Shown here: positions 1-57,902 of the stretch, piece after piece
Layout: every line of letters starts with the position of its first letter
Numbering within the stretch: position 1 is the stretch's first letter
Assembly (NCBI GenBank): GCA_947629165.1
Contig: CANRCR010000006.1
Span: forward strand, 1-57,902
Length of the DNA: 57,902 nt
Source of the DNA: an uncultured Bacilli bacterium
GTDB taxonomy: Bacteria > Bacillota_I > Bacilli_A > RF39 > UBA660
Reading direction: 5' to 3'
Position numbers and translations under genes: made by a program
The notes under the pieces: generated by a model
The model's input: the letters and a program-made list of their open reading frames with translations, nothing else
Told to the model about the DNA's origin: nothing
Database searches by the model: none

Positions 1-766
1 GATCAAAACTAGATAGTACGACTGCTTCTGGAGTATCGTCGATAATTAAATCCACTCCCGTAATCGCTTCGAGTGTCCGAATATTTCTTCCTTCACGTCC
101 GATAATCCGTCCTTTCATTTCATCGTTTGGTAAATTAACGACGGTTACCGTCTGTTCGTTAGAAACATCGGCTGCATATTTTTGCATTGCAAGTACTAAC
201 ATATTTTTTGATTTTTTATCAATTTCAAGCTTAGCTTCATTTTCGCGTTCTTTAATGTAAGCTGAAATTTCTTGGGCCATATCCTCTTCCACACGACTCA
301 TCACTAAATCGTGGGCTTTGGCTTTACTCATTCCTGAAATTTTTTCAAGAAGAGCTAGTTGTTCTTGTTTAAGCTCATCCACTTTTGCTTGTTCGTTTTG
401 GATTTCTTTTTGTTTTTCTAATAATTTTTCATCTCGTTCATCTAAAGTAGCTTCTCTTTTCTGATACATTTCATCCCGTTTATCCATATTATGTTCACGT
501 TGGATTAAACGTTCTTCTGACTCTTTTAATTCTGCTTTCTTTTCTTTGATTTCACGTTCCGTATCCATCTTTAAACGATGGCTTTCTTCCTTCAATTCTA
601 AAATAGAGTCACGTTTTGCTTTTTCAGCATCTTTTTTCGCTTTCTCTATAATGGACTCGGCAACTTTTTTAGCATTGTTTTCTTTTCGCGAATTAAAGAA
701 AATAGATGCTAAAAAGCCGATCACTAATCCGACAACGACGAGCAAAATGGAGAAATATAAATCCAT
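1..766 (-). CDS. rny: Ribonuclease Y (5' part; C-terminus outside window)
   Basis: Membrane-anchored endoribonuclease that starts mRNA decay in Firmicutes. The start ATG at 766 follows GGAGGG. The visible 255 codons encode an N-terminal membrane helix ([18 protein letters not shown]), a long Lys/Glu-rich coiled coil (about residues 30-170), and the start of the KH domain with the motif [12 protein letters not shown]. This matches the family order (TM, coiled coil, KH, HD); the catalytic HD domain lies beyond the left edge. As in B. subtilis it sits downstream of recA/pgsA/rodZ, although other genes have been inserted between. The family call is firm; nothing can be said about the missing half. 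Confidence 0.96.
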
Positions 767-903
767 ACGGATCCCTCCATTCTATCTATGTTAAATTTAA
801 CCTAATAACTCTAACATCTAACTCTATTATAAAAAAAGAAACCCGAAGTGTCAATTTATTTCGACAAAGAAAGACCTCCATAAAAAAACGAATTTTCAAG
901 AAG

Positions 904-1476
904 TTAACCGACCATTTTATGAATAATAAAACTGCTAATTAAAATGACGATAATAGAATAGAATCCTTTTTCTAGTCCGAAGAAAAAACACCCCGACAAG
1001 ATAATTATGGTATTAATTAAAAAATTAGAAAGCGCAACCGGAATATGAAAGTATTTCCATACCCATAAATTAAGAGTACTAACTCCTCCCGCAGAAAAAC
1101 CGAAGCGATAGATATAACCACCCGTTATTCCACAGATAATTCCAGCAATGCAAGAAGAAAAGAAAAGAGGAATCATAGACGTTGGAAAAGGAGGAAAAAA
1201 AGTAGTTATTTTTACACACAACGGATAAATAAAAGTAGCAGCCAAGGTCCCATACGTCGTTTCCTTCGAAAGTGTAAAATAACTTAAAATTAATGTTAAA
1301 ATATTGATGAATAAAATAATAAACGAAGGAGAATAAGAAAATAGTTCATGAAAAAGTAAAGCCACTCCTTGAGTACCACCCGTTACTAGTTTAAAAGGAT
1401 GCAAGAAATAAGTAAAATTAAGTGCCGCTATAAAAAGCATCATTGTAAGTAATAAATATTTTTTTAATCTTTGCAT
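904..1476 (-). CDS. YitT-family integral membrane protein
   Basis: 190-residue membrane protein with about five hydrophobic helices. The N-terminal half has the YitT/UPF0750 look: a first helix, then FKLVTGGTQGVALL, and a later GGYIYRFGFSAGGVSTL that repeats the Gly-rich G-G-x-x-G pattern. The family is widespread in Firmicutes and its transport role is unknown. It is shorter than typical YitT proteins (about 280 residues) because it lacks the C-terminal soluble DUF2179 domain, so it is a membrane-only version. AAGGAG lies just upstream of the ATG. It follows the metal ATPase gene after a strong terminator, so it is probably a separate unit. Confidence 0.75.
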   Translation of the reverse strand: MQRLKKYLLLTMMLFIAALNFTYFLHPFKLVTGGTQGVALLFHELFSYSPSFIILFINILTLILSYFTLSKETTYGTLAATFIYPLCVKITTFFPPFPTSMIPLFFSSCIAGIICGITGGYIYRFGFSAGGVSTLNLWVWKYFHIPVALSNFLINTIIILSGCFFFGLEKGFYSIIVILISSFIIHKMVG

Positions 1477-1487
1477 AAAAACTCCTT

Positions 1488-1515
1488 AAAAAAAAGAAGT
1501 AGTCTCCTACTTCTT
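1488..1515 (-). terminator. Intrinsic terminator after the metal ATPase gene
   Basis: Perfect 9-bp inverted repeat (AAGAAGTAG / CTACTTCTT) with a 4-nt loop, followed on the minus strand by a run of eight T. It closes the arsR/cadA transcription unit. Confidence 0.9.
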
Positions 1516-1549
1516 AAAACTATTATTAGTATGAAAGAAAAACCTTAAT

Positions 1550-3388
1550 TTATGAACTTTTTTTAACATTTAAAACACGTAAAGCATTTAAAGTAGCTAA
1601 TACGGTCACACCGACATCTCCAAAGATAGAAATCCATAGATTCATAATACCTAAAGCACTAAGTAATAAAATAATTACTTTGACTAAAAGTACAAAGAAA
1701 ATATTAAAATGAACAATGCGTAAAGTACGTTTAGCAATTTGAAGACAAGTTACAATCTTATTAGGATCATCTTCTAAAAGAACAATATCTGCTGCTTCAA
1801 TGGCCGCATCACTACCGAGTCCCCCCATTGCAATTCCTAAATCAGATCGTGCTAATACCGGTGCATCGTTAATTCCATCCCCTACGAAAGCAAGATACGT
1901 ATTTTGTTTTTTCTTCTTTAGTAAAGCTTCCATTTTAGTAACTTTTTCTTGAGGCAATAAAGGAGCATAACAGGTATCAATTTTTAATTTTTTTGATACC
2001 GCTTGAGCAATTTCTAATCGATCCCCTGTTAGTAAAACGGTTTGAGAGATACCCTGTGCTTTTAAAGAAGGAATAAAATTCTCCAAATGTGGTTTTAATT
2101 GGTCCGCAATGATAATAGTACCCCGATAAATTCCATTGATGGAAACATATAAAACCGTTCCCACCTCCTTGGTAGGAGAAAAAAGAACTTTATTTTCGGT
2201 CATCCACTTTTGATTTCCGACAAGAACTTGTTTTCCGTCCACAACAGCTTTTACACCAAATCCAGATTTTTCTTTTACATCTTTAATTTTTTTTGAATCT
2301 GGCGTTTTCGAATCGTAGGCCTTAATCGATAAAGCAATTGGATGATTAGAATAGTATTCGGCACCTTTGGCATAATAAAGAAGTTCTTGCGAAGAAATTC
2401 CTTCAGGAATTACTTTTTGAACAGCAAAAACACCTTCCGTAAGCGTTCCTGTTTTATCAAAAACCATAATATCCGTTTTTGCTAATAATTCTAAATAATT
2501 GCTTCCCTTTACTAGCACCCCAATTTTAGAAGCCGCACCAATTCCTCCAAAAAAACTAAGTGGAATAGAAAGAACAAGCGCACAAGGACAAGAGACAACT
2601 AAAAAGGATAAAGCACGATATAACCAAACACTATAAGAATCATGTGTTATAAGAGGAGGAATAAGGGCAAGAAGAAGAGCCGATAAAACGACAATCGGAG
2701 TGTAGATACGAGAAAACTTTGTAATAAAATTCTCACTCTTTGTCTTCTGACTACTCGCATGTTCAACCAAATCTAAGATTTTATGCACAGTCGATTCTCC
2801 AAAAGGTTTAGTAACCTTGATTTGAAGTAATCCTTCCCCGTTAATACAGCCACTTAATACCGAATCATCAACCGTCACTTTTCTTAACACCGATTCTCCA
2901 GTCAAGGCCTTTGTATCTAGAAAAGAGTCTCCCGAAACAACAACTCCATCCAAAGGAATTTTTTCACCCGACTTAACAACAATCATTTCCCCTACTTGAA
3001 CAGAATTAGGATCAACCGTTTTCGTTTTTCCATTTCGAAGTACAACGGCACTATCCGGACGAAGTTCCATTAAAGATGCAATCGACTTTTTCGATTTATC
3101 TACTGCCCGATCTTGAAAGTATTCTCCAACCTGATAAAAAAGCATTACTGCGACTGCTTCCGGATATAGTCCAATGGCAAAGGCACCAATCGTCGCTAAC
3201 GTCATCAAAAACTTTTCATCAAAGATTTCTCCTTTAAAAATATTTTGAATAGCTTCCCACCATACCGAATAGCCAACCAAAAGATAACTAGCCATAAAAA
3301 GAGCAAAGTTAAGATAAGGAATCGGAAAAGGAATAAAACCAATTACAAAAAGTAAAAAAGAAAGAATAATTCGTAAACCAAGTCGCAT
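1550..3388 (-). CDS. cadA: Heavy-metal (Cd/Zn/Pb-type) P1B ATPase
   Basis: 612-residue metal efflux ATPase. Visible motifs: TGES (residues 163-166) in the actuator domain, the metal-binding CPC in SCPCALVLSIP (267-269), phosphorylation motif DKTGTLTEG (Asp about 311), SNHPIA for the HP motif of P1B pumps, and GDGINDAPVL in the hinge. CPC rather than CPH/SPC, plus the neighbouring CadC-like repressor, argues for Cd/Zn/Pb export. There is no N-terminal heavy-metal-associated (GMTCxxC) domain; the protein starts directly with membrane helices, so it is a short form. ATG follows AGGAGG. It lies 9 bp after the repressor gene in the same transcription unit. Exact metal is inference. Confidence 0.93.
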   Translation of the reverse strand: MRLGLRIILSFLLFVIGFIPFPIPYLNFALFMASYLLVGYSVWWEAIQNIFKGEIFDEKFLMTLATIGAFAIGLYPEAVAVMLFYQVGEYFQDRAVDKSKKSIASLMELRPDSAVVLRNGKTKTVDPNSVQVGEMIVVKSGEKIPLDGVVVSGDSFLDTKALTGESVLRKVTVDDSVLSGCINGEGLLQIKVTKPFGESTVHKILDLVEHASSQKTKSENFITKFSRIYTPIVVLSALLLALIPPLITHDSYSVWLYRALSFLVVSCPCALVLSIPLSFFGGIGAASKIGVLVKGSNYLELLAKTDIMVFDKTGTLTEGVFAVQKVIPEGISSQELLYYAKGAEYYSNHPIALSIKAYDSKTPDSKKIKDVKEKSGFGVKAVVDGKQVLVGNQKWMTENKVLFSPTKEVGTVLYVSINGIYRGTIIIADQLKPHLENFIPSLKAQGISQTVLLTGDRLEIAQAVSKKLKIDTCYAPLLPQEKVTKMEALLKKKKQNTYLAFVGDGINDAPVLARSDLGIAMGGLGSDAAIEAADIVLLEDDPNKIVTCLQIAKRTLRIVHFNIFFVLLVKVIILLLSALGIMNLWISIFGDVGVTVLATLNALRVLNVKKSS

Positions 3389-3397
3389 AATAACCTC

Positions 3398-3760
3398 CTA
3401 ATCCTTATGACGAATATGTTCAAGACCAATTTCAAAAGTCTTAACAATATGATCATCATCTAAAGTATAATAGACTTCTTTGCCACTTTTGCGACATTTG
3501 ACAATCCCACTTCGGCGTAAAGTACTAAGTTGATGAGAAACCGAAGATTTACTCATTCCTAATACATTGGCTAAATCACATACACACATTTCATCTTGAT
3601 CTAAAGCAAACAGAATCCGACAACGGGTAGTATCCCCGATTAATTTATAAAAATCAGCTAAATGATTAAAAATATTTTCCGAAGGCATCTTTTCTAAAAC
3701 CTTATTAACTGCCTCCTGATGAATGACGTTACAGTCACAAACAAATTCATTTTTAACCAT
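3398..3760 (-). CDS. cadC: ArsR/SmtB-family metal-sensing repressor (CadC-like)
   Basis: 120-residue winged-helix repressor. The N-terminus carries CDCNVIH and the recognition region reads MCVCDLANVLGMSKSSVSHQLSTLRRSGIV, with the CVC motif of CadC/ArsR alpha3-type metal sites followed by the DNA-reading helix and the KSGKEVYYTL wing. Start chosen at 3760 because GGAGG lies at the right distance; a longer frame to 3784 would swallow that site and part of an operator. It heads the unit repressor-ATPase and is expected to repress it until Cd, Zn or Pb binds. Two palindromic operators sit in its promoter. Confidence 0.92.
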   Translation of the reverse strand: MVKNEFVCDCNVIHQEAVNKVLEKMPSENIFNHLADFYKLIGDTTRCRILFALDQDEMCVCDLANVLGMSKSSVSHQLSTLRRSGIVKCRKSGKEVYYTLDDDHIVKTFEIGLEHIRHKD

Positions 3761-3774
3761 AATACACCTCCAAT

Positions 3775-3830
3775 AGTTGAACACTTATTCAACTATATTC
3801 ATTATAATTGAATACCCATTCAACTGTCAA
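3775..3830 (-). promoter_or_regulatory. Promoter with two palindromic ArsR/CadC operators
   Basis: Minus-strand promoter TTGACA (3825-3830), 18-bp spacer, TATAAT (3801-3806). Operator 1, TTGAA-6-TTCAA (3808-3823), lies inside the spacer. Operator 2, AGTTGAA-6-TTCAACT (3775-3794, 7-bp perfect arms), lies just downstream of the -10. Centres are 31 bp apart, about three helical turns. The half-site matches the known SmtB/CadC pattern TGAA-N6-TTCA. Confidence 0.88.
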
Positions 3831-3840
3831 GATACCAAAA

Positions 3841-3865
3841 ATAAAAAGTCAAAACAATTGACCTT
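3841..3865 (-). terminator. Intrinsic terminator of the 290-residue unknown gene
   Basis: 8-bp stem (AAGGTCAA with TTGACTTT, one G-U pair) and a T-rich tail on the minus strand, ending just before the cadC promoter. Confidence 0.7.
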
Positions 3866-4726
3866 CTATTTTTTAACGTACGCTTTTTCTTTAATTGCTT
3901 CGGAAGCAAACATTTCTTTTTCCATATAGGTACTTAAGAATTGCGCCATATCTGTACTATAAAAATTTTCATTTAACTTATCGCTATCATAAGGAACTCC
4001 TGCTAATAAAACGTGTTTTGATGTTAGAATGCCATCTCCATATTTATTTTTTTCTAAAGTCCAAGTAACCGGTTCCACTTTTAAATATTCTAAAGAGCCA
4101 TACCTAGTCAAAGCCGAAGTAGATAACACTACTAGTTCACTTGTATCTAAACCATTTGGAACTTTAATAAACCGAGTGTCCTCTAGTTGATATTCCGGAT
4201 AAGTTCTAATTTCACTCGTATGATATGGTTCATAGAAGTGATATTCTCTACCCGTTTTTTTAATAGCTCCCATACTATTTATAACCTTTTTCTTTTCCTC
4301 ATAATCTAAAGAGAATTGAGGATACGCACCTAATTGTACTTCAAAAGTCTCTTCATCCTTCTTCATAGAATAGGGAAGTAATTTTTGTAAAGTTTCACGA
4401 TCGACAAACATTTGTAATCTGATACCAGTAGCTAAAGACATTTTATTATAACAAGTCATTCTACCTAAACTACTGATTCCCCAAACATGATGATCAAATT
4501 CAGCATGTTCATATTCCTTCTTATCATAAGGCGCACATCCTCTTGTATAATAGCCATGTGCAAATGAAGAAGTATAATAATCTCCGGGTCTTTCTCTTCC
4601 ATTAGAACCTTCTTTTTTATAAGTATTACCCGTGATAATTGCTAAATCTGTCGTAAAAGCCAAAGTGTTTTTATAGAGTACACTTTCTAAAGTTGGTAAA
4701 GTAACATGTAAATTAAGTTTATCCAT
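3866..4726 (-). CDS. Unknown protein, possible DUF6273-like C-terminal part
   Basis: About 286 residues, soluble, no signal peptide or membrane segment. Start placed at the ATG at 4726 rather than the in-frame GTG 12 nt upstream because the G-rich ribosome binding site covers that GTG. The last 80 residues (VEPVTWTL... ILTSKHVLLAGVPYDS... FYSTDMAQFLSTYM) have the rhythm of DUF6273, a domain of unknown function in many gut Firmicutes proteins (W-x-V/L, LLLS, pPY, S-x-hxxwL). The N-terminal 200 residues match nothing I recognise. It stands alone between the MBL-hydrolase gene and the metal operon. Domain call is tentative. Confidence 0.6.
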   Translation of the reverse strand: MDKLNLHVTLPTLESVLYKNTLAFTTDLAIITGNTYKKEGSNGRERPGDYYTSSFAHGYYTRGCAPYDKKEYEHAEFDHHVWGISSLGRMTCYNKMSLATGIRLQMFVDRETLQKLLPYSMKKDEETFEVQLGAYPQFSLDYEEKKKVINSMGAIKKTGREYHFYEPYHTSEIRTYPEYQLEDTRFIKVPNGLDTSELVVLSTSALTRYGSLEYLKVEPVTWTLEKNKYGDGILTSKHVLLAGVPYDSDKLNENFYSTDMAQFLSTYMEKEMFASEAIKEKAYVKK

Positions 4727-4779
4727 AATATCCCCCACAAATATCTATTATAAAAATAGGCTTAAACCGTGTCAACAAA

Positions 4780-5652
4780 TTATTTTGTTTGAAAATAAAG
4801 TTTATTATCTTTCAAGAAGTAAATTATTTTTTCTTGTTCTAACAAATAAGTAAGATAAGCTTTTAAGGTACTGCCAACCAAATAATATTGATTGATATTC
4901 ATCGTCAACTCATAATAATCAAAGAGATATTTTAAGATTTCTTCATGCGTTCTAGCATTTTGACAATAGTTAATAATAGTAGAAATAATTTCCTCAATTT
5001 TTTGCTGATTTAATTTGATTAATGAAGCAATATTGGAAGTCATTTCACCATGTGATGGAATAAAACATTTCCCTTGTAAAGTCGTTAAGAAAGTTAACGT
5101 ATCGAGATACGCTTGCACGTTTTCCAAAAAGAATATCGTGTATTTATTAAGAACCTCGGCACTACAAAGCGCATCTCCTAAAAAATAGACATCATCGCTC
5201 GTTTTAATTCCAATCATATCAAAAGAATGTCCTTTTAGTTCAAAGTAACTTAATCCATCTGGTAAATTAAGAGCAAGTTCAGAAGTTTCACTGGACTTGG
5301 CTTCTAAGAATTTATTTTCTAAATCTTTAAAAGGATGACTACCATAAAGAAAAGTAGGTTCTAGAATGGTATATTTAATAAAACTATTTTCGATTCCATG
5401 ACTATAAATAGGACAAGCCATTCTATCTTGAATAACTTTATTACCACCGATATGATCGGCATGTGAATGAGTTGAAATAATACCCTTTACTTTCCATCCC
5501 TTCTCTTCTATCAATTTTAATATCTTTTTACCAGCATCTTTATCATTTCCAGTATCAATCAAAAAAACTTCATCATGACCCGTCAAATATACCCCAATAT
5601 TAGTAGCATTACGAATATAATAAGTACGTTCTCCTACTTGAATTAATTCCAT
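4780..5652 (-). CDS. Metallo-beta-lactamase-fold hydrolase
   Basis: 290-residue enzyme of the MBL superfamily. The signature THSHADHIGG (HxHxDH) is at about residues 60-69; GHSFDMIGI and FLGDALC supply later metal ligands, and SHGEM the last conserved His. Such proteins are zinc-dependent hydrolases of thioesters, lactones or phosphodiesters; this one has a winged-helix-like C-terminal extension (about residues 215-290) reminiscent of the glyoxalase II-like/LACTB2 architecture. AGGTGAT precedes ATG. It has its own promoter and is not in an obvious operon. Substrate cannot be read from sequence. Confidence 0.88.
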   Translation of the reverse strand: MELIQVGERTYYIRNATNIGVYLTGHDEVFLIDTGNDKDAGKKILKLIEEKGWKVKGIISTHSHADHIGGNKVIQDRMACPIYSHGIENSFIKYTILEPTFLYGSHPFKDLENKFLEAKSSETSELALNLPDGLSYFELKGHSFDMIGIKTSDDVYFLGDALCSAEVLNKYTIFFLENVQAYLDTLTFLTTLQGKCFIPSHGEMTSNIASLIKLNQQKIEEIISTIINYCQNARTHEEILKYLFDYYELTMNINQYYLVGSTLKAYLTYLLEQEKIIYFLKDNKLYFQTK

Positions 5653-5670
5653 TTAAAATCACCTAACTCG

Positions 5671-5699
5671 ATTATATATTAAAAACAAAGTACAAGCAA
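5671..5699 (-). promoter_or_regulatory. SigA-type promoter of the MBL-hydrolase gene
   Basis: Minus strand TTGCTT (5694-5699), 17-bp spacer, TATAAT (5671-5676), about 20 nt before the coding start. Confidence 0.75.
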
Positions 5700-5734
5700 C
5701 GGATAACCATATCCTTTTTTAATAGAGTAACTAT

Positions 5735-5769
5735 TAAAAAAGACAGTTTTCTAAAAAGAAACTGTCTTT
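5735..5769 (-). terminator. Intrinsic terminator of recA
   Basis: 11-bp perfect stem (AAAGACAGTTT / AAACTGTCTTT), 9-nt loop, then six T on the minus strand. Confidence 0.9.
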
Positions 5770-5816
5770 CATTTTTTTCTTCAAAAAAAGGAATTAATAT
5801 GGATCGCTTTTTGTCA

Positions 5817-6857
5817 TTAATCGTCTTTTTTATTAGGAGAAGTAGTACTCTTTTTTGGAGGAAGTCCATAAAACTCACGAGTTTTGGCTTCAATTTCTTC
5901 ACATAGTTCATGATTGTCAGCTAAAAGTAGTTTTACATTTTCTTTACCTTGGCCTAACTTCTCGCCTTTATAAGTATACCATGCACCACTTTTTTCGATA
6001 ACACCCGCATCACTTGCCAAATCAATAACTTCTCCCTCATGAGATACGCCTTGTCCGTACATGATATCGACCACCGCCGTCTTAAATGGTGGAGCCACCT
6101 TATTTTTAACGACTTTAACTGTCGTACGGTTACCGATAATGCCATCTCCTAATTTTAATGCCTCATTACGACGAACATCGAGACGAACACTAGCATAGAA
6201 TTTTAAAGCACGACCACCGGGTGTCGTTTCCGGATTACCAAACATAACACCCACTTTTTCACGTAACTGGTTAATGAAAATAGCCGTCGTTTTCGTTTTA
6301 CTGATCGTTCCATTTAATTTACGTAAGGCCTGACTCATGAGACGAGCTTGAAGTCCAACGTGTGCATCGCCCATTTCCCCATCGATTTCAGCTTGTGGAA
6401 CAAGTGCTGCAACCGAATCAATTACGACAATATTAACCGCTTCACTACGCACTAATGCTTCACAAATTTCAAGTGCTTGTTCACCGGTATCCGGTTGAGC
6501 AAGTAATAACTCGTTAATGTTAACTCCTAAATTAGCGGCATAAACAGGATCGAGAGCATGTTCGGCATCAATAAAAGCTGCCCGGCCACCTTCCTTTTGA
6601 ATCTCCGCAATTGCATGAAGTGCAAAAGTTGTTTTACCACTTGATTCAGGACCATAAATCTCAATAATACGACCTTTCGGATATCCTCCTACTCCTAACG
6701 CAATATCGAGCGCAAGAGATCCACTAGAACATACCTCTACTTTTAAATGAGAAGTATCGCCTAACTTCATAATGGAACCAGCTCCAAATTGTTTCTCAAT
6801 ATCTTTAAGCACCTGTTCAAGTGCTTGATCTTTATCTTTTACTTCTGTCTTTGCCAT
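5817..6857 (-). CDS. recA: Recombinase RecA
   Basis: 346-residue RecA, the DNA strand-exchange protein and co-protease of the SOS response. Walker A GPESSGKT at residues 69-76, Walker B region [12 protein letters not shown]2-loop region [17 protein letters not shown], and a Lys/Asp-rich C-terminal tail. Length is the family norm (about 340-350). AAAGGAGGG precedes ATG. As in B. subtilis it follows rodZ-pgsA; cinA, often between pgsA and recA, is absent here. A recA promoter and a degenerate SOS-like palindrome lie upstream. Confidence 0.99.
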
Positions 6858-6893
6858 AAAGTAAAACCCTCCTTTATATTTGTTTCTAAATTA

Positions 6894-6945
6894 ATCATAA
6901 CCTATAATTTAAAAAAAAGCAACACTTTTTTTCAAACATTTGTTT
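6894..6945 (-). promoter_or_regulatory. recA promoter with possible degenerate LexA box
   Basis: Minus strand TTGCTT (6917-6922), 17-bp spacer, TATGAT (6894-6899). Upstream lies the palindrome AAACAAATGTTT (6934-6945), which has the AAC-N4-GTT core of the Bacillus/Clostridium SOS box (GAAC-N4-GTTC) but lacks the outer G and C. The promoter is convincing; the LexA site is only a possibility. Confidence 0.55.
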
Positions 6946-6959
6946 TATATATTTTGGTA

Positions 6960-7007
6960 TAAAAAAAGACCTCTCTTTTTTAAATTTAGAGACGTTCTTT
7001 TTTAAAA
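6960..7007 (-). terminator. Probable imperfect terminator after pgsA
   Basis: A-rich arm with CTCTC and complementary GAGA...TCTTTTTT arm form an imperfect hairpin between pgsA and recA. The T tract is long but the stem has mismatches, so the call is moderate. Confidence 0.45.
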
Positions 7008-7032
7008 ACAAGATAACTTTTTAAGCTATTTT

Positions 7033-7632
7033 TTAATTATCCTTCTTTGGAAAAATTAGTCCTTTATTCATGGCATAATACTCGATCATCGATACAATCG
7101 ACATAATAGTAGCAAAATACAAAAAGAAAAGATCGACACGAATATTCCAAATTTCAAACGGTAAATTATAGAAGAACAAAAGCGTAATTCCTACCATCAA
7201 ACTAGCGGTTTTCAACTTACCCGAAGAGATGGCCGCTACGGCCTTTCCTTTGACCGCAGCCATCATTTTAATTGCATTCACAATGATATCCCGTACCACC
7301 AAGATAACCGGAATTAACGGACTGATAAAACCTAAAGAAGCAAAGATAATAAGGACACTATCCACTAAAACTTTATCGGCAAGCGCATCGAGAATAGTTC
7401 CAAATTCGGTAATTAAATGTTTTTTACGAGCAATGTGTCCATCGAGAAAATCCGTTATACTAGCTAAGATGAAAAGAACTCCTGCCACAACATATTTGGT
7501 ATCGACATAAACACCATAAACTAAATAACGTGGAAATGCAAAACCCACCGTATAAAATGGGAACAACATCAAAAAGATAATAATAAATGCTAAAACAATG
7601 CGCGAAATTGTTAACTTAACCGGTAAATTCAT
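7033..7632 (-). CDS. pgsA: CDP-diacylglycerol-glycerol-3-phosphate 3-phosphatidyltransferase
   Basis: 199-residue membrane enzyme making phosphatidylglycerol phosphate, the first committed step to phosphatidylglycerol. The CDP-alcohol phosphotransferase signature D-x2-D-G-x2-A-R-x8-G-x3-D-x3-D is complete: DFLDGHIARKK, then GTILDALADK. Several membrane helices surround it. The ATG overlaps the rodZ stop codon (ATGA), so the two genes are translationally coupled, the arrangement also found in B. subtilis (ymfM-pgsA). Confidence 0.96.
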   Translation of the reverse strand: MNLPVKLTISRIVLAFIIIFLMLFPFYTVGFAFPRYLVYGVYVDTKYVVAGVLFILASITDFLDGHIARKKHLITEFGTILDALADKVLVDSVLIIFASLGFISPLIPVILVVRDIIVNAIKMMAAVKGKAVAAISSGKLKTASLMVGITLLFFYNLPFEIWNIRVDLFFLYFATIMSIVSMIEYYAMNKGLIFPKKDN

Positions 7633-8123
7633 GCCACTACCTCCACTTCATAAATACCTTTTAATTCACTTGTTCTCGATTCGGTCGGACGAATACTATG
7701 AAAAAGTAAGAAAATTAAAATCAAAATAATAATAACGACGATACCACCTACAATATAAGGCATACGACTTTTTCTACGCATTGGAATTAAAGTATAAGGA
7801 GAAGCAATCTTCTTTTCTTCTTCCACCGTTTCTTTTTTACGTCCTTTTTTCGCATTTTTAATATCGTCTAATGAAATTTTAGAGGTCTTCTCAAATAAAA
7901 AATCGTTAAATTCATCTAATATTTGATCCGGATCTAATCCTAAATATTTCGCATAATTATGGACATATTCTTTTAACTGATATACATCACGAAAAGACCG
8001 AGTATTTCCAGACTCGATATTCTCTAGTTGTGATGTAGTCATATTTAAATCTTCACTTGCTTCTTCGATGGTAACACCATGTCCCATACGTGTTTCTTTT
8101 AAATATGCACCGATTTCTTTCAA
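7629..8123 (-). CDS. rodZ: RodZ-like helix-turn-helix membrane protein
   Basis: 164 residues. An N-terminal HTH_25 domain (about residues 1-75: IGAYLKETRMGHGVTIEEAS, MTTSQLENIESGN) is followed by a charged linker and one membrane helix (about 122-143). This is the RodZ/YmfM plan: a cytoplasmic domain that ties MreB to the rod-shape machinery. The usual extracytoplasmic domain is almost absent (about 20 residues), so it is a short version. Start is TTG at 8123 with AGAGGTG 7 nt upstream. It overlaps pgsA by 4 bp. Family call good; morphogenetic role is by homology. Confidence 0.85.
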   Translation of the reverse strand: MKEIGAYLKETRMGHGVTIEEASEDLNMTTSQLENIESGNTRSFRDVYQLKEYVHNYAKYLGLDPDQILDEFNDFLFEKTSKISLDDIKNAKKGRKKETVEEEKKIASPYTLIPMRRKSRMPYIVGGIVVIIILILIFLLFHSIRPTESRTSELKGIYEVEVVA

Positions 8124-8149
8124 TGGAAATCACCTCTTATAAATAAACA

Positions 8150-8510
8150 AAAAAATAATACTTTATAAGCCATGTTCTGTACCTATTACTAGGTGACAAA
8201 CATCTATCTACTGCCTTACGACAGTCCCTGACTTTGTTCTGTTTCCTCCGTCAAAGCTCTCCTACCAAAATTTGGATTTCTCACTCATGGGGTTTACCGC
8301 GTTTCAATACTTCTTTTCAAAAGTATCTCGTCTCTGTGGCACTTTACAACTACTCAAATCCTATCAATGACGTAGATTTTTTCGTCGCCGTTAGATTACT
8401 CTACCCTAGGTTATTTTTTCCCTAGGCATGAACGTTAAAGACATCACAGTCTTTGTGAGCATGGACTTTCCTCTATATTATAAAAATATAGCGTTTGTCA
8501 AAGTATTATT
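8150..8510 (-). ncRNA. rnpB: RNase P RNA, class B (Bacillus type)
   Basis: Catalytic RNA that trims tRNA 5' ends. On the minus strand the conserved GAGGAAAGTCCATGCTC block lies near the 5' end, ACAGAACATGGCTTA near the 3' end, with AGGGTAGAG, GAGTAGTTGTAAAGTGCCACAGA-like and GGTAAACCCC elements between. The terminal helix P1 can form from 8500-8510 and 8154-8164 (11 bp, AATAATACTTT with AAAGTATTATT), followed by a T run that may terminate transcription. A P3-like hairpin CTATAT...ATATAG precedes the GGAAAGTCC block as in class B. P1 ends are inferred from pairing. The 5' end overlaps the gpsB stop codon. Confidence 0.95.
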
Positions 8511-8829
8511 CGTCCTTGTCATATACAATTTTTTCTAATTGAGATAGTCTACGAAGAATATCGACATTCGTAACTTCTTTTTCAGATCCTTTGGCAATTT
8601 CAAAACTAGCTTTTAAATTACGAACTTCCTGTTTTAAATTACTAATTTCACTTAATAATTCATCCCGTTCTTTTTCCAAATCACGAATAATCGTTTGGAA
8701 TTGTTCATAGTCGCCAATAACCGTATCTAAAAATTGATCAACTTCTTTTAAGCGATATCCTCGGGTATCAATCTTAAATTCTTTTTCCAAAATGTCTTGT
8801 GGAGTCAAATTAATTTTATTTTGATACAT
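8506..8829 (-). CDS. gpsB: Cell-cycle protein GpsB (DivIVA family)
   Basis: 107 residues. N-terminal DivIVA/GpsB lipid- and PBP-binding motif: LTPQDILEKEFKIDTRGYRLKEVDQFLD, then a coiled coil (about 35-85) and a short C-terminal helical segment. GpsB couples division and peptidoglycan synthesis (PBP1, EzrA; both encoded in this window). Start chosen at ATG 8829, with AGGTGA about 8 nt upstream; the upstream in-frame GTG lies inside that site. Immediately upstream of rnpB, as in B. subtilis (gpsB-rnpB), but here the two touch. Confidence 0.94.
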   Translation of the reverse strand: MYQNKINLTPQDILEKEFKIDTRGYRLKEVDQFLDTVIGDYEQFQTIIRDLEKERDELLSEISNLKQEVRNLKASFEIAKGSEKEVTNVDILRRLSQLEKIVYDKDE

Positions 8830-8859
8830 ACCACCTATCACCTATCCCTTATATACTCT

Positions 8860-8888
8860 ATTATCACAAAAAAAGGTCTTTTTGTCAA
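8860..8888 (-). promoter_or_regulatory. Promoter of gpsB-rnpB
   Basis: Minus strand TTGACA (8883-8888), 17-bp spacer, GATAAT (8860-8865). No second promoter or terminator is visible between gpsB and rnpB, so this one may serve both. Confidence 0.75.
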
Positions 8889-8900
8889 CGTATCCTCCTT

Positions 8901-9053
8901 TTATTTAATATATGTTTTAGGAATTGTTTTGGTAGTAATCGGAATATCCGGATTTAACTCAGTACCATAGTTTTCTAAAGATTGCTCAAATATAAGGTTT
9001 TTATTGTTATGCTTTTTTAATCTATTAATTTTTCTTTTGCTACGTTTCAACAC
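8901..9053 (-). CDS. Possible small basic protein (about 50 residues)
   Basis: An open frame of 51 codons starting at GTG (9053) or the adjacent TTG and ending TAA at 8901. The product starts LKRSKRKINRLKKHNN (strongly basic) and ends IPITTKTIPKTYIK. It fills the gap between the 208-residue coiled-coil gene and the gpsB promoter and is on the same strand. Against it: no good ribosome binding site and a non-ATG start. For it: no other content in the gap, and the frame closes 12 bp before the gpsB promoter. No family recognised. Confidence 0.35.
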   Translation of the reverse strand: MLKRSKRKINRLKKHNNKNLIFEQSLENYGTELNPDIPITTKTIPKTYIK

Positions 9054-9071
9054 TTTTTAATAAAAGCCAAT

Positions 9072-9698
9072 TTATTTAATCAATTTTTTAGCATCTGTAG
9101 TACTTGTTTTAACATCTAAATCTTCGTGACTATCTTGATACTTCCTTAATAAAGTATCCGTTACGGTACGAACAAGTTGTTGTTTTTCTTGAACAATAGC
9201 AGTTCTTTCTTCTTCTACGATTCCCTTTTGATATTTTAAAGAATCTTTATGCTCTTTTTTTGCTTTCATCATTTTATCTAATTCCTGTTGCTCTTCGGCA
9301 ATAGCACTTGGATCTCGATATTGAGATGATTTTTTCTTTTCTTTTAAATATTCGGTCAAAATACATAAGGAAATCATCCCAAGTCCAACCGTAGTTAAAA
9401 GTGAAAAGCCAACAAGAGACGAAAGAAAAGGAACGGCACAAGAAGCAATAAAAACACCCGATATAACAGCGGTACCACCCATCGCAACACAAAACATATC
9501 ACGCGTGTTTCTTAATTGACCATAAAAAAATTGACTTTTTACTTTTTCTCCAATCAATATTGAACTTTGTTCAATTAATTGATTCGTTTCTTGCGAAATT
9601 TGATCAATTTCATTCTTAAGACGATCGATAACCTGATCTTTTTTTTGAATGGATTGATTATAAGTATTTAATTCATTTTGATATTCTTCGTAACGCAT
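9072..9698 (-). CDS. Coiled-coil membrane protein of unknown function
   Basis: 208 residues: an N-terminal coiled coil (about 5-55, with alternating Lys/Gln/Ile/Leu), two hydrophobic segments (about 70-90 and 95-115, rich in Ser/Val/Gly), then a second Lys/Glu/Gln coiled coil to the end. The hairpin topology would put both coiled coils on the same, probably cytoplasmic, side. AAGGGGGAT precedes the ATG. No catalytic motif and no family that I recognise. It follows a 43-codon gene that has its own terminator. Confidence 0.7.
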   Translation of the reverse strand: MRYEEYQNELNTYNQSIQKKDQVIDRLKNEIDQISQETNQLIEQSSILIGEKVKSQFFYGQLRNTRDMFCVAMGGTAVISGVFIASCAVPFLSSLVGFSLLTTVGLGMISLCILTEYLKEKKKSSQYRDPSAIAEEQQELDKMMKAKKEHKDSLKYQKGIVEEERTAIVQEKQQLVRTVTDTLLRKYQDSHEDLDVKTSTTDAKKLIK

Positions 9699-9731
9699 AA
9701 AATCCCCCTTAAAAAGTGCCCTTATAATAAC

Positions 9732-9757
9732 AAAAAAAGTTTCTTATGTCAAGAAAC
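9732..9757 (-). terminator. Intrinsic terminator abutting the 43-residue gene stop codon
   Basis: 7-bp stem GTTTCTT / AAGAAAC with a 5-nt loop and seven T on the minus strand; it begins right after the TGA stop. Confidence 0.8.
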
Positions 9758-9889
9758 TCAATTGTAAATAGCACTCGTCTTTTTATCGTTCGCAAGTCGG
9801 ATAATTTGATGCTCCACTAAAGATAATTCCGCCAAACGAACGCGATTACTCATAATTCGAAACAACTCAAGTAAATGTTCTTGTCTCAT
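9758..9889 (-). CDS. Small protein (43 residues), unknown
   Basis: Short gene with an excellent start: AAAGGAGGACTT then ATG. Product begins MRQEHLLELFRIMSNRVRLAE and ends KKTSAIYN. The sequence is amphipathic and helical, without Cys, signal peptide or membrane helix. It is followed immediately by an intrinsic terminator, which together with the ribosome binding site makes a real translated unit likely. The FRIMSNRVRLAEL stretch is vaguely like the start of a winged-helix domain, but it is too short to be one. No family recognised. Confidence 0.7.
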   Translation of the reverse strand: MRQEHLLELFRIMSNRVRLAELSLVEHQIIRLANDKKTSAIYN

Positions 9890-9967
9890 AAGTCCTCCTT
9901 TAAAGAAGATAACTTATTTTTAATATTTTGTATAGCATTTCGACAAAAGTAGTTAAAATACGATTGA

Positions 9968-10552
9968 TTATTTGCGAAGATAAGCTTTTGGCTTTTCCAA
10001 AGAAGCAACTGAAGCAGGATAAGGATAAGTGTCTAGGCTACCCACCGGTGTAAAATAATATCGTTTTTGAAATTCATCTCCAAAAGCATGAAATTCATAT
10101 ACCTGATTTCCCCAAGATAAAGCCAAAACAGTATCGTTCATAGACTTTCTAGGATAGTGTGGTAATTCCTGTTGAAACTTTTCATAAATCGGTTTTAGAT
10201 AATACAATAATGCTTGTTCTTCTAATGATAAATCGGTAACATCAAAAGTTGCATCCATCCTTAAAGTACCATCCGGATTACTTTGAAATAGATTACCATC
10301 TACATAACCGTACTTATCACAGAAAGCAACTAAAGAAGTAAAATAATCGGTTAAATTCCAAGTTGTCTGATGTTTGAGAAAAAGTTCAAGATGTGCTTTT
10401 TTAAAACAATTTCTTTCTGTATTAGAAATTAATTGATAGGGAATCTTCAATTTCTCAAAAGATACCTTTTCACTATCGGTTCCTTCATAGGAATCAAAAA
10501 CAGTCCCATTTGGATCGAGTAGTAAATCACGATCTACTACGTTTCCCTTCAT
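9968..10552 (-). CDS. Unknown soluble protein
   Basis: 194 residues, aromatic-rich, acidic, no signal peptide and no membrane helix. ATG preceded by AGGTGGTG. Stretches such as GNQVYEFHAFGDEFQKRYYF and FDVTDLSLEEQALLYYL suggest a globular mixed alpha/beta domain, but no motif names a function. It is transcribed divergently from recU with about 100 bp between starts and lies where ypsA-type genes often sit in Bacilli, though it is not YpsA. Unknown. Confidence 0.65.
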   Translation of the reverse strand: MKGNVVDRDLLLDPNGTVFDSYEGTDSEKVSFEKLKIPYQLISNTERNCFKKAHLELFLKHQTTWNLTDYFTSLVAFCDKYGYVDGNLFQSNPDGTLRMDATFDVTDLSLEEQALLYYLKPIYEKFQQELPHYPRKSMNDTVLALSWGNQVYEFHAFGDEFQKRYYFTPVGSLDTYPYPASVASLEKPKAYLRK

Positions 10553-10636
10553 TTACACCACCTCTATTAATTTAATATTAACCTAATACCATTCAAAAAA
10601 CAACCACTTTTTATGGTAAAGAAACGTTTTTTATAG

Positions 10637-10642
10637 TATAAT
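10637..10642 (+). promoter_or_regulatory. Probable -10 element of the recU-PBP operon
   Basis: TATAAT 17 nt upstream of the recU start codon region; the -35 (TGGTAA at 10614) is weak, so this is only a partial promoter call. Confidence 0.4.
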
Positions 10643-10658
10643 GAATGTAGGTGATAAA

Positions 10659-11225
10659 ATGAACTATCCAAAAGGCACCAACATGGAAAAACAAAATACA
10701 ACAGCCAAACAGATAATCTATGGTAATCGAGGAATGAATTTAGAGAACGATTTAAATATCACCAATGAGTATTATCGTGATCACGATTTAGCCCTCGTTT
10801 ATAAAAAACCAACACCCATCAAAATATCAAAAGTAAACTACGATACGATGAAAATAACCGAAGCTTTTTTTGAAAGTCCATCGACTACCGATTACAATGG
10901 TATTTATCAAGGAAAATATCTGGATTTTGAAGCGAAAGAAACAAATCAAAAAACCGCTTTCCCTTTAAAAAATATTCATAAACATCAACTAAAACACATG
11001 GAAGCCGTTTTAAGACAACAAGGAATTTGCTTTTTAATTGTTCGGTTTAACAAAAGAGATGAAACTTTTCTTTTATTTGCTAAAGACTTGATGGACTATA
11101 TCAAAGAAAAAGACGTTTCATCTATTCCACATAGTTATTTTGAAGAAAAAGGATTTCTCATCGAAACAAAATATCATCCTCGCGTAGATTACTTAAAAAT
11201 AATAAAAGAACACGGAGGTGTTTAA
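10659..11225 (+). CDS. recU: Holliday junction resolvase RecU
   Basis: About 188 residues. RecU cuts Holliday junctions in Firmicutes and works with RuvAB/RecA. Recognised by NRGMNLENDLNITNEYY, the KPTPIKISKV block, and the nuclease core STTDYNGIYQGKYLDFEAKET (catalytic D...D-x-E-x-K) followed by FPLKNIHKHQ. Start at 10659 with TAGGTGAT before it; an in-frame ATG at 10641 lacks a ribosome binding site. The stop codon lies 1 nt before the PBP start, the recU-ponA pairing also seen in B. subtilis. Confidence 0.96.
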   Translation: MNYPKGTNMEKQNTTAKQIIYGNRGMNLENDLNITNEYYRDHDLALVYKKPTPIKISKVNYDTMKITEAFFESPSTTDYNGIYQGKYLDFEAKETNQKTAFPLKNIHKHQLKHMEAVLRQQGICFLIVRFNKRDETFLLFAKDLMDYIKEKDVSSIPHSYFEEKGFLIETKYHPRVDYLKIIKEHGGV

Positions 11226-11226
11226 A

Positions 11227-14187
11227 ATGGCAGCAAAAAAAGAAAATGCCAAAGGAAACAGCAAAAGTAAGCAAAATACAAAAAAGAAAGTAAAACAAAT
11301 TAAAAATAATGAAGAAATAATAGTTAAGGAACCACCTAAAAGAAGAATGGATCAATACGAAGGAACGGAAGAAATGAAAAAAAGAGTAAAGAAAGAAAAA
11401 ATAGATGCCCAAACGATAGAAATATTACTTGGACTATTTGTACTTTTAACAATCATTAGTTTCTTTACGATGGGATTAATTACAACCTTAATTCTCGATT
11501 TTGGAATTCTTCTTATATGTGCTTGTTCTTATTGGATGAAGAAAATTAAAATAAATCGAAAAGTGAAAAAGGTATTAAACGTATTAGTCATCATTTTCTT
11601 AACGATTTGTATCATTGGGGTACTTGCCGTAGGAGGACTCATTGCCTATGTAGTAGCTACCGCTCCCGAACTTAATCCAGAAAATTTAAAATACAAGCAA
11701 TCAACAATTATTTATGATAATCAAAACAACGAGATTGCTAAAATTGGATCGGAATTAAGAGAAAATGTAAGTTATCAAGATTTACCACAAGTATTTATCG
11801 ATGCCCTTGTAGCAACCGAGGATTCGAGATACTTTACACATAACGGATTTGATGCTCCTCGTTTCTTAGTTGCTACCCTCGGACAATTACTTCATCGAAG
11901 TAATGCCGGTGGAGCTTCTACCCTATCGATGCAAGTGGTAAAAAATAGTTACACTTCATCGGAAGACGAAGGAATTAAAGGTATTATTCGTAAATTTACC
12001 GACATCTACTTATCTGTATTTAAACTCGAAAAAGAATATTCAAAAGAAAAAATAATTGAATTTTATGTTAACAACCACCCACTTGGTGGAACCGTTTATG
12101 GGGTAGAAGAAGCAGCCCAAACCTATTTTGGTAAAAGTATTAGTGATGTCAACTTAGCCGAAGCCGCAACCATTGCAGGAATGTTTAAAGCACCAAGTAG
12201 TTATAATCCTATCTTGCACCCAGAAGCTTCCGAAAAAAGACGAAGCCAAGTTTTACATTTAATGGTACAACATGGTTACCTTACCCAAGAAGAAGCAAAC
12301 GCAGCAGATAGTATTCCAGTAGAGAGTTTACTTGCCGGAAATAAAATGACCGTCGATGAATTTGAATTCCAGGCTTATATTGATTTAGTACTCGACGAAT
12401 TAAATGGCAAATATGAAATTAGTTTTACCCAGACGCCAGTACTTATCTATACTAACATGGATGCTACAAAACAAAAAGGAATTAATAATATCTTTGATTC
12501 GATACGGGATGATTTTAATGACATCAATTATGATAATCAAAGTCTCAGTCCATGGCGAGACGATCTCATTCAAGGAGGCGTTGCAGTCGTTGAGAATTCA
12601 ACAGGTAAATTAGTAGCCGTAGGAGCCGGAAGAAATCGTTCTGGACAACGACAATTAAACTATGCGACGAGACAACGCCAAATTGGATCTACCGCTAAAC
12701 CACTATTTGATTACGGTCCAGGAATCGAATATGAAAACTGGTCTACATATCAGCAATTCGTCGATGAACCTTGGAGTTATACCAATGGTCCAAGCGTAAA
12801 CAACTCCGACCTAGAGTTTTGGGGTCAAATGAGTTTACGAACCGCTTTAGCACAGTCACGAAACGTTCCCGCAGTTAAAGCAATTCAAAGTTTAAATAAA
12901 AGCCAAGTTTCTGAATTTGTTACCAATTTAGGAATTGACATCGGTAGTGAAGGATTACACGAAGCCCACGCTTTAGGAGCCTTTAACCCAGGCGCATCAC
13001 CGATTGAAATGGCCGGAGCTTATGCAGCATTTGCAAGTGGTGGTTACTACACAGAACCATATACAATTAATAAAATTGTATTCCGTGATACAGGTGAAGA
13101 AAAAGTAATTAATCCTGAACGGAAACAAGTAATGAGTGATGCTACCGCCTTTATGATTACCGATTGCTTGCGATCTGCCGTTACGGTAGGAATCTCAAAT
13201 GGAGCTGCCGTTAATGGCGTAAATGTAGCCGCCAAAACAGGTACAACGAACTATGATAAAGACACACGTGAAAAATACAATTTACCAAGTAATGCCGTTC
13301 CAGATGCTTGGATTGTTGGATACGATCCCGACTATACGATAGGTATGTGGTATGGATATAAGGATCGAAACGATGGATACCTTACCAATATCACAGCCGT
13401 AACCGGAAGAAGTAAATTATTTAAACTTTTAGGAAATGTAGTCTTCAGTAAAAACGGAAAAGATTTTGTAGCTCCCGATAGTGTCGTTCATTCACCAGTG
13501 GAAATCGGTAGTGACCCTGCCCTTCTCCCAAGTGAAAACACTCCTGAAGATAAAATCACTTACGAATACTTCAAAGCTGGAACAGAACCGACCGAAGTAT
13601 CGAATAAATATAAAACACTCGATCCAGTAACCAACTTAAAAGGAACTTACGATGAAAAGACGAAGAAAGTAACACTTACTTGGTCGAAGCCAACAAATAT
13701 TCCAACGGGAGGAAATCTTGGAGACTTTGGATATAATGTATACTTTGAAGATACTTTATTAACCTTTACTACGGATACAAGTTATACATTTACTACCGAA
13801 GATCCAAATGGAACTTATAGTGTACGATCTGCCTTTAAAGATTATAATGGAAATCAAAGTAAAAAAGTAACCGTTACAATTAAAGCAAATGACGAAGATA
13901 GTCCAACTTACATTGCTTCAATGCTAGGAGACGTGTATGTTAAATTAAAGGTAGGAGATACCTTTACCGATAAAAATCCTCCAATAAAAGTAATCGATAC
14001 AAATGGTAAAGATATCACCCAAGACGTAATAAAAGAAAATAGTTTAAAGATTACTATTACAACAGATGGTAAAGAAGTAGATAAAGTAGATACGAGTAAA
14101 CCAGCCGTCTATATGATCACCTATTCCATCGATTATAAAACTTTAGTTTGGAATAGTGTTAGAACCATTCAAATTGAAGCCAGTTAA
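11227..14187 (+). CDS. ponA: Class A penicillin-binding protein (PBP1 type)
   Basis: 986-residue bifunctional peptidoglycan synthase. Order: Lys-rich cytoplasmic tail (1-55), hydrophobic segments near 65-140, glycosyltransferase 51 domain with EDSRYFTHNGFD (catalytic Glu about 198), transpeptidase with STAKP (Ser about 488), SRN (about 544) and KTGT (about 670), then a linker, a fibronectin type III-like domain (about 800-890, VTLTWSKP...YNVYFEDT) and an Ig-like C-terminal domain. ATG at 11227 is preceded by GGAGG that lies within the recU 3' end; translation is probably coupled. Partner GpsB is encoded 2.4 kb away. A strong bidirectional terminator follows. Confidence 0.97.
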   Translation: MAAKKENAKGNSKSKQNTKKKVKQIKNNEEIIVKEPPKRRMDQYEGTEEMKKRVKKEKIDAQTIEILLGLFVLLTIISFFTMGLITTLILDFGILLICACSYWMKKIKINRKVKKVLNVLVIIFLTICIIGVLAVGGLIAYVVATAPELNPENLKYKQSTIIYDNQNNEIAKIGSELRENVSYQDLPQVFIDALVATEDSRYFTHNGFDAPRFLVATLGQLLHRSNAGGASTLSMQVVKNSYTSSEDEGIKGIIRKFTDIYLSVFKLEKEYSKEKIIEFYVNNHPLGGTVYGVEEAAQTYFGKSISDVNLAEAATIAGMFKAPSSYNPILHPEASEKRRSQVLHLMVQHGYLTQEEANAADSIPVESLLAGNKMTVDEFEFQAYIDLVLDELNGKYEISFTQTPVLIYTNMDATKQKGINNIFDSIRDDFNDINYDNQSLSPWRDDLIQGGVAVVENSTGKLVAVGAGRNRSGQRQLNYATRQRQIGSTAKPLFDYGPGIEYENWSTYQQFVDEPWSYTNGPSVNNSDLEFWGQMSLRTALAQSRNVPAVKAIQSLNKSQVSEFVTNLGIDIGSEGLHEAHALGAFNPGASPIEMAGAYAAFASGGYYTEPYTINKIVFRDTGEEKVINPERKQVMSDATAFMITDCLRSAVTVGISNGAAVNGVNVAAKTGTTNYDKDTREKYNLPSNAVPDAWIVGYDPDYTIGMWYGYKDRNDGYLTNITAVTGRSKLFKLLGNVVFSKNGKDFVAPDSVVHSPVEIGSDPALLPSENTPEDKITYEYFKAGTEPTEVSNKYKTLDPVTNLKGTYDEKTKKVTLTWSKPTNIPTGGNLGDFGYNVYFEDTLLTFTTDTSYTFTTEDPNGTYSVRSAFKDYNGNQSKKVTVTIKANDEDSPTYIASMLGDVYVKLKVGDTFTDKNPPIKVIDTNGKDITQDVIKENSLKITITTDGKEVDKVDTSKPAVYMITYSIDYKTLVWNSVRTIQIEAS

Positions 14188-14217
14188 AAAGAGACTTAAT
14201 TAAATAAGTCTCTTTTT
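14186..14217. terminator. Bidirectional terminator between PBP1 and ZIP genes
   Basis: 13-bp perfect stem AAAAAGAGACTTA / TAAGTCTCTTTTT with a 6-nt loop; T tracts in both directions serve the two convergent genes. Confidence 0.92.
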
Positions 14218-14979
14218 TTAACTTAAGAGAAAATGACTTAAAAACATCACGAGACAGCCGATTCCAAAAAAAGAAAGCGTTATTTTAGGATAATGGTAAT
14301 ATTTAGAGGTGGGTAGCAACTCATAAATAGCAATATGACACATGATACCGGCAATAAAAGAAAGTAATAATCCCATAACAAAATCATTCATAAAAGGGCT
14401 TAAAAATAAATAAGCAAGAAAAGCTCCAAAGGGTTCAGAAAGTCCCGAGATAAACGTATATAATATGGCCTTCCCTTTACTACCTGTCGCATAATAAATA
14501 GGAACACTGATACTGATTCCTTCAGGAATATTATGTAATGCAATCGCAAGAGCTAAAGTAAGTCCTAAAGAAACATTGGCATTGGTCGAAACAAAAGTGG
14601 CAATTCCCTCGGGAATATTATGTAAAACGATAGCTAACATAGCGATAATCCCGACACGATAAAGATGTTTCCCAGAGGGATGAACACTTTGTTGATCCGG
14701 TAAATATTTATCGATAAGCATTGAAAAGATTACCCCAATCGTAAAAAAAATAGCGCAAAATAATAAAGTAGGAAAAAAATAATAATACGTTGCTAACAAC
14801 TGAAAACTAGAAGGTAACAAATCCGTAATCGAAACCGTTAACATAACGCCGGAAGCAAAACCCAAAGCACCGGTTAAGATTCGATTATCACGTCGTTTAA
14901 AAAAAAGACAAACACAACCGAACAAAGTGGATAATCCTGCTAAACCACTGACAAGGAAACTGTAAAGAACCGTGTTCAT
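14218..14979 (-). CDS. ZIP-family metal ion transporter
   Basis: 253-residue integral membrane protein with about eight helices. Both signature metal-site helices are present: HNIPEGIATF and, about 30 residues on, HNIPEGISISVP, with the downstream SGLSEPFGA. These are typical of ZupT/GufA-type ZIP importers for Zn, Fe or Mn. A His-poor loop lies between helices 3 and 4. It converges with the PBP1 gene through a shared terminator and diverges from the small secreted-protein gene. Metal preference not readable. Confidence 0.93.
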   Translation of the reverse strand: MNTVLYSFLVSGLAGLSTLFGCVCLFFKRRDNRILTGALGFASGVMLTVSITDLLPSSFQLLATYYYFFPTLLFCAIFFTIGVIFSMLIDKYLPDQQSVHPSGKHLYRVGIIAMLAIVLHNIPEGIATFVSTNANVSLGLTLALAIALHNIPEGISISVPIYYATGSKGKAILYTFISGLSEPFGAFLAYLFLSPFMNDFVMGLLLSFIAGIMCHIAIYELLPTSKYYHYPKITLSFFGIGCLVMFLSHFLLS

Positions 14980-15083
14980 TTTATCACCACTCTATCTTAT
15001 GAAAAGAAAAAAAGAAATAAAACCAAAGAAAAAGAGAGATATTGTAGAAAAAAAAGAATAAGATGAATTAAGGAAGTGATAAA

Positions 15084-15404
15084 TTGAAAAAGAAAATGGT
15101 TTTATTACTACTTTTCGTTGCCTTTTTCATTACCCCAACAATCGTAAAAGCCGATGGATTAGATAAAGTTCCTAGTACTACTCCTACGCCAACAGCAAGT
15201 CCTTTGAAAGAGGAAGAAGAAAGAACTGAAGATCGACAAAATAATATTAGTAATAATCAATATAGTAGTATTATTGAACGGCAAGAAGTAAAATCGGGAA
15301 ACGAAAAGAAAAGTAGTCTCGTTCCACTCGCGGTAACCTTATTTACCACCGGTGGAATTGGAGGGGGATATTACTTATATCAAACTAAAAGAAAAAGAAG
15401 ATAG
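15084..15404 (+). CDS. Small secreted or membrane-tethered protein
   Basis: 106 residues. N-terminal signal peptide (KKKMVLLLLFVAFFITPTIVKA, cleavage likely after VKA), a Thr/Pro/Ser-rich then Glu/Asn/Gln-rich low-complexity middle, and a C-terminal hydrophobic segment with KRKRR tail. The tail resembles a sortase sorting signal, but there is no LPxTG-type motif before the hydrophobic part, so a simple membrane anchor is more likely. Starts at TTG 15084 behind AGGAAGTG. Ends 1 bp from the stop codon of the convergent nth gene. Unknown function. Confidence 0.7.
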   Translation: MKKKMVLLLLFVAFFITPTIVKADGLDKVPSTTPTPTASPLKEEEERTEDRQNNISNNQYSSIIERQEVKSGNEKKSSLVPLAVTLFTTGGIGGGYYLYQTKRKRR

Positions 15405-15405
15405 T

Positions 15406-16065
15406 CTATTGAAAAGTGACTTTCTTCTTTTTTAATACCTGTTTTTTATAATAAGGACATTCCTTTTGCATTTCGCAAGTAGCACACGAAGGATGCATCG
15501 CTTGACAATGATATCTTCCAAAAAAGACCATTTGATGATGTCGCCTACTCCATTCCGATTTAGGAAAGAGACGCATCAATTTCTTTTCGACATCAAGTAC
15601 GGAGTCATTTTCTTTAGCAAAACCGAGCCGTTTACTTACCCGTTCCACATGAGTATCGACCGCGATGGCAGGAACTTGATAAAGAATACTTAAAACAACG
15701 TTAGTAGTCTTTCTTCCTACCCCTGGAAGACTTTCCAAGTAGGCACGGTCATTAGGAACGATTCCCTGTTGTTCCTGATCCAAATGATAAGCAATCGCTT
15801 GAATAAATTGAGCCTTCTTAGAATACGTTCCAATCGGCTTAATAATTGCCATAATATCTTCGATAGGAGCCTCGTATAAATCTTTTAATGTGGGATATTT
15901 TTGAAAAAGAATCGGAGTTACCGAATTCACTCTTCGGTCAGTTGTTTGAGCGCTCATAACAACCGCCATTAATAGTTCATAATCTTTATGATACTGCAGT
16001 TCACAGACAGGATTAGGATATAACGTATCTAAATACGTTCCTAAAAGGAGACTTCTATTCTTCAT
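15406..16065 (-). CDS. nth: Endonuclease III
   Basis: 219-residue DNA glycosylase/AP lyase for oxidised pyrimidines. Helix-hairpin-helix LPGVGRKT followed by the catalytic VDTHV Asp; Lys of the lyase site lies in the LPGVGRK loop; the C-terminal iron-sulfur loop C-x6-C-x2-C-x5-C is intact. Start at 16065 (GAGGAAGAAG upstream); the longer frame to 16095 lies inside dnaD. Its first 11 nt overlap the end of dnaD, so the pair is coupled, as dnaD-nth is in B. subtilis. Confidence 0.96.
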   Translation of the reverse strand: MKNRSLLLGTYLDTLYPNPVCELQYHKDYELLMAVVMSAQTTDRRVNSVTPILFQKYPTLKDLYEAPIEDIMAIIKPIGTYSKKAQFIQAIAYHLDQEQQGIVPNDRAYLESLPGVGRKTTNVVLSILYQVPAIAVDTHVERVSKRLGFAKENDSVLDVEKKLMRLFPKSEWSRRHHQMVFFGRYHCQAMHPSCATCEMQKECPYYKKQVLKKKKVTFQ

Positions 16066-16726
16066 CTTCTTCCTCGTCAAACCAATTATAATCAAATGAA
16101 TCTACTTTGGGTTTGTCTTTCTTTTCACGTCTTGACTTCTCATGCTTTTCTACATCTTCTACCGTTTTAAATCCTTTCCGATCCCACTCATACAAAATTT
16201 TATCGATATAACGCAAGTTTGAAACCCCATTGTAAGTAGCTTCTTTTAATGCGCGTATGATTAGTTCACGAGCCATATTTCCATCGATCCAAGCCTTAAT
16301 AATTTCATATTCCATCGGACTTAAAGGACGACCAAACTCCTTCTCAAAAATTTCATAAATATTTTCATTCTCTTCATTATTCGGTTGATTATTTTCCTCG
16401 GCTAAAACAAGACTGACTTTATCGTAAAATAAAGATAAATCAACTTGTTCCTCCATGATACCTTTATCGTTTTTCGATACCTGAACCATTAACATCTTTT
16501 TATCCGTTAACGTCGAAATAAGACGCATCACATCCGTTAGTTCATAATTTAAATCTTTTTTAATTTTGTTAGGATTAAAAGGAAACTGTTCTCCTTGACT
16601 TAAAAGATACATTAAAAAGACAAATTCCTCCATCGTCAAAGATAAAGATTGCATCCTTTGAAAAAGATAAAGTGGAACTACAAAGTGACCTTGCTTTAAC
16701 CACTGAATCAAATTAGCTATTTTCAT
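16055..16726 (-). CDS. dnaD: DnaD-domain replication initiation protein
   Basis: 223 residues. N-terminal winged-helix DDBH1 domain (LTMEEFVFLMYLLSQGE...IKKDLNYELTDVMRLISTLTDKK) and C-terminal DDBH2 domain with FEKEFGRPLSPMEYEII and the YIDKILYEW motif typical of DnaD/DnaB proteins, then an acidic tail. DnaD helps load the replicative helicase with DnaA/DnaB. Start at ATG 16726 behind GAGGTG; an upstream in-frame GTG lies within that site. Coupled to nth. Confidence 0.93.
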   Translation of the reverse strand: MKIANLIQWLKQGHFVVPLYLFQRMQSLSLTMEEFVFLMYLLSQGEQFPFNPNKIKKDLNYELTDVMRLISTLTDKKMLMVQVSKNDKGIMEEQVDLSLFYDKVSLVLAEENNQPNNEENENIYEIFEKEFGRPLSPMEYEIIKAWIDGNMARELIIRALKEATYNGVSNLRYIDKILYEWDRKGFKTVEDVEKHEKSRREKKDKPKVDSFDYNWFDEEEDEE

Positions 16727-16782
16727 CCGAATCACCTCGAATATAGTGTTATTATACCATTTTAAAAAAAGTTAGACAACGT

Positions 16783-16822
16783 ACAAAAAAGAAACGTTTA
16801 GGAAGTTAAATACGTTTCTTTT
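16783..16822 (-). terminator. Terminator overlapping the cca 3' end
   Basis: 11-bp stem AAAAGAAACGT / ACGTTTCTTTT whose first arm is inside the last codons of cca, with the stop codon in the loop and a T tract after. Confidence 0.85.
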
Positions 16823-17895
16823 AAATAAGTCTCAATCGCCGAACGATTATTCTCAACTTTACGATCTAATATCTTTTTTTCTAAATCTTTCCATATATCT
16901 TTTAAAAACGAACCTTCTTCACGATTTAACAAAGCACATATTTCGCTCGAAGTAATAGGAATCTCTTCACGATTATGAATTGCTAAATCATGATATAACC
17001 GAGTAACTTCCTTTTTTGACTTACCTAATAATTTTGAAGCTACTCCACAAACGTAAAGTCCATAATGATATAGAACGACAGGATGAGTTACATTTTTAGT
17101 CATAACCGCACGAATAGACTCCATCAATTGCCGTTCATTTTTACGAAATGGATAAATCGTATCACAATCCAAATATGCCCAAACACCGAGTACATCGTCA
17201 AAAGAAGGAACCGATCCTAATTTCGGAATTTCTAAAATAGTATCGAGACCAAATTCTTGTAACAACTGTACACCATAAAGAACATTGGGACTAGCAAAAA
17301 TACAATCTAATTCTTTTTTCTTTCGCTCATAAGATAATTCTTTTAATAACGGTTTGGTCTTATCAATTGCTTCTTTTACTTCGTCACTCAAAGTAAAATT
17401 TAAAATCGTCGCAAAACGAATCGCTCTTAAAATACGTAAAGCATCTTGGGAAAATTTTTCATAACTATCGCCAATCGTTCGAATAAGCCCCTTTTCGAGA
17501 TCTTCTTTTCCGTGAAGATAATCTAAAACTTCTCCATTCGAATTGATTAACAAGGAATTAATCGTAAAATCACGTCGCTTCAAATCCTCTTCGAGCGAAG
17601 TAATATACGTGACATCGTTCGGTCTTCGAAAATCGTCATAACGATCTTCTTTTCGAAAAGTAGTCACTTCAAAACGAACGCCTTTGTACTGAAGTACCAC
17701 CGAACCATAATTTTCAGAAGAAAGGTTTTCCTCTTCAAAAAGAGAACGGATATCTTTCGGCGTGGCCGAAGTACAGATATCTACATCTTGAGAAGAACGA
17801 TTCAATAAATAATCACGGACAAAACCGCCAACAATATATGCCTCATAACCATTTTTTTCAAGTTTCTTTAACAGCTTTAATGCGGTTTCAAACAC
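16798..17895 (-). CDS. cca: tRNA nucleotidyltransferase (CCA-adding enzyme)
   Basis: 365 residues, class II nucleotidyltransferase. N-terminal active site VGGFVRDYLLNR...DVDICTSA (Gly-Gly then DxD), RRDFTINSL in motif B/C, and DALRILRAIRFA in the ATP/CTP-recognition part. It repairs or adds the 3' CCA of tRNAs. Length is slightly below B. subtilis CCA (397). It has its own terminator and is flanked by dnaD and hup. Confidence 0.95.
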   Translation of the reverse strand: MFETALKLLKKLEKNGYEAYIVGGFVRDYLLNRSSQDVDICTSATPKDIRSLFEEENLSSENYGSVVLQYKGVRFEVTTFRKEDRYDDFRRPNDVTYITSLEEDLKRRDFTINSLLINSNGEVLDYLHGKEDLEKGLIRTIGDSYEKFSQDALRILRAIRFATILNFTLSDEVKEAIDKTKPLLKELSYERKKKELDCIFASPNVLYGVQLLQEFGLDTILEIPKLGSVPSFDDVLGVWAYLDCDTIYPFRKNERQLMESIRAVMTKNVTHPVVLYHYGLYVCGVASKLLGKSKKEVTRLYHDLAIHNREEIPITSSEICALLNREEGSFLKDIWKDLEKKILDRKVENNRSAIETYLKETYLTS

Positions 17896-17965
17896 TATTT
17901 AATCACCTCTAGTTATCGATTAATATACTTTACTATCCACTAGTATTATATCAAAAAAAGACAAA

Positions 17966-17987
17966 GAAAAAAAGCCATTCGGCTTTT
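17966..17987 (-). terminator. Intrinsic terminator of hup
   Basis: 7-bp stem AAAAGCC / GGCTTTT with ATTC loop and a T tract on the minus strand. Confidence 0.85.
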
Positions 17988-17988
17988 C

Positions 17989-18264
17989 TTATTTGTTTAC
18001 TGCTTCTTTTAATGCAGATCCTGCTTTAAAAGTAACTGCTTTTCTTGCAGGAATTACAACTTTAGCACCAGTTTGAGGGTTTCTTCCTTCACGTTTTGCT
18101 CTCTTGCTAACAGCAAATGTTCCAAATCCAACGAATGGAACTTTGTCTCCTTTTACTAATGCTTTTGTGATTGTCTCGAATGTTGCATCGATAGCTCTAG
18201 TAGCATCAGCTTTTGTTAATCCTGTTTTGTCAGCAACTGCTTCTACTAATTCAACTTTTTTCAT
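17989..18264 (-). CDS. hup: HU-family DNA-binding protein
   Basis: 91 residues, full length. Signature VPFVGFGTFAVSKRAKREGRNPQTG with the beta-arm tip RNPQTG and Pro that kinks DNA. HU is the main nucleoid protein of Firmicutes. The codon choice looks more uniform than in the neighbours, as usual for a highly expressed gene. In B. subtilis hup (hbs) lies just after spoIVA; here a 5.1-kb and a 1.6-kb gene separate them. Confidence 0.98.
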   Translation of the reverse strand: MKKVELVEAVADKTGLTKADATRAIDATFETITKALVKGDKVPFVGFGTFAVSKRAKREGRNPQTGAKVVIPARKAVTFKAGSALKEAVNK

Positions 18265-18324
18265 GTTATACCTCCATATTTTCTTTTAAGCACAAACTAT
18301 GCTTACATATACAAATTACCATAT

Positions 18325-18353
18325 TTTATAAGTAAAAGCAACATTTTTGACAA
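18325..18353 (-). promoter_or_regulatory. hup promoter
   Basis: Minus strand TTGTCA (18348-18353), 17-bp spacer, TATAAA (18325-18330), about 60 nt before the start codon. Confidence 0.7.
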
Positions 18354-18424
18354 AAAAAGACAAAAGAAACACGTTTTTTTAATCATATTATTATATAATA
18401 GTAATATAAAGTAGAGGCGATATT

Positions 18425-20053
18425 ATGAAAAAGGATTGGAAACAACTATTAATAATTGTAACACTTGCAATGATAAGTATGATTCCCATGATAACAGAAC
18501 CTCATATTCATGGACACGACACCATATTTCATGTAGCCAACATAGACCAAGTAACCGAAACTTTAAATAAGAACTTCTTTTTTGTTCCAATTGCCTCGAA
18601 AGTAGGAAATAATTTAGGATATGGAACGCATCTCTTTTATCCCGTATTGCCTCATATTACCGGTTCTTACATAACGCGAATAACTTCTTTTTTAGGGGGA
18701 GATACTTTCGATGGACTAACTGTTACCTACACGCTCGTATCCATTATTTCTGCAATTATCATGTACTATTTAGCCATGCGCCTTTTCAAACGAAAAACAT
18801 GGGCTTTAATAACAGCAACCATCTATATCTTTATGCCCTATCGTCTAGGAGATATCATTGTTCGAAGTGCCTATAACGAAGTATTTACATTTCTATTTAT
18901 TCCCCTCATCCTTTTAGGACTCAGTTATCTAGTAGATCAAAAACCATCGATGAAAAAAAGTTATCTTTATCTCGTGATTGGTTATACCGGACTTTTGTAT
19001 AGTCACTGGAGTATTGCTTTATATTTTACTTTATTTCTAATTACTTTTGCTTTCATCTATCGAAAAGAATTATTTCAAAAAGAAAAATTAATACTACTCG
19101 GTAAAGTAGTCCTTACAGTTACCCTTTTTCTTTTACCGATGTTAGTATCCATGCTCGAACAACGATTTGGAGGAAATTATCTAGTCTTTCAAAAAGATTA
19201 TGTTTCAGGACTAGCCTTCTTAAGAACCTATAACAATACGCTTCGCGATTATTTTATTCCAGAACAGGATTACTCGTGGGCTATTCCAAGATTCATGAAT
19301 GTCGTTGTTCTAGTACTTCTTGTGATTACGTTAATTGTTTTCTTTCAAAAAAAGAAAAAAGAAAAAAATCTAAAATTTTTACTTCTTTTTAGTCTCGTAT
19401 CCTTTATAGTAACCCTCTCATTTTTCCCTTGGGAAATAGTCCCTTCTCCCCTTTACATGATTCAATTCTCTTGGCGTTGTGAAACCTTTTTAGTAATTTC
19501 ACTAAGCCTTTTAGTTCCTTATTTCCTAACAGCAATTCAAAAGAAGCATCAAAAAGTAGTTTTTTGTATCGTCGAAGGACTTATCCTATTAACGAGCATT
19601 CCCCTTCTAATTCAATTATCAAATCATACCTATATATTAGAAAAAGTAGAACCGAATAATGGAATGGGACACTCGATGGAATATCTTCCCGTAAAAACTT
19701 ATGAAAACATAGACTATTATACCAATCGAAATCAAGATATCAATATTATCGAAGGAACGGCCACTGTCGAAGTAATCGAAAATAATACTCCCAATTTAAG
19801 TTTTAAAGTACAAAATAATAGTGATACTTTTACTTTAGAACTTCCTCGTCTTTACTATTTAGGTTATCAATTAGAAGGAGAAAAAGTATTATCGATCGAA
19901 GAAAGTGAATATGGAATGGTACAAGTTACCGTCGGAGGAAATGGCACTTATCACTTAACTTATCCAGGAACTACACTTTATCGAATTGCCTCTTTTGCAC
20001 CCCTATTAGGAATCGCTTTATTACTTTACATTTTAAAAAAAGTGTCTAACTAA
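18425..20053 (+). CDS. Multi-pass membrane protein, GT-C-like (PTPS-related membrane domain)
   Basis: 542 residues, roughly ten to twelve membrane helices and a short extracytoplasmic C-terminal beta domain before the last helix. The first loop contains HGHDTIFHVANI, resembling the acidic/His first-loop motif of GT-C-fold glycosyltransferases, and FMPYRLGDIIVRSAYNE matches the YR...R..-E pattern of the 6-pyruvoyl-tetrahydropterin-synthase-related membrane family. Such proteins are thought to act in envelope glycan assembly. It is divergently placed from hup and shares a terminator with the large gene downstream. Enzyme activity is inference. Confidence 0.75.
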   Translation: MKKDWKQLLIIVTLAMISMIPMITEPHIHGHDTIFHVANIDQVTETLNKNFFFVPIASKVGNNLGYGTHLFYPVLPHITGSYITRITSFLGGDTFDGLTVTYTLVSIISAIIMYYLAMRLFKRKTWALITATIYIFMPYRLGDIIVRSAYNEVFTFLFIPLILLGLSYLVDQKPSMKKSYLYLVIGYTGLLYSHWSIALYFTLFLITFAFIYRKELFQKEKLILLGKVVLTVTLFLLPMLVSMLEQRFGGNYLVFQKDYVSGLAFLRTYNNTLRDYFIPEQDYSWAIPRFMNVVVLVLLVITLIVFFQKKKKEKNLKFLLLFSLVSFIVTLSFFPWEIVPSPLYMIQFSWRCETFLVISLSLLVPYFLTAIQKKHQKVVFCIVEGLILLTSIPLLIQLSNHTYILEKVEPNNGMGHSMEYLPVKTYENIDYYTNRNQDINIIEGTATVEVIENNTPNLSFKVQNNSDTFTLELPRLYYLGYQLEGEKVLSIEESEYGMVQVTVGGNGTYHLTYPGTTLYRIASFAPLLGIALLLYILKKVSN

Positions 20054-20069
20054 ATGAAAGACACTTTTT
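20036..20069. terminator. Bidirectional terminator
   Basis: 11-bp stem AAAAAGTGTCT / AGACACTTTTT between two convergent genes; its right arm reaches the stop codon of the 1629-residue gene. Confidence 0.88.
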
Positions 20070-23000
20070 ATTTATGAAGTATTTTAGGGGGATCCTCTTC
20101 ACAAGAAGACGCATCATCTTGCGGTAATACTAATCCCGTAGGATTTAAATCCTGTAAAGTATCGTCTGGAGCAATCAAAGTAGGAACTTCTAGTTTTGGA
20201 ACAATTTCGGAAGGAGAAGAAGGATTAGTTACCACATAAGAAGCGGCATCGAAAGGAGCCCTCTCCTCGGTTGAAGGAGAAGTTACCGCGTCCTCACTAG
20301 CAATCTCTCTATCGACATCACTTAAATCGGTAAATGTAACATCGATAGGTTCAATCGAATGAAGTGGAAGGGGTTGATTCAAATCATCAATTCGCTCAAA
20401 GAAAGTATCGATTGTACTTTCTACTTTTTCCACCGTATCATCCGTCAAACTGTAATTATGTAACAATTTTACATTTTCATTCGCCTGATCACGGTTACGA
20501 GTAATCATAGAATTCATAAGATTCATCACTCTTTGAGTGAGTTCTAACGAATAGTTTTGAGTCGTAAGTCCCGCCTGAATTGCAAATTGACTTCCAATGA
20601 TAGGCATAAACACTTCTTTCGACCGTTCGAGTCCATCGATGGTAATCATATGACTCGACATAATCTGATTAATTTGTACCAACTGCTGTTTTAAAAGTTC
20701 TTCAGATTCTTTTAACCTTCGCACTTTTGATTCCATTACTTCTCGTTTCGATTTCCAGTTAAAATATTCATCCATCTTCGATTTGTCTCGGCTAAGTGAA
20801 AGTTCCTTTTTCCGTGCCTGCTTATAAGCTTCTCGAGCAACTTTCATCAATTCCTCATTTTTGGCCTTATGTGCTTCGATATAACGCCGGATTGCATCGT
20901 ACCCCGCAACCTGATCTGTCATCAAATGAATATGTCCATCTAACACTTCTTGTAAATAAGGAAGTGCATTAGGATCGAGTATTTTTTCTTCCACTAAATT
21001 AGGTCCTAACAAAGTATCTAAAAGTTTTTTAGGGAAATATTTTAAAATACCTTTTCTAGGTTTTTCAACCGATTCTACTAGATAGATTTTTTCTTTTATT
21101 TCATTAATCGGTTGAAGTGCTTTTGAAGTAGAAGCTAATTCACTCGCCGATGGAAGAGCATCTTGAATATACCGAAGATGATTATAAACGGAGTCTCCGA
21201 AGTATAAAATCGATTTCATATCGTTAAGATCTAATTGTGTAATTGGGGTATTTAAAAGTCGACTGATACGTGTTTCTAAATCAAGTGATAGATCATAATC
21301 TTTTAACGTGGTCACTTCGTATTTTAAAATTTCGTAATCGGCACCAAGTACTTGAGTAACCTCTTTAAGAAGCGGATCGACCCCTACTTCTTTATCGAAC
21401 AAGAACTTGGCCATTCCTTCAATGGTTTTCTTTTCCTCATCGATTACCGGATCTCCTAAAATAATATGTCCATTCAAAGCACCTTCGATTCCCGTTGTCT
21501 CCATCGTTTTTGTAAAATAAGGAAGGTATTGGTCAAAGAAAAGACGATAATTTATGGAGTCACTATTTAACATCTTAAGTGTTAAAGGATCGATATCGAA
21601 ATATTTGGTTATTTTTGCTAAAGTTAAATTCTGCCGTTCAAAATAAGGAACACTTTGATTGGGTACAAAGTAAAGCGCTAATAGCAAAGACATTTTTTGA
21701 ATAGCCGCATCACTGTAAGAAGACTGTTTAGGATATTCGTTACGAAGATACGAATGGATAAGAAGTACTTTTTTCATATAGTCACGTGCTTCTTCAGAAG
21801 AAAATGACGCGATTGTTTTTTGCGCATAAGAAAGTTCTTTTTCTTCCTGCATTTTTTGAGCACGTAAGATAGCTTCTTGATTTTCTTCTTCTATAAACTG
21901 AGCTATTTTACTATCGAAATCATCAAGTGGATTTTTCTCTTTGCTATGTTCTAGACGATACGCATTTTCAAAGATAGATGCGATCGTGATGGCTTCCCTA
22001 TCTTTTCCATCGTTAACTCCACCAGTTATGAAAGGAGAAAATTGATTAACCAAAACATCAATATCGTAGTTGGGGTCAATCGACTGTATTTTTAAATTAG
22101 GGGTAAAATTCACTGGATGCTTCTCCAAATAACGTTTAATAACTTTACTCTCCTCATTCATTCGTACATAGAATAAAGCATTTTCTAAAGCGCTAGCAAC
22201 CTTTTTAGGATCCTTTGAATCCTCTTTATAATACTGTAAATAAATAGCACAAGCTTCCTTTAAATAGTCCTGAACAGAATCGGATAAATTTTCAAAAAAG
22301 GTTTGTTCTAACATTGCTAAACGATGTTTTTCTTTTTCTTCAAGATAAGTATCCATTTGCTTCATAAAATCCTTTTCGATAGCACTATTTCTTTGAAATG
22401 ATTCAAAGGTATTTTTTAAAAATTCAAAAGGAACCGTTTGGGTATTAACAAAATTAGAAATCAAAGAACGCATCGTAATATCGGAACTAATTAAATTACG
22501 GTTCTCTCCCTCGAAAATAAGTGCTCGAAATTTATTACTTAATTCGTAGAAAGACATTTCCGATTGTTGAATTTGTTCTTCGGTAAGCGGTAATTTTAAA
22601 TATGATAATAGAGCACTAGGGGTGACATCATGATCCATAAAAAAGATTCCTAAATCATTTTCAAAGTGACAACTAGCTAAATAAAAAGCGAGTCCTATAG
22701 CATCTTCTTCATGGGCAAGAAGCATAGTATCATGTTTTCCTTTTTGCATAGCGGTAATAATCGCTGCATCACATTTGGCAGTATAATCAATAAAGTTTCG
22801 TACATCACGACTTAATTCGTTGTAAAAGTCATGTTTATCGCGGACAAACTGAAGTCGTTGTAATTTCTCTTTTTCTTTTATCAATTGCTGATCCATAGTA
22901 TCAAAAAGATGGATTGAACAATCGAAATGGGCCAACAAGTTATCGACTGTTAAATTACCGACAAACGAAGTGTCAAGTAGTCGTCCAAAAATAGTAGATA

Positions 23001-24957
23001 CCGTCAACTGCTCTTTGGGTATATCTTGATAATAACGATAGTAATAACTTCTAAGAAGAGGTAATATTTTCGAAAAATTAAGTGTAGAAGAATCCGCCTT
23101 AACCGGAGCCAAATCAATCATTAAAATAGCATCCTTTAAATCAGTTTCATCAACTCCAATCGAATCTAAAATCGTCGTTAAAGAAACACCATGCTCTTCT
23201 AAAATAGAACAAATAGCCGCTCCATCGGTAATCTGATGATTCCCTTTTTCCCGAACCTGTCGTGTAAAATAAAGCGATAAAAATAACGATAACGGAACAA
23301 TATCATAAGTTCCTAACTTCGCTTTATTTTCAAGTAAAACATGATGAATGATACCGGCATTTTTAATATACTTATTAACGACCAATGGATAACCTTCAAA
23401 AAGTTTTCGTTCTAGAAGGGTCAAATACTGTTCGTGTTCTTTATCGTATAACGATTTAAATGTCCTTTTAACAAAATCCGATGAAAGTTCACCGAAAAGA
23501 AGACGTCCTGCTAAAAGCTGATAATTATGATTATAAAAATCATCAAAAACCAAATCTAATAAATCAATCGGTAATAACGTAGAACAAAATAAAGGATCTT
23601 GAAAAGCCTTGCCACAATAAGTACGAAGAATATCTTCGATCATAGAAAGATCTGCTTCTTTAGAAGGTTGTTCTATTTCTGGAATATTAAATTTTGCTTG
23701 TTTAAAATAAGTTAAATAAGAGGGATAGTAATTAGCCATAGTAGTAAATAATATAATAAAATACCGATTTATTTCCTGAACAATCGAAACATCTTCAATA
23801 ATAAAAGATGACTTTTTAGGAATAGTAAAAGAAGGGGCCTTTAGATAAGTCGTTAAATAAGGGGCTACATACTTTAAATAATTCAAAGTTTCTTCAGGTA
23901 TTAAATCAAGAAATTGTTGAAAAGATAAATTATTTTCAGTTCTCTTAGAATAAAGCGAATCACTTTGATACAAAGGAACTATTATAGAAGAAAAAGAAAG
24001 ATTATTTTTTTCTAATATTCCTTTTAAACGAACATATTTATCCGCAGGTACCTGACTTAACCATATATTAAAAGCAGAAGAGGTAATTAATGAAGAATAA
24101 TAAGCAAAATCATCGATTAGTTCTTCTTGTGAATGAGTAGGATTTCCATCGATTATTTGCTTTAGTAGAATATTAAATGTTTTTGTAATAAATTCATGTT
24201 TTTGGCCTTGATTTGCACAACTATTTAATTTTTCTTGAAATTCATCTCTCGTTATAACTTTATCTTGTTCCTCATTTGCTTTCTTACGACCATCTATATC
24301 GAGTGTTATGGCATCTCCATTCTCTTTAAAAATTTTCTCTAACAATTCGAAGTCTTCATCGGAATACTCCGCTAACAACTCCTTATATAAAAAAGCGAAA
24401 TTAGAATCATGTACCTTCCAGTTACATCGAAACAGATAAAAATCATCGATAATATCTTCGATAGGTTTCTTTGATTTCTTAGAATTTTTACCAAGTAACG
24501 AATTGAGGGACATAATAACTGCTTGATTATTAATTGATTTTATGGTTTCGGTATTTACTTCAGTTCTTCCGTCTGTTTCATCCTCTTGAGAATTATAATT
24601 TTTAAATAGTCCCGCCGCATATTCGTGTGCATATTCAAAAAGAGTATGTCTGTGATAGGTACGTAACCGCTTATTAGCGAGCCGTATTGATTCGATGGGT
24701 AATGACTCTACTAAATGTTTGTAATTACTAGCAAATTCGTTATCGAAAAGAGACCAGTTTCTTAAAAACGTAGCATAATGAGTTACTAAATCATCAAGAT
24801 CTCCATTATAATCATTTTTAATCAAGGCCCACAATAACTTCTTAGTCCCAGACATGTATACTTCTTTCCTTTTGTCGTCGACAGACTTTGAAGTTACCTC
24901 TTTAGCTAATTCTTCAACATAAGAAATAACATCTTCATTTTCATAATCATCAAGCAT
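20068..24957 (-). CDS. Very large helical protein of unknown function (1629 residues)
   Basis: Longest gene in the window. No signal peptide, no membrane helix, no nucleotide-binding or catalytic motif. Predicted almost all helical. The first 320 residues contain three loosely repeated units (about 39-97, 147-213, 259-319), each with a D-D/L-hh-D-D/h-F/Y then W/N-x-x-x-D/S-x-F-A-x-x-Y pattern. Residues about 1390-1530 are coiled coil; the last 110 are Pro/Asp/Thr-rich and look disordered. AGGAGG precedes ATG, and a vegetative-type promoter is visible. Lies directly after spoIVA on the same strand. Role could be structural or scaffold; not recognised. Confidence 0.85.
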   Translation of the reverse strand: MLDDYENEDVISYVEELAKEVTSKSVDDKRKEVYMSGTKKLLWALIKNDYNGDLDDLVTHYATFLRNWSLFDNEFASNYKHLVESLPIESIRLANKRLRTYHRHTLFEYAHEYAAGLFKNYNSQEDETDGRTEVNTETIKSINNQAVIMSLNSLLGKNSKKSKKPIEDIIDDFYLFRCNWKVHDSNFAFLYKELLAEYSDEDFELLEKIFKENGDAITLDIDGRKKANEEQDKVITRDEFQEKLNSCANQGQKHEFITKTFNILLKQIIDGNPTHSQEELIDDFAYYSSLITSSAFNIWLSQVPADKYVRLKGILEKNNLSFSSIIVPLYQSDSLYSKRTENNLSFQQFLDLIPEETLNYLKYVAPYLTTYLKAPSFTIPKKSSFIIEDVSIVQEINRYFIILFTTMANYYPSYLTYFKQAKFNIPEIEQPSKEADLSMIEDILRTYCGKAFQDPLFCSTLLPIDLLDLVFDDFYNHNYQLLAGRLLFGELSSDFVKRTFKSLYDKEHEQYLTLLERKLFEGYPLVVNKYIKNAGIIHHVLLENKAKLGTYDIVPLSLFLSLYFTRQVREKGNHQITDGAAICSILEEHGVSLTTILDSIGVDETDLKDAILMIDLAPVKADSSTLNFSKILPLLRSYYYRYYQDIPKEQLTVSTIFGRLLDTSFVGNLTVDNLLAHFDCSIHLFDTMDQQLIKEKEKLQRLQFVRDKHDFYNELSRDVRNFIDYTAKCDAAIITAMQKGKHDTMLLAHEEDAIGLAFYLASCHFENDLGIFFMDHDVTPSALLSYLKLPLTEEQIQQSEMSFYELSNKFRALIFEGENRNLISSDITMRSLISNFVNTQTVPFEFLKNTFESFQRNSAIEKDFMKQMDTYLEEKEKHRLAMLEQTFFENLSDSVQDYLKEACAIYLQYYKEDSKDPKKVASALENALFYVRMNEESKVIKRYLEKHPVNFTPNLKIQSIDPNYDIDVLVNQFSPFITGGVNDGKDREAITIASIFENAYRLEHSKEKNPLDDFDSKIAQFIEEENQEAILRAQKMQEEKELSYAQKTIASFSSEEARDYMKKVLLIHSYLRNEYPKQSSYSDAAIQKMSLLLALYFVPNQSVPYFERQNLTLAKITKYFDIDPLTLKMLNSDSINYRLFFDQYLPYFTKTMETTGIEGALNGHIILGDPVIDEEKKTIEGMAKFLFDKEVGVDPLLKEVTQVLGADYEILKYEVTTLKDYDLSLDLETRISRLLNTPITQLDLNDMKSILYFGDSVYNHLRYIQDALPSASELASTSKALQPINEIKEKIYLVESVEKPRKGILKYFPKKLLDTLLGPNLVEEKILDPNALPYLQEVLDGHIHLMTDQVAGYDAIRRYIEAHKAKNEELMKVAREAYKQARKKELSLSRDKSKMDEYFNWKSKREVMESKVRRLKESEELLKQQLVQINQIMSSHMITIDGLERSKEVFMPIIGSQFAIQAGLTTQNYSLELTQRVMNLMNSMITRNRDQANENVKLLHNYSLTDDTVEKVESTIDTFFERIDDLNQPLPLHSIEPIDVTFTDLSDVDREIASEDAVTSPSTEERAPFDAASYVVTNPSSPSEIVPKLEVPTLIAPDDTLQDLNPTGLVLPQDDASSCEEDPPKILHK

Positions 24958-24982
24958 TTCAATTCCTCCTAATGTGAATTTT

Positions 24983-25011
24983 ATGATACCATAAAAGGCC
25001 TAAAAGGACAA
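24983..25011 (-). promoter_or_regulatory. SigA-type promoter of the 1629-residue gene
   Basis: Minus strand TTGTCC (25006-25011), 17-bp spacer, TATCAT (24983-24988). It suggests vegetative expression, not only expression during sporulation. Confidence 0.6.
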
Positions 25012-25035
25012 GAAAAAAAGACTTATTAAAGCCTT
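25012..25035 (-). terminator. Weak terminator of spoIVA
   Basis: AAAGGCTT and AAGTCTTT pair (one G-U) around a 4-nt loop, then a T run, right after the stop codon. Confidence 0.6.
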
Positions 25036-26511
25036 TTATAAAACGATAGCAATCATGTTGTTAGAACCTTTATTAACAATCTTAGTAAGTGTCGTTTGAA
25101 GTTTATAACGAATGTTATCGGGCATTAGACTGATCTTCGATTGAATTCCCTCTTGCACAATAACATCTAAACTGCGACCAAAGATTTCGCTTTTCCAAAT
25201 ATTTTGAGGATTCGTCGTATTGTCTTTCATTAAATAATCGATTAACTCCTTACTTTGAAGTTCACTTCCGATAATCGGTTCAAACGTACTTTGTACATCG
25301 ACTCGAATCATGTGAATACTAGGTGCAACGGCACGTAACTTAACCCCGTAGCGACTTCCCTGTTTCGTAATCTCTGGAGTATCTAGTTTCATGTCATCCA
25401 AACTAGGAGATGCCACGCCATAACCTGTTTGTTTCACCATTTTTAAAGCGTATTTTACTTGATCATATTCGCGTTTTGCTTCATTAAATTCTTGAAAGAG
25501 AGACAATAACTCTGCCTTATTTTGCACATCGATCTTAATGATATCCGTTAAAACTTGATTATAAAGCGGTGCCGGTGCTTCCAAAGCGATAGTAACAATT
25601 CCAGTCGAAGGATCCACGGCTGAAATATAAGCTTTTGAAATAACATCGTAATCTAAAAAGTGGTCAGTAATCGTCTCAATATCACGTAATTTGTTCACCG
25701 ATACAACACTTTCACGAATGGCATCGATATAACTTTTCTTAACTTCATGTTTTGGATTTAAAATAGCAATCCATTCGGGCATATTCACTTGCACTTCCAA
25801 AACAGGAAACTCGTACAAAGCTTCACGTAAAATATCATACATATCTTTTTCGTTCATCGCTTCAATGTTAATTGGCATGACAGGAACGCCATGTTCTTCA
25901 CGTAACCCTTCGGCAATTCGTTCTGTTTCCGGTAACATCGGATGCGTCGAGTTAAGTAAGACAATAAACGGTTTCCCGATTTCTTTTAGTTCACTAATAA
26001 CGCGATTTTCAGCTTCTAAATAATCATTTCGAGAAAATTCTCCAATCGATCCGTCCGTCGTTACGACAATTCCAATGGTCGAATGATCTTTTATTACCTT
26101 TTCTGTTCCAAGTTCAGCAGCTTCAACAAAAGGAATCGGATCATCGTACCAAGGCGTCTTTACTAATCGTGGTCCATTTTCATCTTCAGCCCCTTTGGCA
26201 TTATCAATTAAGTAACCGACACAATCGATTAATCGGATATTACAAGTAAAATCATCGATTTGCACCTTTGCAGCTTGATTAGGAACAAATTTAGGTTCCG
26301 TGGTCATAATCGTTTTACCGGCAGCACTTTGTGGAATTTCATCGAGGGCTCTTTTCTTTTCATATTCATCTTGAATATACGGAACCACTAATGTTTCAAT
26401 AACTTTTTTAATAAAAGTACTTTTACCCGTACGAACACTTCCAACGACCCCTAAATAAATATCCCCTCCCGAACGTTTGGCAATATTCTTAATAATTTCT
26501 TTTTTATCCAT
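25036..26511 (-). CDS. spoIVA: Stage IV sporulation protein A
   Basis: 491 residues, essentially collinear with B. subtilis SpoIVA (492). This ATPase polymerises on the forespore surface to form the base of the spore coat. Walker A GSVRTGKST near residue 22-30; PQSAAGKTIMTTEPKFVPNQA; switch region DCVGY; STIGIVVTTDGSIG; YDQVKYALKMVKQTGYG; and the conserved C-terminal end IAIVL used for membrane docking via SpoVM. Presence implies an endospore programme. A SigE-like promoter lies upstream. Confidence 0.99.
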   Translation of the reverse strand: MDKKEIIKNIAKRSGGDIYLGVVGSVRTGKSTFIKKVIETLVVPYIQDEYEKKRALDEIPQSAAGKTIMTTEPKFVPNQAAKVQIDDFTCNIRLIDCVGYLIDNAKGAEDENGPRLVKTPWYDDPIPFVEAAELGTEKVIKDHSTIGIVVTTDGSIGEFSRNDYLEAENRVISELKEIGKPFIVLLNSTHPMLPETERIAEGLREEHGVPVMPINIEAMNEKDMYDILREALYEFPVLEVQVNMPEWIAILNPKHEVKKSYIDAIRESVVSVNKLRDIETITDHFLDYDVISKAYISAVDPSTGIVTIALEAPAPLYNQVLTDIIKIDVQNKAELLSLFQEFNEAKREYDQVKYALKMVKQTGYGVASPSLDDMKLDTPEITKQGSRYGVKLRAVAPSIHMIRVDVQSTFEPIIGSELQSKELIDYLMKDNTTNPQNIWKSEIFGRSLDVIVQEGIQSKISLMPDNIRYKLQTTLTKIVNKGSNNMIAIVL

Positions 26512-26539
26512 ACACTTTCTCTCCTTATGCTTTCATTTA

Positions 26540-26568
26540 AATGTATGTGATTGATTTCAAATTATTTC
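26540..26568 (-). promoter_or_regulatory. Putative SigE promoter of spoIVA
   Basis: Minus strand -10 CATACATT (26540-26547), close to the SigE consensus CATACANT, with GAAATAA 14 bp upstream in the -35 position. The -35 is only a partial match. Start of transcription would be about 22 nt before the coding start, ahead of AAGGAG. Mother-cell control is the known mode for spoIVA. Confidence 0.5.
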
Positions 26569-26577
26569 AAAAAAGAA

Positions 26578-27537
26578 TTATTTCGTCAAAAAGTTCATTA
26601 TTAAGTCAACAAGTATCTCTTTTTCTTTTGGATTCGATTCAGCAATTAACAAAGTAATAGCAACCAAAGTGTAATTATCAATAACTTGTCCATTTTCCGT
26701 ATAGAGAATATGGTAAAATGATAAAAAATAAATAAACAATGTCGCTGCAATACGTTTATTACCATCGATAAAAGTATGATTTTTAGTAATAAGATATAGA
26801 AAGTTAGCCGCCTTCTCTTGAATACTTGGATAAAGTTCTATGCCATCAAAAGTTTGATAAATATTATCGATGATACTTGCTAATCCGTTATTTCGTTCAA
26901 GAGCAAAGAGATTACTATCATTTTGAAATTTTAATTTACGAATAATTTCAACACATTCATCATACGTAATTCTCTTTTCATTTAAAGTCCCTTTTGGTTT
27001 AACAATACGTTTATGATCATAATCATCTAAAATATCTAAAGCCTTGGAATAATTATTTATTACTTTGATAATACCTTGTGCCTCATCACCACTTAGCGTC
27101 TTATCAATTCTTCCTGCAATATCAATCAACTTAACTGTTTTTTCTAAATAAGCAAGTCGCTTCTCATTCGCAGCATACCCTTTAATCATATAATCTTTTA
27201 ATACTTTAGTCGCCCACCTTCTAAAAATAACACCATTTTTAGATTTTACACGATAACCGACACTAATAATCATATCAAGATTATAGTACTCTACTTCTCT
27301 AGTTTGAGTTTTATCCGATAATGCTCCATGTTTAGTAGTATGTGCAAATTTTGCACATACCACTTTTTTATCCAATTCATCTTCTTTAAAAACATTATTT
27401 ATATGTCTTGTTATAACGGTTCTATCTCTATCAAAAAGTTGAGCCATTTGTTCTTGTGTGAGCCACACTGTTTCATCTTTGACATTCACCTCCAATTTAA
27501 CATTTTGGTTTTCAAATAATATTATTTCATTGTCCAT
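26578..27537 (-). CDS. RhuM-Fic fusion protein
   Basis: 319 residues. The N-terminal 150 match the RhuM (virulence/phage-associated) family: VWLTQEQMAQLFDRDRTVITRHINNVFKE, then EVEYYNLDMIISVGYRVKS and FRRWATKVLKDYM. The C-terminal third is a Fic/Doc domain with HTFIDGNKRIAA (HxFxDGNKR), the AMP-transferring active site. Proteins of this design are common in mobile and accessory regions of gut bacteria. No antitoxin-type inhibitory motif (S/TxxxE-G/N) is obvious and no separate partner gene adjoins. Separated from the next gene upstream by a terminator. Activity is expected, target unknown. Confidence 0.9.
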   Translation of the reverse strand: MDNEIILFENQNVKLEVNVKDETVWLTQEQMAQLFDRDRTVITRHINNVFKEDELDKKVVCAKFAHTTKHGALSDKTQTREVEYYNLDMIISVGYRVKSKNGVIFRRWATKVLKDYMIKGYAANEKRLAYLEKTVKLIDIAGRIDKTLSGDEAQGIIKVINNYSKALDILDDYDHKRIVKPKGTLNEKRITYDECVEIIRKLKFQNDSNLFALERNNGLASIIDNIYQTFDGIELYPSIQEKAANFLYLITKNHTFIDGNKRIAATLFIYFLSFYHILYTENGQVIDNYTLVAITLLIAESNPKEKEILVDLIMNFLTK

Positions 27538-27628
27538 ATAAAATTCCCTCCTATATATATAAACACTAAAAGGAGAGTGAATTACTTAAAATTATTTGAA
27601 ATTTTTTAAAAAATTAACTTTATTTTAC

Positions 27629-27650
27629 AAAAAAAAGGAGTTCTACTCCT
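27629..27650 (-). terminator. Intrinsic terminator ending the accessory gene run
   Basis: 6-bp stem AGGAGT / ACTCCT with a 3-nt loop and eight T on the minus strand, just after the shorter NUDIX gene. Confidence 0.88.
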
Positions 27651-27654
27651 AAAA

Positions 27655-28122
27655 TTATTTTATTAGATTTTCTACCGTATGATAAATTCGATTTGGATCT
27701 TTTACCATATCTTTAACACTCGATGGATAAACATCATATGAGTCGATATTTTTAACATCTACCCACTCAAAATTAATCCAATCCCCTTCAAGTCCTTTAA
27801 ATTTTGTTTCTACAATATCCGCTTGATAAATGGCTTTATAGATAAGATTTATTTGTTGATTGTGGTATCCTTTATCATTTACCATTTCTTCACTAATAGC
27901 TAAAAAGGAATAATCTAGATTTTCCCAACCTAATTCTTCTTTTACTTCTCTTTTAGCGGCATCAACACTTTCTTCTAATTCGTGTACCTTACCACCTGGA
28001 ATTAAATAGAACTGTCTTCCTTCCACATTGAAAAGAAGAACCTTCGATTGATCTCGATTAAAAATCAAAACAGAAACTCTACATAAAAATTGAAAATCTC
28101 CATTCGTATATCGAATATCCAT
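27655..28122 (-). CDS. NUDIX hydrolase A
   Basis: 155 residues. NUDIX box G-x5-E-x7-REVKEELG is complete (GGKVHELEES...REVKEELGW). The box coordinates Mg for cleavage of X-linked nucleoside diphosphates. Substrate cannot be deduced; the small size and plain layout suit MutT/ADP-ribose-pyrophosphatase-like members. It is the last gene of a closely spaced same-strand run and is followed by a terminator. 17 bp separate it from NUDIX B. Confidence 0.92.
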   Translation of the reverse strand: MDIRYTNGDFQFLCRVSVLIFNRDQSKVLLFNVEGRQFYLIPGGKVHELEESVDAAKREVKEELGWENLDYSFLAISEEMVNDKGYHNQQINLIYKAIYQADIVETKFKGLEGDWINFEWVDVKNIDSYDVYPSSVKDMVKDPNRIYHTVENLIK

Positions 28123-28139
28123 AAAGTTTCACCTCAAAA

Positions 28140-28622
28140 TTATTTTATCTTTTTAAATAAATTTAACATAAATTCATTAAATACAAGGGTATCATCATGA
28201 TTCAAAATACGTGTAATAACTTCTTCGATAGGAATCCATTTTACTTCAGATAATTCCTCTTTTTGTAATACAAAATCTTCTTCTTTTAAGTTACTCTTCA
28301 CAAAATAATAGTAAGTAAGATTATGTTTTCCCAAAGGTATCAATTTTGGTCTTTCTACGGATACACCTAATTCTTCTTGAATTTCTCTTAAAGCAGCTTC
28401 TTCTAAACTTTCATAAGCATCCACATGGCCTGCTAAAACCGCCCACTTATTAGCGTTAAATCGTTTGTTTGTACTTCGTTTTTGTAAGAGGACTTCCTTA
28501 TTATCATTGACGATAAAAACAACTATTTCATAATGCAATAAGTTTCGATCGTGAAGTTCTTTTATATCTACCACTTCACCTGTAAAATTTCCATTGTCAT
28601 CAATAACTTCAATTAATTCCAT
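28140..28622 (-). CDS. NUDIX hydrolase B (IDI/YfcD-like layout)
   Basis: 160 residues. NUDIX box GHVDAYESLEEAALREIQEELG. The N-terminus ELIEVIDDNGNFTGEVVDIKELH...LHYEIVVFIVN resembles the IDI-like/YfcD subgroup, which begins with a D-x-x-G/N start and then an H-x-x-hhhh strand. Start ATG at 28622 behind GAGG; a longer frame to 28646 would overlap the preceding ART-like gene further. It overlaps nothing after correction, lying 13 bp past that gene. Substrate unknown. Confidence 0.9.
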   Translation of the reverse strand: MELIEVIDDNGNFTGEVVDIKELHDRNLLHYEIVVFIVNDNKEVLLQKRSTNKRFNANKWAVLAGHVDAYESLEEAALREIQEELGVSVERPKLIPLGKHNLTYYYFVKSNLKEEDFVLQKEELSEVKWIPIEEVITRILNHDDTLVFNEFMLNLFKKIK

Positions 28623-28635
28623 AAGGATACCTCGA

Positions 28636-29481
28636 TTAAACAACAATTACTATGCCATCTAAATTACAAATATAAGCATTGGGTAAAAGGGCTTTTATCT
28701 TTGCCAAAATCTTTTTATCTTTTTCATATTTTCTTCCAACTAAAATACCCTCGATAAAATTAGCAGGAATTCCAAATAAAACGGCACTTTCTCGGTCTGT
28801 AAAGAAATCATCTTTATGCTTACGTTCTCGTAAAAATTTACGAAGATAATCGGGATTGACAAATCCTTGAACATCTTCATCACTCATAGATTTAGATAGA
28901 ATATCCCCCTTTAATAACCGTTTTATTTCCTTTGACTGCCCATCAAAGATAATACCAATCTGAACCCTATCTTGAACAAGACTTGGCATAAACCGAGCTT
29001 CTTTCGTCTGCTCCATTACCCACATATGGCAATCATACTTATTAATAGCATCCATGACATGTGCCATTTCATCATAAGGAATCACAGCCGTTTTATTTCT
29101 TCCAGTATCGATTCCCTTAAAATAAATACCACTATATAAAATAGTTCCTCCACTATAAAAATGAATATAATCTTTTAAAGCATAATTTTGTTTTAAATTC
29201 CATACGCCAACCGAACTAGGATATTTAGATAATCTTCCATCAATAAACCACCCTGAAATAAGTCCATCCTTGACGATTTCTTCTAAACCTTTTATATTCT
29301 TGTACGTTCCATGCAAAAGTGTTCCTTTTTTTAAATATACCGAATCGCCAATAGAATAATGATGTTTTGGTAAAACATAATTACGAATCGCATAATAAGT
29401 ATCGATTTGTTCAAGCATAATCTTTTTTGAAGTGCCTTCTATTTTTTCATTTACTTGTTTCACATAAGTTTCTCGAGTCAT
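28636..29481 (-). CDS. Putative ADP-ribosyltransferase-like protein (intact copy)
   Basis: 281 residues, no database family that I can name. Strand-and-motif pattern suggests an ART fold: LLHGTYKNIKGLEEIVKDGLIS (His57 in an HGT motif followed by a hxxIhxxGL helix, as in H-Y-E type ARTs), a later Tyr in ILYSGIY (116), and FIEGILVGR (Glu244) near the C-terminus. FMPSL and YICNLDG are conserved with the damaged copy at 34.1-34.9 kb. ATG lies behind AAGGAG; its first 35 nt overlap the Cys-rich gene. ART activity is a hypothesis; the gene itself is certain. Confidence 0.8.
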   Translation of the reverse strand: MTRETYVKQVNEKIEGTSKKIMLEQIDTYYAIRNYVLPKHHYSIGDSVYLKKGTLLHGTYKNIKGLEEIVKDGLISGWFIDGRLSKYPSSVGVWNLKQNYALKDYIHFYSGGTILYSGIYFKGIDTGRNKTAVIPYDEMAHVMDAINKYDCHMWVMEQTKEARFMPSLVQDRVQIGIIFDGQSKEIKRLLKGDILSKSMSDEDVQGFVNPDYLRKFLRERKHKDDFFTDRESAVLFGIPANFIEGILVGRKYEKDKKILAKIKALLPNAYICNLDGIVIVV

Positions 29482-30112
29482 TAATATTAGCTCCTTTCAA
29501 TTTATTAATAGAATACATCTTTTTATTACGCTTGTGCAAATAAATCCCATTTCTACCAAGTCGATAAAGAATCCTTATTCCAGAATAAGTTAAAGTATAA
29601 GTATATAAATCTTTTAAAACGTCTTCTCTTCGAGAAAAGAAATCAGATTTTATAACTATCCGATTTTTAAAACTCAAGAGTTTTAATACTTTTAAATCAT
29701 CAAAAGTTATAACATTAAATCTTTTCCTAACTTCGGAACAGTTAAACAATTTACAAGCTAAATTTTTAGTAGAACATCCATGGCAAGTTTGGTATCTACA
29801 TTTTCGACAACAACCATTACATAAATGGGTACCTCTTTGTTTATAGCACTGTCCATTTTTAAAGCCACAAATATTTTTATCCCCTACTTGATCATCTATA
29901 ATCTTACATGACTGATCGTAGATATATTTAATACGTTCCCTTCTTTTTTTTATATTTAATGCGTAAGCAATCGGCTCAACATAAGGTAATTTTTTATTAT
30001 TTTCGACAGTAAAGAAAGTGCTACGATACAAAAAAGTTTTATAAAATTTTAGTTTCTTTAAAAAATTATTATAATCTTGCTCACTATCAATTACGATTGA
30101 CTTAATTTTCAT
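29447..30112 (-). CDS. Cysteine-rich putative metal-binding protein
   Basis: 221 residues. Ten Cys lie between residues 82 and 125 (CGFKNGQC, CNGCCRKCRYQTC, CSTKNLACKLFNC), a spacing that suggests two zinc sites or an iron-sulfur cluster. The flanks are Lys/Arg/Tyr-rich; the C-terminal part (about 135-200) looks like a winged-helix-like basic domain (LYTYTLTYSGIRILYRLGRNGIYLHK). The GCxTxxLACKLFxC ending of the cluster recurs in uncharacterised gut Firmicutes proteins as far as I recall. Its end overlaps the ART-like gene by 35 bp, so the two are coupled. Confidence 0.75.
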   Translation of the reverse strand: MKIKSIVIDSEQDYNNFLKKLKFYKTFLYRSTFFTVENNKKLPYVEPIAYALNIKKRRERIKYIYDQSCKIIDDQVGDKNICGFKNGQCYKQRGTHLCNGCCRKCRYQTCHGCSTKNLACKLFNCSEVRKRFNVITFDDLKVLKLLSFKNRIVIKSDFFSRREDVLKDLYTYTLTYSGIRILYRLGRNGIYLHKRNKKMYSINKLKGANINDSRNLCETSK

Positions 30113-30118
30113 AAGAAT

Positions 30119-33016
30119 CTACTTTATTCCCCAACAAAATATATAAATAATAGCGATAACAATCATACAAACAGCTACAATCAATAGAGAAAAAGTTAAA
30201 GCATTCCCAAAACCACGGTTTGAGGTGTTTTCTGTATTATTCTTTTTTACCAATTGCTTATTTTCATTCAAGGTAGATTGCAATTCCTCTTTATCTCTCT
30301 TTTTTTGCTGAATTTGTGCTAATTGTTCGGCAACAACTTGTTTATGCTCTGGCTGAACAGTTGTTCTTTGTTCTGTTAACAAGGTCACTGTTTCAACAAA
30401 TTCATCTTTTTGACTACACCCCATTCCCATCGCATTAACAACATCCACTTTAGCATTTTCAAGGCAACTTTGTTGAAATGAAGGTGGTTGAGGAGATTTT
30501 TCTAATGTATTACCAGACGACGGAGGAGCAAGAGTACTTTCTTTCGTACCCGTTAAACTGTTTTGTATTCGATCATTCAATTTACTGCCAATAGTAATCG
30601 TCATTGCTTCCGGATTTAAATCATCGGGTATTTCCCTAGTAAGTTCCACCATAGTTTGATGAACAAATTGTGCCTCTCTAGTTAATCCTTGCTCTTGCAG
30701 GGGTTGAATTAAAGAATCAAGTACTTCATAATTTAATTCGTTAGGGTTTCCTTTACGATAATATTTCTCACAGAATTGATTGATAAGTGGCACCACACAT
30801 TCATTTTCATTGTCGTAATTTGGTTCCCTTCCATGTTCTCTTCGAAAATCTTCAACATATTGGACAATACTTTGATCAATATCTGTCTTTACTTTATTTA
30901 AAGTTTCTAAAACACGTTCGTCTTTCGCATAAAATTGAATCGTCTTTTGAACAGCACCCCATTTTTTACCGAGTGCAGTAGGATCATCCTTAAGATGTTT
31001 TACACCCCAAATATATATTTCAAAAGAGGACATAAAAGACGATAATTGCGCTTCTTTCGAATAATCTTGAACAATACCTAATCTTTTCGTAGCTTTTAAA
31101 TAATTTAATAAATCCAAAGCTTTAAATGATACTTGTTGAACAGGTCGAACACTTCCTTCCGATACCCATTCACCAGAACTTGCAGCGGTAGCAGGATTAA
31201 CATATTGATGGAACTTTTCATTAGGCAATTTATAGATTGTAATATATTTTGAATCTAAAGTATCTTCGATAGAACCTTCAAAAATCTCTTTAATAGCTTG
31301 AACGGATTGTTCTCTTTTATCATCAAAATAAACTCTATCCCGTGGAAAAATTAATGAAACACGAAAGGATGCCATCGTAAAACAACTAACCGGACTTATT
31401 CCCGCATAAACATAAACACCTTTTTGCGTACTTTCGGTTGGTTGCAATTGTTCGATTCCAGGATTTAAGGAAGCATGAAACATGTTTTTTTCACCATTTT
31501 CATAAGCAGTAATCCACTGCTCTAGTAATTCGTAATTATCTAAAATTTGAGTACCTGTCTGTTGTTCTTTACTACGAATAATCATACGACAATAGTCTTG
31601 ATAAAAGGAATCACTAAGAGAATATACTTCCTTAGCTTCCGCTGTCCTTAAAAGATGAATATCACACGTTCCAATAGGAGCTGGATAATTCAACCGATTG
31701 CGATCTAAGGCATCGGCATCTTTTAATATATCGGACATCAATTGAATTTCTTTCTTTTCATCTTCCGTAAAAGTATCATCATCAAAAACAATAGTATCTG
31801 ATTCTAGAGCATGCTGTTTGATAAGCAAAGAAACTATCTTGATATCTTTATCGCTCATCTTGCCTTTCATCATTTGTTCAAATCTGGTCGCACCCACTTC
31901 ACCATGTTCTTGATTAGATGCTCCTACTGTTTTACCAATATCATGATAAAGACTAGCACACATTAACAAATTAGTATTAATTGGTGTTTTCAAGCGATTA
32001 GAAATCATTTTAGTATAAGTAAGTACTTTTTCGATGTGTTTTAAATCATGTTGATAATCACTCGTCGCGCTATATAATTGTTCTTTAATAGCATGATTTA
32101 TTAAAGAACCAATCGTTTCCCGATCTTTGAAACTTAAACCATATTTAGTTAACATTTCAATTGAAAACATTTTAATATAACTTTGCTCTTTCGTTGAATC
32201 AAAAACAGATAAACCAAGTTGACGAGCAAAGTTTTCATCCCTTAACTCTTCTTGAATTAAAGGAATGAGCTGTGAATCATAGGAAGCAGTACGTTCAATT
32301 AATTTTTTCGTAAAATCTAAAATTTGCTTTTTTCGAATCAAATACCATTCTTCATCCGATTTCGTAATAGTATCAGAATGCGCCTTTTTCTTTTTATCAA
32401 AATTATATATATCATTGATTGCCGAAACAAAGTCATTGAATTTGTTTTCTGTAAGTTTATTGAAAGCATCTTCAAAGGAAAAGTTATTACCCAAGAATTG
32501 ATCAGCAAGTTTTCTTTCTCCAACTACCACTTTCATAACACGCATAATATTTTTTACAAAATAAAGATAATCCTCCGTTTCGTTTAAGCGGGCCTCTTCG
32601 ATATCTTCAGCAAATAGTTGTGTACAAGCTTCATTAATCCCCGTATAAACACTTCCTAAATTGGAATAAGAATATCCAAAAATAAGTTGTTTCCCATCTC
32701 TCTTTTCAGAAAGACTATGTAATAGTTCATGGGTAAGCTGAAATTGAGCTAATTGAGGATCACTTAACGCAAAATTTTCATCCACATAAATCTCCGTACG
32801 ATCAGGAAATGGCCAACAAACTAAAGAAGAACCTCTTGTTTGACGAACCGGAGCATAATAAAGAGAAACGTTATCCTTTAGATTTTTTTCTAAATTTATT
32901 ACAGAAGCTTTCATACGAAAATATTCCCAAGATTTTCTTTTCTTTTCTGTAATAATGTCGATGGGTTGTGCCTTTCGATATTTCAATAATTCATTATATA
33001 TTTCTTGGATAGTCAT
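30119..33016 (-). CDS. HExxH - HD domain - C-terminal membrane anchor protein
   Basis: 965 residues, three parts. (1) About 1-150: zincin-like, HELLH at 96-100 followed by GINEACTQLFAED (Glu about 129), the pattern of an HExxH...E metalloprotease. (2) About 320-445: HD domain, with His327, YHDIGK (His358-Asp359), His371, His402 and KDADALDR (Asp433/435), a full H...HD...H...H...D set of a metal phosphohydrolase. (3) Helical middle (450-790), Gln/Pro-rich linker, and a hydrophobic helix at about 940-962 with a short tail, so it is probably tail-anchored. ATG follows AGGATC-type site. Function not known; combination unusual. Confidence 0.85.
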   Translation of the reverse strand: MTIQEIYNELLKYRKAQPIDIITEKKRKSWEYFRMKASVINLEKNLKDNVSLYYAPVRQTRGSSLVCWPFPDRTEIYVDENFALSDPQLAQFQLTHELLHSLSEKRDGKQLIFGYSYSNLGSVYTGINEACTQLFAEDIEEARLNETEDYLYFVKNIMRVMKVVVGERKLADQFLGNNFSFEDAFNKLTENKFNDFVSAINDIYNFDKKKKAHSDTITKSDEEWYLIRKKQILDFTKKLIERTASYDSQLIPLIQEELRDENFARQLGLSVFDSTKEQSYIKMFSIEMLTKYGLSFKDRETIGSLINHAIKEQLYSATSDYQHDLKHIEKVLTYTKMISNRLKTPINTNLLMCASLYHDIGKTVGASNQEHGEVGATRFEQMMKGKMSDKDIKIVSLLIKQHALESDTIVFDDDTFTEDEKKEIQLMSDILKDADALDRNRLNYPAPIGTCDIHLLRTAEAKEVYSLSDSFYQDYCRMIIRSKEQQTGTQILDNYELLEQWITAYENGEKNMFHASLNPGIEQLQPTESTQKGVYVYAGISPVSCFTMASFRVSLIFPRDRVYFDDKREQSVQAIKEIFEGSIEDTLDSKYITIYKLPNEKFHQYVNPATAASSGEWVSEGSVRPVQQVSFKALDLLNYLKATKRLGIVQDYSKEAQLSSFMSSFEIYIWGVKHLKDDPTALGKKWGAVQKTIQFYAKDERVLETLNKVKTDIDQSIVQYVEDFRREHGREPNYDNENECVVPLINQFCEKYYRKGNPNELNYEVLDSLIQPLQEQGLTREAQFVHQTMVELTREIPDDLNPEAMTITIGSKLNDRIQNSLTGTKESTLAPPSSGNTLEKSPQPPSFQQSCLENAKVDVVNAMGMGCSQKDEFVETVTLLTEQRTTVQPEHKQVVAEQLAQIQQKKRDKEELQSTLNENKQLVKKNNTENTSNRGFGNALTFSLLIVAVCMIVIAIIYIFCWGIK

Positions 33017-33039
33017 AAGATCCTCCTTTCTTTTATTTA

Positions 33040-34137
33040 CTACAATTTATCGATATTTATTAAAAATTTATTGATCGATTTATACCAATCAAACATTCCT
33101 TTTTTCTTATTGGCATATTTTTGGAATTTTTCTTCATCATAATCATCTTTCATTGTGTCTTTATATCTATTCAAGGTTCTTTCGTAACAAGTATTAACAC
33201 TCGTCCGCATAACAATAACTTCTCCTTTTAAGATAGCATAATCTTTTATATTTCGATATTGCGCAGAATCAATTACAATTGTCTTGTCCGTGTCTTTATA
33301 ATAGTCTAAAACTTTTACATAGAATTCATCAAAGTTCGTAAATAAATAATCGTTCGGTTGATTGCTAAATACTTTTCTTAATGCAAGGCATTCCGTATTA
33401 TCAGATGGTCGATCACTAAATACAACATCTGTATCAATTACAATATAATTATCATCGTTTATATATTGATTACTAAAATAGGATTTACCACTTCCCGATT
33501 CACCAGTCAAATTAATAACCTTATCACGCGTAAGTTCTTTAACATATGGTTTTTTATCAACAAAACGACTAACTAACAAATCCGATTTAATTTCATGTAG
33601 CCACGTATCAACTTCCTCAATTAATTCATTCCCAGGTTTACGTCTATCTTCACCGCCATGAGAAATAAAATTATTCCATTCTTCTAATACTGTATCAATA
33701 TCTTCCTTATGAACTCTATCTTTCATAATAGCCAAAGCTGTATTTCGATAATTCATAAGACTTACTGCTCCAAGTGCCTTATAATAAGATTTTTCTGGAA
33801 TATTTGAAATTTTATAATAATGAAGTGCCAAATCGTCATCAATTGGTTGAGGATTATGAAGAATAATTTTATTAGCACGATACACCACCGTAGCACCCTC
33901 TAAACGAACTACTTCAGCGTCATCCGGAATCTCAACTTCATAAACGATATTGCCACGATGTAACCATCTAATAATACAATCTTCCGTCGCATAATTAAAT
34001 CCACCAAAGTCACTAGGATTATCAGCATTTGGATTCCAATTATTCGCAACGTTCACTTCATCAATTTTGTATTCAAAATCACTTTTAGCACCCGATGTAG
34101 TACCAAACATAACTTTTACATATTTATTGTTTTTCAT
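33040..34137 (-). CDS. P-loop kinase-like protein with unknown N-terminal domain
   Basis: 365 residues. The N-terminal about 105 residues (KVMFGTTSGAKSDFEYKIDEV...GGFNYATEDCIIRWLHRGNIVYEVEIPDD) look like a compact beta domain; a helical middle follows; the C-terminal about 160 residues are a P-loop NTPase of the polynucleotide kinase/zeta-toxin class with GESGSGKS, then VIDTDVVF and the lid-like CYERTLNRYKD. Start at 34137 behind AAGGAG. It sits 22 bp before the HExxH-HD gene. The N-terminal pattern with EVEIPDDAEVV could be another ART-like or sensor domain; that is a guess. Confidence 0.8.
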   Translation of the reverse strand: MKNNKYVKVMFGTTSGAKSDFEYKIDEVNVANNWNPNADNPSDFGGFNYATEDCIIRWLHRGNIVYEVEIPDDAEVVRLEGATVVYRANKIILHNPQPIDDDLALHYYKISNIPEKSYYKALGAVSLMNYRNTALAIMKDRVHKEDIDTVLEEWNNFISHGGEDRRKPGNELIEEVDTWLHEIKSDLLVSRFVDKKPYVKELTRDKVINLTGESGSGKSYFSNQYINDDNYIVIDTDVVFSDRPSDNTECLALRKVFSNQPNDYLFTNFDEFYVKVLDYYKDTDKTIVIDSAQYRNIKDYAILKGEVIVMRTSVNTCYERTLNRYKDTMKDDYDEEKFQKYANKKKGMFDWYKSINKFLINIDKL

Positions 34138-34141
34138 AATT

Positions 34142-34954
34142 TTACTCCTTAATAACTTTACCATCTAAACTACATATATAACTTTGGGGAAATAGTAATT
34201 TCAGATGTTCTAACATATTATCATCTTTTTCAAAATTTCTCCCTACAATTATTCCCTCAATAAAACATTTATTAATCCCAAATATAACATAAGAAGCCCT
34301 TTCAAGAAAAGTATTGTTCCTATCATTAAAAAAGTTTTTTCGCAAATCTTTTTTAATAAAATAATTAGAAATTTTTTTATCAAAATTAGTTCCATTAATA
34401 TCATTTAAAAGTAATGATTTTCCATATTCAGATTCAAGATTAAGTATGAAACCAATTTGATTTATATCTCGAGCTAAGCTAGGCATAAACCTAATTTCCA
34501 TAGAAGATTCTGCTTTCCATAACCAATGATCGATAGTTCGCATATCTTCAACGAAGCTATCCAATTACCTATATGGAATCTGTTTAGTAAAATTATTATA
34601 TCTAACAACCATTCCACTGTAATTTTTAATATAATCAGAAAGTAAAATATTATTTTTTACTCTCCATAACCCAACCACAAATTGAAAAGCATGATTTCCA
34701 AAATCACCGGTTGCCTCTTTACTTAAAATTCCATGTTTGGCAATGAAATCTGCTATTTTTTCATTATTACCTATTCCATGTAGATAATGGTCTGTTGATA
34801 ACTTTACATCATCACTGATTTTATATTTATGTTGTTCTAATTCAAAATTGCTAGTTTCAATATTAAAAAATTGATCTATTTGATTATTTACAAGTTTTCT
34901 TATTTTTCCTTTATACTTCTTGGCAGAATACTTTTTACACTCAAAACTATTCAT
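34142..34954 (-). pseudogene. ART-like gene interrupted by one in-frame TAA (paralogue of 28.6-29.5 kb gene)
   Basis: Two consecutive frames, 34565-34954 and 34142-34564, are in the same phase and split by a single TAA at 34567-34565. Joined they give about 271 residues aligning end to end with the intact 281-residue copy: YLHGI for LLHGT, LLSDYIKNYSG for ALKDYIHFYSG, IRFMPSLARD for ARFMPSLVQD, FIEGIIVGR for FIEGILVGR, SYICSLDG for AYICNLDG. The stop falls where the intact copy has Glu (GAA to TAA). The downstream part has only a TTG start with no ribosome binding site. The upstream part has GGAGG and ATG. Likely a recent nonsense mutation or a sequencing error. Confidence 0.85.
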
Positions 34955-35062
34955 CTTTTACCTCCAACCATTTTTAATTAAAATATAATTCATATGCAAA
35001 TGGAACTAATTTCTTTGATAATTCTGCCTAATTGAATTATTTTAATAAAATCTTTCATTGTC

Positions 35063-35695
35063 TTAAAATCTAATATTCTCAATACTTACCAATTGATCTT
35101 TATCAAAAATAAGTTTAAATAATTCAGGAGATGACCAGTTACCATCGAAAACTAATTTATCTTTAAAATAAATCTCAATTAATTTAGTGGTCTCATTTAA
35201 TTGCAGTCTACACCATTTACTTAACATAACAGTTAAAGCAGTCCCATGAGAAACTATCATTACCCTCTTATCTTCATATTTGACTAACAATTCTTGCAAG
35301 GCCTCTTGCATACGACGTGCCACCTCATTCAAAGATTCGCCATTATCCATCTTATAATTCCAATCATGAAATTGATGTTCAAAGAAATCTTGCGGAAGTT
35401 CATCCCAAGTTTTTATCCCGAATTTCCGTTCGCCAAAGCGTTCATCAATGTTTAATTTAATACCATTATTTTCAGCAATATATTTAGCCGTACTCATCGC
35501 TCTTACATAATGAGAAGAATACAGCACATCAATATTGTTAAGTTCCCAAATACTTGCCATCGCTTGCGCTCTTTGTTCACCGAAAACACTAAGTGGATTT
35601 TTTTCATTTCTTATTTGTTCCTGTTCATGAGCACAATAATCTCCTAACAAATCTCGAAATGGTTGAGCATGTCTCGCAATATAAACTGTTGTCAT
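35063..35695 (-). CDS. Histidine phosphatase (phosphoglycerate mutase-like) family protein
   Basis: 210 residues. N-terminal catalytic motif YIARHAQP (RHG/RHA), SSHYVRAMSTA for the second Arg, GERKFG near the phosphate pocket, and VSHGTALTVML with the second catalytic His. This is the layout of cofactor-dependent PGM/CobC/PhoE-like phosphatases; RHA in place of RHG is found in some members. The ATG overlaps the stop of the HIT gene (ATGA), so the two are co-translated. Substrate unknown; the partner HIT protein hints at a nucleotide or sugar phosphate. Confidence 0.9.
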   Translation of the reverse strand: MTTVYIARHAQPFRDLLGDYCAHEQEQIRNEKNPLSVFGEQRAQAMASIWELNNIDVLYSSHYVRAMSTAKYIAENNGIKLNIDERFGERKFGIKTWDELPQDFFEHQFHDWNYKMDNGESLNEVARRMQEALQELLVKYEDKRVMIVSHGTALTVMLSKWCRLQLNETTKLIEIYFKDKLVFDGNWSSPELFKLIFDKDQLVSIENIRF

Positions 35696-36135
35696 TTTGT
35701 CTCCTCCAAAGCAAATTCATTTTGCATCATTTGAAATATTTCTAATTTTTCCGTTTTCGTAAAAATATCTTTTTGTCTTTTTAGTTTACTATTTGCCCAT
35801 TTCCAAAAATTGTAACCAAAATGCCTATCTTTATAAGTTTTTTCACACAATAAAACTTTACTTTGATATCGTGGAATAAACTGAAAATGTACGTGAGGAG
35901 TTTCTCCATCTTTATAAGCATTATTCATAAGACAAGCAAAATTAAACATCGAAGTCTGAAATAATTTCTTACAAACACGTTCTAGTTCTTTTTCAATAAT
36001 TCCAAGTTCCACCCATTCTTCATTAGATAAATCGCTTAAAGATTCTTTCTCGCAAGATACAATACATTGTCCTGGAAATTCTTGACACCAGTCAACAAAT
36101 ATTACTTCCCAATATTTTCCTTTATATAACTCCAT
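35692..36135 (-). CDS. HIT-family protein with HxHxQ active site
   Basis: 147 residues. The histidine-triad site reads HVHFQFIPRY: the third His is replaced by Gln, the form used by GalT-type nucleotidyl transferases and Ap4A phosphorylases rather than HINT hydrolases. The N-terminus (YWEVIFVDWCQEFPGQCIVSCEKE) matches a HIT domain beta sheet; NAYKDGETPHVHF supplies the loop. First gene of the run, behind GAGG, with its own promoter. Shares a 4-bp overlap with the histidine phosphatase. Confidence 0.85.
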   Translation of the reverse strand: MELYKGKYWEVIFVDWCQEFPGQCIVSCEKESLSDLSNEEWVELGIIEKELERVCKKLFQTSMFNFACLMNNAYKDGETPHVHFQFIPRYQSKVLLCEKTYKDRHFGYNFWKWANSKLKRQKDIFTKTEKLEIFQMMQNEFALEETK

Positions 36136-36170
36136 AAGAACCTCACTTATCTTTTTATTATCTTTATTTT

Positions 36171-36199
36171 ATTATATAAAATTATTAATAAAAGGACAA
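36171..36199 (-). promoter_or_regulatory. Promoter at the head of the accessory run
   Basis: Minus strand TTGTCC (36194-36199), 17-bp spacer, TATAAT (36171-36176), about 36 nt before the HIT gene start. Confidence 0.75.
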
Positions 36200-36230
36200 G
36201 AAAACAGACATTTAAAAATTTTATGTTGTC

Positions 36231-36261
36231 AAAAAAAAGATCACTCACTAAAGAATGATCT
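36231..36261 (-). terminator. Intrinsic terminator of the lipoprotein gene
   Basis: 9-bp stem (AGATCATTC with GAGTGATCT, one G-U) and eight T on the minus strand. Confidence 0.88.
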
Positions 36262-36267
36262 ATTGTA

Positions 36268-36765
36268 TTAATGAAATAAACCCAAAAAGTTATTCCAGTC
36301 TTCTTCCGTAAAGTTTTCGATCGTTTTCACACCTGCTTCGATATTATTACGAAGCGTTGAGAAATCATTTTCAATATCACTATAATGTTGTTTGATATAA
36401 TCTTGAACATCTTGCCCTAATTTAACCGCATCCGATTCAAGTGCTTCCTCACTCTTATCGGCGAGAAGTTCTAATTGATGAGCTGCTTTGTAAAGTTCCT
36501 TGGCTACCGCTTCATTTTCCTTAGTAATACCACCTTTTACAACATCATATTTTTCTTTAACTGTTTTTACTAATTCTTCAATTTCTTCTTGACTAATTTC
36601 TCCCGTGTCAGAAAGGGCTACTTCGGCTTCTTTTTCAAGTTTCTCATATTCTTCTTTTACCGCATCCCAATTCTTAGCAAGTTCTTCTTTTTGTGCTTCA
36701 CCACAACCCGTAACAAAGAATAGAACAGCAAAAACAACAACGAAATATTTAATCCATTTTTTCAT
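36268..36765 (-). CDS. Lipoprotein with helical surface domain
   Basis: 165 residues. Signal peptide KKWIKYFVVVFAVLFF and lipobox VTGC (Cys21) for diacylglyceryl attachment, so it is anchored to the outer face of the membrane. The rest is a charged helical bundle (Glu/Lys-rich heptads, no Cys). No known ligand-binding motif. It stands alone between the accessory run and the spoVIF region, with its own terminator. Confidence 0.85.
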   Translation of the reverse strand: MKKWIKYFVVVFAVLFFVTGCGEAQKEELAKNWDAVKEEYEKLEKEAEVALSDTGEISQEEIEELVKTVKEKYDVVKGGITKENEAVAKELYKAAHQLELLADKSEEALESDAVKLGQDVQDYIKQHYSDIENDFSTLRNNIEAGVKTIENFTEEDWNNFLGLFH

Positions 36766-36795
36766 TTAATTCCCCCGCTTTCCATGGCATTATAA

Positions 36796-37101
36796 TTATT
36801 CGTTACCTCTTTTTTTACCAGTTACTCTAATACGACCTTTTTCTGTCTCTAATTCAAGATCGATTACCCCATCTTTCATAGTTCCTTTCCCCATATAGGC
36901 AAGTTTTCCAACCGATAAAGGTAAATCTCCTTCTAATTCGATATTTTCCCCTAAAAAGGTTCCATAATTAAAAGGAATTTCTTTATGAAATAATGTAAAA
37001 CTTCCAGATAACTGCTGATCGACAGAGCGAATCGATAATGTCCCTGTTTTAGGGAAAAATCCGAGTCCTGTAACTTTTACATCATAAACACCTGCTATCA
37101 T
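36796..37101 (-). CDS. Small beta-rich protein, unknown
   Basis: 101 residues starting MIAGVYDVKVTGLGFF; alternating hydrophobic residues (GTLSIRSVDQQLSGSFTLFH, GVIDLELETEKGRIRVTG) suggest a beta barrel or sandwich. No signal peptide. Start at ATG 37101; the upstream in-frame GTG belongs to the GGGTGA site. No family recognised. Lies just upstream of the lipoprotein gene on the same strand, 30 bp apart. Confidence 0.6.
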   Translation of the reverse strand: MIAGVYDVKVTGLGFFPKTGTLSIRSVDQQLSGSFTLFHKEIPFNYGTFLGENIELEGDLPLSVGKLAYMGKGTMKDGVIDLELETEKGRIRVTGKKRGNE

Positions 37102-37132
37102 GATTATCACCCAAGTTCATTATACCATGAAA

Positions 37133-37168
37133 CCCAAAAAAGAAAAAGAAATCTTTTGTCGATTTCTT
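37133..37168 (-). terminator. Terminator at the spoVIF stop codon
   Basis: 8-bp stem AAGAAATC / GATTTCTT, loop of 7 nt, T-rich tail; its first arm touches the stop codon. Confidence 0.85.
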
Positions 37169-37406
37169 AAATCATTTTATCGATATTTTTAGGAACTTGA
37201 TCCTTTAAAATAGCATTCACTATTTTATCTTCTTTCTCTTTGGAAACATTTTTACCAGCAATCCCACCTATTTCTTGAACTAAATCGCGTAATACCGTTT
37301 CGTCTTTCATATTACTATTTTGTAATTTATTGGCAAGAGATAGAATGGTTGCTTTATCGACATTCGTTTTATTTTCAACTTTTTTAAAAAAAGAATCACC
37401 AAACAT
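37167..37406 (-). CDS. spoVIF: SpoVIF-family sporulation protein
   Basis: 79 residues. Matches the SpoVIF/YjcC pattern: FFKKVENKTNVDKATILSLANKLQNSNMKDETVLRDLVQEIG, NVSKEKEDKIVNAIL and a C-terminal I-x-K-M-I. In B. subtilis SpoVIF acts in spore coat assembly under GerE/SigK control. Together with SpoIVA and SASP it supports a sporulating lineage. AGGAGG before ATG lies in the 3' arm of a 10-bp hairpin. Small, so the call rests on the overall pattern rather than on a catalytic motif. Confidence 0.85.
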   Translation of the reverse strand: MFGDSFFKKVENKTNVDKATILSLANKLQNSNMKDETVLRDLVQEIGGIAGKNVSKEKEDKIVNAILKDQVPKNIDKMI

Positions 37407-37414
37407 AAAAAATA

Positions 37415-37440
37415 CCTCCTACATCATTATATGTAAGAGG
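37415..37440 (-). promoter_or_regulatory. Hairpin sequestering the spoVIF ribosome binding site
   Basis: CCTCTTACAT (37431-37440) and ATGTAGGAGG (37415-37424) pair over 10 bp (one T-G) around a 6-nt loop. The second arm contains the AGGAGG site and is followed by a T-rich stretch before ATG. It could be a translational switch or a terminator-like attenuator. Confidence 0.6.
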
Positions 37441-37446
37441 TTATTT

Positions 37447-37638
37447 TTAGATATCCCAACTTTTTTTGCCAAGTTTTTTCTCGTACTTCTCGCGACGACG
37501 ACGAAATTCCATCGATTGTTTTTGATACATTTCAGGCGTAATCAATTTCTTTTGAAACCGATCATCAAGCATCGCTTGAGCACGATCTAACCCTTCTAGT
37601 TCATTTTTTGGATCTTTTCGATTAAATAATAGTCCCAT
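37447..37638 (-). CDS. Small basic helical protein, SHOCT-like
   Basis: 63 residues: MGLLFNRKDPKNELEGLDRAQAMLDDRFQKKLITPEMYQKQSMEF then a basic tail. LDDRFQKKLITPEMYQK resembles the short SHOCT motif (L-x-x-h-x-x-G/K-hIT-x-E-E-F/Y), found at C-termini of many proteins. AGGAGAG precedes ATG. It lies 3 bp after der on the same strand. Function not known. Confidence 0.7.
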   Translation of the reverse strand: MGLLFNRKDPKNELEGLDRAQAMLDDRFQKKLITPEMYQKQSMEFRRRREKYEKKLGKKSWDI

Positions 37639-37641
37639 ATT

Positions 37642-38946
37642 CTACTCTCCTCTATTTTTAAATTGAAGCACCATTGGTGTTCCTTCAAAATCAAAATTTT
37701 CTCTTATTTTATTTTCTAAATATCGTTTGTAAGAAAAATGAACAAGTCCTTTGTTATTTACAAAAAACGTAAACTTTGGCGGAGCTGTCCCTGTTTGAGT
37801 CGTATAATATATTTTTAAACGATTTCCTTTATACGAAGGAGGTAAATTAAGTCGGTAAGCATCCATAATAATATCGTTTAGGGTATTCGTTTTAACTTCT
37901 TTTCGACAGTTCTCAATCGATCGAATAATTTCAGGCATTAACGTATGAATTCGTTTCTTTGTCAAAGCAGATAAGAAGACGATGGGAGCATAAGGTGCAA
38001 ATTGAAATTCAGCGCGTATCTTTTTCGTATATTCGTTAATCGAAACATCTTTAACCGTGTCCCATTTATTGACGACTATAACAAGTCCTTTTCCTTTTTC
38101 GATCGCATACCCAGCAATATGTTTGTCGTGTTCGATAATCCCCTCTTCGGCATTAACTACCAGTACACATACATCACTTCGGTCCATTGCTCTTAAACTG
38201 CGCAATAGACTATATTTTTCGATTGCTTCATAGACTTTTCCTTTTTTACGCATACCGGCGGTATCGATAGCGACAAATTCTTGTCCATGATAAGTAAATA
38301 CCGTGTCAATCGAATCACGCGTTGTTCCTGCGACATCACTGACAATGGAGCGATCTTCATTTAAAAGGGCATTTAATAAACTACTTTTTCCGACATTCGG
38401 TCTTCCAATAATTGAAAACTTATATCGTTCGTCGACAACATTATTTTCTATTTTAGGAAAATCGCGGACAATTGCATCCATCAATTCGACAAAGCCCGTA
38501 TTGTGTTCACTTGAAATCGGAACATATTCGTCGAATCCCAACTCATAAAAATCGTAAAGGTGTTCTTGATAGGCTTTATGATCCACTTTATTAATAGCAA
38601 CGATAACTCGTTTTTTAGATTTTCGTAACATATCACGAATCGTCAAATCGGAAGAAGTGATTCCCTCTTTTCCATCGACTACAAAAACAACGACGTCACT
38701 TTCTTCGATGGCAATCTCGGCTTGAACTTTAATCTCATTACTAAAAAGTTCTTTAGACACTTCAATACCACCCGTATCAATTAAATAAAAGGAATGGTCT
38801 AAATAAGAGGCTTCACTATAAATACGATCCCGAGTTACACCCGGACTATCTTCGATAATAGAAATCTTTTTTCCGGCTATTTTATTAAATAACGTACTCT
38901 TTCCCACATTCGGATGTCCTACTAAAGCAACCGTAGGTAATACCAT
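37642..38946 (-). CDS. der: Ribosome assembly GTPase Der (EngA)
   Basis: 434 residues with two tandem GTPase domains and a C-terminal KH-like domain, the Der signature. First GTPase: GHPNVGKST (about 10-18), DTGG, NKVD. Second: GRPNVGKSS (about 180-188), DTAG, NKWD. KH-like tail after about 350 (TLNDIIMDAYRLNLPPS). Der acts in maturation of the 50S subunit. In B. subtilis der lies near spoIVA/hup, as here (with insertions). Confidence 0.98.
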   Translation of the reverse strand: MVLPTVALVGHPNVGKSTLFNKIAGKKISIIEDSPGVTRDRIYSEASYLDHSFYLIDTGGIEVSKELFSNEIKVQAEIAIEESDVVVFVVDGKEGITSSDLTIRDMLRKSKKRVIVAINKVDHKAYQEHLYDFYELGFDEYVPISSEHNTGFVELMDAIVRDFPKIENNVVDERYKFSIIGRPNVGKSSLLNALLNEDRSIVSDVAGTTRDSIDTVFTYHGQEFVAIDTAGMRKKGKVYEAIEKYSLLRSLRAMDRSDVCVLVVNAEEGIIEHDKHIAGYAIEKGKGLVIVVNKWDTVKDVSINEYTKKIRAEFQFAPYAPIVFLSALTKKRIHTLMPEIIRSIENCRKEVKTNTLNDIIMDAYRLNLPPSYKGNRLKIYYTTQTGTAPPKFTFFVNNKGLVHFSYKRYLENKIRENFDFEGTPMVLQFKNRGE

Positions 38947-38981
38947 AAGAATCCACCTCCTTCAATCTGTTTTTATTATAG

Positions 38982-39016
38982 CAAAAAGAAAAAGAAATCA
39001 CAATGTTTGATTTCTT
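38982..39016 (-). terminator. Intrinsic terminator after the 156-residue unknown gene
   Basis: 9-bp stem AAGAAATCA / TGATTTCTT, 7-nt loop, T-rich tail on the minus strand. Confidence 0.85.
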
Positions 39017-39487
39017 CTAAACGTTTCCTGTTTGTAAACATAGACCTTGTTCTAAAATGGTATCGAGTTCTTCTCCATAAACAATACGTCCTAATTCTAA
39101 ATAAGGTAAATAATCAGTTTGCGGTAAAGATCCGTAATAATGCCCCTTATAGTAGTAAAGAGGACAACAGGCTTCGACAAAATCAAAATTGGACGTTTCT
39201 AAAAAGAAAGGTTGATCGAGATAGATAATAATTTTTAAATCGATGGTAAAGAAATCAAAATCGATATCCTCTATTTGTTTTAATTCGATAAATATTCCAA
39301 TTGTTGGATGAACATACATCTTTACTTCATAATATCCCATTAAGGTTATACCATAATTCTGTTTCAATTTTAAAACAATCGTTTTAGCATAGTTACTCAG
39401 CTCCGCTTTGGAAGTAAAATCCACTTCGTCCATATAAGCATGACTAAGATAAAGAAGGTAGCCCTCTTTGTTTTCCCGAATGTACAT
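39017..39487 (-). CDS. Unknown soluble protein
   Basis: 156 residues, starting MYIRENKEGYLLYLSHAYMDEVD behind AGGTGAT; an upstream GTG is inside that site. Alternating beta strands in the centre (GYYEVKMYVHPTIGIFIELKQ, FDFFTIDLKIIIYLD), no membrane helix. Two adjacent Cys (EACCPLYYY) near residue 110. I do not recognise the family. It lies between der and the 185-residue unknown gene and has its own terminator. Confidence 0.65.
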   Translation of the reverse strand: MYIRENKEGYLLYLSHAYMDEVDFTSKAELSNYAKTIVLKLKQNYGITLMGYYEVKMYVHPTIGIFIELKQIEDIDFDFFTIDLKIIIYLDQPFFLETSNFDFVEACCPLYYYKGHYYGSLPQTDYLPYLELGRIVYGEELDTILEQGLCLQTGNV

Positions 39488-39531
39488 CAAGATCACCTAA
39501 AATATCATATGAAAAGAGTTTTTTTTGGAAA

Positions 39532-39559
39532 CAAAAAAGAGGTCGAAAGGCCTCCAACT
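39532..39559 (-). terminator. Probable terminator of the 185-residue gene
   Basis: GGAGGCC...CCTC hairpin with TTTC loop (one mismatch on this strand) followed by six T. Moderate because of the mismatch. Confidence 0.6.
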
Positions 39560-39560
39560 T

Positions 39561-40118
39561 TTAACGCTTTATTCCGCTTTGTTCTTGATATTGTTCATCT
39601 GTAAAACGATAGGTATCGTTAAAATCGCGTTCTTGAACTCCATATATTTCATTTCGATTGGTAACATTCAAATATCCTCCAGCAACAATATTCATCGGTT
39701 CTCCGGAAGGATCGACAAACGCAATATCATCTGGGATTTGAACAAACATTTGAGGTGCTTCTTTTGAATTCCAAAACATTGGATTATGAGGATCGATTTC
39801 ATATTTGTTATGAAAATCGGTATCGGTAACAATCCATTCATTTTTATGCCCAAATTCATCCACGACCACTTCGCCATCTTTAACTTTCGTAACAATCCAA
39901 TCCGGTTGGTTGGTAACGGGATCAGATTCGACAGTATTGGTTGTTTCTAATACACCACCTACACTATATGTTTCAACGATTTCTCCAACGGTTCCTTGAC
40001 GCGCAACAATCATAGCATCTTTTTTAGCCTCTCTTGGAGTAAATGCTCCTATCTCAATCCCTTTTTGAACATAATCATGAACATTAACAAAAACAAATTT
40101 ATGATTTTCTTGTTCCAC
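39561..40118 (-). CDS. Unknown protein, possible PGDYG-like domain
   Basis: 185 residues. The middle (ESDPVTNQPDWIVTKVKDGEVVVDEFGHKNEWIVTDTDFHNKYEID) recalls the PGDYG domain pattern (G/P-D-W/Y-hh, G-x-x-W-hV, F-x-x-x-Y-E) seen in small phage and bacterial proteins. No signal peptide or membrane helix; many acidic residues. Lies 30 bp after engB on the same strand with a weak terminator of its own. Function unknown; the domain match is by eye. Confidence 0.6.
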   Translation of the reverse strand: MEQENHKFVFVNVHDYVQKGIEIGAFTPREAKKDAMIVARQGTVGEIVETYSVGGVLETTNTVESDPVTNQPDWIVTKVKDGEVVVDEFGHKNEWIVTDTDFHNKYEIDPHNPMFWNSKEAPQMFVQIPDDIAFVDPSGEPMNIVAGGYLNVTNRNEIYGVQERDFNDTYRFTDEQYQEQSGIKR

Positions 40119-40148
40119 TTTTTTACTCCTCCATAGAAAATGATAGTA

Positions 40149-40742
40149 TTAAATCGTCTCGATAACTAAATCTTCAATACGTTTTAAAATATCGTCACGT
40201 CCTAATTTAGTGACACTGGAGAAAAGTACCAAATCGTCTCCCATGACTAAATCAAAAGCGTCCAAAATAGCTTTTTTGTTTTTCTCTTTTTTACTAGCTC
40301 CTACTTTATCTACTTTGGTGGCAACGATCGTAACCGGAATATTATAATATTTTAAGAAATGATACATTAAGAGATCATCTTCCGTCGGTTTAATTCGAAA
40401 ATCAATCAATAAAAAGACCCGACGCATATTTTCTCTTTTTTCCAAATACTCTTCGATCATTTTACCAAATTTTTCTTGTACTTTCCGATTGACCGCCGCA
40501 TAACCATAACCGGGGACATCGACTAAATAGAATCCCTCGTTTACTAAATAGAAATTAAGTGTTTGGGTTTTTCCAGGCATACTCGAAATACGAGCAATAT
40601 TCTTACGATTAACTAAAGCATTGATAAAACTGCTCTTTCCGACATTACTTCTTCCTACTAATAAAAACTCAGGTAAACTTCCTTCCGGATATTGACTTCT
40701 TCGAACAGCGCTAACGGCTAATTCTACACTATTTATTTTCAT
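40149..40742 (-). CDS. engB: Ribosome biogenesis GTPase EngB (YsxC)
   Basis: 197 residues. GTPase motifs GRSNVGKSS, DVPGYGYA (G3) and TKVDKV (G4) in the EngB arrangement. It is needed for 50S assembly. Start at ATG 40742 with GGAGAGGTG; the longer frame to 40790 reads into nrnA. It overlaps the nrnA stop by 14 bp, so translation is coupled. Confidence 0.96.
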   Translation of the reverse strand: MKINSVELAVSAVRRSQYPEGSLPEFLLVGRSNVGKSSFINALVNRKNIARISSMPGKTQTLNFYLVNEGFYLVDVPGYGYAAVNRKVQEKFGKMIEEYLEKRENMRRVFLLIDFRIKPTEDDLLMYHFLKYYNIPVTIVATKVDKVGASKKEKNKKAILDAFDLVMGDDLVLFSSVTKLGRDDILKRIEDLVIETI

Positions 40743-41700
40743 TGGAACACCTCTCCATATCTTCGATATAATGTTGGGTAACTGTATCAAGTTCTTCGAT
40801 TAAATTATCGACATCTTCCATCGTTGGAACTCTTACACCGGATGCAAACTTATGTCCCCCACCATTATATTTTTCAGCAATACGATTAATTTCAGGGCCG
40901 CGAGAACGAATATTAATTTTAAACAGATCGTTCTTACTATCTTCAGAAACCATTATCCAAACGAGATAATCTTCCACGTAATTAAAATTATTCACAATAT
41001 TTCCTGCGGCTCCAGGATCCGTATTAAATTTATTTAAAAGGTCCGAAGATAATTTAATATACGCAACTCCATGATCGGTAATAGTCAAATGTTCAGCAAT
41101 ATATCCTTGTAAACGAAACTCATTTAAAGGACGCATATAAATTTCTTGATATATTTTTTCGATGTCGAGCGGATAATTCTCAAGTAATTTAGCAACGTAA
41201 GAAAATGTTTTCGATGTCGAGTTTTTAAATGAAAAACGATTGGTATCACACACTAATCCAATATAAAGTTTTCGAGCAATTGATTGATTCATCTTCATAC
41301 GGGTATTAAATAATAATTCTAAAATTAATTGACAAGCACTACTCGCTGTATCATCGATCCATTCGAGATTCGCGAATGTTTCGATATACGGATGATGATC
41401 AATTTTAATCGAATCTTCGTAATTACCTGGATCGGCAGCATCGATGCGCTTCTTATCGGGAGTATCGACGACAATTAACAAAGCATTCGAAAGAACTTCT
41501 TCTAATTTATCTAACTTTCCAATATAGTTAAATTTACTGCTACCATTACCGATTGCATACACTTTCTTTTGAGGAAAAGTAAGTTCAATCGATTCTTTTA
41601 AAGCAAGTTGACTAGCAAGCGCATCGGGATCAACCCCAATATGACGAGCGATGACAATCGTATCGTATTTTTTTATTTTTCGATATACTTTTCTATACAT
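40729..41700 (-). CDS. nrnA: DHH-family nanoRNase/pAp phosphatase (NrnA-like)
   Basis: 323 residues. N-terminal DHH domain: ARHIGVDPDALASQLAL (HxxPDxDA-like with HIGVDPDA), VVDTPD, KIDHHP (the DHH motif), ASSACQLILELL; C-terminal DHHA1 domain with NGGGHKFASG. Family members degrade short RNAs and dephosphorylate pAp. AGGATG before ATG. Just downstream of the first acetate kinase (13 bp) and coupled to engB. Confidence 0.93.
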   Translation of the reverse strand: MYRKVYRKIKKYDTIVIARHIGVDPDALASQLALKESIELTFPQKKVYAIGNGSSKFNYIGKLDKLEEVLSNALLIVVDTPDKKRIDAADPGNYEDSIKIDHHPYIETFANLEWIDDTASSACQLILELLFNTRMKMNQSIARKLYIGLVCDTNRFSFKNSTSKTFSYVAKLLENYPLDIEKIYQEIYMRPLNEFRLQGYIAEHLTITDHGVAYIKLSSDLLNKFNTDPGAAGNIVNNFNYVEDYLVWIMVSEDSKNDLFKINIRSRGPEINRIAEKYNGGGHKFASGVRVPTMEDVDNLIEELDTVTQHYIEDMERCSNENK

Positions 41701-41713
41701 AATTTCATCCTAT

Positions 41714-42892
41714 CTAAATGATCTTAAGGGTATCGCGAGCGATCATTAACTCTTCATTCGTCGGTACAACGTAAACCAAAACCTTGGATTGAGGACTACT
41801 AATCTTAGTAAGCGTACCAAGCGCATTATGATTGGCTTCTAAATCAACAAAGACCCCTAGACAAACAAGTCGTTCCATCACTTTTTCACGGATGTATGGA
41901 TTATTTTCCCCAACACCGGCCGTAAAACAAATGACATCGGCTCCCCCTAAAGTAACATAATATTGGGCAATATAGTTTACAATACATGAAACATATTTAT
42001 CGATAGCTCTTAGACAAGTCTCATTCCCTTCTTCGACTAGTGGAATTAAATCACGCATATCACTCGAATGTTCGCTTAATCCTAATAATCCGGATTTTCG
42101 ATTTAAAATATCGAGTACTTCTTCCACCGTAATTTTTTCTTTTTCCATAATATAAGGGATAATAGAAGAATCAATATCTCCCGAACGTGTTCCCATCATA
42201 AGTCCTGCCAAAGGAGTAAACCCCATCGAGGTATCGACACATTTTTGATCTTTGATAGCACAGATACTAGCACCATTTCCAATATGACAAGAAATAATAC
42301 GTAAATGAGTATTGTCAAGTTCTTTGGAAATGGTTTCCATAATATAACGATGACTCGTTCCATGAGCCCCATATTTTCTTACGCCATACTTTTGATACCA
42401 TTCGTAAGGAACGGGATAAAGATATTTTTCTTCTGCCATCGTCTGATGAAATGAAGTATCAAAGACCGCAACCATCGGAGTCGTAGGTAATACTTTTTGA
42501 AAAGCGACAATAACTTCGACTTCGACCGGATTATGAAGCGGTGCTAACTCTTTTAAATCTAATATTTCTTGAAGTACTTCATCAGTAATAAGTGTCGATG
42601 TCTTATATTTTTCTCCCCCGTTTACGATACGATGTCCTATACCATCGATATCTTCTAAAGAAGTAATTACTTCTAATTGTACCAATTTTTCCATTAAGAT
42701 TCGAACTGCTTCTACATGATCCGGTAAAACTAATTCTTGTCGAATCTCTTCTCCATGAAATTTGAAAGTATAACTTCCGCCTTCCATCCCAATACGTTCA
42801 AAAATACCAGAAATAAGAACCGTCTCTTGACTCATGTCAAAAAGACTAAATTTAAAAGAACTACTTCCAGCATTAACGGACATAATTTTCAT
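41714..42892 (-). CDS. ackA: Acetate kinase, copy 1
   Basis: 392 residues. ASKHA-fold kinase forming acetyl phosphate/ATP from acetate. Signatures VNAGSSSFKF near the N-terminus, GAHGTSHRY, CHIGNGAS, and the C-terminal CFTAGVGENNP. ATG preceded by GAGG. It is the downstream member of a tandem pair and leads the group ackA-nrnA-engB. Divergence from copy 2 is moderate, so this is an old duplication. Confidence 0.95.
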   Translation of the reverse strand: MKIMSVNAGSSSFKFSLFDMSQETVLISGIFERIGMEGGSYTFKFHGEEIRQELVLPDHVEAVRILMEKLVQLEVITSLEDIDGIGHRIVNGGEKYKTSTLITDEVLQEILDLKELAPLHNPVEVEVIVAFQKVLPTTPMVAVFDTSFHQTMAEEKYLYPVPYEWYQKYGVRKYGAHGTSHRYIMETISKELDNTHLRIISCHIGNGASICAIKDQKCVDTSMGFTPLAGLMMGTRSGDIDSSIIPYIMEKEKITVEEVLDILNRKSGLLGLSEHSSDMRDLIPLVEEGNETCLRAIDKYVSCIVNYIAQYYVTLGGADVICFTAGVGENNPYIREKVMERLVCLGVFVDLEANHNALGTLTKISSPQSKVLVYVVPTNEELMIARDTLKII

Positions 42893-42943
42893 AAGTTTAA
42901 CCTCTTTCTAATTCACTTCTATTTTAACACAAAGAATTTTATT

Positions 42944-42975
42944 TGCAAAGAAAAGACGTTCCTTTAAACGTCTTT
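42944..42975 (-). terminator. Terminator between the two acetate kinase genes
   Basis: 9-bp stem AAAGACGTT / AACGTCTTT, 6-nt loop, T-rich tail on the minus strand; makes the two copies separate units. Confidence 0.88.
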
Positions 42976-43001
42976 ATTTTTATACTAATTTAAATTCAAT
43001 T

Positions 43002-44180
43002 TTATTTGGTTGCAAATTGATAAGTATCGCGAGCAATCATGACTTCCTCATCGGTTGGAATAATATATACTTTGCAAGTAGAATCATCCGTACTGATAAG
43101 TGTCTCTTCCCCACGAACGTCGTTTCTTGCAGGATCTATTTTGATTCCTAAACAAGCAAGTTCTTCAATAATATCCCGGCGTGTATCTTTCGAATTTTCA
43201 CCAACACCGGCCGTGAAGCAGATAGCATCGGCTCCTCCTAAAAGGACATAGTATTGGGCAATATAATTCACAATCTTACGAACATACATTTTTTGAGCTA
43301 AAATACAACGTTCGTTTCCTTGTTTCATACCATCTTCAATATCTCTAGAATCACTGCTAACTCCACTAATACCTAAAAGTCCACTCTTTTTATTTAAAGC
43401 GTTATCAATTTCTTCAACCGTCATTTGGGCATTATTCTTCATATAGAGAACCATCGAAGCATCGATATCGCCAGCCCTTGTTCCCATCATGATTCCAGCA
43501 TTAGGAGATAATCCCATCGAAGTATCAATACATTTTCCGTTTTTAATTGCACTGATACTACCTCCGTTACCAATATGACAAACGATAATCTTAGCATCTT
43601 CTTTTCCTAATAATTCTTGGCAACGTCCTGATACATATTTATGACTAGTACCATGGAATCCATATTTTCTTACCCCGTATTTTTGATACCATTCGTATGG
43701 AACCGGATATAAGAAATTTTCTTCCGGCATCGTTTGGTGAAATCCAGTATCAAAAACAGCCACTTGACAGGCATCCGGTACAAGTTCTTTAAAAACATTA
43801 ATAACTGTGATATTGGCAGGATTATGAAGCGGTGCTAAAGGAACTAATTCCTCTAACGTCTTAATAACTTCATCCGTAATTACGACCGAATCTGCATACT
43901 TATCGCCACCATGTACTACACGATGTCCTACGCCCTTAATTTCATCCAAATTTTCTACAACATGATAATTTTTTAATTCTTCAATTAACAATTGTACTGC
44001 ATCCTTATGCGTAGGAAGGGCAACTTCTTTCTTTACTTTTTGTCCTTGATATTTAATCGTATAACTTCCATCAATTCCAATTCGTTCGAATAATCCAGAA
44101 ATTAATACATCTTCACTTGGCATTTCATACATTTGAAATTTCAAAGATGAACTACCAGCATTTACTGATAAAACTTTCAT
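43002..44180 (-). CDS. ackA: Acetate kinase, copy 2
   Basis: 392 residues, same length as copy 1 and same motifs: VNAGSSSLKF, GFHGTSHKY, CHIGNGGS and CFTAGVGENSK. ATG behind GGAGAT. Followed by a terminator, so it is controlled separately from copy 1. No phosphotransacetylase gene is nearby. The presence of two full-length copies suggests different regulation or substrates (for example propionate), which the sequence does not decide. Confidence 0.96.
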   Translation of the reverse strand: MKVLSVNAGSSSLKFQMYEMPSEDVLISGLFERIGIDGSYTIKYQGQKVKKEVALPTHKDAVQLLIEELKNYHVVENLDEIKGVGHRVVHGGDKYADSVVITDEVIKTLEELVPLAPLHNPANITVINVFKELVPDACQVAVFDTGFHQTMPEENFLYPVPYEWYQKYGVRKYGFHGTSHKYVSGRCQELLGKEDAKIIVCHIGNGGSISAIKNGKCIDTSMGLSPNAGIMMGTRAGDIDASMVLYMKNNAQMTVEEIDNALNKKSGLLGISGVSSDSRDIEDGMKQGNERCILAQKMYVRKIVNYIAQYYVLLGGADAICFTAGVGENSKDTRRDIIEELACLGIKIDPARNDVRGEETLISTDDSTCKVYIIPTDEEVMIARDTYQFATK

Positions 44181-44239
44181 ATACTTATCTCCTTCATTTG
44201 TTAATTATACTACAAATATTTAAAAAATAAAATTGCTTT

Positions 44240-45268
44240 TTATGATATCGTCTTCTCGTAAAGAGTAATCAATTCCTCAATCGATGAATCCGTTTTAGGA
44301 ATTTTTTGTAATACTTTACACGCAACACGGTAACAAAACCGATCATTTATTTCCATTCGTTTAAAATGATCTAAATAGTGAATATTTTCTTTAAAATCAG
44401 GAATCACTTTTACTAATAGTTGTCCAACGATTAAAGATAATTCGTTTTTATGATGGAGTCCTTTACTATAATGAATATTAAAAATACGTTCAAAAAATTG
44501 TTTCATACAAATTGCATCGACTTCTTGACGATAAAAATCATATAAATCGTTTTTCTCAAAACGTTTTCGTAAAGAAAGTAATGGATAAACCGTATTTTCT
44601 AAAGATTTACTACTGGCTGCATTACAAATATCAGTAAGGGAAGTAGAACCACGTCGATTTACGCGCTTATAAATAACTTGATCAGACGCATAAATACAGT
44701 TTGCTTTAGCCAACATCAAAGGAACACATTCGACATCTTCATTGGCACTTCCTTTGGAATCGTATAAAGAAAGTAATTCTTTTTTCCATATTTTAGCAGT
44801 CAATAAAGTAAGAAAAGAAGATAATAAATGTTTCTCACTCTTTAAATCGATGACTCGATTTCCCCATTTCAAATTGACACTCGGAATCGTAATCTTATTA
44901 GAACCGGTAGAAACTCTTCCCATTCCTACATCTACTTTGTTCTTTTTCATATTTTCTAATAAAGAAAGACAATTTTTTACATTAAGTTGATCGTCACTAT
45001 CTAAGAAAAGAATATAAGGTGCCTTACTTTTTTCAATTCCAAAGCGACGCGTTAAACTAATTCCTTTGTGGGGTCTTTTATAGACATGATAATTTCCTTT
45101 TTGTTTAGAAAAATATTCTTTGACAAAAGAAACAGAATCATCTTTACTTCCATCGTCGACGACAATTACCTCTAAATCATCGTATCCTGTAATAGATTGC
45201 AAACAAGGAAGAATAAACTTTTCTGAATTCCACATCGGAATAATAATCGTAAGTTTTGGACTTTTCAT
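44240..45268 (-). CDS. Family 2 glycosyltransferase
   Basis: 342 residues, GT-A fold. LTIIIPMWNSEKFILPCLQSI, VVDDGSKDDS (nucleotide-binding Asp-Asp-Gly-Ser) and FLDSDDQL (DxD metal site) are in the first 100 residues. The C-terminal part is helical. It likely transfers a sugar to a wall or surface glycan. ATG behind AGGAGCGAGG. Not linked to other glycan genes here. Confidence 0.92.
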   Translation of the reverse strand: MKSPKLTIIIPMWNSEKFILPCLQSITGYDDLEVIVVDDGSKDDSVSFVKEYFSKQKGNYHVYKRPHKGISLTRRFGIEKSKAPYILFLDSDDQLNVKNCLSLLENMKKNKVDVGMGRVSTGSNKITIPSVNLKWGNRVIDLKSEKHLLSSFLTLLTAKIWKKELLSLYDSKGSANEDVECVPLMLAKANCIYASDQVIYKRVNRRGSTSLTDICNAASSKSLENTVYPLLSLRKRFEKNDLYDFYRQEVDAICMKQFFERIFNIHYSKGLHHKNELSLIVGQLLVKVIPDFKENIHYLDHFKRMEINDRFCYRVACKVLQKIPKTDSSIEELITLYEKTIS

Positions 45269-45319
45269 CGTACCTCGCTCCTCGTCAATATCATACTATA
45301 AGCCTAAAAAGAATTCAAG

Positions 45320-45347
45320 CAAAGAAAAAATGGCAAAGCCATTTTCT
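45320..45347 (-). terminator. Intrinsic terminator of the repeat-rich gene
   Basis: 8-bp stem AAAATGGC / GCCATTTT, 3-nt loop, T-rich tail on the minus strand. Confidence 0.85.
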
Positions 45348-45349
45348 TA

Positions 45350-47011
45350 TTATAAATGAGGTCCTTCAACCGTTTTATCGTCGGTAGCTATTTCACTAGG
45401 ATTATTGGCCATAGCATCTACCATTTCAGCAACGGCTTGACGATTTAATGCATCTTGATCTTGTTTACCTGCATTATAAGCAGCAATTTTTTTAAGATAT
45501 TCTTGTTCCCATGAAGGTAAATTTCCATATTTAGAAACAATGTCATCTTCTTTTGTAGTCGCTTCACTTTCTACAACGGGTTGTGGTGCACTAACTTCTT
45601 CGGTAGGTGCTTCTACCGTTGGCGTAACGGGTTCCATCGATTCTGGTTCAATTGGTACTACTTCCGGTTCAACAGGTTCTGGTGCGCTAGCTTCTTCGGT
45701 AGGTGCTTCTACCGTTGGCGTAACAGGTTCCATCGATTCTGGTTCAATCGGTACTACTTCCGGTTCAACAGGTTCTGGTGCGCTAACTTCTTCCGTAGGC
45801 GTTTCTACCGCTGGGGTAACAGGTTCTACCGGCTTATCAGCTTGCATAGATTTTCCCATTGCCTCGGTAATAGCGCTCACTAAATTTGAAAGATGTTCTT
45901 TGTCTTTTTCTAAATTACGAGAATCGACAACACTTTGAACTGTTTTCTTATCCCATGAAGGTAAATCTTCATATCCTTTAGGAAATGTTTCATGAACAAC
46001 GGGCTTAATTTCAGTTAGAATAGGTTGTTGAATAGCTGGTTCTTCGGTAGTTTTTTCAGCAGCTTTCTTACGTGCTTCACTCCGCTTTTTCAATTCTGTT
46101 TGAAGGACAGCAAGTAAAGCTTTCTTTTCGGTTTGATTATAAGCAGAGAAGAATGTTTTGAAAGGTACATGTTCAAGCGACGCTTTTTTATAATCCATAA
46201 TCATTTGTTGAAGACGTTCTGGTTTTACAGGTTCCGGTTTTACTGGTTCAACTTTTTCTGAATCAGATTTTTCTGGCTCAATCTTTTCTGGTTCAGATTT
46301 TTCTGGTTCAGTTTTTTCGGACTCAGTTTTTTCTGGTTCAACTTTTTCTGGCTCTTTTGTTTCAGGAGTAGCTTCTTCTACTTTTCTTTCCTCAAAAACC
46401 AATTGAGGATGTAACTCACCTAATACTTTATTTTCATTTCTAATTTCTTCAATTTCTTGTTTTCTTTTTTCGACAAGCTCAGGGACAACAAAAGAATAAA
46501 AATCAGGTCCACGATTTGAAAAATGTAAAACTTGATCAGCAACATAATAATAAGTAGACGTAGAATGTCCTTGATCTGCTATTACTTCTTTAGCTTCTTC
46601 TAACGTAGCTCCTTGAGCAAGGGATTGTAAAACTTCCAAGGTCCAGCGAACTTCACGTCCTCCAAAACCATGTACATAACTATCCGATACAAATTTTTCC
46701 CATGCCTCATGACGTTCTGGAAATATAAGTTCTTTTCCTTGCTCTAAAAAGTTCCCTTCGTTTGCACGAAGTTCATCATACATCGCATCTCTCCGAGCAT
46801 AATAATCTCTCAATTCTTCTTGCTCTAAACGACGACGATCTTCGATAGTGTGTTCATTTACCGAATCGCTTGTCATATATTGACCATTAAATTTAGCATA
46901 AGCTTTTTCTCCACGCGCTTTTGCTTCTAAAAGTTGTTGAACTACTGTGTCAAACATTGTTCCACCAGGAACTTCGATCTCTCTTCCTTCAGGTTTTTGT
47001 TCATCTTCCAT
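45350..47011 (-). CDS. Acidic Pro/Glu repeat protein, unknown
   Basis: 553 residues, no signal peptide or membrane segment. N-terminal third is a charged helical domain (YYARRDAMYDELRANEGN, EAWEKFVSDSY) that I do not recognise. The centre has PEK-type short repeats (EKxEPEK) and, further on, three 32-residue tandem repeats (EPVTPTVEAPTEE... VVPIEPESM). Related short modules E-D/Y-LPSW-x-x-x-x-V/L occur twice (YEDLPSWDKKTVQ and YGNLPSWEQEYLK), each before a helix. GGGGAT precedes ATG. Possibly a cytoplasmic scaffold. Confidence 0.8.
   Translation of the reverse strand: MEDEQKPEGREIEVPGGTMFDTVVQQLLEAKARGEKAYAKFNGQYMTSDSVNEHTIEDRRRLEQEELRDYYARRDAMYDELRANEGNFLEQGKELIFPERHEAWEKFVSDSYVHGFGGREVRWTLEVLQSLAQGATLEEAKEVIADQGHSTSTYYYVADQVLHFSNRGPDFYSFVVPELVEKRKQEIEEIRNENKVLGELHPQLVFEERKVEEATPETKEPEKVEPEKTESEKTEPEKSEPEKIEPEKSDSEKVEPVKPEPVKPERLQQMIMDYKKASLEHVPFKTFFSAYNQTEKKALLAVLQTELKKRSEARKKAAEKTTEEPAIQQPILTEIKPVVHETFPKGYEDLPSWDKKTVQSVVDSRNLEKDKEHLSNLVSAITEAMGKSMQADKPVEPVTPAVETPTEEVSAPEPVEPEVVPIEPESMEPVTPTVEAPTEEASAPEPVEPEVVPIEPESMEPVTPTVEAPTEEVSAPQPVVESEATTKEDDIVSKYGNLPSWEQEYLKKIAAYNAGKQDQDALNRQAVAEMVDAMANNPSEIATDDKTVEGPHL
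45540..45830 (-). repeat. Three tandem copies of a 96-bp unit within the repeat-rich gene
   Basis: GTTCCATCGA recurs at 45631 and 45727 (exactly 96 bp apart), with near-identical flanks. The copies encode the 32-residue EPVTP...EPESM unit; the outer copies are degenerate. The in-frame length keeps the reading frame. Confidence 0.85.
46220..46355 (-). repeat. Short Glu-Pro-Glu-Lys repeats in the repeat-rich gene
   Basis: TTTTTCTGG/TTCAG-type 9-18 bp units repeat in phase and encode runs of EPEK, SEK and EPVK. Confidence 0.7.
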
Positions 47012-47077
47012 GTTTATCCCCTACTTTCCTATTATTAATTATAGGCTATTTGTAAAGAAGAAGTCAACAAAATACGC

Positions 47078-47102
47078 AAAAAAAGACAGGTTTACCTGTC
47101 TT
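47078..47102 (-). terminator. Intrinsic terminator of the SASP gene
   Basis: 8-bp stem AAGACAGG / CCTGTCTT, TTTA loop and T run on the minus strand. Confidence 0.88.
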
Positions 47103-47124
47103 CTAAGTTATATTATTATTTTAT

Positions 47125-47334
47125 TTATTTGTTCATATAACTTCCGCTTAATTGATTCATTCCGTTTTGTACTAAACGTCTTGTAATTTCACCACCAACA
47201 GTTCCATTAGCACGGCTAGTAGCATCTGGTCCTAAATTAACACCAAATTCATTAGCGATTTCATATTTCATCTTATCGATAGCTTGTTTAGCACCAGGTA
47301 CTCTCATTTTCATTGAATTTGAATTGTTGTTCAT
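47125..47334 (-). CDS. Alpha/beta-type small acid-soluble spore protein
   Basis: 69 residues. Has the SASP pattern: [34 protein letters not shown], with the EIA/EFGV site cut by the germination protease GPR. SASPs coat DNA in the dormant spore. AGGAGGTG before the ATG at 47334; an in-frame GTG upstream lies in that site. It adjoins thiI-nifS-ezrA, exactly the order sspA-thiI-nifZ-ezrA of B. subtilis. Confidence 0.97.
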
Positions 47335-47355
47335 GATTTTCACCTCCTACAGTAA

Positions 47356-47384
47356 TAGAGTGTGAAAATATTGTCAATTTATAC
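47356..47384 (-). promoter_or_regulatory. Possible SigG promoter of the SASP gene
   Basis: Minus strand GTATA (47380-47384) fits the -35 GHATR, 17-bp spacer, then CACTCTA (47356-47362), five of seven matches to CATAMTA. Partial match only. Confidence 0.4.
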
Positions 47385-47408
47385 TTTTTTTGACATGGTA
47401 ATTTCTTC

Positions 47409-48596
47409 CTAAAGCAAGTCTTTTTCTACTTGTGAATCTTCTTCTCTAATAACGATTGTTTGAATATTTTTCATAATCGTATCGATCATCGTTTCATAAT
47501 CAAAAGTAGCTTCAATCTCTTTAGCAACAGCAAGTTCAGGATGAATTACCGGATGTTTAGGTACAAAGATCGTACAACAATCTTCGTAAGGTAAAATACT
47601 GATGTCGTAAGTGTCAATTTTACGCGCAATATCCATAATTTCTAGTTTGTCAAAACAAGCTAGTGGACGAATCACAGGATAATTAGTAACTTCGTTAATA
47701 ACGTGCATACTAACTAATGTTTGGGAAGCAACTTGCCCAATCGATTCTCCATTTACAATAGCTTCGGCATGATATTTTTGACAAAGACGTTCCATAATGC
47801 GATACATCATACGGCGCATAATAGTAATACAGTAAGCAGGATCACCATGTTGATAAATGGCTTCCTGAAGTTCCGTAAAAGGAACGATATGAAGGTTAAT
47901 TTTATTCGTATACTGTGCAAGTCTACGAGAAAGTTCAATTACTTTATTACGTGCCTCTAACGAAGTATGCGGAATAGCTTCAAAGTAAACCGCTTCAATT
48001 TTAATACCACGTTTCATAGCCAAATAACCAGCAACGGGAGAATCGATACCACCACTTAACATCAACAATGCTTTCGGCTGAGTGCCAACCGGATATCCTC
48101 CTAATCCCGGATAAGCATTCGTATATATATAAGTATCTTTTTCATGAATCTCTACTTGACATAAAACGTCGGGATGATGAACATCTACTTGCACATTGGG
48201 AATCGCTTTTAAAATAATACTACCTAAAAGACGGCTCAACTCCATACTCGGAATAGGAAAATTTTTATCCCGTCGTGAAGTTTCAATTTTAAAAGTATGA
48301 AAAGATTCTTGTTTCATAACTTCTAATACTTTTTCTTTAATTGTTTCAAGATCACTCGACACTTTATAGGCAATGTGATAAGCATGAATTCCAAAAATGG
48401 TATTTAATTTTTTTAAAATATCCGAAAGTTGATCTTCGTCAAAGGTAATACACATTCTTGAAAAATCATGTGTAATCGTACAATTTTCAAGGGCTAACTT
48501 CCGTTCTACTTCAGAGCACAACGTTTTAATAAAAAAATTACGATTTCCCTTTTTAGTCGAAAGTTCTCCATACTTAATTAATATTACTTTCTCCAT
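47409..48596 (-). CDS. thiI: tRNA 4-thiouridine sulfurtransferase ThiI
   Basis: 395 residues: N-terminal ferredoxin-like and THUMP domains (about 1-165) and PP-loop ATPase domain with SGGIDSPVAGYLAMKRG. It lacks the C-terminal rhodanese domain, as is usual in Firmicutes. It uses sulfur from the cysteine desulfurase encoded next to it (17 bp upstream). AAAGGAGGG precedes ATG. Confidence 0.97.
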   Translation of the reverse strand: MEKVILIKYGELSTKKGNRNFFIKTLCSEVERKLALENCTITHDFSRMCITFDEDQLSDILKKLNTIFGIHAYHIAYKVSSDLETIKEKVLEVMKQESFHTFKIETSRRDKNFPIPSMELSRLLGSIILKAIPNVQVDVHHPDVLCQVEIHEKDTYIYTNAYPGLGGYPVGTQPKALLMLSGGIDSPVAGYLAMKRGIKIEAVYFEAIPHTSLEARNKVIELSRRLAQYTNKINLHIVPFTELQEAIYQHGDPAYCITIMRRMMYRIMERLCQKYHAEAIVNGESIGQVASQTLVSMHVINEVTNYPVIRPLACFDKLEIMDIARKIDTYDISILPYEDCCTIFVPKHPVIHPELAVAKEIEATFDYETMIDTIMKNIQTIVIREEDSQVEKDLL

Positions 48597-48612
48597 TAGT
48601 TTTCCCTCCTTT

Positions 48613-49737
48613 TTATTTTAAATGCAATTTTTGTATTCCTTTTTCTAAACTTTTTAAAAATTTTAAAATTTCATCCTCCGTCGTTAAATGCGACAAACTA
48701 ACACGGATAGAACTACGCGCAACAGAATCATCCTTTTCCATCGCAAGAAGGGCTAAAGAACTACTATTATCTTTACTACAAGCGGTTTTAGTCGATACAA
48801 AAATAGCATCCTGTTCGAGCCAATGAAGCATGGTTTCTGCTTTAATACCCGGAACACTAAAATTAACGATATGAGGAATAGAATGATCGTTGCTATTAAG
48901 TACTACGGAATCCATTTTAGAAAGTTCCTTTACTAATAAATGATTCAAAGACTCTACTTTTTGAAAACGCTCCGGTTGATTTTTTAAAGCAATACGTAAA
49001 GCTTTTGCCAAACTGACAATCAAAGCTAACGGAGGTGTTCCACTACGATAAATCGTTTGACTTTTACCGCCATGAATTAATGGTTCTAATTCAATACCGC
49101 GCCTTTTAATTAAGCAGCCGATTCCTTTCAAACCATAAAACTTATGGGCACTAAACGTAAAAAGATCGACATTGGTTAAATCGATCGGAATCTTTCCTAC
49201 CGCTTGAGTACCATCGACATGAAAAATCGTTGTCGGATAAGCTTTTACCATAGCTCCAATGCGGGTAATATCCTGCCGAATTCCCACTTCGCTCGAAACA
49301 GAAGCAATGGATACTAAAACCGTATCCTTCGTTAAAAGAGCAGCAAACTTATCCAAATCGATTTCTCCGGTAGGAAGTAAAGGAACGATATCGATGATAT
49401 AACCTAATTTTTCACAAAAAGAAAGCGTCTCTTGTATACTCGAATGTTCTAAAGCCGTCGTTAAAATATGTTTTCCCCGTTGAGGATACTTTAAAAGCAC
49501 ACCCAAAATGGCTAAATTATTACTTTCACTGGCACCACTTGTAAAAATAACTTCACTAGGATGGACGTGTAAAAGATCGGCAACTTGTTTCGTTGCATCT
49601 TCCATTAAATGTTTACTTTCTACGCCTAACTGATGAAGTGAATTAGGATTTCCAATATACGTTTTATTTACTTTTACAAAAGAATCGAGCACCTGATCAT
49701 CGACCGGCGTCGTAGCACTGTAATCGAGATAAATCAT
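48613..49737 (-). CDS. nifS: Cysteine desulfurase (NifS/IscS type)
   Basis: 374 residues. PLP-Lys in FSAHKFYGLKG, early YLDYSATTPVDD and NPSLHQLG motifs (NPNSLHQLG), and the active Cys in TKTACSKDNSSSLAL. Start at ATG 49737 behind AAGGGATC; a longer frame to 49782 has no site. The position directly before thiI, as nifZ in B. subtilis, indicates a dedicated sulfur donor for tRNA thiolation. Confidence 0.96.
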   Translation of the reverse strand: MIYLDYSATTPVDDQVLDSFVKVNKTYIGNPNSLHQLGVESKHLMEDATKQVADLLHVHPSEVIFTSGASESNNLAILGVLLKYPQRGKHILTTALEHSSIQETLSFCEKLGYIIDIVPLLPTGEIDLDKFAALLTKDTVLVSIASVSSEVGIRQDITRIGAMVKAYPTTIFHVDGTQAVGKIPIDLTNVDLFTFSAHKFYGLKGIGCLIKRRGIELEPLIHGGKSQTIYRSGTPPLALIVSLAKALRIALKNQPERFQKVESLNHLLVKELSKMDSVVLNSNDHSIPHIVNFSVPGIKAETMLHWLEQDAIFVSTKTACSKDNSSSLALLAMEKDDSVARSSIRVSLSHLTTEDEILKFLKSLEKGIQKLHLK

Positions 49738-49780
49738 AAGATCCCTTCTTTCAACCGTTATTAGTTTATCATATTTAAAC

Positions 49781-49807
49781 AAAAAAAGGAAACGTATTTG
49801 TTTCCTT
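49781..49807 (-). terminator. Intrinsic terminator of ezrA
   Basis: 8-bp stem AAGGAAAC / GTTTCCTT, 6-nt loop and T run; one arm belongs to a 22-bp tandem duplication. Confidence 0.85.
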
Positions 49808-49842
49808 ATTCCGACGAAACTGTTTCCTTATTCCGACGAAAC
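49799..49842. repeat. 22-bp perfect tandem duplication at the ezrA 3' end
   Basis: The unit TGTTTCCTTATTCCGACGAAAC occurs at 49799-49820 and 49821-49842. On the coding strand the first copy carries the last codons and stop of ezrA; the second copy lies in the 3' untranslated part and supplies a terminator arm. Confidence 0.9.
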
Positions 49843-51558
49843 ACTTTTGTTTTTAAAATCTAAAAGTTGTTTATGAATTCCTGGTTCTACTAACTCCAGT
49901 GTATTAATACTAGTCTCTAAAGCACCTTTGTAATTACCTTTATAGAAAAGCATTTCGGCACTGCGAAGACCCATATGAACTTCTTCGTGTTGAGCACGAT
50001 ATCGATTTCCATAGACAATCGCCATTTCGGCAAGTTGAGCCGTTCGAATCATTTCATTTGTCGTATTAAAAAGTTTAAGTACTAAATCGCGTGCGGTATC
50101 CACTCGAGTATTTAGTATTTTAATTTCGATTGGTTTCTTTTCAAGTTCTTTAATAATCTCTAAAATCGCTTCATTCGCTTCTGCTAACTCTACAAAGTAA
50201 TTATTACTAATAATCGGTAACTTATAACTACGAATCCGTAATTTGCATTGTTTTAAAACGATTTGAATTTCATCCAATTGTTCTCTTGCTCGTACCTCAT
50301 CGTCATACATACTTCCGAGTGACTTTAAAGAAATATCGAGATTTTCTTCAAGTTGTTGTAACTGAATCGTCATTTTAGCCAACTCACGATATAAAGTAGT
50401 ATAAGGTTCTTTTTTCTCTTCAATCGAAGTAGTCAACGACTGAAAATCGGAATCCATCTTTTCCAAACCATCACGTACTTCATTTAATTTTGTCAAGTCG
50501 TTATCAGTGAGATCGTACATATTCTTAATATCATCCATTTGAAGATAGATATCGGCTACCAACTGATCGAGCCGTTTTAATTTATTTTCAAAATCATCAA
50601 TATTATCTTCATAGTTCTTACGCGCTGTTTTTTCATTTTCAAAATCTGTAAACAAAGAATCCAAATAATCGAGAATCGTTTTTAGTTCGAACATACACTC
50701 TTCTAAATTCAAAACACGAATGCGATCCATAATATTGGTAATATTCTTTTTTGTTTCTTCCATATTATATGGGATATTGAGATAATCGAGTGGATACGCT
50801 TCCGTTATCATTGAAGCATAAAGATGTTCGATATCTTCCATCCGTTTAGGAATTAATTGTTTTGCTAAAAGTACTAATTGAGGAACCTCTTCGATTACAA
50901 TAGACATATGGTCAATCATCGTATCGAGCGCTTTTACAACATGAACCACTTCATTGTATTCGTTATTTTCCATGATACTTTCAAAATCAAGAAAACGTTT
51001 TTCAATATTTTCAAATTGTAATTCGATAATAGGTCCGATTTCATCATAATCATCTTTATGGGCTTCAAACTCATTCGTTAATGATCGATATTTCGTTTTA
51101 AGCTTAATGACAATACTACGATACTTTTCTTCACTGACCGTGATTTCACGAATTTCTTCCATCAAATGATCTGCAGCAATCTTAGCTTTATAAATCTCAA
51201 GTTCTGTTTGAGCCATCTTTATCCAAGCATTCTTATAATCTTTTGCAGTTACGGATAAATCCAACTCCGTAATCATATCGTTAATCTTAGTAAGCCGATC
51301 TCCTTTAATTACTTCGAATCGTTTTTGCCAATACTGATACTTTTCTTCCATCTTATCGTTTTTAACAATTGATTCTACTTTGGATAATTCCGATAAAACA
51401 GGGGTACTAGCAATTAAATTTTTCTCTTTATCAAGTTCAGTTACTTCTTTTTCAATATTTTTCTTTCGCTTATCGATAAACACGACAAAGAAAACCACAA
51501 CCACTACCATTATGATTAAAATAAGTGCAATAGCAATTAATAGGGTTTGGTCACGCAT
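49828..51558 (-). CDS. ezrA: Septation ring formation regulator EzrA
   Basis: 576 residues (B. subtilis 562). One N-terminal membrane helix (about 7-30) followed by long spectrin-like coiled-coil repeats; no other domain. EzrA regulates FtsZ ring position and interacts with GpsB and PBP1, whose genes are in this window. Start at ATG 51558 behind GAGGTG. In B. subtilis the order thiI-nifZ-(braB)-ezrA is the same. Ends in a tandem duplication. Confidence 0.95.
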   Translation of the reverse strand: MRDQTLLIAIALILIIMVVVVVFFVVFIDKRKKNIEKEVTELDKEKNLIASTPVLSELSKVESIVKNDKMEEKYQYWQKRFEVIKGDRLTKINDMITELDLSVTAKDYKNAWIKMAQTELEIYKAKIAADHLMEEIREITVSEEKYRSIVIKLKTKYRSLTNEFEAHKDDYDEIGPIIELQFENIEKRFLDFESIMENNEYNEVVHVVKALDTMIDHMSIVIEEVPQLVLLAKQLIPKRMEDIEHLYASMITEAYPLDYLNIPYNMEETKKNITNIMDRIRVLNLEECMFELKTILDYLDSLFTDFENEKTARKNYEDNIDDFENKLKRLDQLVADIYLQMDDIKNMYDLTDNDLTKLNEVRDGLEKMDSDFQSLTTSIEEKKEPYTTLYRELAKMTIQLQQLEENLDISLKSLGSMYDDEVRAREQLDEIQIVLKQCKLRIRSYKLPIISNNYFVELAEANEAILEIIKELEKKPIEIKILNTRVDTARDLVLKLFNTTNEMIRTAQLAEMAIVYGNRYRAQHEEVHMGLRSAEMLFYKGNYKGALETSINTLELVEPGIHKQLLDFKNKSVSSE

Positions 51559-51680
51559 CGTACTCACCTCGAATCGGTTATTCTATTACTATTCTATCAC
51601 AGGTTACGACTTTTTTCGTTCTTTTTTCTAAAATTTCTTATTTTTTATTCAAAAATAACGTTTCTTTTTCAATAGAAACC

Positions 51681-51709
51681 TTGACTTTTCAAAGGAAAAC
51701 CCCTATAAT
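51681..51709 (+). promoter_or_regulatory. rpsD promoter
   Basis: TTGACT (51681-51686), 17-bp spacer, TATAAT (51704-51709): strong SigA promoter. Confidence 0.9.
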
Positions 51710-51714
51710 GGAAA

Positions 51715-51878
51715 CTGCATATTCATTGAACAGCACTATTTTAAAAAATTTAATGTGTTCTTTCCAGTGAGAAGTACCCTTGGCTGTTAAGGTGAAACTC
51801 TTCAAAAAGAACTCCCTAAATTTGGAGAAAATAGATTTCAATGTTTATGAAAAAAACATTGAAGGAGGAAAAAAGAAA
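51715..51878 (+). promoter_or_regulatory. Long rpsD leader, likely S4-responsive
   Basis: About 163-nt untranslated leader with several hairpins: GAACA...GTGTTC (51729-51762), CTCC...GGAG (51808-51826 region) and CAATGTTT...AAACATTG (about 51839-51864) directly before GGAGG. Firmicutes S4 is known to bind its own leader. No similarity search was done. Confidence 0.6.
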
Positions 51879-52481
51879 ATGGCTAGATACACAGGTCCAA
51901 GTTACAAACAAGCTCGTCGTGTTGGATTTTCAACATTAGAAACTGGAAAAGAATTAGCACGTCGTCCTTATGGTCCCGGACAACATGGTCAAGACCGTCA
52001 TGGAAAACTTTCGGAGTATGGTGTACAGTTAAAAGAAAAACAAAAAGTAAAATTCATGTATGGATTAACCGAAAGACAATTCCGTAACACTTTCGAAGAA
52101 GCAAACAAAATGAAAGGTGTTACCGGTACAAATTTCTTACAATTGTTAGAGTCTCGTCTTGATAATTTAGTTTATCGTTTAGGATTTGCTAAAACAAGAA
52201 GAGCAGCTCGTCAATTAGTAAACCATGGACATATTACCGTAAATGGTAAAAAAGTCGATATCCCATCATTCCGTGTAAAAGTAGGATCAACCATTGCATT
52301 AAAGAAAGAGTCTGAAGATCATAAAGCTGCACTTGCTGCTTTAGAAGCTACGACAAAACGTGTTGAATTCGTTACTTTCGATGATGCTAAAAAAGTGGGA
52401 ACTTACGTAAGATTACCAGAACGTAATGAATTAAATGCCGATATCGATGAGACATTAATCGTTGAATTCTATAACAAATAA
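51879..52481 (+). CDS. rpsD: Ribosomal protein S4
   Basis: 200 residues, starting [18 protein letters not shown] behind GAAGGAGG. S4 organises early 30S assembly. [10 protein letters not shown] and S4 RNA-binding domain ([29 protein letters not shown]) are intact. A longer in-frame reading back to 51780 lies in the structured leader. Divergent from ezrA, same as in B. subtilis. Confidence 0.99.
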
Positions 52482-52515
52482 AAAATATCCACAAAAACGG
52501 TGGATATTTTTTTGT
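52481..52515 (+). terminator. rpsD terminator
   Basis: 12-bp stem AAAAATATCCAC / GTGGATATTTTT with a 7-nt loop and T run. Confidence 0.93.
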
Positions 52516-52552
52516 TTCCAAAGGACATCTTCTTTTTAAATTTAGAATATGC

Positions 52553-52558
52553 TATAAT
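52553..52558 (+). promoter_or_regulatory. Extended -10 of the hexapeptide-glmM operon
   Basis: TGCTATAAT, an extended -10 (TGN before TATAAT), 27 nt before the start; the -35 (TTCTTT at 52530) is weak. Confidence 0.55.
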
Positions 52559-52584
52559 CGAAGTAATAGTGAAAGGATGTAAAT

Positions 52585-53250
52585 ATGAAAATAAACGAAT
52601 TATATATACGGCACGATAGTATTGCTTGGCCGTTATTAGAAAAATCGATCTATCCCTTCGAAGTATTACCTCAAATAAAAGATTATATTATAACGCTAGG
52701 TAAAACATTAGGAGAAGACTTTGAAGAAGTAAAAGAAAATGTATGGATTCATAAAACCGCCAAAGTAGCTCCCTCGGCAGAAATAAATGCTCCTTGTATT
52801 ATCGATCAAGAAAGTGAAATAAGACACAATGTCTTTATCAGAGGAAGTGCCATCGTTGGAAAACATTGCGTTGTAGGAAATGCGTGTGAATTAAAAAATG
52901 CCATTCTCTTTGATTATGTACAAGTACCGCATTTCAATTATGTCGGAGACTCTATTTTGGGATACAAAGCCCATCTCGGAGCAGGAAGTATCTTAGCCAA
53001 TTTAAAAGCCGATGGTACCAATGTAACGATTAGAGGAGAAACCATTTTTGAAACCAACTTAAGAAAAGTAGGTTCCTTCTTAGGAGACGAAGTACAAATC
53101 GGTTGTAATTGTGTTTTAAATCCAGGAACAATCGTCGGAAGTAAAACCATCGTCTATCCCCTTACCTCACTAAAAGGCGTAATACCTGCTAACCGAATCG
53201 TAAAAGATAAAGGAAATGGCTTACACTGTTATGAAAGGAAGAATGGCTAA
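52585..53250 (+). CDS. GlmU-like left-handed beta-helix (hexapeptide) transferase
   Basis: 221 residues, almost entirely hexapeptide repeats (I/V-x-x-x-A/G...): VWIHKTAKVAPSAEINAPCIIDQES, then HFNYVGDSILGYKAHLGAGSILANLKADGTNV, VQIGCNCVLNPGTIVG. NYVGDS...GAGSILANLK resembles the acetyltransferase half of GlmU (NFVEVK...G.GTI..N). It lacks the N-terminal uridylyltransferase domain of bifunctional GlmU. Followed by glmM with a 1-bp overlap, so it may supply the GlcN-1-P acetylation step for UDP-GlcNAc. The first 50 residues are a short helical cap. Function is inference. Confidence 0.8.
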   Translation: MKINELYIRHDSIAWPLLEKSIYPFEVLPQIKDYIITLGKTLGEDFEEVKENVWIHKTAKVAPSAEINAPCIIDQESEIRHNVFIRGSAIVGKHCVVGNACELKNAILFDYVQVPHFNYVGDSILGYKAHLGAGSILANLKADGTNVTIRGETIFETNLRKVGSFLGDEVQIGCNCVLNPGTIVGSKTIVYPLTSLKGVIPANRIVKDKGNGLHCYERKNG

Positions 53251-54599
53251 TGGGAAAACTTTTTGGAACAGATGGTGTTCGAGGATTAGTTAATCAAGAA
53301 TTAACGGCAGGACTAGCACTTAAACTAGGCGTTAGTATTGCCCAAATTATGAAACAAAAATTAAAGAAAGATTCCCTTACTTTTGTGATTGGAACTGATA
53401 CAAGAGAATCGAAAGATATGCTCTCATCGGCCATAACGGCAGGTATCTTAAGTGAAGGTTGCAATATTATCGATGTCGGTATTTTCCCAACGCCAGGAAT
53501 TGCGTACCTTGTCAAAAAATACCAAACCGATGGTGGAATTATTATTTCCGCAAGTCACAATCCAAGTGAATACAACGGAATTAAAGTCTTAAACAATCAA
53601 GGATTTAAACTATCCGATACCATCGAAGAAGAAATTGAAGAAATCATGCCTCATATTGGATGGAGCAATAAAAATAAAGTAGGTACTTACGAACAAAGAA
53701 AAGAAGCCATTAACACCTATGTCGACTATCTAGCACACACCATCGACCATTCCCTCGAAGGGCTAAAAATTTTAGTCGATACGGCAAATGGAGCCGCATA
53801 CGAAACGGCAAACTTACTCTTCCAAAAACTAAATGCTTCATATACCTTGATTAATAACGAACCGAATGGAACAAACATCAATCAAAAAGCCGGTTCGACG
53901 CATATCGAAGGATTACAAGAAAAAGTAAAAGAAGGATCGTACGATATAGGAATCGCTTATGATGGAGATGCTGATCGCTGTATTCTAGTCGATGAATTAG
54001 GAAACGAAATTGATGGAGATTACATTCTAGCCATTACTGGAAAATCCCTAAAAGAAAAAAATCAACTCGACAACAACACCATAGTAGGAACGGTCATGTC
54101 GAATCTTGGACTAATAAAATTTTGTGAAAAAGAGAATATTCATTTTGTAAAGACCAAAGTCGGAGACAAATATGTACTCGAAGAAATGTTAAAAATGAAA
54201 GATTGTCTAGGAGGAGAACAAAGCGGTCACATTATCTTTTCAAAATTAGCTAGTACGGGAGATGGAGAATTAACTTCCCTTCAAATTTTAAACATCATGC
54301 AAGAGAAAAAAGAAAAGTTAAGCAATTTAGCAAAAATTATGGAAAAATATCCACAAGTAATGATTAATGTTGCTGTATCTCCTAAAGGAAAAGAAGATTA
54401 TCCTGAAAATCAAAAAATTCAAGAAATGATTAAACAAGTAGAAAAAGAATTAAAAGAGGAAGGTCGTGTACTCGTTCGTCCTTCCGGAACAGAAAACTTA
54501 ATACGGGTTATGATTGAAGGAAAAGACAAAGAAATGATTACAACCTACTGCAGACAGATTGCTCAAACCATCGAAGAAGAATTAAATGAACAAGAATAA
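53250..54599 (+). CDS. glmM: Phosphoglucosamine mutase GlmM
   Basis: 449 residues. Active site ISASHNP (Ser102 phosphorylated), metal loop DGDADR (about 240), sugar loop GEQSGHI and phosphate-binding RPSGTENLIRV. It converts GlcN-6-P to GlcN-1-P for peptidoglycan. Start overlaps the hexapeptide gene stop (TAATG). A terminator shared with the convergent small membrane gene follows. Confidence 0.98.
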   Translation: MGKLFGTDGVRGLVNQELTAGLALKLGVSIAQIMKQKLKKDSLTFVIGTDTRESKDMLSSAITAGILSEGCNIIDVGIFPTPGIAYLVKKYQTDGGIIISASHNPSEYNGIKVLNNQGFKLSDTIEEEIEEIMPHIGWSNKNKVGTYEQRKEAINTYVDYLAHTIDHSLEGLKILVDTANGAAYETANLLFQKLNASYTLINNEPNGTNINQKAGSTHIEGLQEKVKEGSYDIGIAYDGDADRCILVDELGNEIDGDYILAITGKSLKEKNQLDNNTIVGTVMSNLGLIKFCEKENIHFVKTKVGDKYVLEEMLKMKDCLGGEQSGHIIFSKLASTGDGELTSLQILNIMQEKKEKLSNLAKIMEKYPQVMINVAVSPKGKEDYPENQKIQEMIKQVEKELKEEGRVLVRPSGTENLIRVMIEGKDKEMITTYCRQIAQTIEEELNEQE

Positions 54600-54600
54600 A

Positions 54601-54626
54601 AAAGTACCATCCAAAAATGGTACTCT
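54601..54626. terminator. Bidirectional terminator after glmM
   Basis: 8-bp stem AGTACCAT / ATGGTACT with T-rich stretches on both sides. Confidence 0.85.
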
Positions 54627-54941
54627 TTATTTATGCTGTTTTTTAAAAGATAAAACAAACAAATATACTAATAAAATTATTCCCAATAGCAAAAAATAAC
54701 TTTTATAATCAAAAGAAGCAAGCATACGAACAAAGAACGCGGAAGAAAGTTCATTTCCATTTACCCAATCACGATGCAAAGAAAAAATAAGTGCGCTCCA
54801 GAAGATAACAGGTGACAAAATGAGTTGCCAAATGCCCAGGGCAATTCTCTTTCGAAACAAATTGACAATTCCCATTATAAAACTCAAAATAAAGAATAAT
54901 TGTAAAAAATCCCAAGGATAATCCCCAATGATATACCACAT
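54627..54941 (-). CDS. Small three-helix membrane protein, unknown
   Basis: 104 residues with three hydrophobic segments (about 8-28, 35-52, 78-98) and a basic tail. Start placed at ATG 54941; AGGAG is 12 nt upstream, slightly far, and a TTG 12 nt earlier is too close to that site, so the start is uncertain. Nothing identifies function. Upstream of it on the same strand lies the beta-propeller gene. Confidence 0.65.
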   Translation of the reverse strand: MWYIIGDYPWDFLQLFFILSFIMGIVNLFRKRIALGIWQLILSPVIFWSALIFSLHRDWVNGNELSSAFFVRMLASFDYKSYFLLLGIILLVYLFVLSFKKQHK

Positions 54942-54999
54942 AGTACGAATCAACTCCTATTATAAGAATTACAAACCTAGCAGAAATATTTTTTTAAAT

Positions 55000-56241
55000 T
55001 TATAATCCAAAATTTAAAAGTGCATCATCGAAAGTGACAAAGAAACCATGGCACTCGTTTTCAGAATAAGATTCCGAAGCAAAGGAACCATCGTTACTTT
55101 CCGAATAACCGACCGCTAAGAAATGATCTTTTTCCATCGTCAAGAAAACAATATTATCATTATTATTACCACCATAGGAAGCTTTATTAAGAACATTCCC
55201 TTCCAAATCCATTTCGACAAGTAAACCAGTCATTTTATTTTCAACCGCAGGTGTTAAATCGATATTCAAAGAAGTAAAGTGTCCGACAGCATAAAGTTTA
55301 TCTCCTTTTAAATAAAGACTTTGATAACGTTCATGACTACTTCCTCCAAACGTTGTCGCTTGAACTAGTGTTCCATCTTTTCTATAGTGAACCAAAAGGG
55401 CATCGGTATTTTCCGTATCTCGAATTTTATCGTTGTTAGCAACGATTTTTTTACTACCGACCACATAGATGTCATCTCCTTGAGTTACAACATCCATAAA
55501 ACCGGAATCATCCGTATACGAATAATCTTTTTCCCAAATCATTTTTCCAGTCGAGTCAAAAACAACCGTAATTCCTGTATCTTTCGAATCTTTTCCAACT
55601 ACCACGTAATTAGCACCAAGCGAAGTAACTGCATTAAAAGAACCCGATTTATTACCTCCGTAATTACTGTTCCAAAGAACGTTGCCTTCGAAATCAAACT
55701 GAACAATAATGCCGCCTCCGATCGAGTGATTGCCGACTTCTAAATTTTCATAAATACTTTGTCCTACGACAAGAATTCCAGTATTTGTAATCATTAAATC
55801 ATAAAATCTAGTATCCGATAAAACCTGGTAACGTTTTTCCCAAAGTTTATTTCCATCAAAATCGTATTGAACAAGGATTCCTTCGCAAAGATCTTTCTCT
55901 TTTTGTTCATCCGTAAAAGTAGCACTTCCTACAATTACATAACCAGAAGAATCCTTCTGTACCGCATAAAAAGTAGAGGTTTCTCCCGAGTCGTAAGGCT
56001 TTTCCCAAACAAGTTCCCCACTTGCTTCATAAAGCGCAAGAATCCCTTTTTCAAGGTTGTCTTCCTGTGTATTTCGACTACCTACTACCACGCGACGCTG
56101 ATTATCGACAAGGACTTGGTTAAAGGCTTCGTAAGAGGATACTTCTTGAGGAAGATGAAAAAAAAGAAATAGCCAAAAAGCAAACTCGATTACCAATAGA
56201 CAAACGAAGAAAATAATAATTATTTTTAGTTTCTTATTCAT
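55000..56241 (-). CDS. Membrane-anchored beta-propeller protein
   Basis: 413 residues: an N-terminal membrane helix (about 4-26) then seven or so repeated blades of about 50 residues with the pattern GILVQYDFDGNKLWEKRY...GYVIVGS, similar to the SBBP/PQQ-like repeat of secreted sensory proteins. Orientation is N-in, so the propeller is outside. No catalytic site. AGGTGA before ATG. Ligand or role unknown; could be a sensor or scaffold. Confidence 0.85.
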   Translation of the reverse strand: MNKKLKIIIIFFVCLLVIEFAFWLFLFFHLPQEVSSYEAFNQVLVDNQRRVVVGSRNTQEDNLEKGILALYEASGELVWEKPYDSGETSTFYAVQKDSSGYVIVGSATFTDEQKEKDLCEGILVQYDFDGNKLWEKRYQVLSDTRFYDLMITNTGILVVGQSIYENLEVGNHSIGGGIIVQFDFEGNVLWNSNYGGNKSGSFNAVTSLGANYVVVGKDSKDTGITVVFDSTGKMIWEKDYSYTDDSGFMDVVTQGDDIYVVGSKKIVANNDKIRDTENTDALLVHYRKDGTLVQATTFGGSSHERYQSLYLKGDKLYAVGHFTSLNIDLTPAVENKMTGLLVEMDLEGNVLNKASYGGNNNDNIVFLTMEKDHFLAVGYSESNDGSFASESYSENECHGFFVTFDDALLNFGL

Positions 56242-56276
56242 GGTACTTCACCTATTTTCATTATAACAAAAATACC

Positions 56277-56304
56277 CAAAAGAAAATAGTCCGAAAGGAC
56301 TATT
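56277..56304 (-). terminator. Terminator at the tyrS stop codon
   Basis: 8-bp stem AATAGTCC / GGACTATT, GAAA-type loop, then T-rich tail; the stop codon is in the first arm. Confidence 0.88.
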
Positions 56305-57526
56305 CATGTTCAATTAAATAATATTTTTTCTTTCCTCTACGAATCACGGTATAACGATTACCAAAAGCCTGTTCACGAGAAACAACAAAATTAAGATCCG
56401 TAATACGGTCTCCATTTACCGAAATCGTTCCATTCGTAATAAACTCACGTGCTTCGCGACGGCTCGAACAAATAGAAGCATCTACTAAAAGACTAACTAG
56501 ATCGGTATCGTTTTGACAAAAATAACATGGAACCCCTTTCATAGCATCTTTTATTTCTTCCACGGTTAAGTCTTTAATATCTCCACTAAAGAGACGTTCC
56601 GAAATTTTAACCGCTTCTTGATAAGCATCTTCGCCATGTAAGAAAGTAATTACTTCCCGAGCTAATACTTGTTGCGCTTCCCGTTTTTCTTTTTCTTGTT
56701 CAAAACGTTTTTCAATCGCCATGATTTCTTCCGGAGGTAAGAAAGTTAACATTTTAAGATATTCGATTACTTTGCTGTCTTCTACATTCAAGAAAAATTG
56801 ATACATTTCATAAGGAGAAGTCTGATTACGATCGAGCCAAATCGCATTTCCTTCGCTTTTTCCAAACTTCGTTCCATCGGCTTTCGTAATCAAAGGCATT
56901 ACAAGTCCATAGGCATCTTTTCCAGTCTTTTTACGAATGAGTTCTACACCGGAAGTAATATTTCCCCATTGGTCACTTCCTCCAATTTGAAGCGTACATC
57001 CTTTATGTTCAAAAAGCCATAAAAAGTCTAACGCTTGCATAATCATATAAGAAAACTCCGTATACGTAATACCAACATCCAAACGACTCTTTACCGTTTC
57101 TTTATTTAACATATAGTTCAAGTTAAAGAATTTTCCATAATCACGTAAATAATCAATAAAATTAATATCTTTCGACCAATCGTAATTATTGACCACTTCA
57201 AATCCAAAAATATCTTTTACTTGTTTACTTAAATGTTCGTAATTATGTTGTAGCAATTCTTTAGTAATCATAGGCCGTTCTGCCGAAGGTTTAGGATCTC
57301 CAATTAATCCCGTAGCTCCTCCCACCAAAAGAATGGGATGATGTCCTGCTTTCTTAAGACGTGTAGCCATCGAGAATGTCGAATAATGGCCTAAATGAAG
57401 ACTATCCCCCGTCGGATCTGTTCCAATATAAAAGGTAAGTCCTCCTTCATTTAATTTTTCTTCTAAAGCAGGATCCGTAATATTTTCAATTAATCCTCTC
57501 CATTTTAATTCTTCAACTAAAGTCAT
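56300..57526 (-). CDS. tyrS: Tyrosyl-tRNA synthetase
   Basis: 408 residues. Class I synthetase with GDSLHLGHYSTF (HIGH), KFGKSEGNAIW (KMSKS-type KFGKS), the ligand-binding DQWGN, and an S4-like RNA-binding C-terminal domain (FITNGTISVNGDRITDL). ATG behind AGGAGGGATAAT. It is preceded by a T-box leader. In B. subtilis tyrS adjoins rpsD, here separated by five genes. Confidence 0.98.
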   Translation of the reverse strand: MTLVEELKWRGLIENITDPALEEKLNEGGLTFYIGTDPTGDSLHLGHYSTFSMATRLKKAGHHPILLVGGATGLIGDPKPSAERPMITKELLQHNYEHLSKQVKDIFGFEVVNNYDWSKDINFIDYLRDYGKFFNLNYMLNKETVKSRLDVGITYTEFSYMIMQALDFLWLFEHKGCTLQIGGSDQWGNITSGVELIRKKTGKDAYGLVMPLITKADGTKFGKSEGNAIWLDRNQTSPYEMYQFFLNVEDSKVIEYLKMLTFLPPEEIMAIEKRFEQEKEKREAQQVLAREVITFLHGEDAYQEAVKISERLFSGDIKDLTVEEIKDAMKGVPCYFCQNDTDLVSLLVDASICSSRREAREFITNGTISVNGDRITDLNFVVSREQAFGNRYTVIRRGKKKYYLIEHE

Positions 57527-57542
57527 ATTATCCCTCCTAAAT

Positions 57543-57760
57543 AAAAAGTCCTTATATGTTATTCATATAAGGACGAAATAATCCGTGGTACCACCTTAAT
57601 TCATTATCTTTCGACAATGCGCTTCTTTTTCGATAACGGGAAAACCGATTGACTCCCAATGGGTAATTCATTCTTTTTTAAATCCTAGTTTTCACCAACC
57701 ACTAGGTCTCTTTTTTTATTTAAAAAAAACTACTAAACACTGTTCTTCGTCAATAAAGAT
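57543..57760 (-). promoter_or_regulatory. Tyr T-box leader
   Basis: Minus-strand T-box riboswitch. Stem I base ATTGAC (57749-57754) pairs with GTCAAT (57648-57653). Specifier TAC (Tyr) at 57663-57665. T-box core AAGGTGGTACCACGG at 57583-57597, with UGGU matching an A73 discriminator. Terminator GTCCTTATATG / CATATAAGGAC (57548-57574) and T run. It reads uncharged tRNA-Tyr and lets tyrS be transcribed. Confidence 0.95.
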
Positions 57761-57766
57761 ATCTAA

Positions 57767-57794
57767 ATTATAACATAAAAACTTATTTTTGCAA
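57767..57794 (-). promoter_or_regulatory. tyrS promoter
   Basis: Minus strand TTGCAA (57789-57794), 16-bp spacer, TATAAT (57767-57772), just upstream of the T-box. Confidence 0.75.
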
Positions 57795-57817
57795 AGAAAA
57801 AGGGATTATTTCCCTTT
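57795..57817 (-). terminator. Terminator of a gene beyond the right edge
   Basis: 7-bp stem AAAGGGA / TCCCTTT, 5-nt loop, then T-rich tail on the minus strand. Confidence 0.7.
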
Positions 57818-57822
57818 CTTTT

Positions 57823-57900
57823 CTATGTAGAGTTACAATTGATGTGAGACCTCGAATATACAAATAAAGCGATAAATCTGTTAAAATGTAATTTGTAAAC
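57823..57900 (-). CDS. Possible 3' end of a gene entering from the right
   Basis: An open minus-strand frame of 25 codons ending TAG (57823-57825), product ending HINCNST, stops just before the terminator at 57817. Another frame runs on through the terminator and is less likely. Too short to name. Confidence 0.25.
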   Translation of the reverse strand, partial: VYKLHFNRFIALFVYSRSHINCNST

Positions 57901-57902
57901 AA

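What the first reader, a model, noticed from the sequence alone, without database searches (positions are those of the whole stretch)
27629..36199. Single-strand accessory block of nucleotide-acting enzymes bounded by a promoter and a terminator
From a SigA promoter at 36171-36199 to a terminator at 27629-27650, nine genes run on one strand with small gaps or overlaps: HIT, histidine phosphatase, ART-like (broken), P-loop kinase-like, HExxH-HD-TM, Cys-rich, ART-like (intact), NUDIX B, NUDIX A. Seen: order, overlaps, motifs. Known: HIT, NUDIX, HD, P-loop kinases and ARTs act on NAD, nucleotides or nucleotide-modified groups. Inferred: they form one module, for example an ADP-ribose-based modification or defence pathway whose products NUDIX and HIT enzymes process. 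It sits between spoIVA and spoVIF/der, which are close together in B. subtilis, so it looks inserted.
Basis: partly seen in the sequence, partly recalled or inferred. Interest (0 to 1): 0.72.

Follow-up and report, generated by a model that had tools for sequence, protein, structure and literature searches.

The report
Reshuffling ADP-ribose-linked gene module
A nine-gene block inserted between two sporulation genes of an uncultured gut bacterium is one copy of a recurring, constantly reshuffled set of enzymes built around a previously unclassified protein that folds like an ADP-ribosyltransferase; what it modifies is unknown.

Summary
Nine same-strand genes (27655-36135) are inserted, with a RhuM-Fic gene and two small genes, between spoIVA and spoVIF, which lie 64-462 bp apart in six relatives. 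The terminator is real. The 'SigA promoter' is not distinguishable from chance.

The module inference holds better than expected. Locus L216 keeps the core order HIT-HISP-kinase/N-domain-HD-Cys-ART-NUDIX, with 75-85% identity, uniform dS (0.66-1.05) and dN/dS 0.09-0.19. Among 79 further loci around the intact ART-like gene, the same HIT, HISP, KIN, NUDIX and HExxH families recur nearby in changing order. Each family also occurs alone.

The intact ART-like protein is a new family with no Pfam, PDB-sequence, PHROG or PADLOC match. A confident AF2 model (pLDDT 90) retrieves seven DarT chains first, then Tpt1 (best E 3.4e-3). It is nearly confined to one family of gut Bacilli. Some sister loci add an ADP-ribosylglycohydrolase, HopA1-like or further HExxH proteins.

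Best reading: a lineage-restricted, recombining NAD/ADP-ribose gene neighbourhood (conflict or modification). Substrate and activity are untested.

The parts
35692..36135 (-). HIT-like protein (HxHxQ motif)
   Evidence: Pfam HIT below cutoff; orthologs of 57-80% identity recur in sister loci
35063..35695 (-). histidine phosphatase (branch 1)
   Evidence: PF00300 6e-29; overlaps HIT by 4 bp; paired with HIT in L216, L228, G076, G046
34142..34954 (-). second ART-like gene, interrupted by one in-frame TAA; its subfamily lacks the conserved RE motif (RA instead)
33040..34137 (-). KIN: novel N-terminal domain (185 aa) fused to a P-loop kinase domain
   Evidence: weak AAA_22/AAA_18/AAA_33 hits and Pnkp-like PDB hits; AF2 pLDDT 92 for the N-domain, no significant fold match
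30119..33016 (-). 965 aa: HExxH domain, HD domain, HAS-motif domain, C-terminal TM tail
   Evidence: PF01966 2.5e-10; N-terminal part swapped for an alpha/beta-hydrolase-like part in L216
29447..30112 (-). Cys-rich protein with 8 invariant Cys in its family
   Evidence: no Pfam or PDB match; common alone
28636..29481 (-). intact ART-fold protein (ART281), anchor of the module
   Evidence: AF2 pLDDT 90; Foldseek top 7 = DarT chains, then Tpt1; 122 relatives in genome contigs
28140..28622 (-). NUDIX_B hydrolase, intact Nudix box
   Evidence: PF00293 1e-23; ATG at 28622
27655..28122 (-). NUDIX_A hydrolase, intact Nudix box
   Evidence: PF00293 1e-11; near ART281 in sister loci
27636..27650 (-). 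intrinsic terminator closing the block
   Evidence: sequence
26578..27537 (-). RhuM-Fic protein after the terminator, inside the same insertion
   Evidence: PF13310, PF02661; PADLOC candidate PDC-S23 7.5e-124

Best explanation
The block is one instance of a lineage-restricted, recombining accessory gene module whose anchor is a new family of ART-fold proteins. Most likely ART281 transfers ADP-ribose from NAD+ to a nucleic acid, protein or small molecule. The NUDIX, HIT, histidine phosphatase and kinase partners would then trim, recycle or convert the ADP-ribose or AMP products, and the membrane-tailed HExxH-HD-HAS protein would regulate or execute the response. Shown: one-strand organisation, insertion at a core site, co-inheritance with L216, recurrent co-localisation, domain swapping, purifying selection, predicted ART fold of ART281. 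Inferred: transferase activity, pathway order, and a conflict or defence role rather than housekeeping modification.
For: Insertion between spoIVA and spoVIF. L216 keeps the block with dS 0.66-1.05 and dN/dS 0.09-0.19 for seven genes. In 40 close ART281 loci, KIN 15 near vs 2 far, NUDIX 14 vs 0, HIT 5 vs 2, HExxH/HD/HAS pieces 4 vs 0 (near = within 3 kb, far = 3-8 kb). In 145 genomes, 12 co-located pairs at six independent places vs 0.53 expected (the model treats each genome as one 1.15 Mb stretch). ART281 fold hits are DarT first. ADP-ribosylglycohydrolase PF03747 6.6e-33 next to HISP and ART281 in L246, and beside KIN in G043 and G057. Swapped N-terminus of the HD protein, the kind of accretion and displacement described for NAD/ADPr conflict systems (PMC9503650).
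Against: Each family also occurs without the others. The Foldseek hits are weak (best E 3.4e-3, TM 0.29-0.37), and profile comparison with a DarT gave 1.3% probability. The HISP association with ART281 is weak by the near/far test (7 vs 6), and Cys221 shows none (2 vs 2). No macrodomain, NADAR or glycohydrolase lies in this window's own block. GNAT genes are also common near these ARTs.
Confidence: 0.5

Rival explanations
1. Accessory hot-spot: the genes are small-molecule-modifying passengers (like neighbouring GNAT genes) that accumulate in the same variable islands without working together.
For: GNAT genes are frequent near ART281 of both clades; each family is often alone; order is not conserved outside L216; the spoIVA-spoVIF site holds unrelated inserts in other genomes.
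Against: Specific orthologous families recur together, not just superfamilies; near/far contrast for KIN and NUDIX; uniform dS across the block; tight spacing and small overlaps.
Confidence: 0.25
2. NAD-dependent RNA end processing or repair: ART281 acts like Tpt1/KptA, the kinase like Pnkp, and NUDIX, HIT and phosphatases clear ADP-ribose products.
For: Tpt1 is the next fold hit after DarT; the kinase domain weakly matches Pnkp and the PHROG polynucleotide kinase.
Against: No RNA ligase, 2H or macro domain among the nine genes; the kinase matches are weak.
Confidence: 0.1
3. Toxin-antitoxin or abortive defence of the DarTG type, with a NUDIX or the broken paralog neutralising ART281.
For: DarT-like fold; second ART-like copy degraded and its subfamily without the conserved RE glutamate; RhuM-Fic next door.
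Against: No macro or NADAR antitoxin in the block; no PF14487 match; no dedicated antitoxin-like small gene paired with ART281 across loci.
Confidence: 0.15

Closest known systems
DarT / DarTG (PF14487)
   Same: Predicted ART fold with DarT chains as the first seven fold hits; HG motif at strand 1 and a conserved Glu in a late strand.
   Different: No DarT profile match, hhalign probability 1.3%, no macro or NADAR antitoxin; lineage-restricted; different neighbours.
ARG-centred NAD-ADPr host systems (Iyer et al. 2022, PMC9503650)
   Same: Conserved core with variable modules; NUDIX, HD or other phosphatases; some sister loci contain an ADP-ribosylglycohydrolase.
   Different: Here the transferase-like gene is present and central; no ARG in this window; no NUDIX/WYL transcription factor or TY-chaperone seen; histidine phosphatase and HIT in place of rhodanese-phosphatase.
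NAD/ADPr and RNA-repair neighbourhoods (Tpt1/KptA, Pnkp)
   Same: ART-fold enzyme plus P-loop kinase and nucleotide hydrolases.
   Different: No ligase, 2H or macro domain.

Membership tests
DarT (PF14487) | match to the DarT family profile | tested here: not met
   no Pfam hit at E<=1 for ART281 and none to DarT for 12 relatives; hhalign 1.3%; canonical DarT in 1 of 241 genomes of the order, not in G000
DarT (PF14487) | ART fold | tested here: inconclusive
   AF2 pLDDT 90; seven DarT chains then Tpt1 head the list, best E 3.4e-3, prob 0.91, low TM
DarT (PF14487) | catalytic glutamate (E160/E152 type) | tested here: inconclusive
   E231 in 87/89 relatives, E161 in 89/89; equivalence to DarT1 E152 not established
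DarTG toxin-antitoxin | adjacent macrodomain or NADAR antitoxin | tested here: not met
   none of the block proteins matches macro or NADAR
ARG-centred host systems | ADP-ribosylglycohydrolase core gene | tested here: not met
   none in G000; present in sister loci L246, G043, G057
Known anti-phage systems (PADLOC) | profile match to a defined system | tested here: not met
   only a generic NUDIX candidate (PDC-S07) and weak hits in the block; PDC-S23/S05 match only RhuM-Fic outside it
NUDIX hydrolases | profile match and intact Nudix box | tested here: met
   PF00293 for both; box read in translation
Histidine phosphatase branch 1 | PF00300 match with RH and SHG motifs | tested here: met
   6e-29; motifs read in translation
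HIT superfamily | HIT profile and HxHxHxx triad | tested here: inconclusive
   14 bits against a cutoff of 21.5; motif HVHFQF, third His replaced by Gln; HVHFHF in L278
ADP-ribosyltransferases | NAD+-dependent ADP-ribose transfer | not testable with these tools
   needs biochemistry

The most novel reading that the evidence does not exclude
A previously undescribed, lineage-specific ADP-ribosylation system of uncultured gut Bacilli: a new ART family plus a reassorting set of ADP-ribose processors (NUDIX, HIT, histidine phosphatase, glycohydrolase, kinase) and membrane-tailed multi-domain proteins whose N-terminal domains are swapped between loci, working as a diversifying conflict system.
Probability: 0.33. 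Interest if true: 0.75.

Novelty: new variant of a known kind. Interest (0 to 1): 0.55.

Why it matters
It would add a new ART-fold family and a new partner set to the catalogue of NAD/ADP-ribose systems, in a large group of uncultured gut bacteria where no such system was found in the papers searched. The recurrent partners (HIT, histidine phosphatase, kinase) point to a testable product-processing pathway.

Tried and rejected
SigA promoter as a boundary: rejected, chance level. Mobile origin on phage or plasmid: no relatives of ART281 or the KIN N-domain in IMG/VR; ART281 not in phages or plasmids; KIN not in plasmids; HIT only one distant phage hit. KIN N-domain as an ART: the fold search gave only a weak OspC3 hit (E 0.28), left undecided. 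First impression from 145-genome single-gene searches that the genes are independent was revised by the 79-locus survey. Sequence-level homology to DarT: not detected. A first DarT comparison used a wrong reading frame and was redone.

Full report
What was checked. Nine minus-strand ORFs between 36135 and 27655 are present as described. Gaps are short, with a 4-bp overlap (HIT/HISP), a 35-bp overlap (Cys-rich/ART281) and one 108-bp gap (HISP/broken ART). Starts at 34137 (KIN) and 28622 (NUDIX_B) are better than the longest ORFs, by position of ATG and ribosome-binding sequence. The broken ART-like gene has one in-frame TAA and no frameshift. The terminator at 27650-27636 is convincing; the promoter is not above the shuffled background.

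Insertion. In six relatives spoIVA and spoVIF lie 64, 81, 95, 125, 137 and 462 bp apart, followed by der; others carry 0.4-2 kb there, in several cases with unrelated genes. Here 10.65 kb separate them. The block is therefore inserted at a mildly variable core site.

Organism. The genome is 1.09 Mb in 30 contigs. Relatives carrying ART281 are titled uncultured Bacilli, Tenericutes, Erysipelotrichaceae, Candidatus Onthousia or Ventrenecus. That this is an RF39-like group is my inference.

Is it a module? Single-gene searches in 145 genomes of the family first suggested independence: ART281 in 16, KIN in 35, Cys-rich in 26, HIT in 15 (8 relatives at high identity), HISP in 24 at E 1e-30, NUDIX_A in 12 at E 1e-12. 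Excluding the own genome, 12 pairs of different families lie within 5 kb, at six separate places, against 0.53 expected when positions are drawn at random on a 1.15 Mb genome. That null ignores contig breaks and accessory islands, and six of the pairs come from one locus (G066), so the six places are the fairer count.

A scan of genome contigs with the ART281 alignment gave 122 relatives and 79 loci. L216 has lipoprotein, HIT, HISP, KIN N-domain, HD protein, an extra gene, Cys-rich, ART281 and NUDIX_B in the same order and strand. For seven shared genes dS is 0.66-1.05 and dN/dS 0.09-0.19, which fits descent of the block as a unit under purifying selection (a simple Nei-Gojobori estimate, dS fairly high). 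L216 lacks the broken ART gene, the kinase half of KIN and NUDIX_A, and its HD protein has an alpha/beta-hydrolase-like N-terminus instead of the HExxH part (the hydrolase reading is from sequence inspection only).

In the 40 loci closest to ART281 (L216-L255), KIN pieces occur 15 times within 3 kb and 2 times beyond, NUDIX 14 and 0, HIT 5 and 2, HExxH/HD/HAS 4 and 0, but HISP 7 and 6 and Cys-rich 2 and 2. KIN fusion genes count as two pieces in this tally. HISP is thus enriched across the wider neighbourhood rather than next to ART281; its clearest partner is HIT. Cys-rich is probably a looser passenger. In the more distant clade (L256-L294) the association is weaker.

What the anchor is. ART281 has no Pfam, PDB-sequence, PHROG or PADLOC match. 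The AF2 model from 13 sequences has mean pLDDT 90. The first seven PDB fold hits are DarT chains and the eighth is Tpt1; best E 3.4e-3, none below 0.001, TM low. The best viral hits are unnamed proteins; an iridovirus protein appears at rank 7, and an iridovirus family is described as DarT-related in PMC9503650. In 89 sequences H57 is 88/89, G58 89/89, E161 89/89, R230 89/89 and E231 87/89; the two exceptions belong to the subfamily of the broken paralog. Which glutamate is catalytic cannot be decided here. In DarT1 the ART glutamate is E152.

Other members. The KIN N-domain model is confident (pLDDT 92) but has no significant fold match; OspC3, recalled as an ADP-riboxanase, is first at E 0.28. 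The P-loop half weakly resembles Pnkp. Sister loci add an ADP-ribosylglycohydrolase, HopA1-like proteins above the curated cutoff, one fused to the HExxH domain, HExxH proteins (8 of 197 ORFs near the close clade, 2 of 210 near the distant clade, 1 of 209 in controls) and GH10/PHP proteins with a similar TM tail.

Interpretation. The data support a recurring module and give moderate support to an ADP-ribose theme. Activity, substrate and biological role are inferences. Passenger accumulation in an accessory hot-spot remains a serious rival.

Noticed in passing
window 30119-33016 C-terminus; L216:9409-12669; L228:6281-8056: Otherwise unlike multi-domain proteins (HExxH-HD-HAS, GH10-PHP, GH10) end in a similar C-terminal region with one TM segment, a possible common membrane tail.
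   Followed up: partly
window 26578-27537: RhuM-Fic gene (PADLOC candidate PDC-S23) in the same insertion; RhuM relatives also lie near ART281 in L243, L258, L272, L285.
   Followed up: partly
window 20068-24957: 1629-aa protein with a sub-threshold TelA match next to spoIVA; with the DUF6541 protein at 18425-20053 it separates spoIVA from the HU-like gene, unlike in several relatives.
   Followed up: no
L233:5462-7333; L225:4029-5111: HopA1-like domains (PF17914 above cutoff), one fused to the HExxH domain seen in the window's HD protein.
   Followed up: partly
L233:8875, L234:6577, L238:13494, L251:13545, L266:4032: A small sigma-70-like factor gene recurs in ART281 loci.
   Followed up: no
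window 29447-30112; G000:C2:7388-7852: Cys-rich family with 8 invariant Cys, a second copy in the same genome and matches in 26 of 145 genomes, mostly away from the module; no known family.
   Followed up: partly
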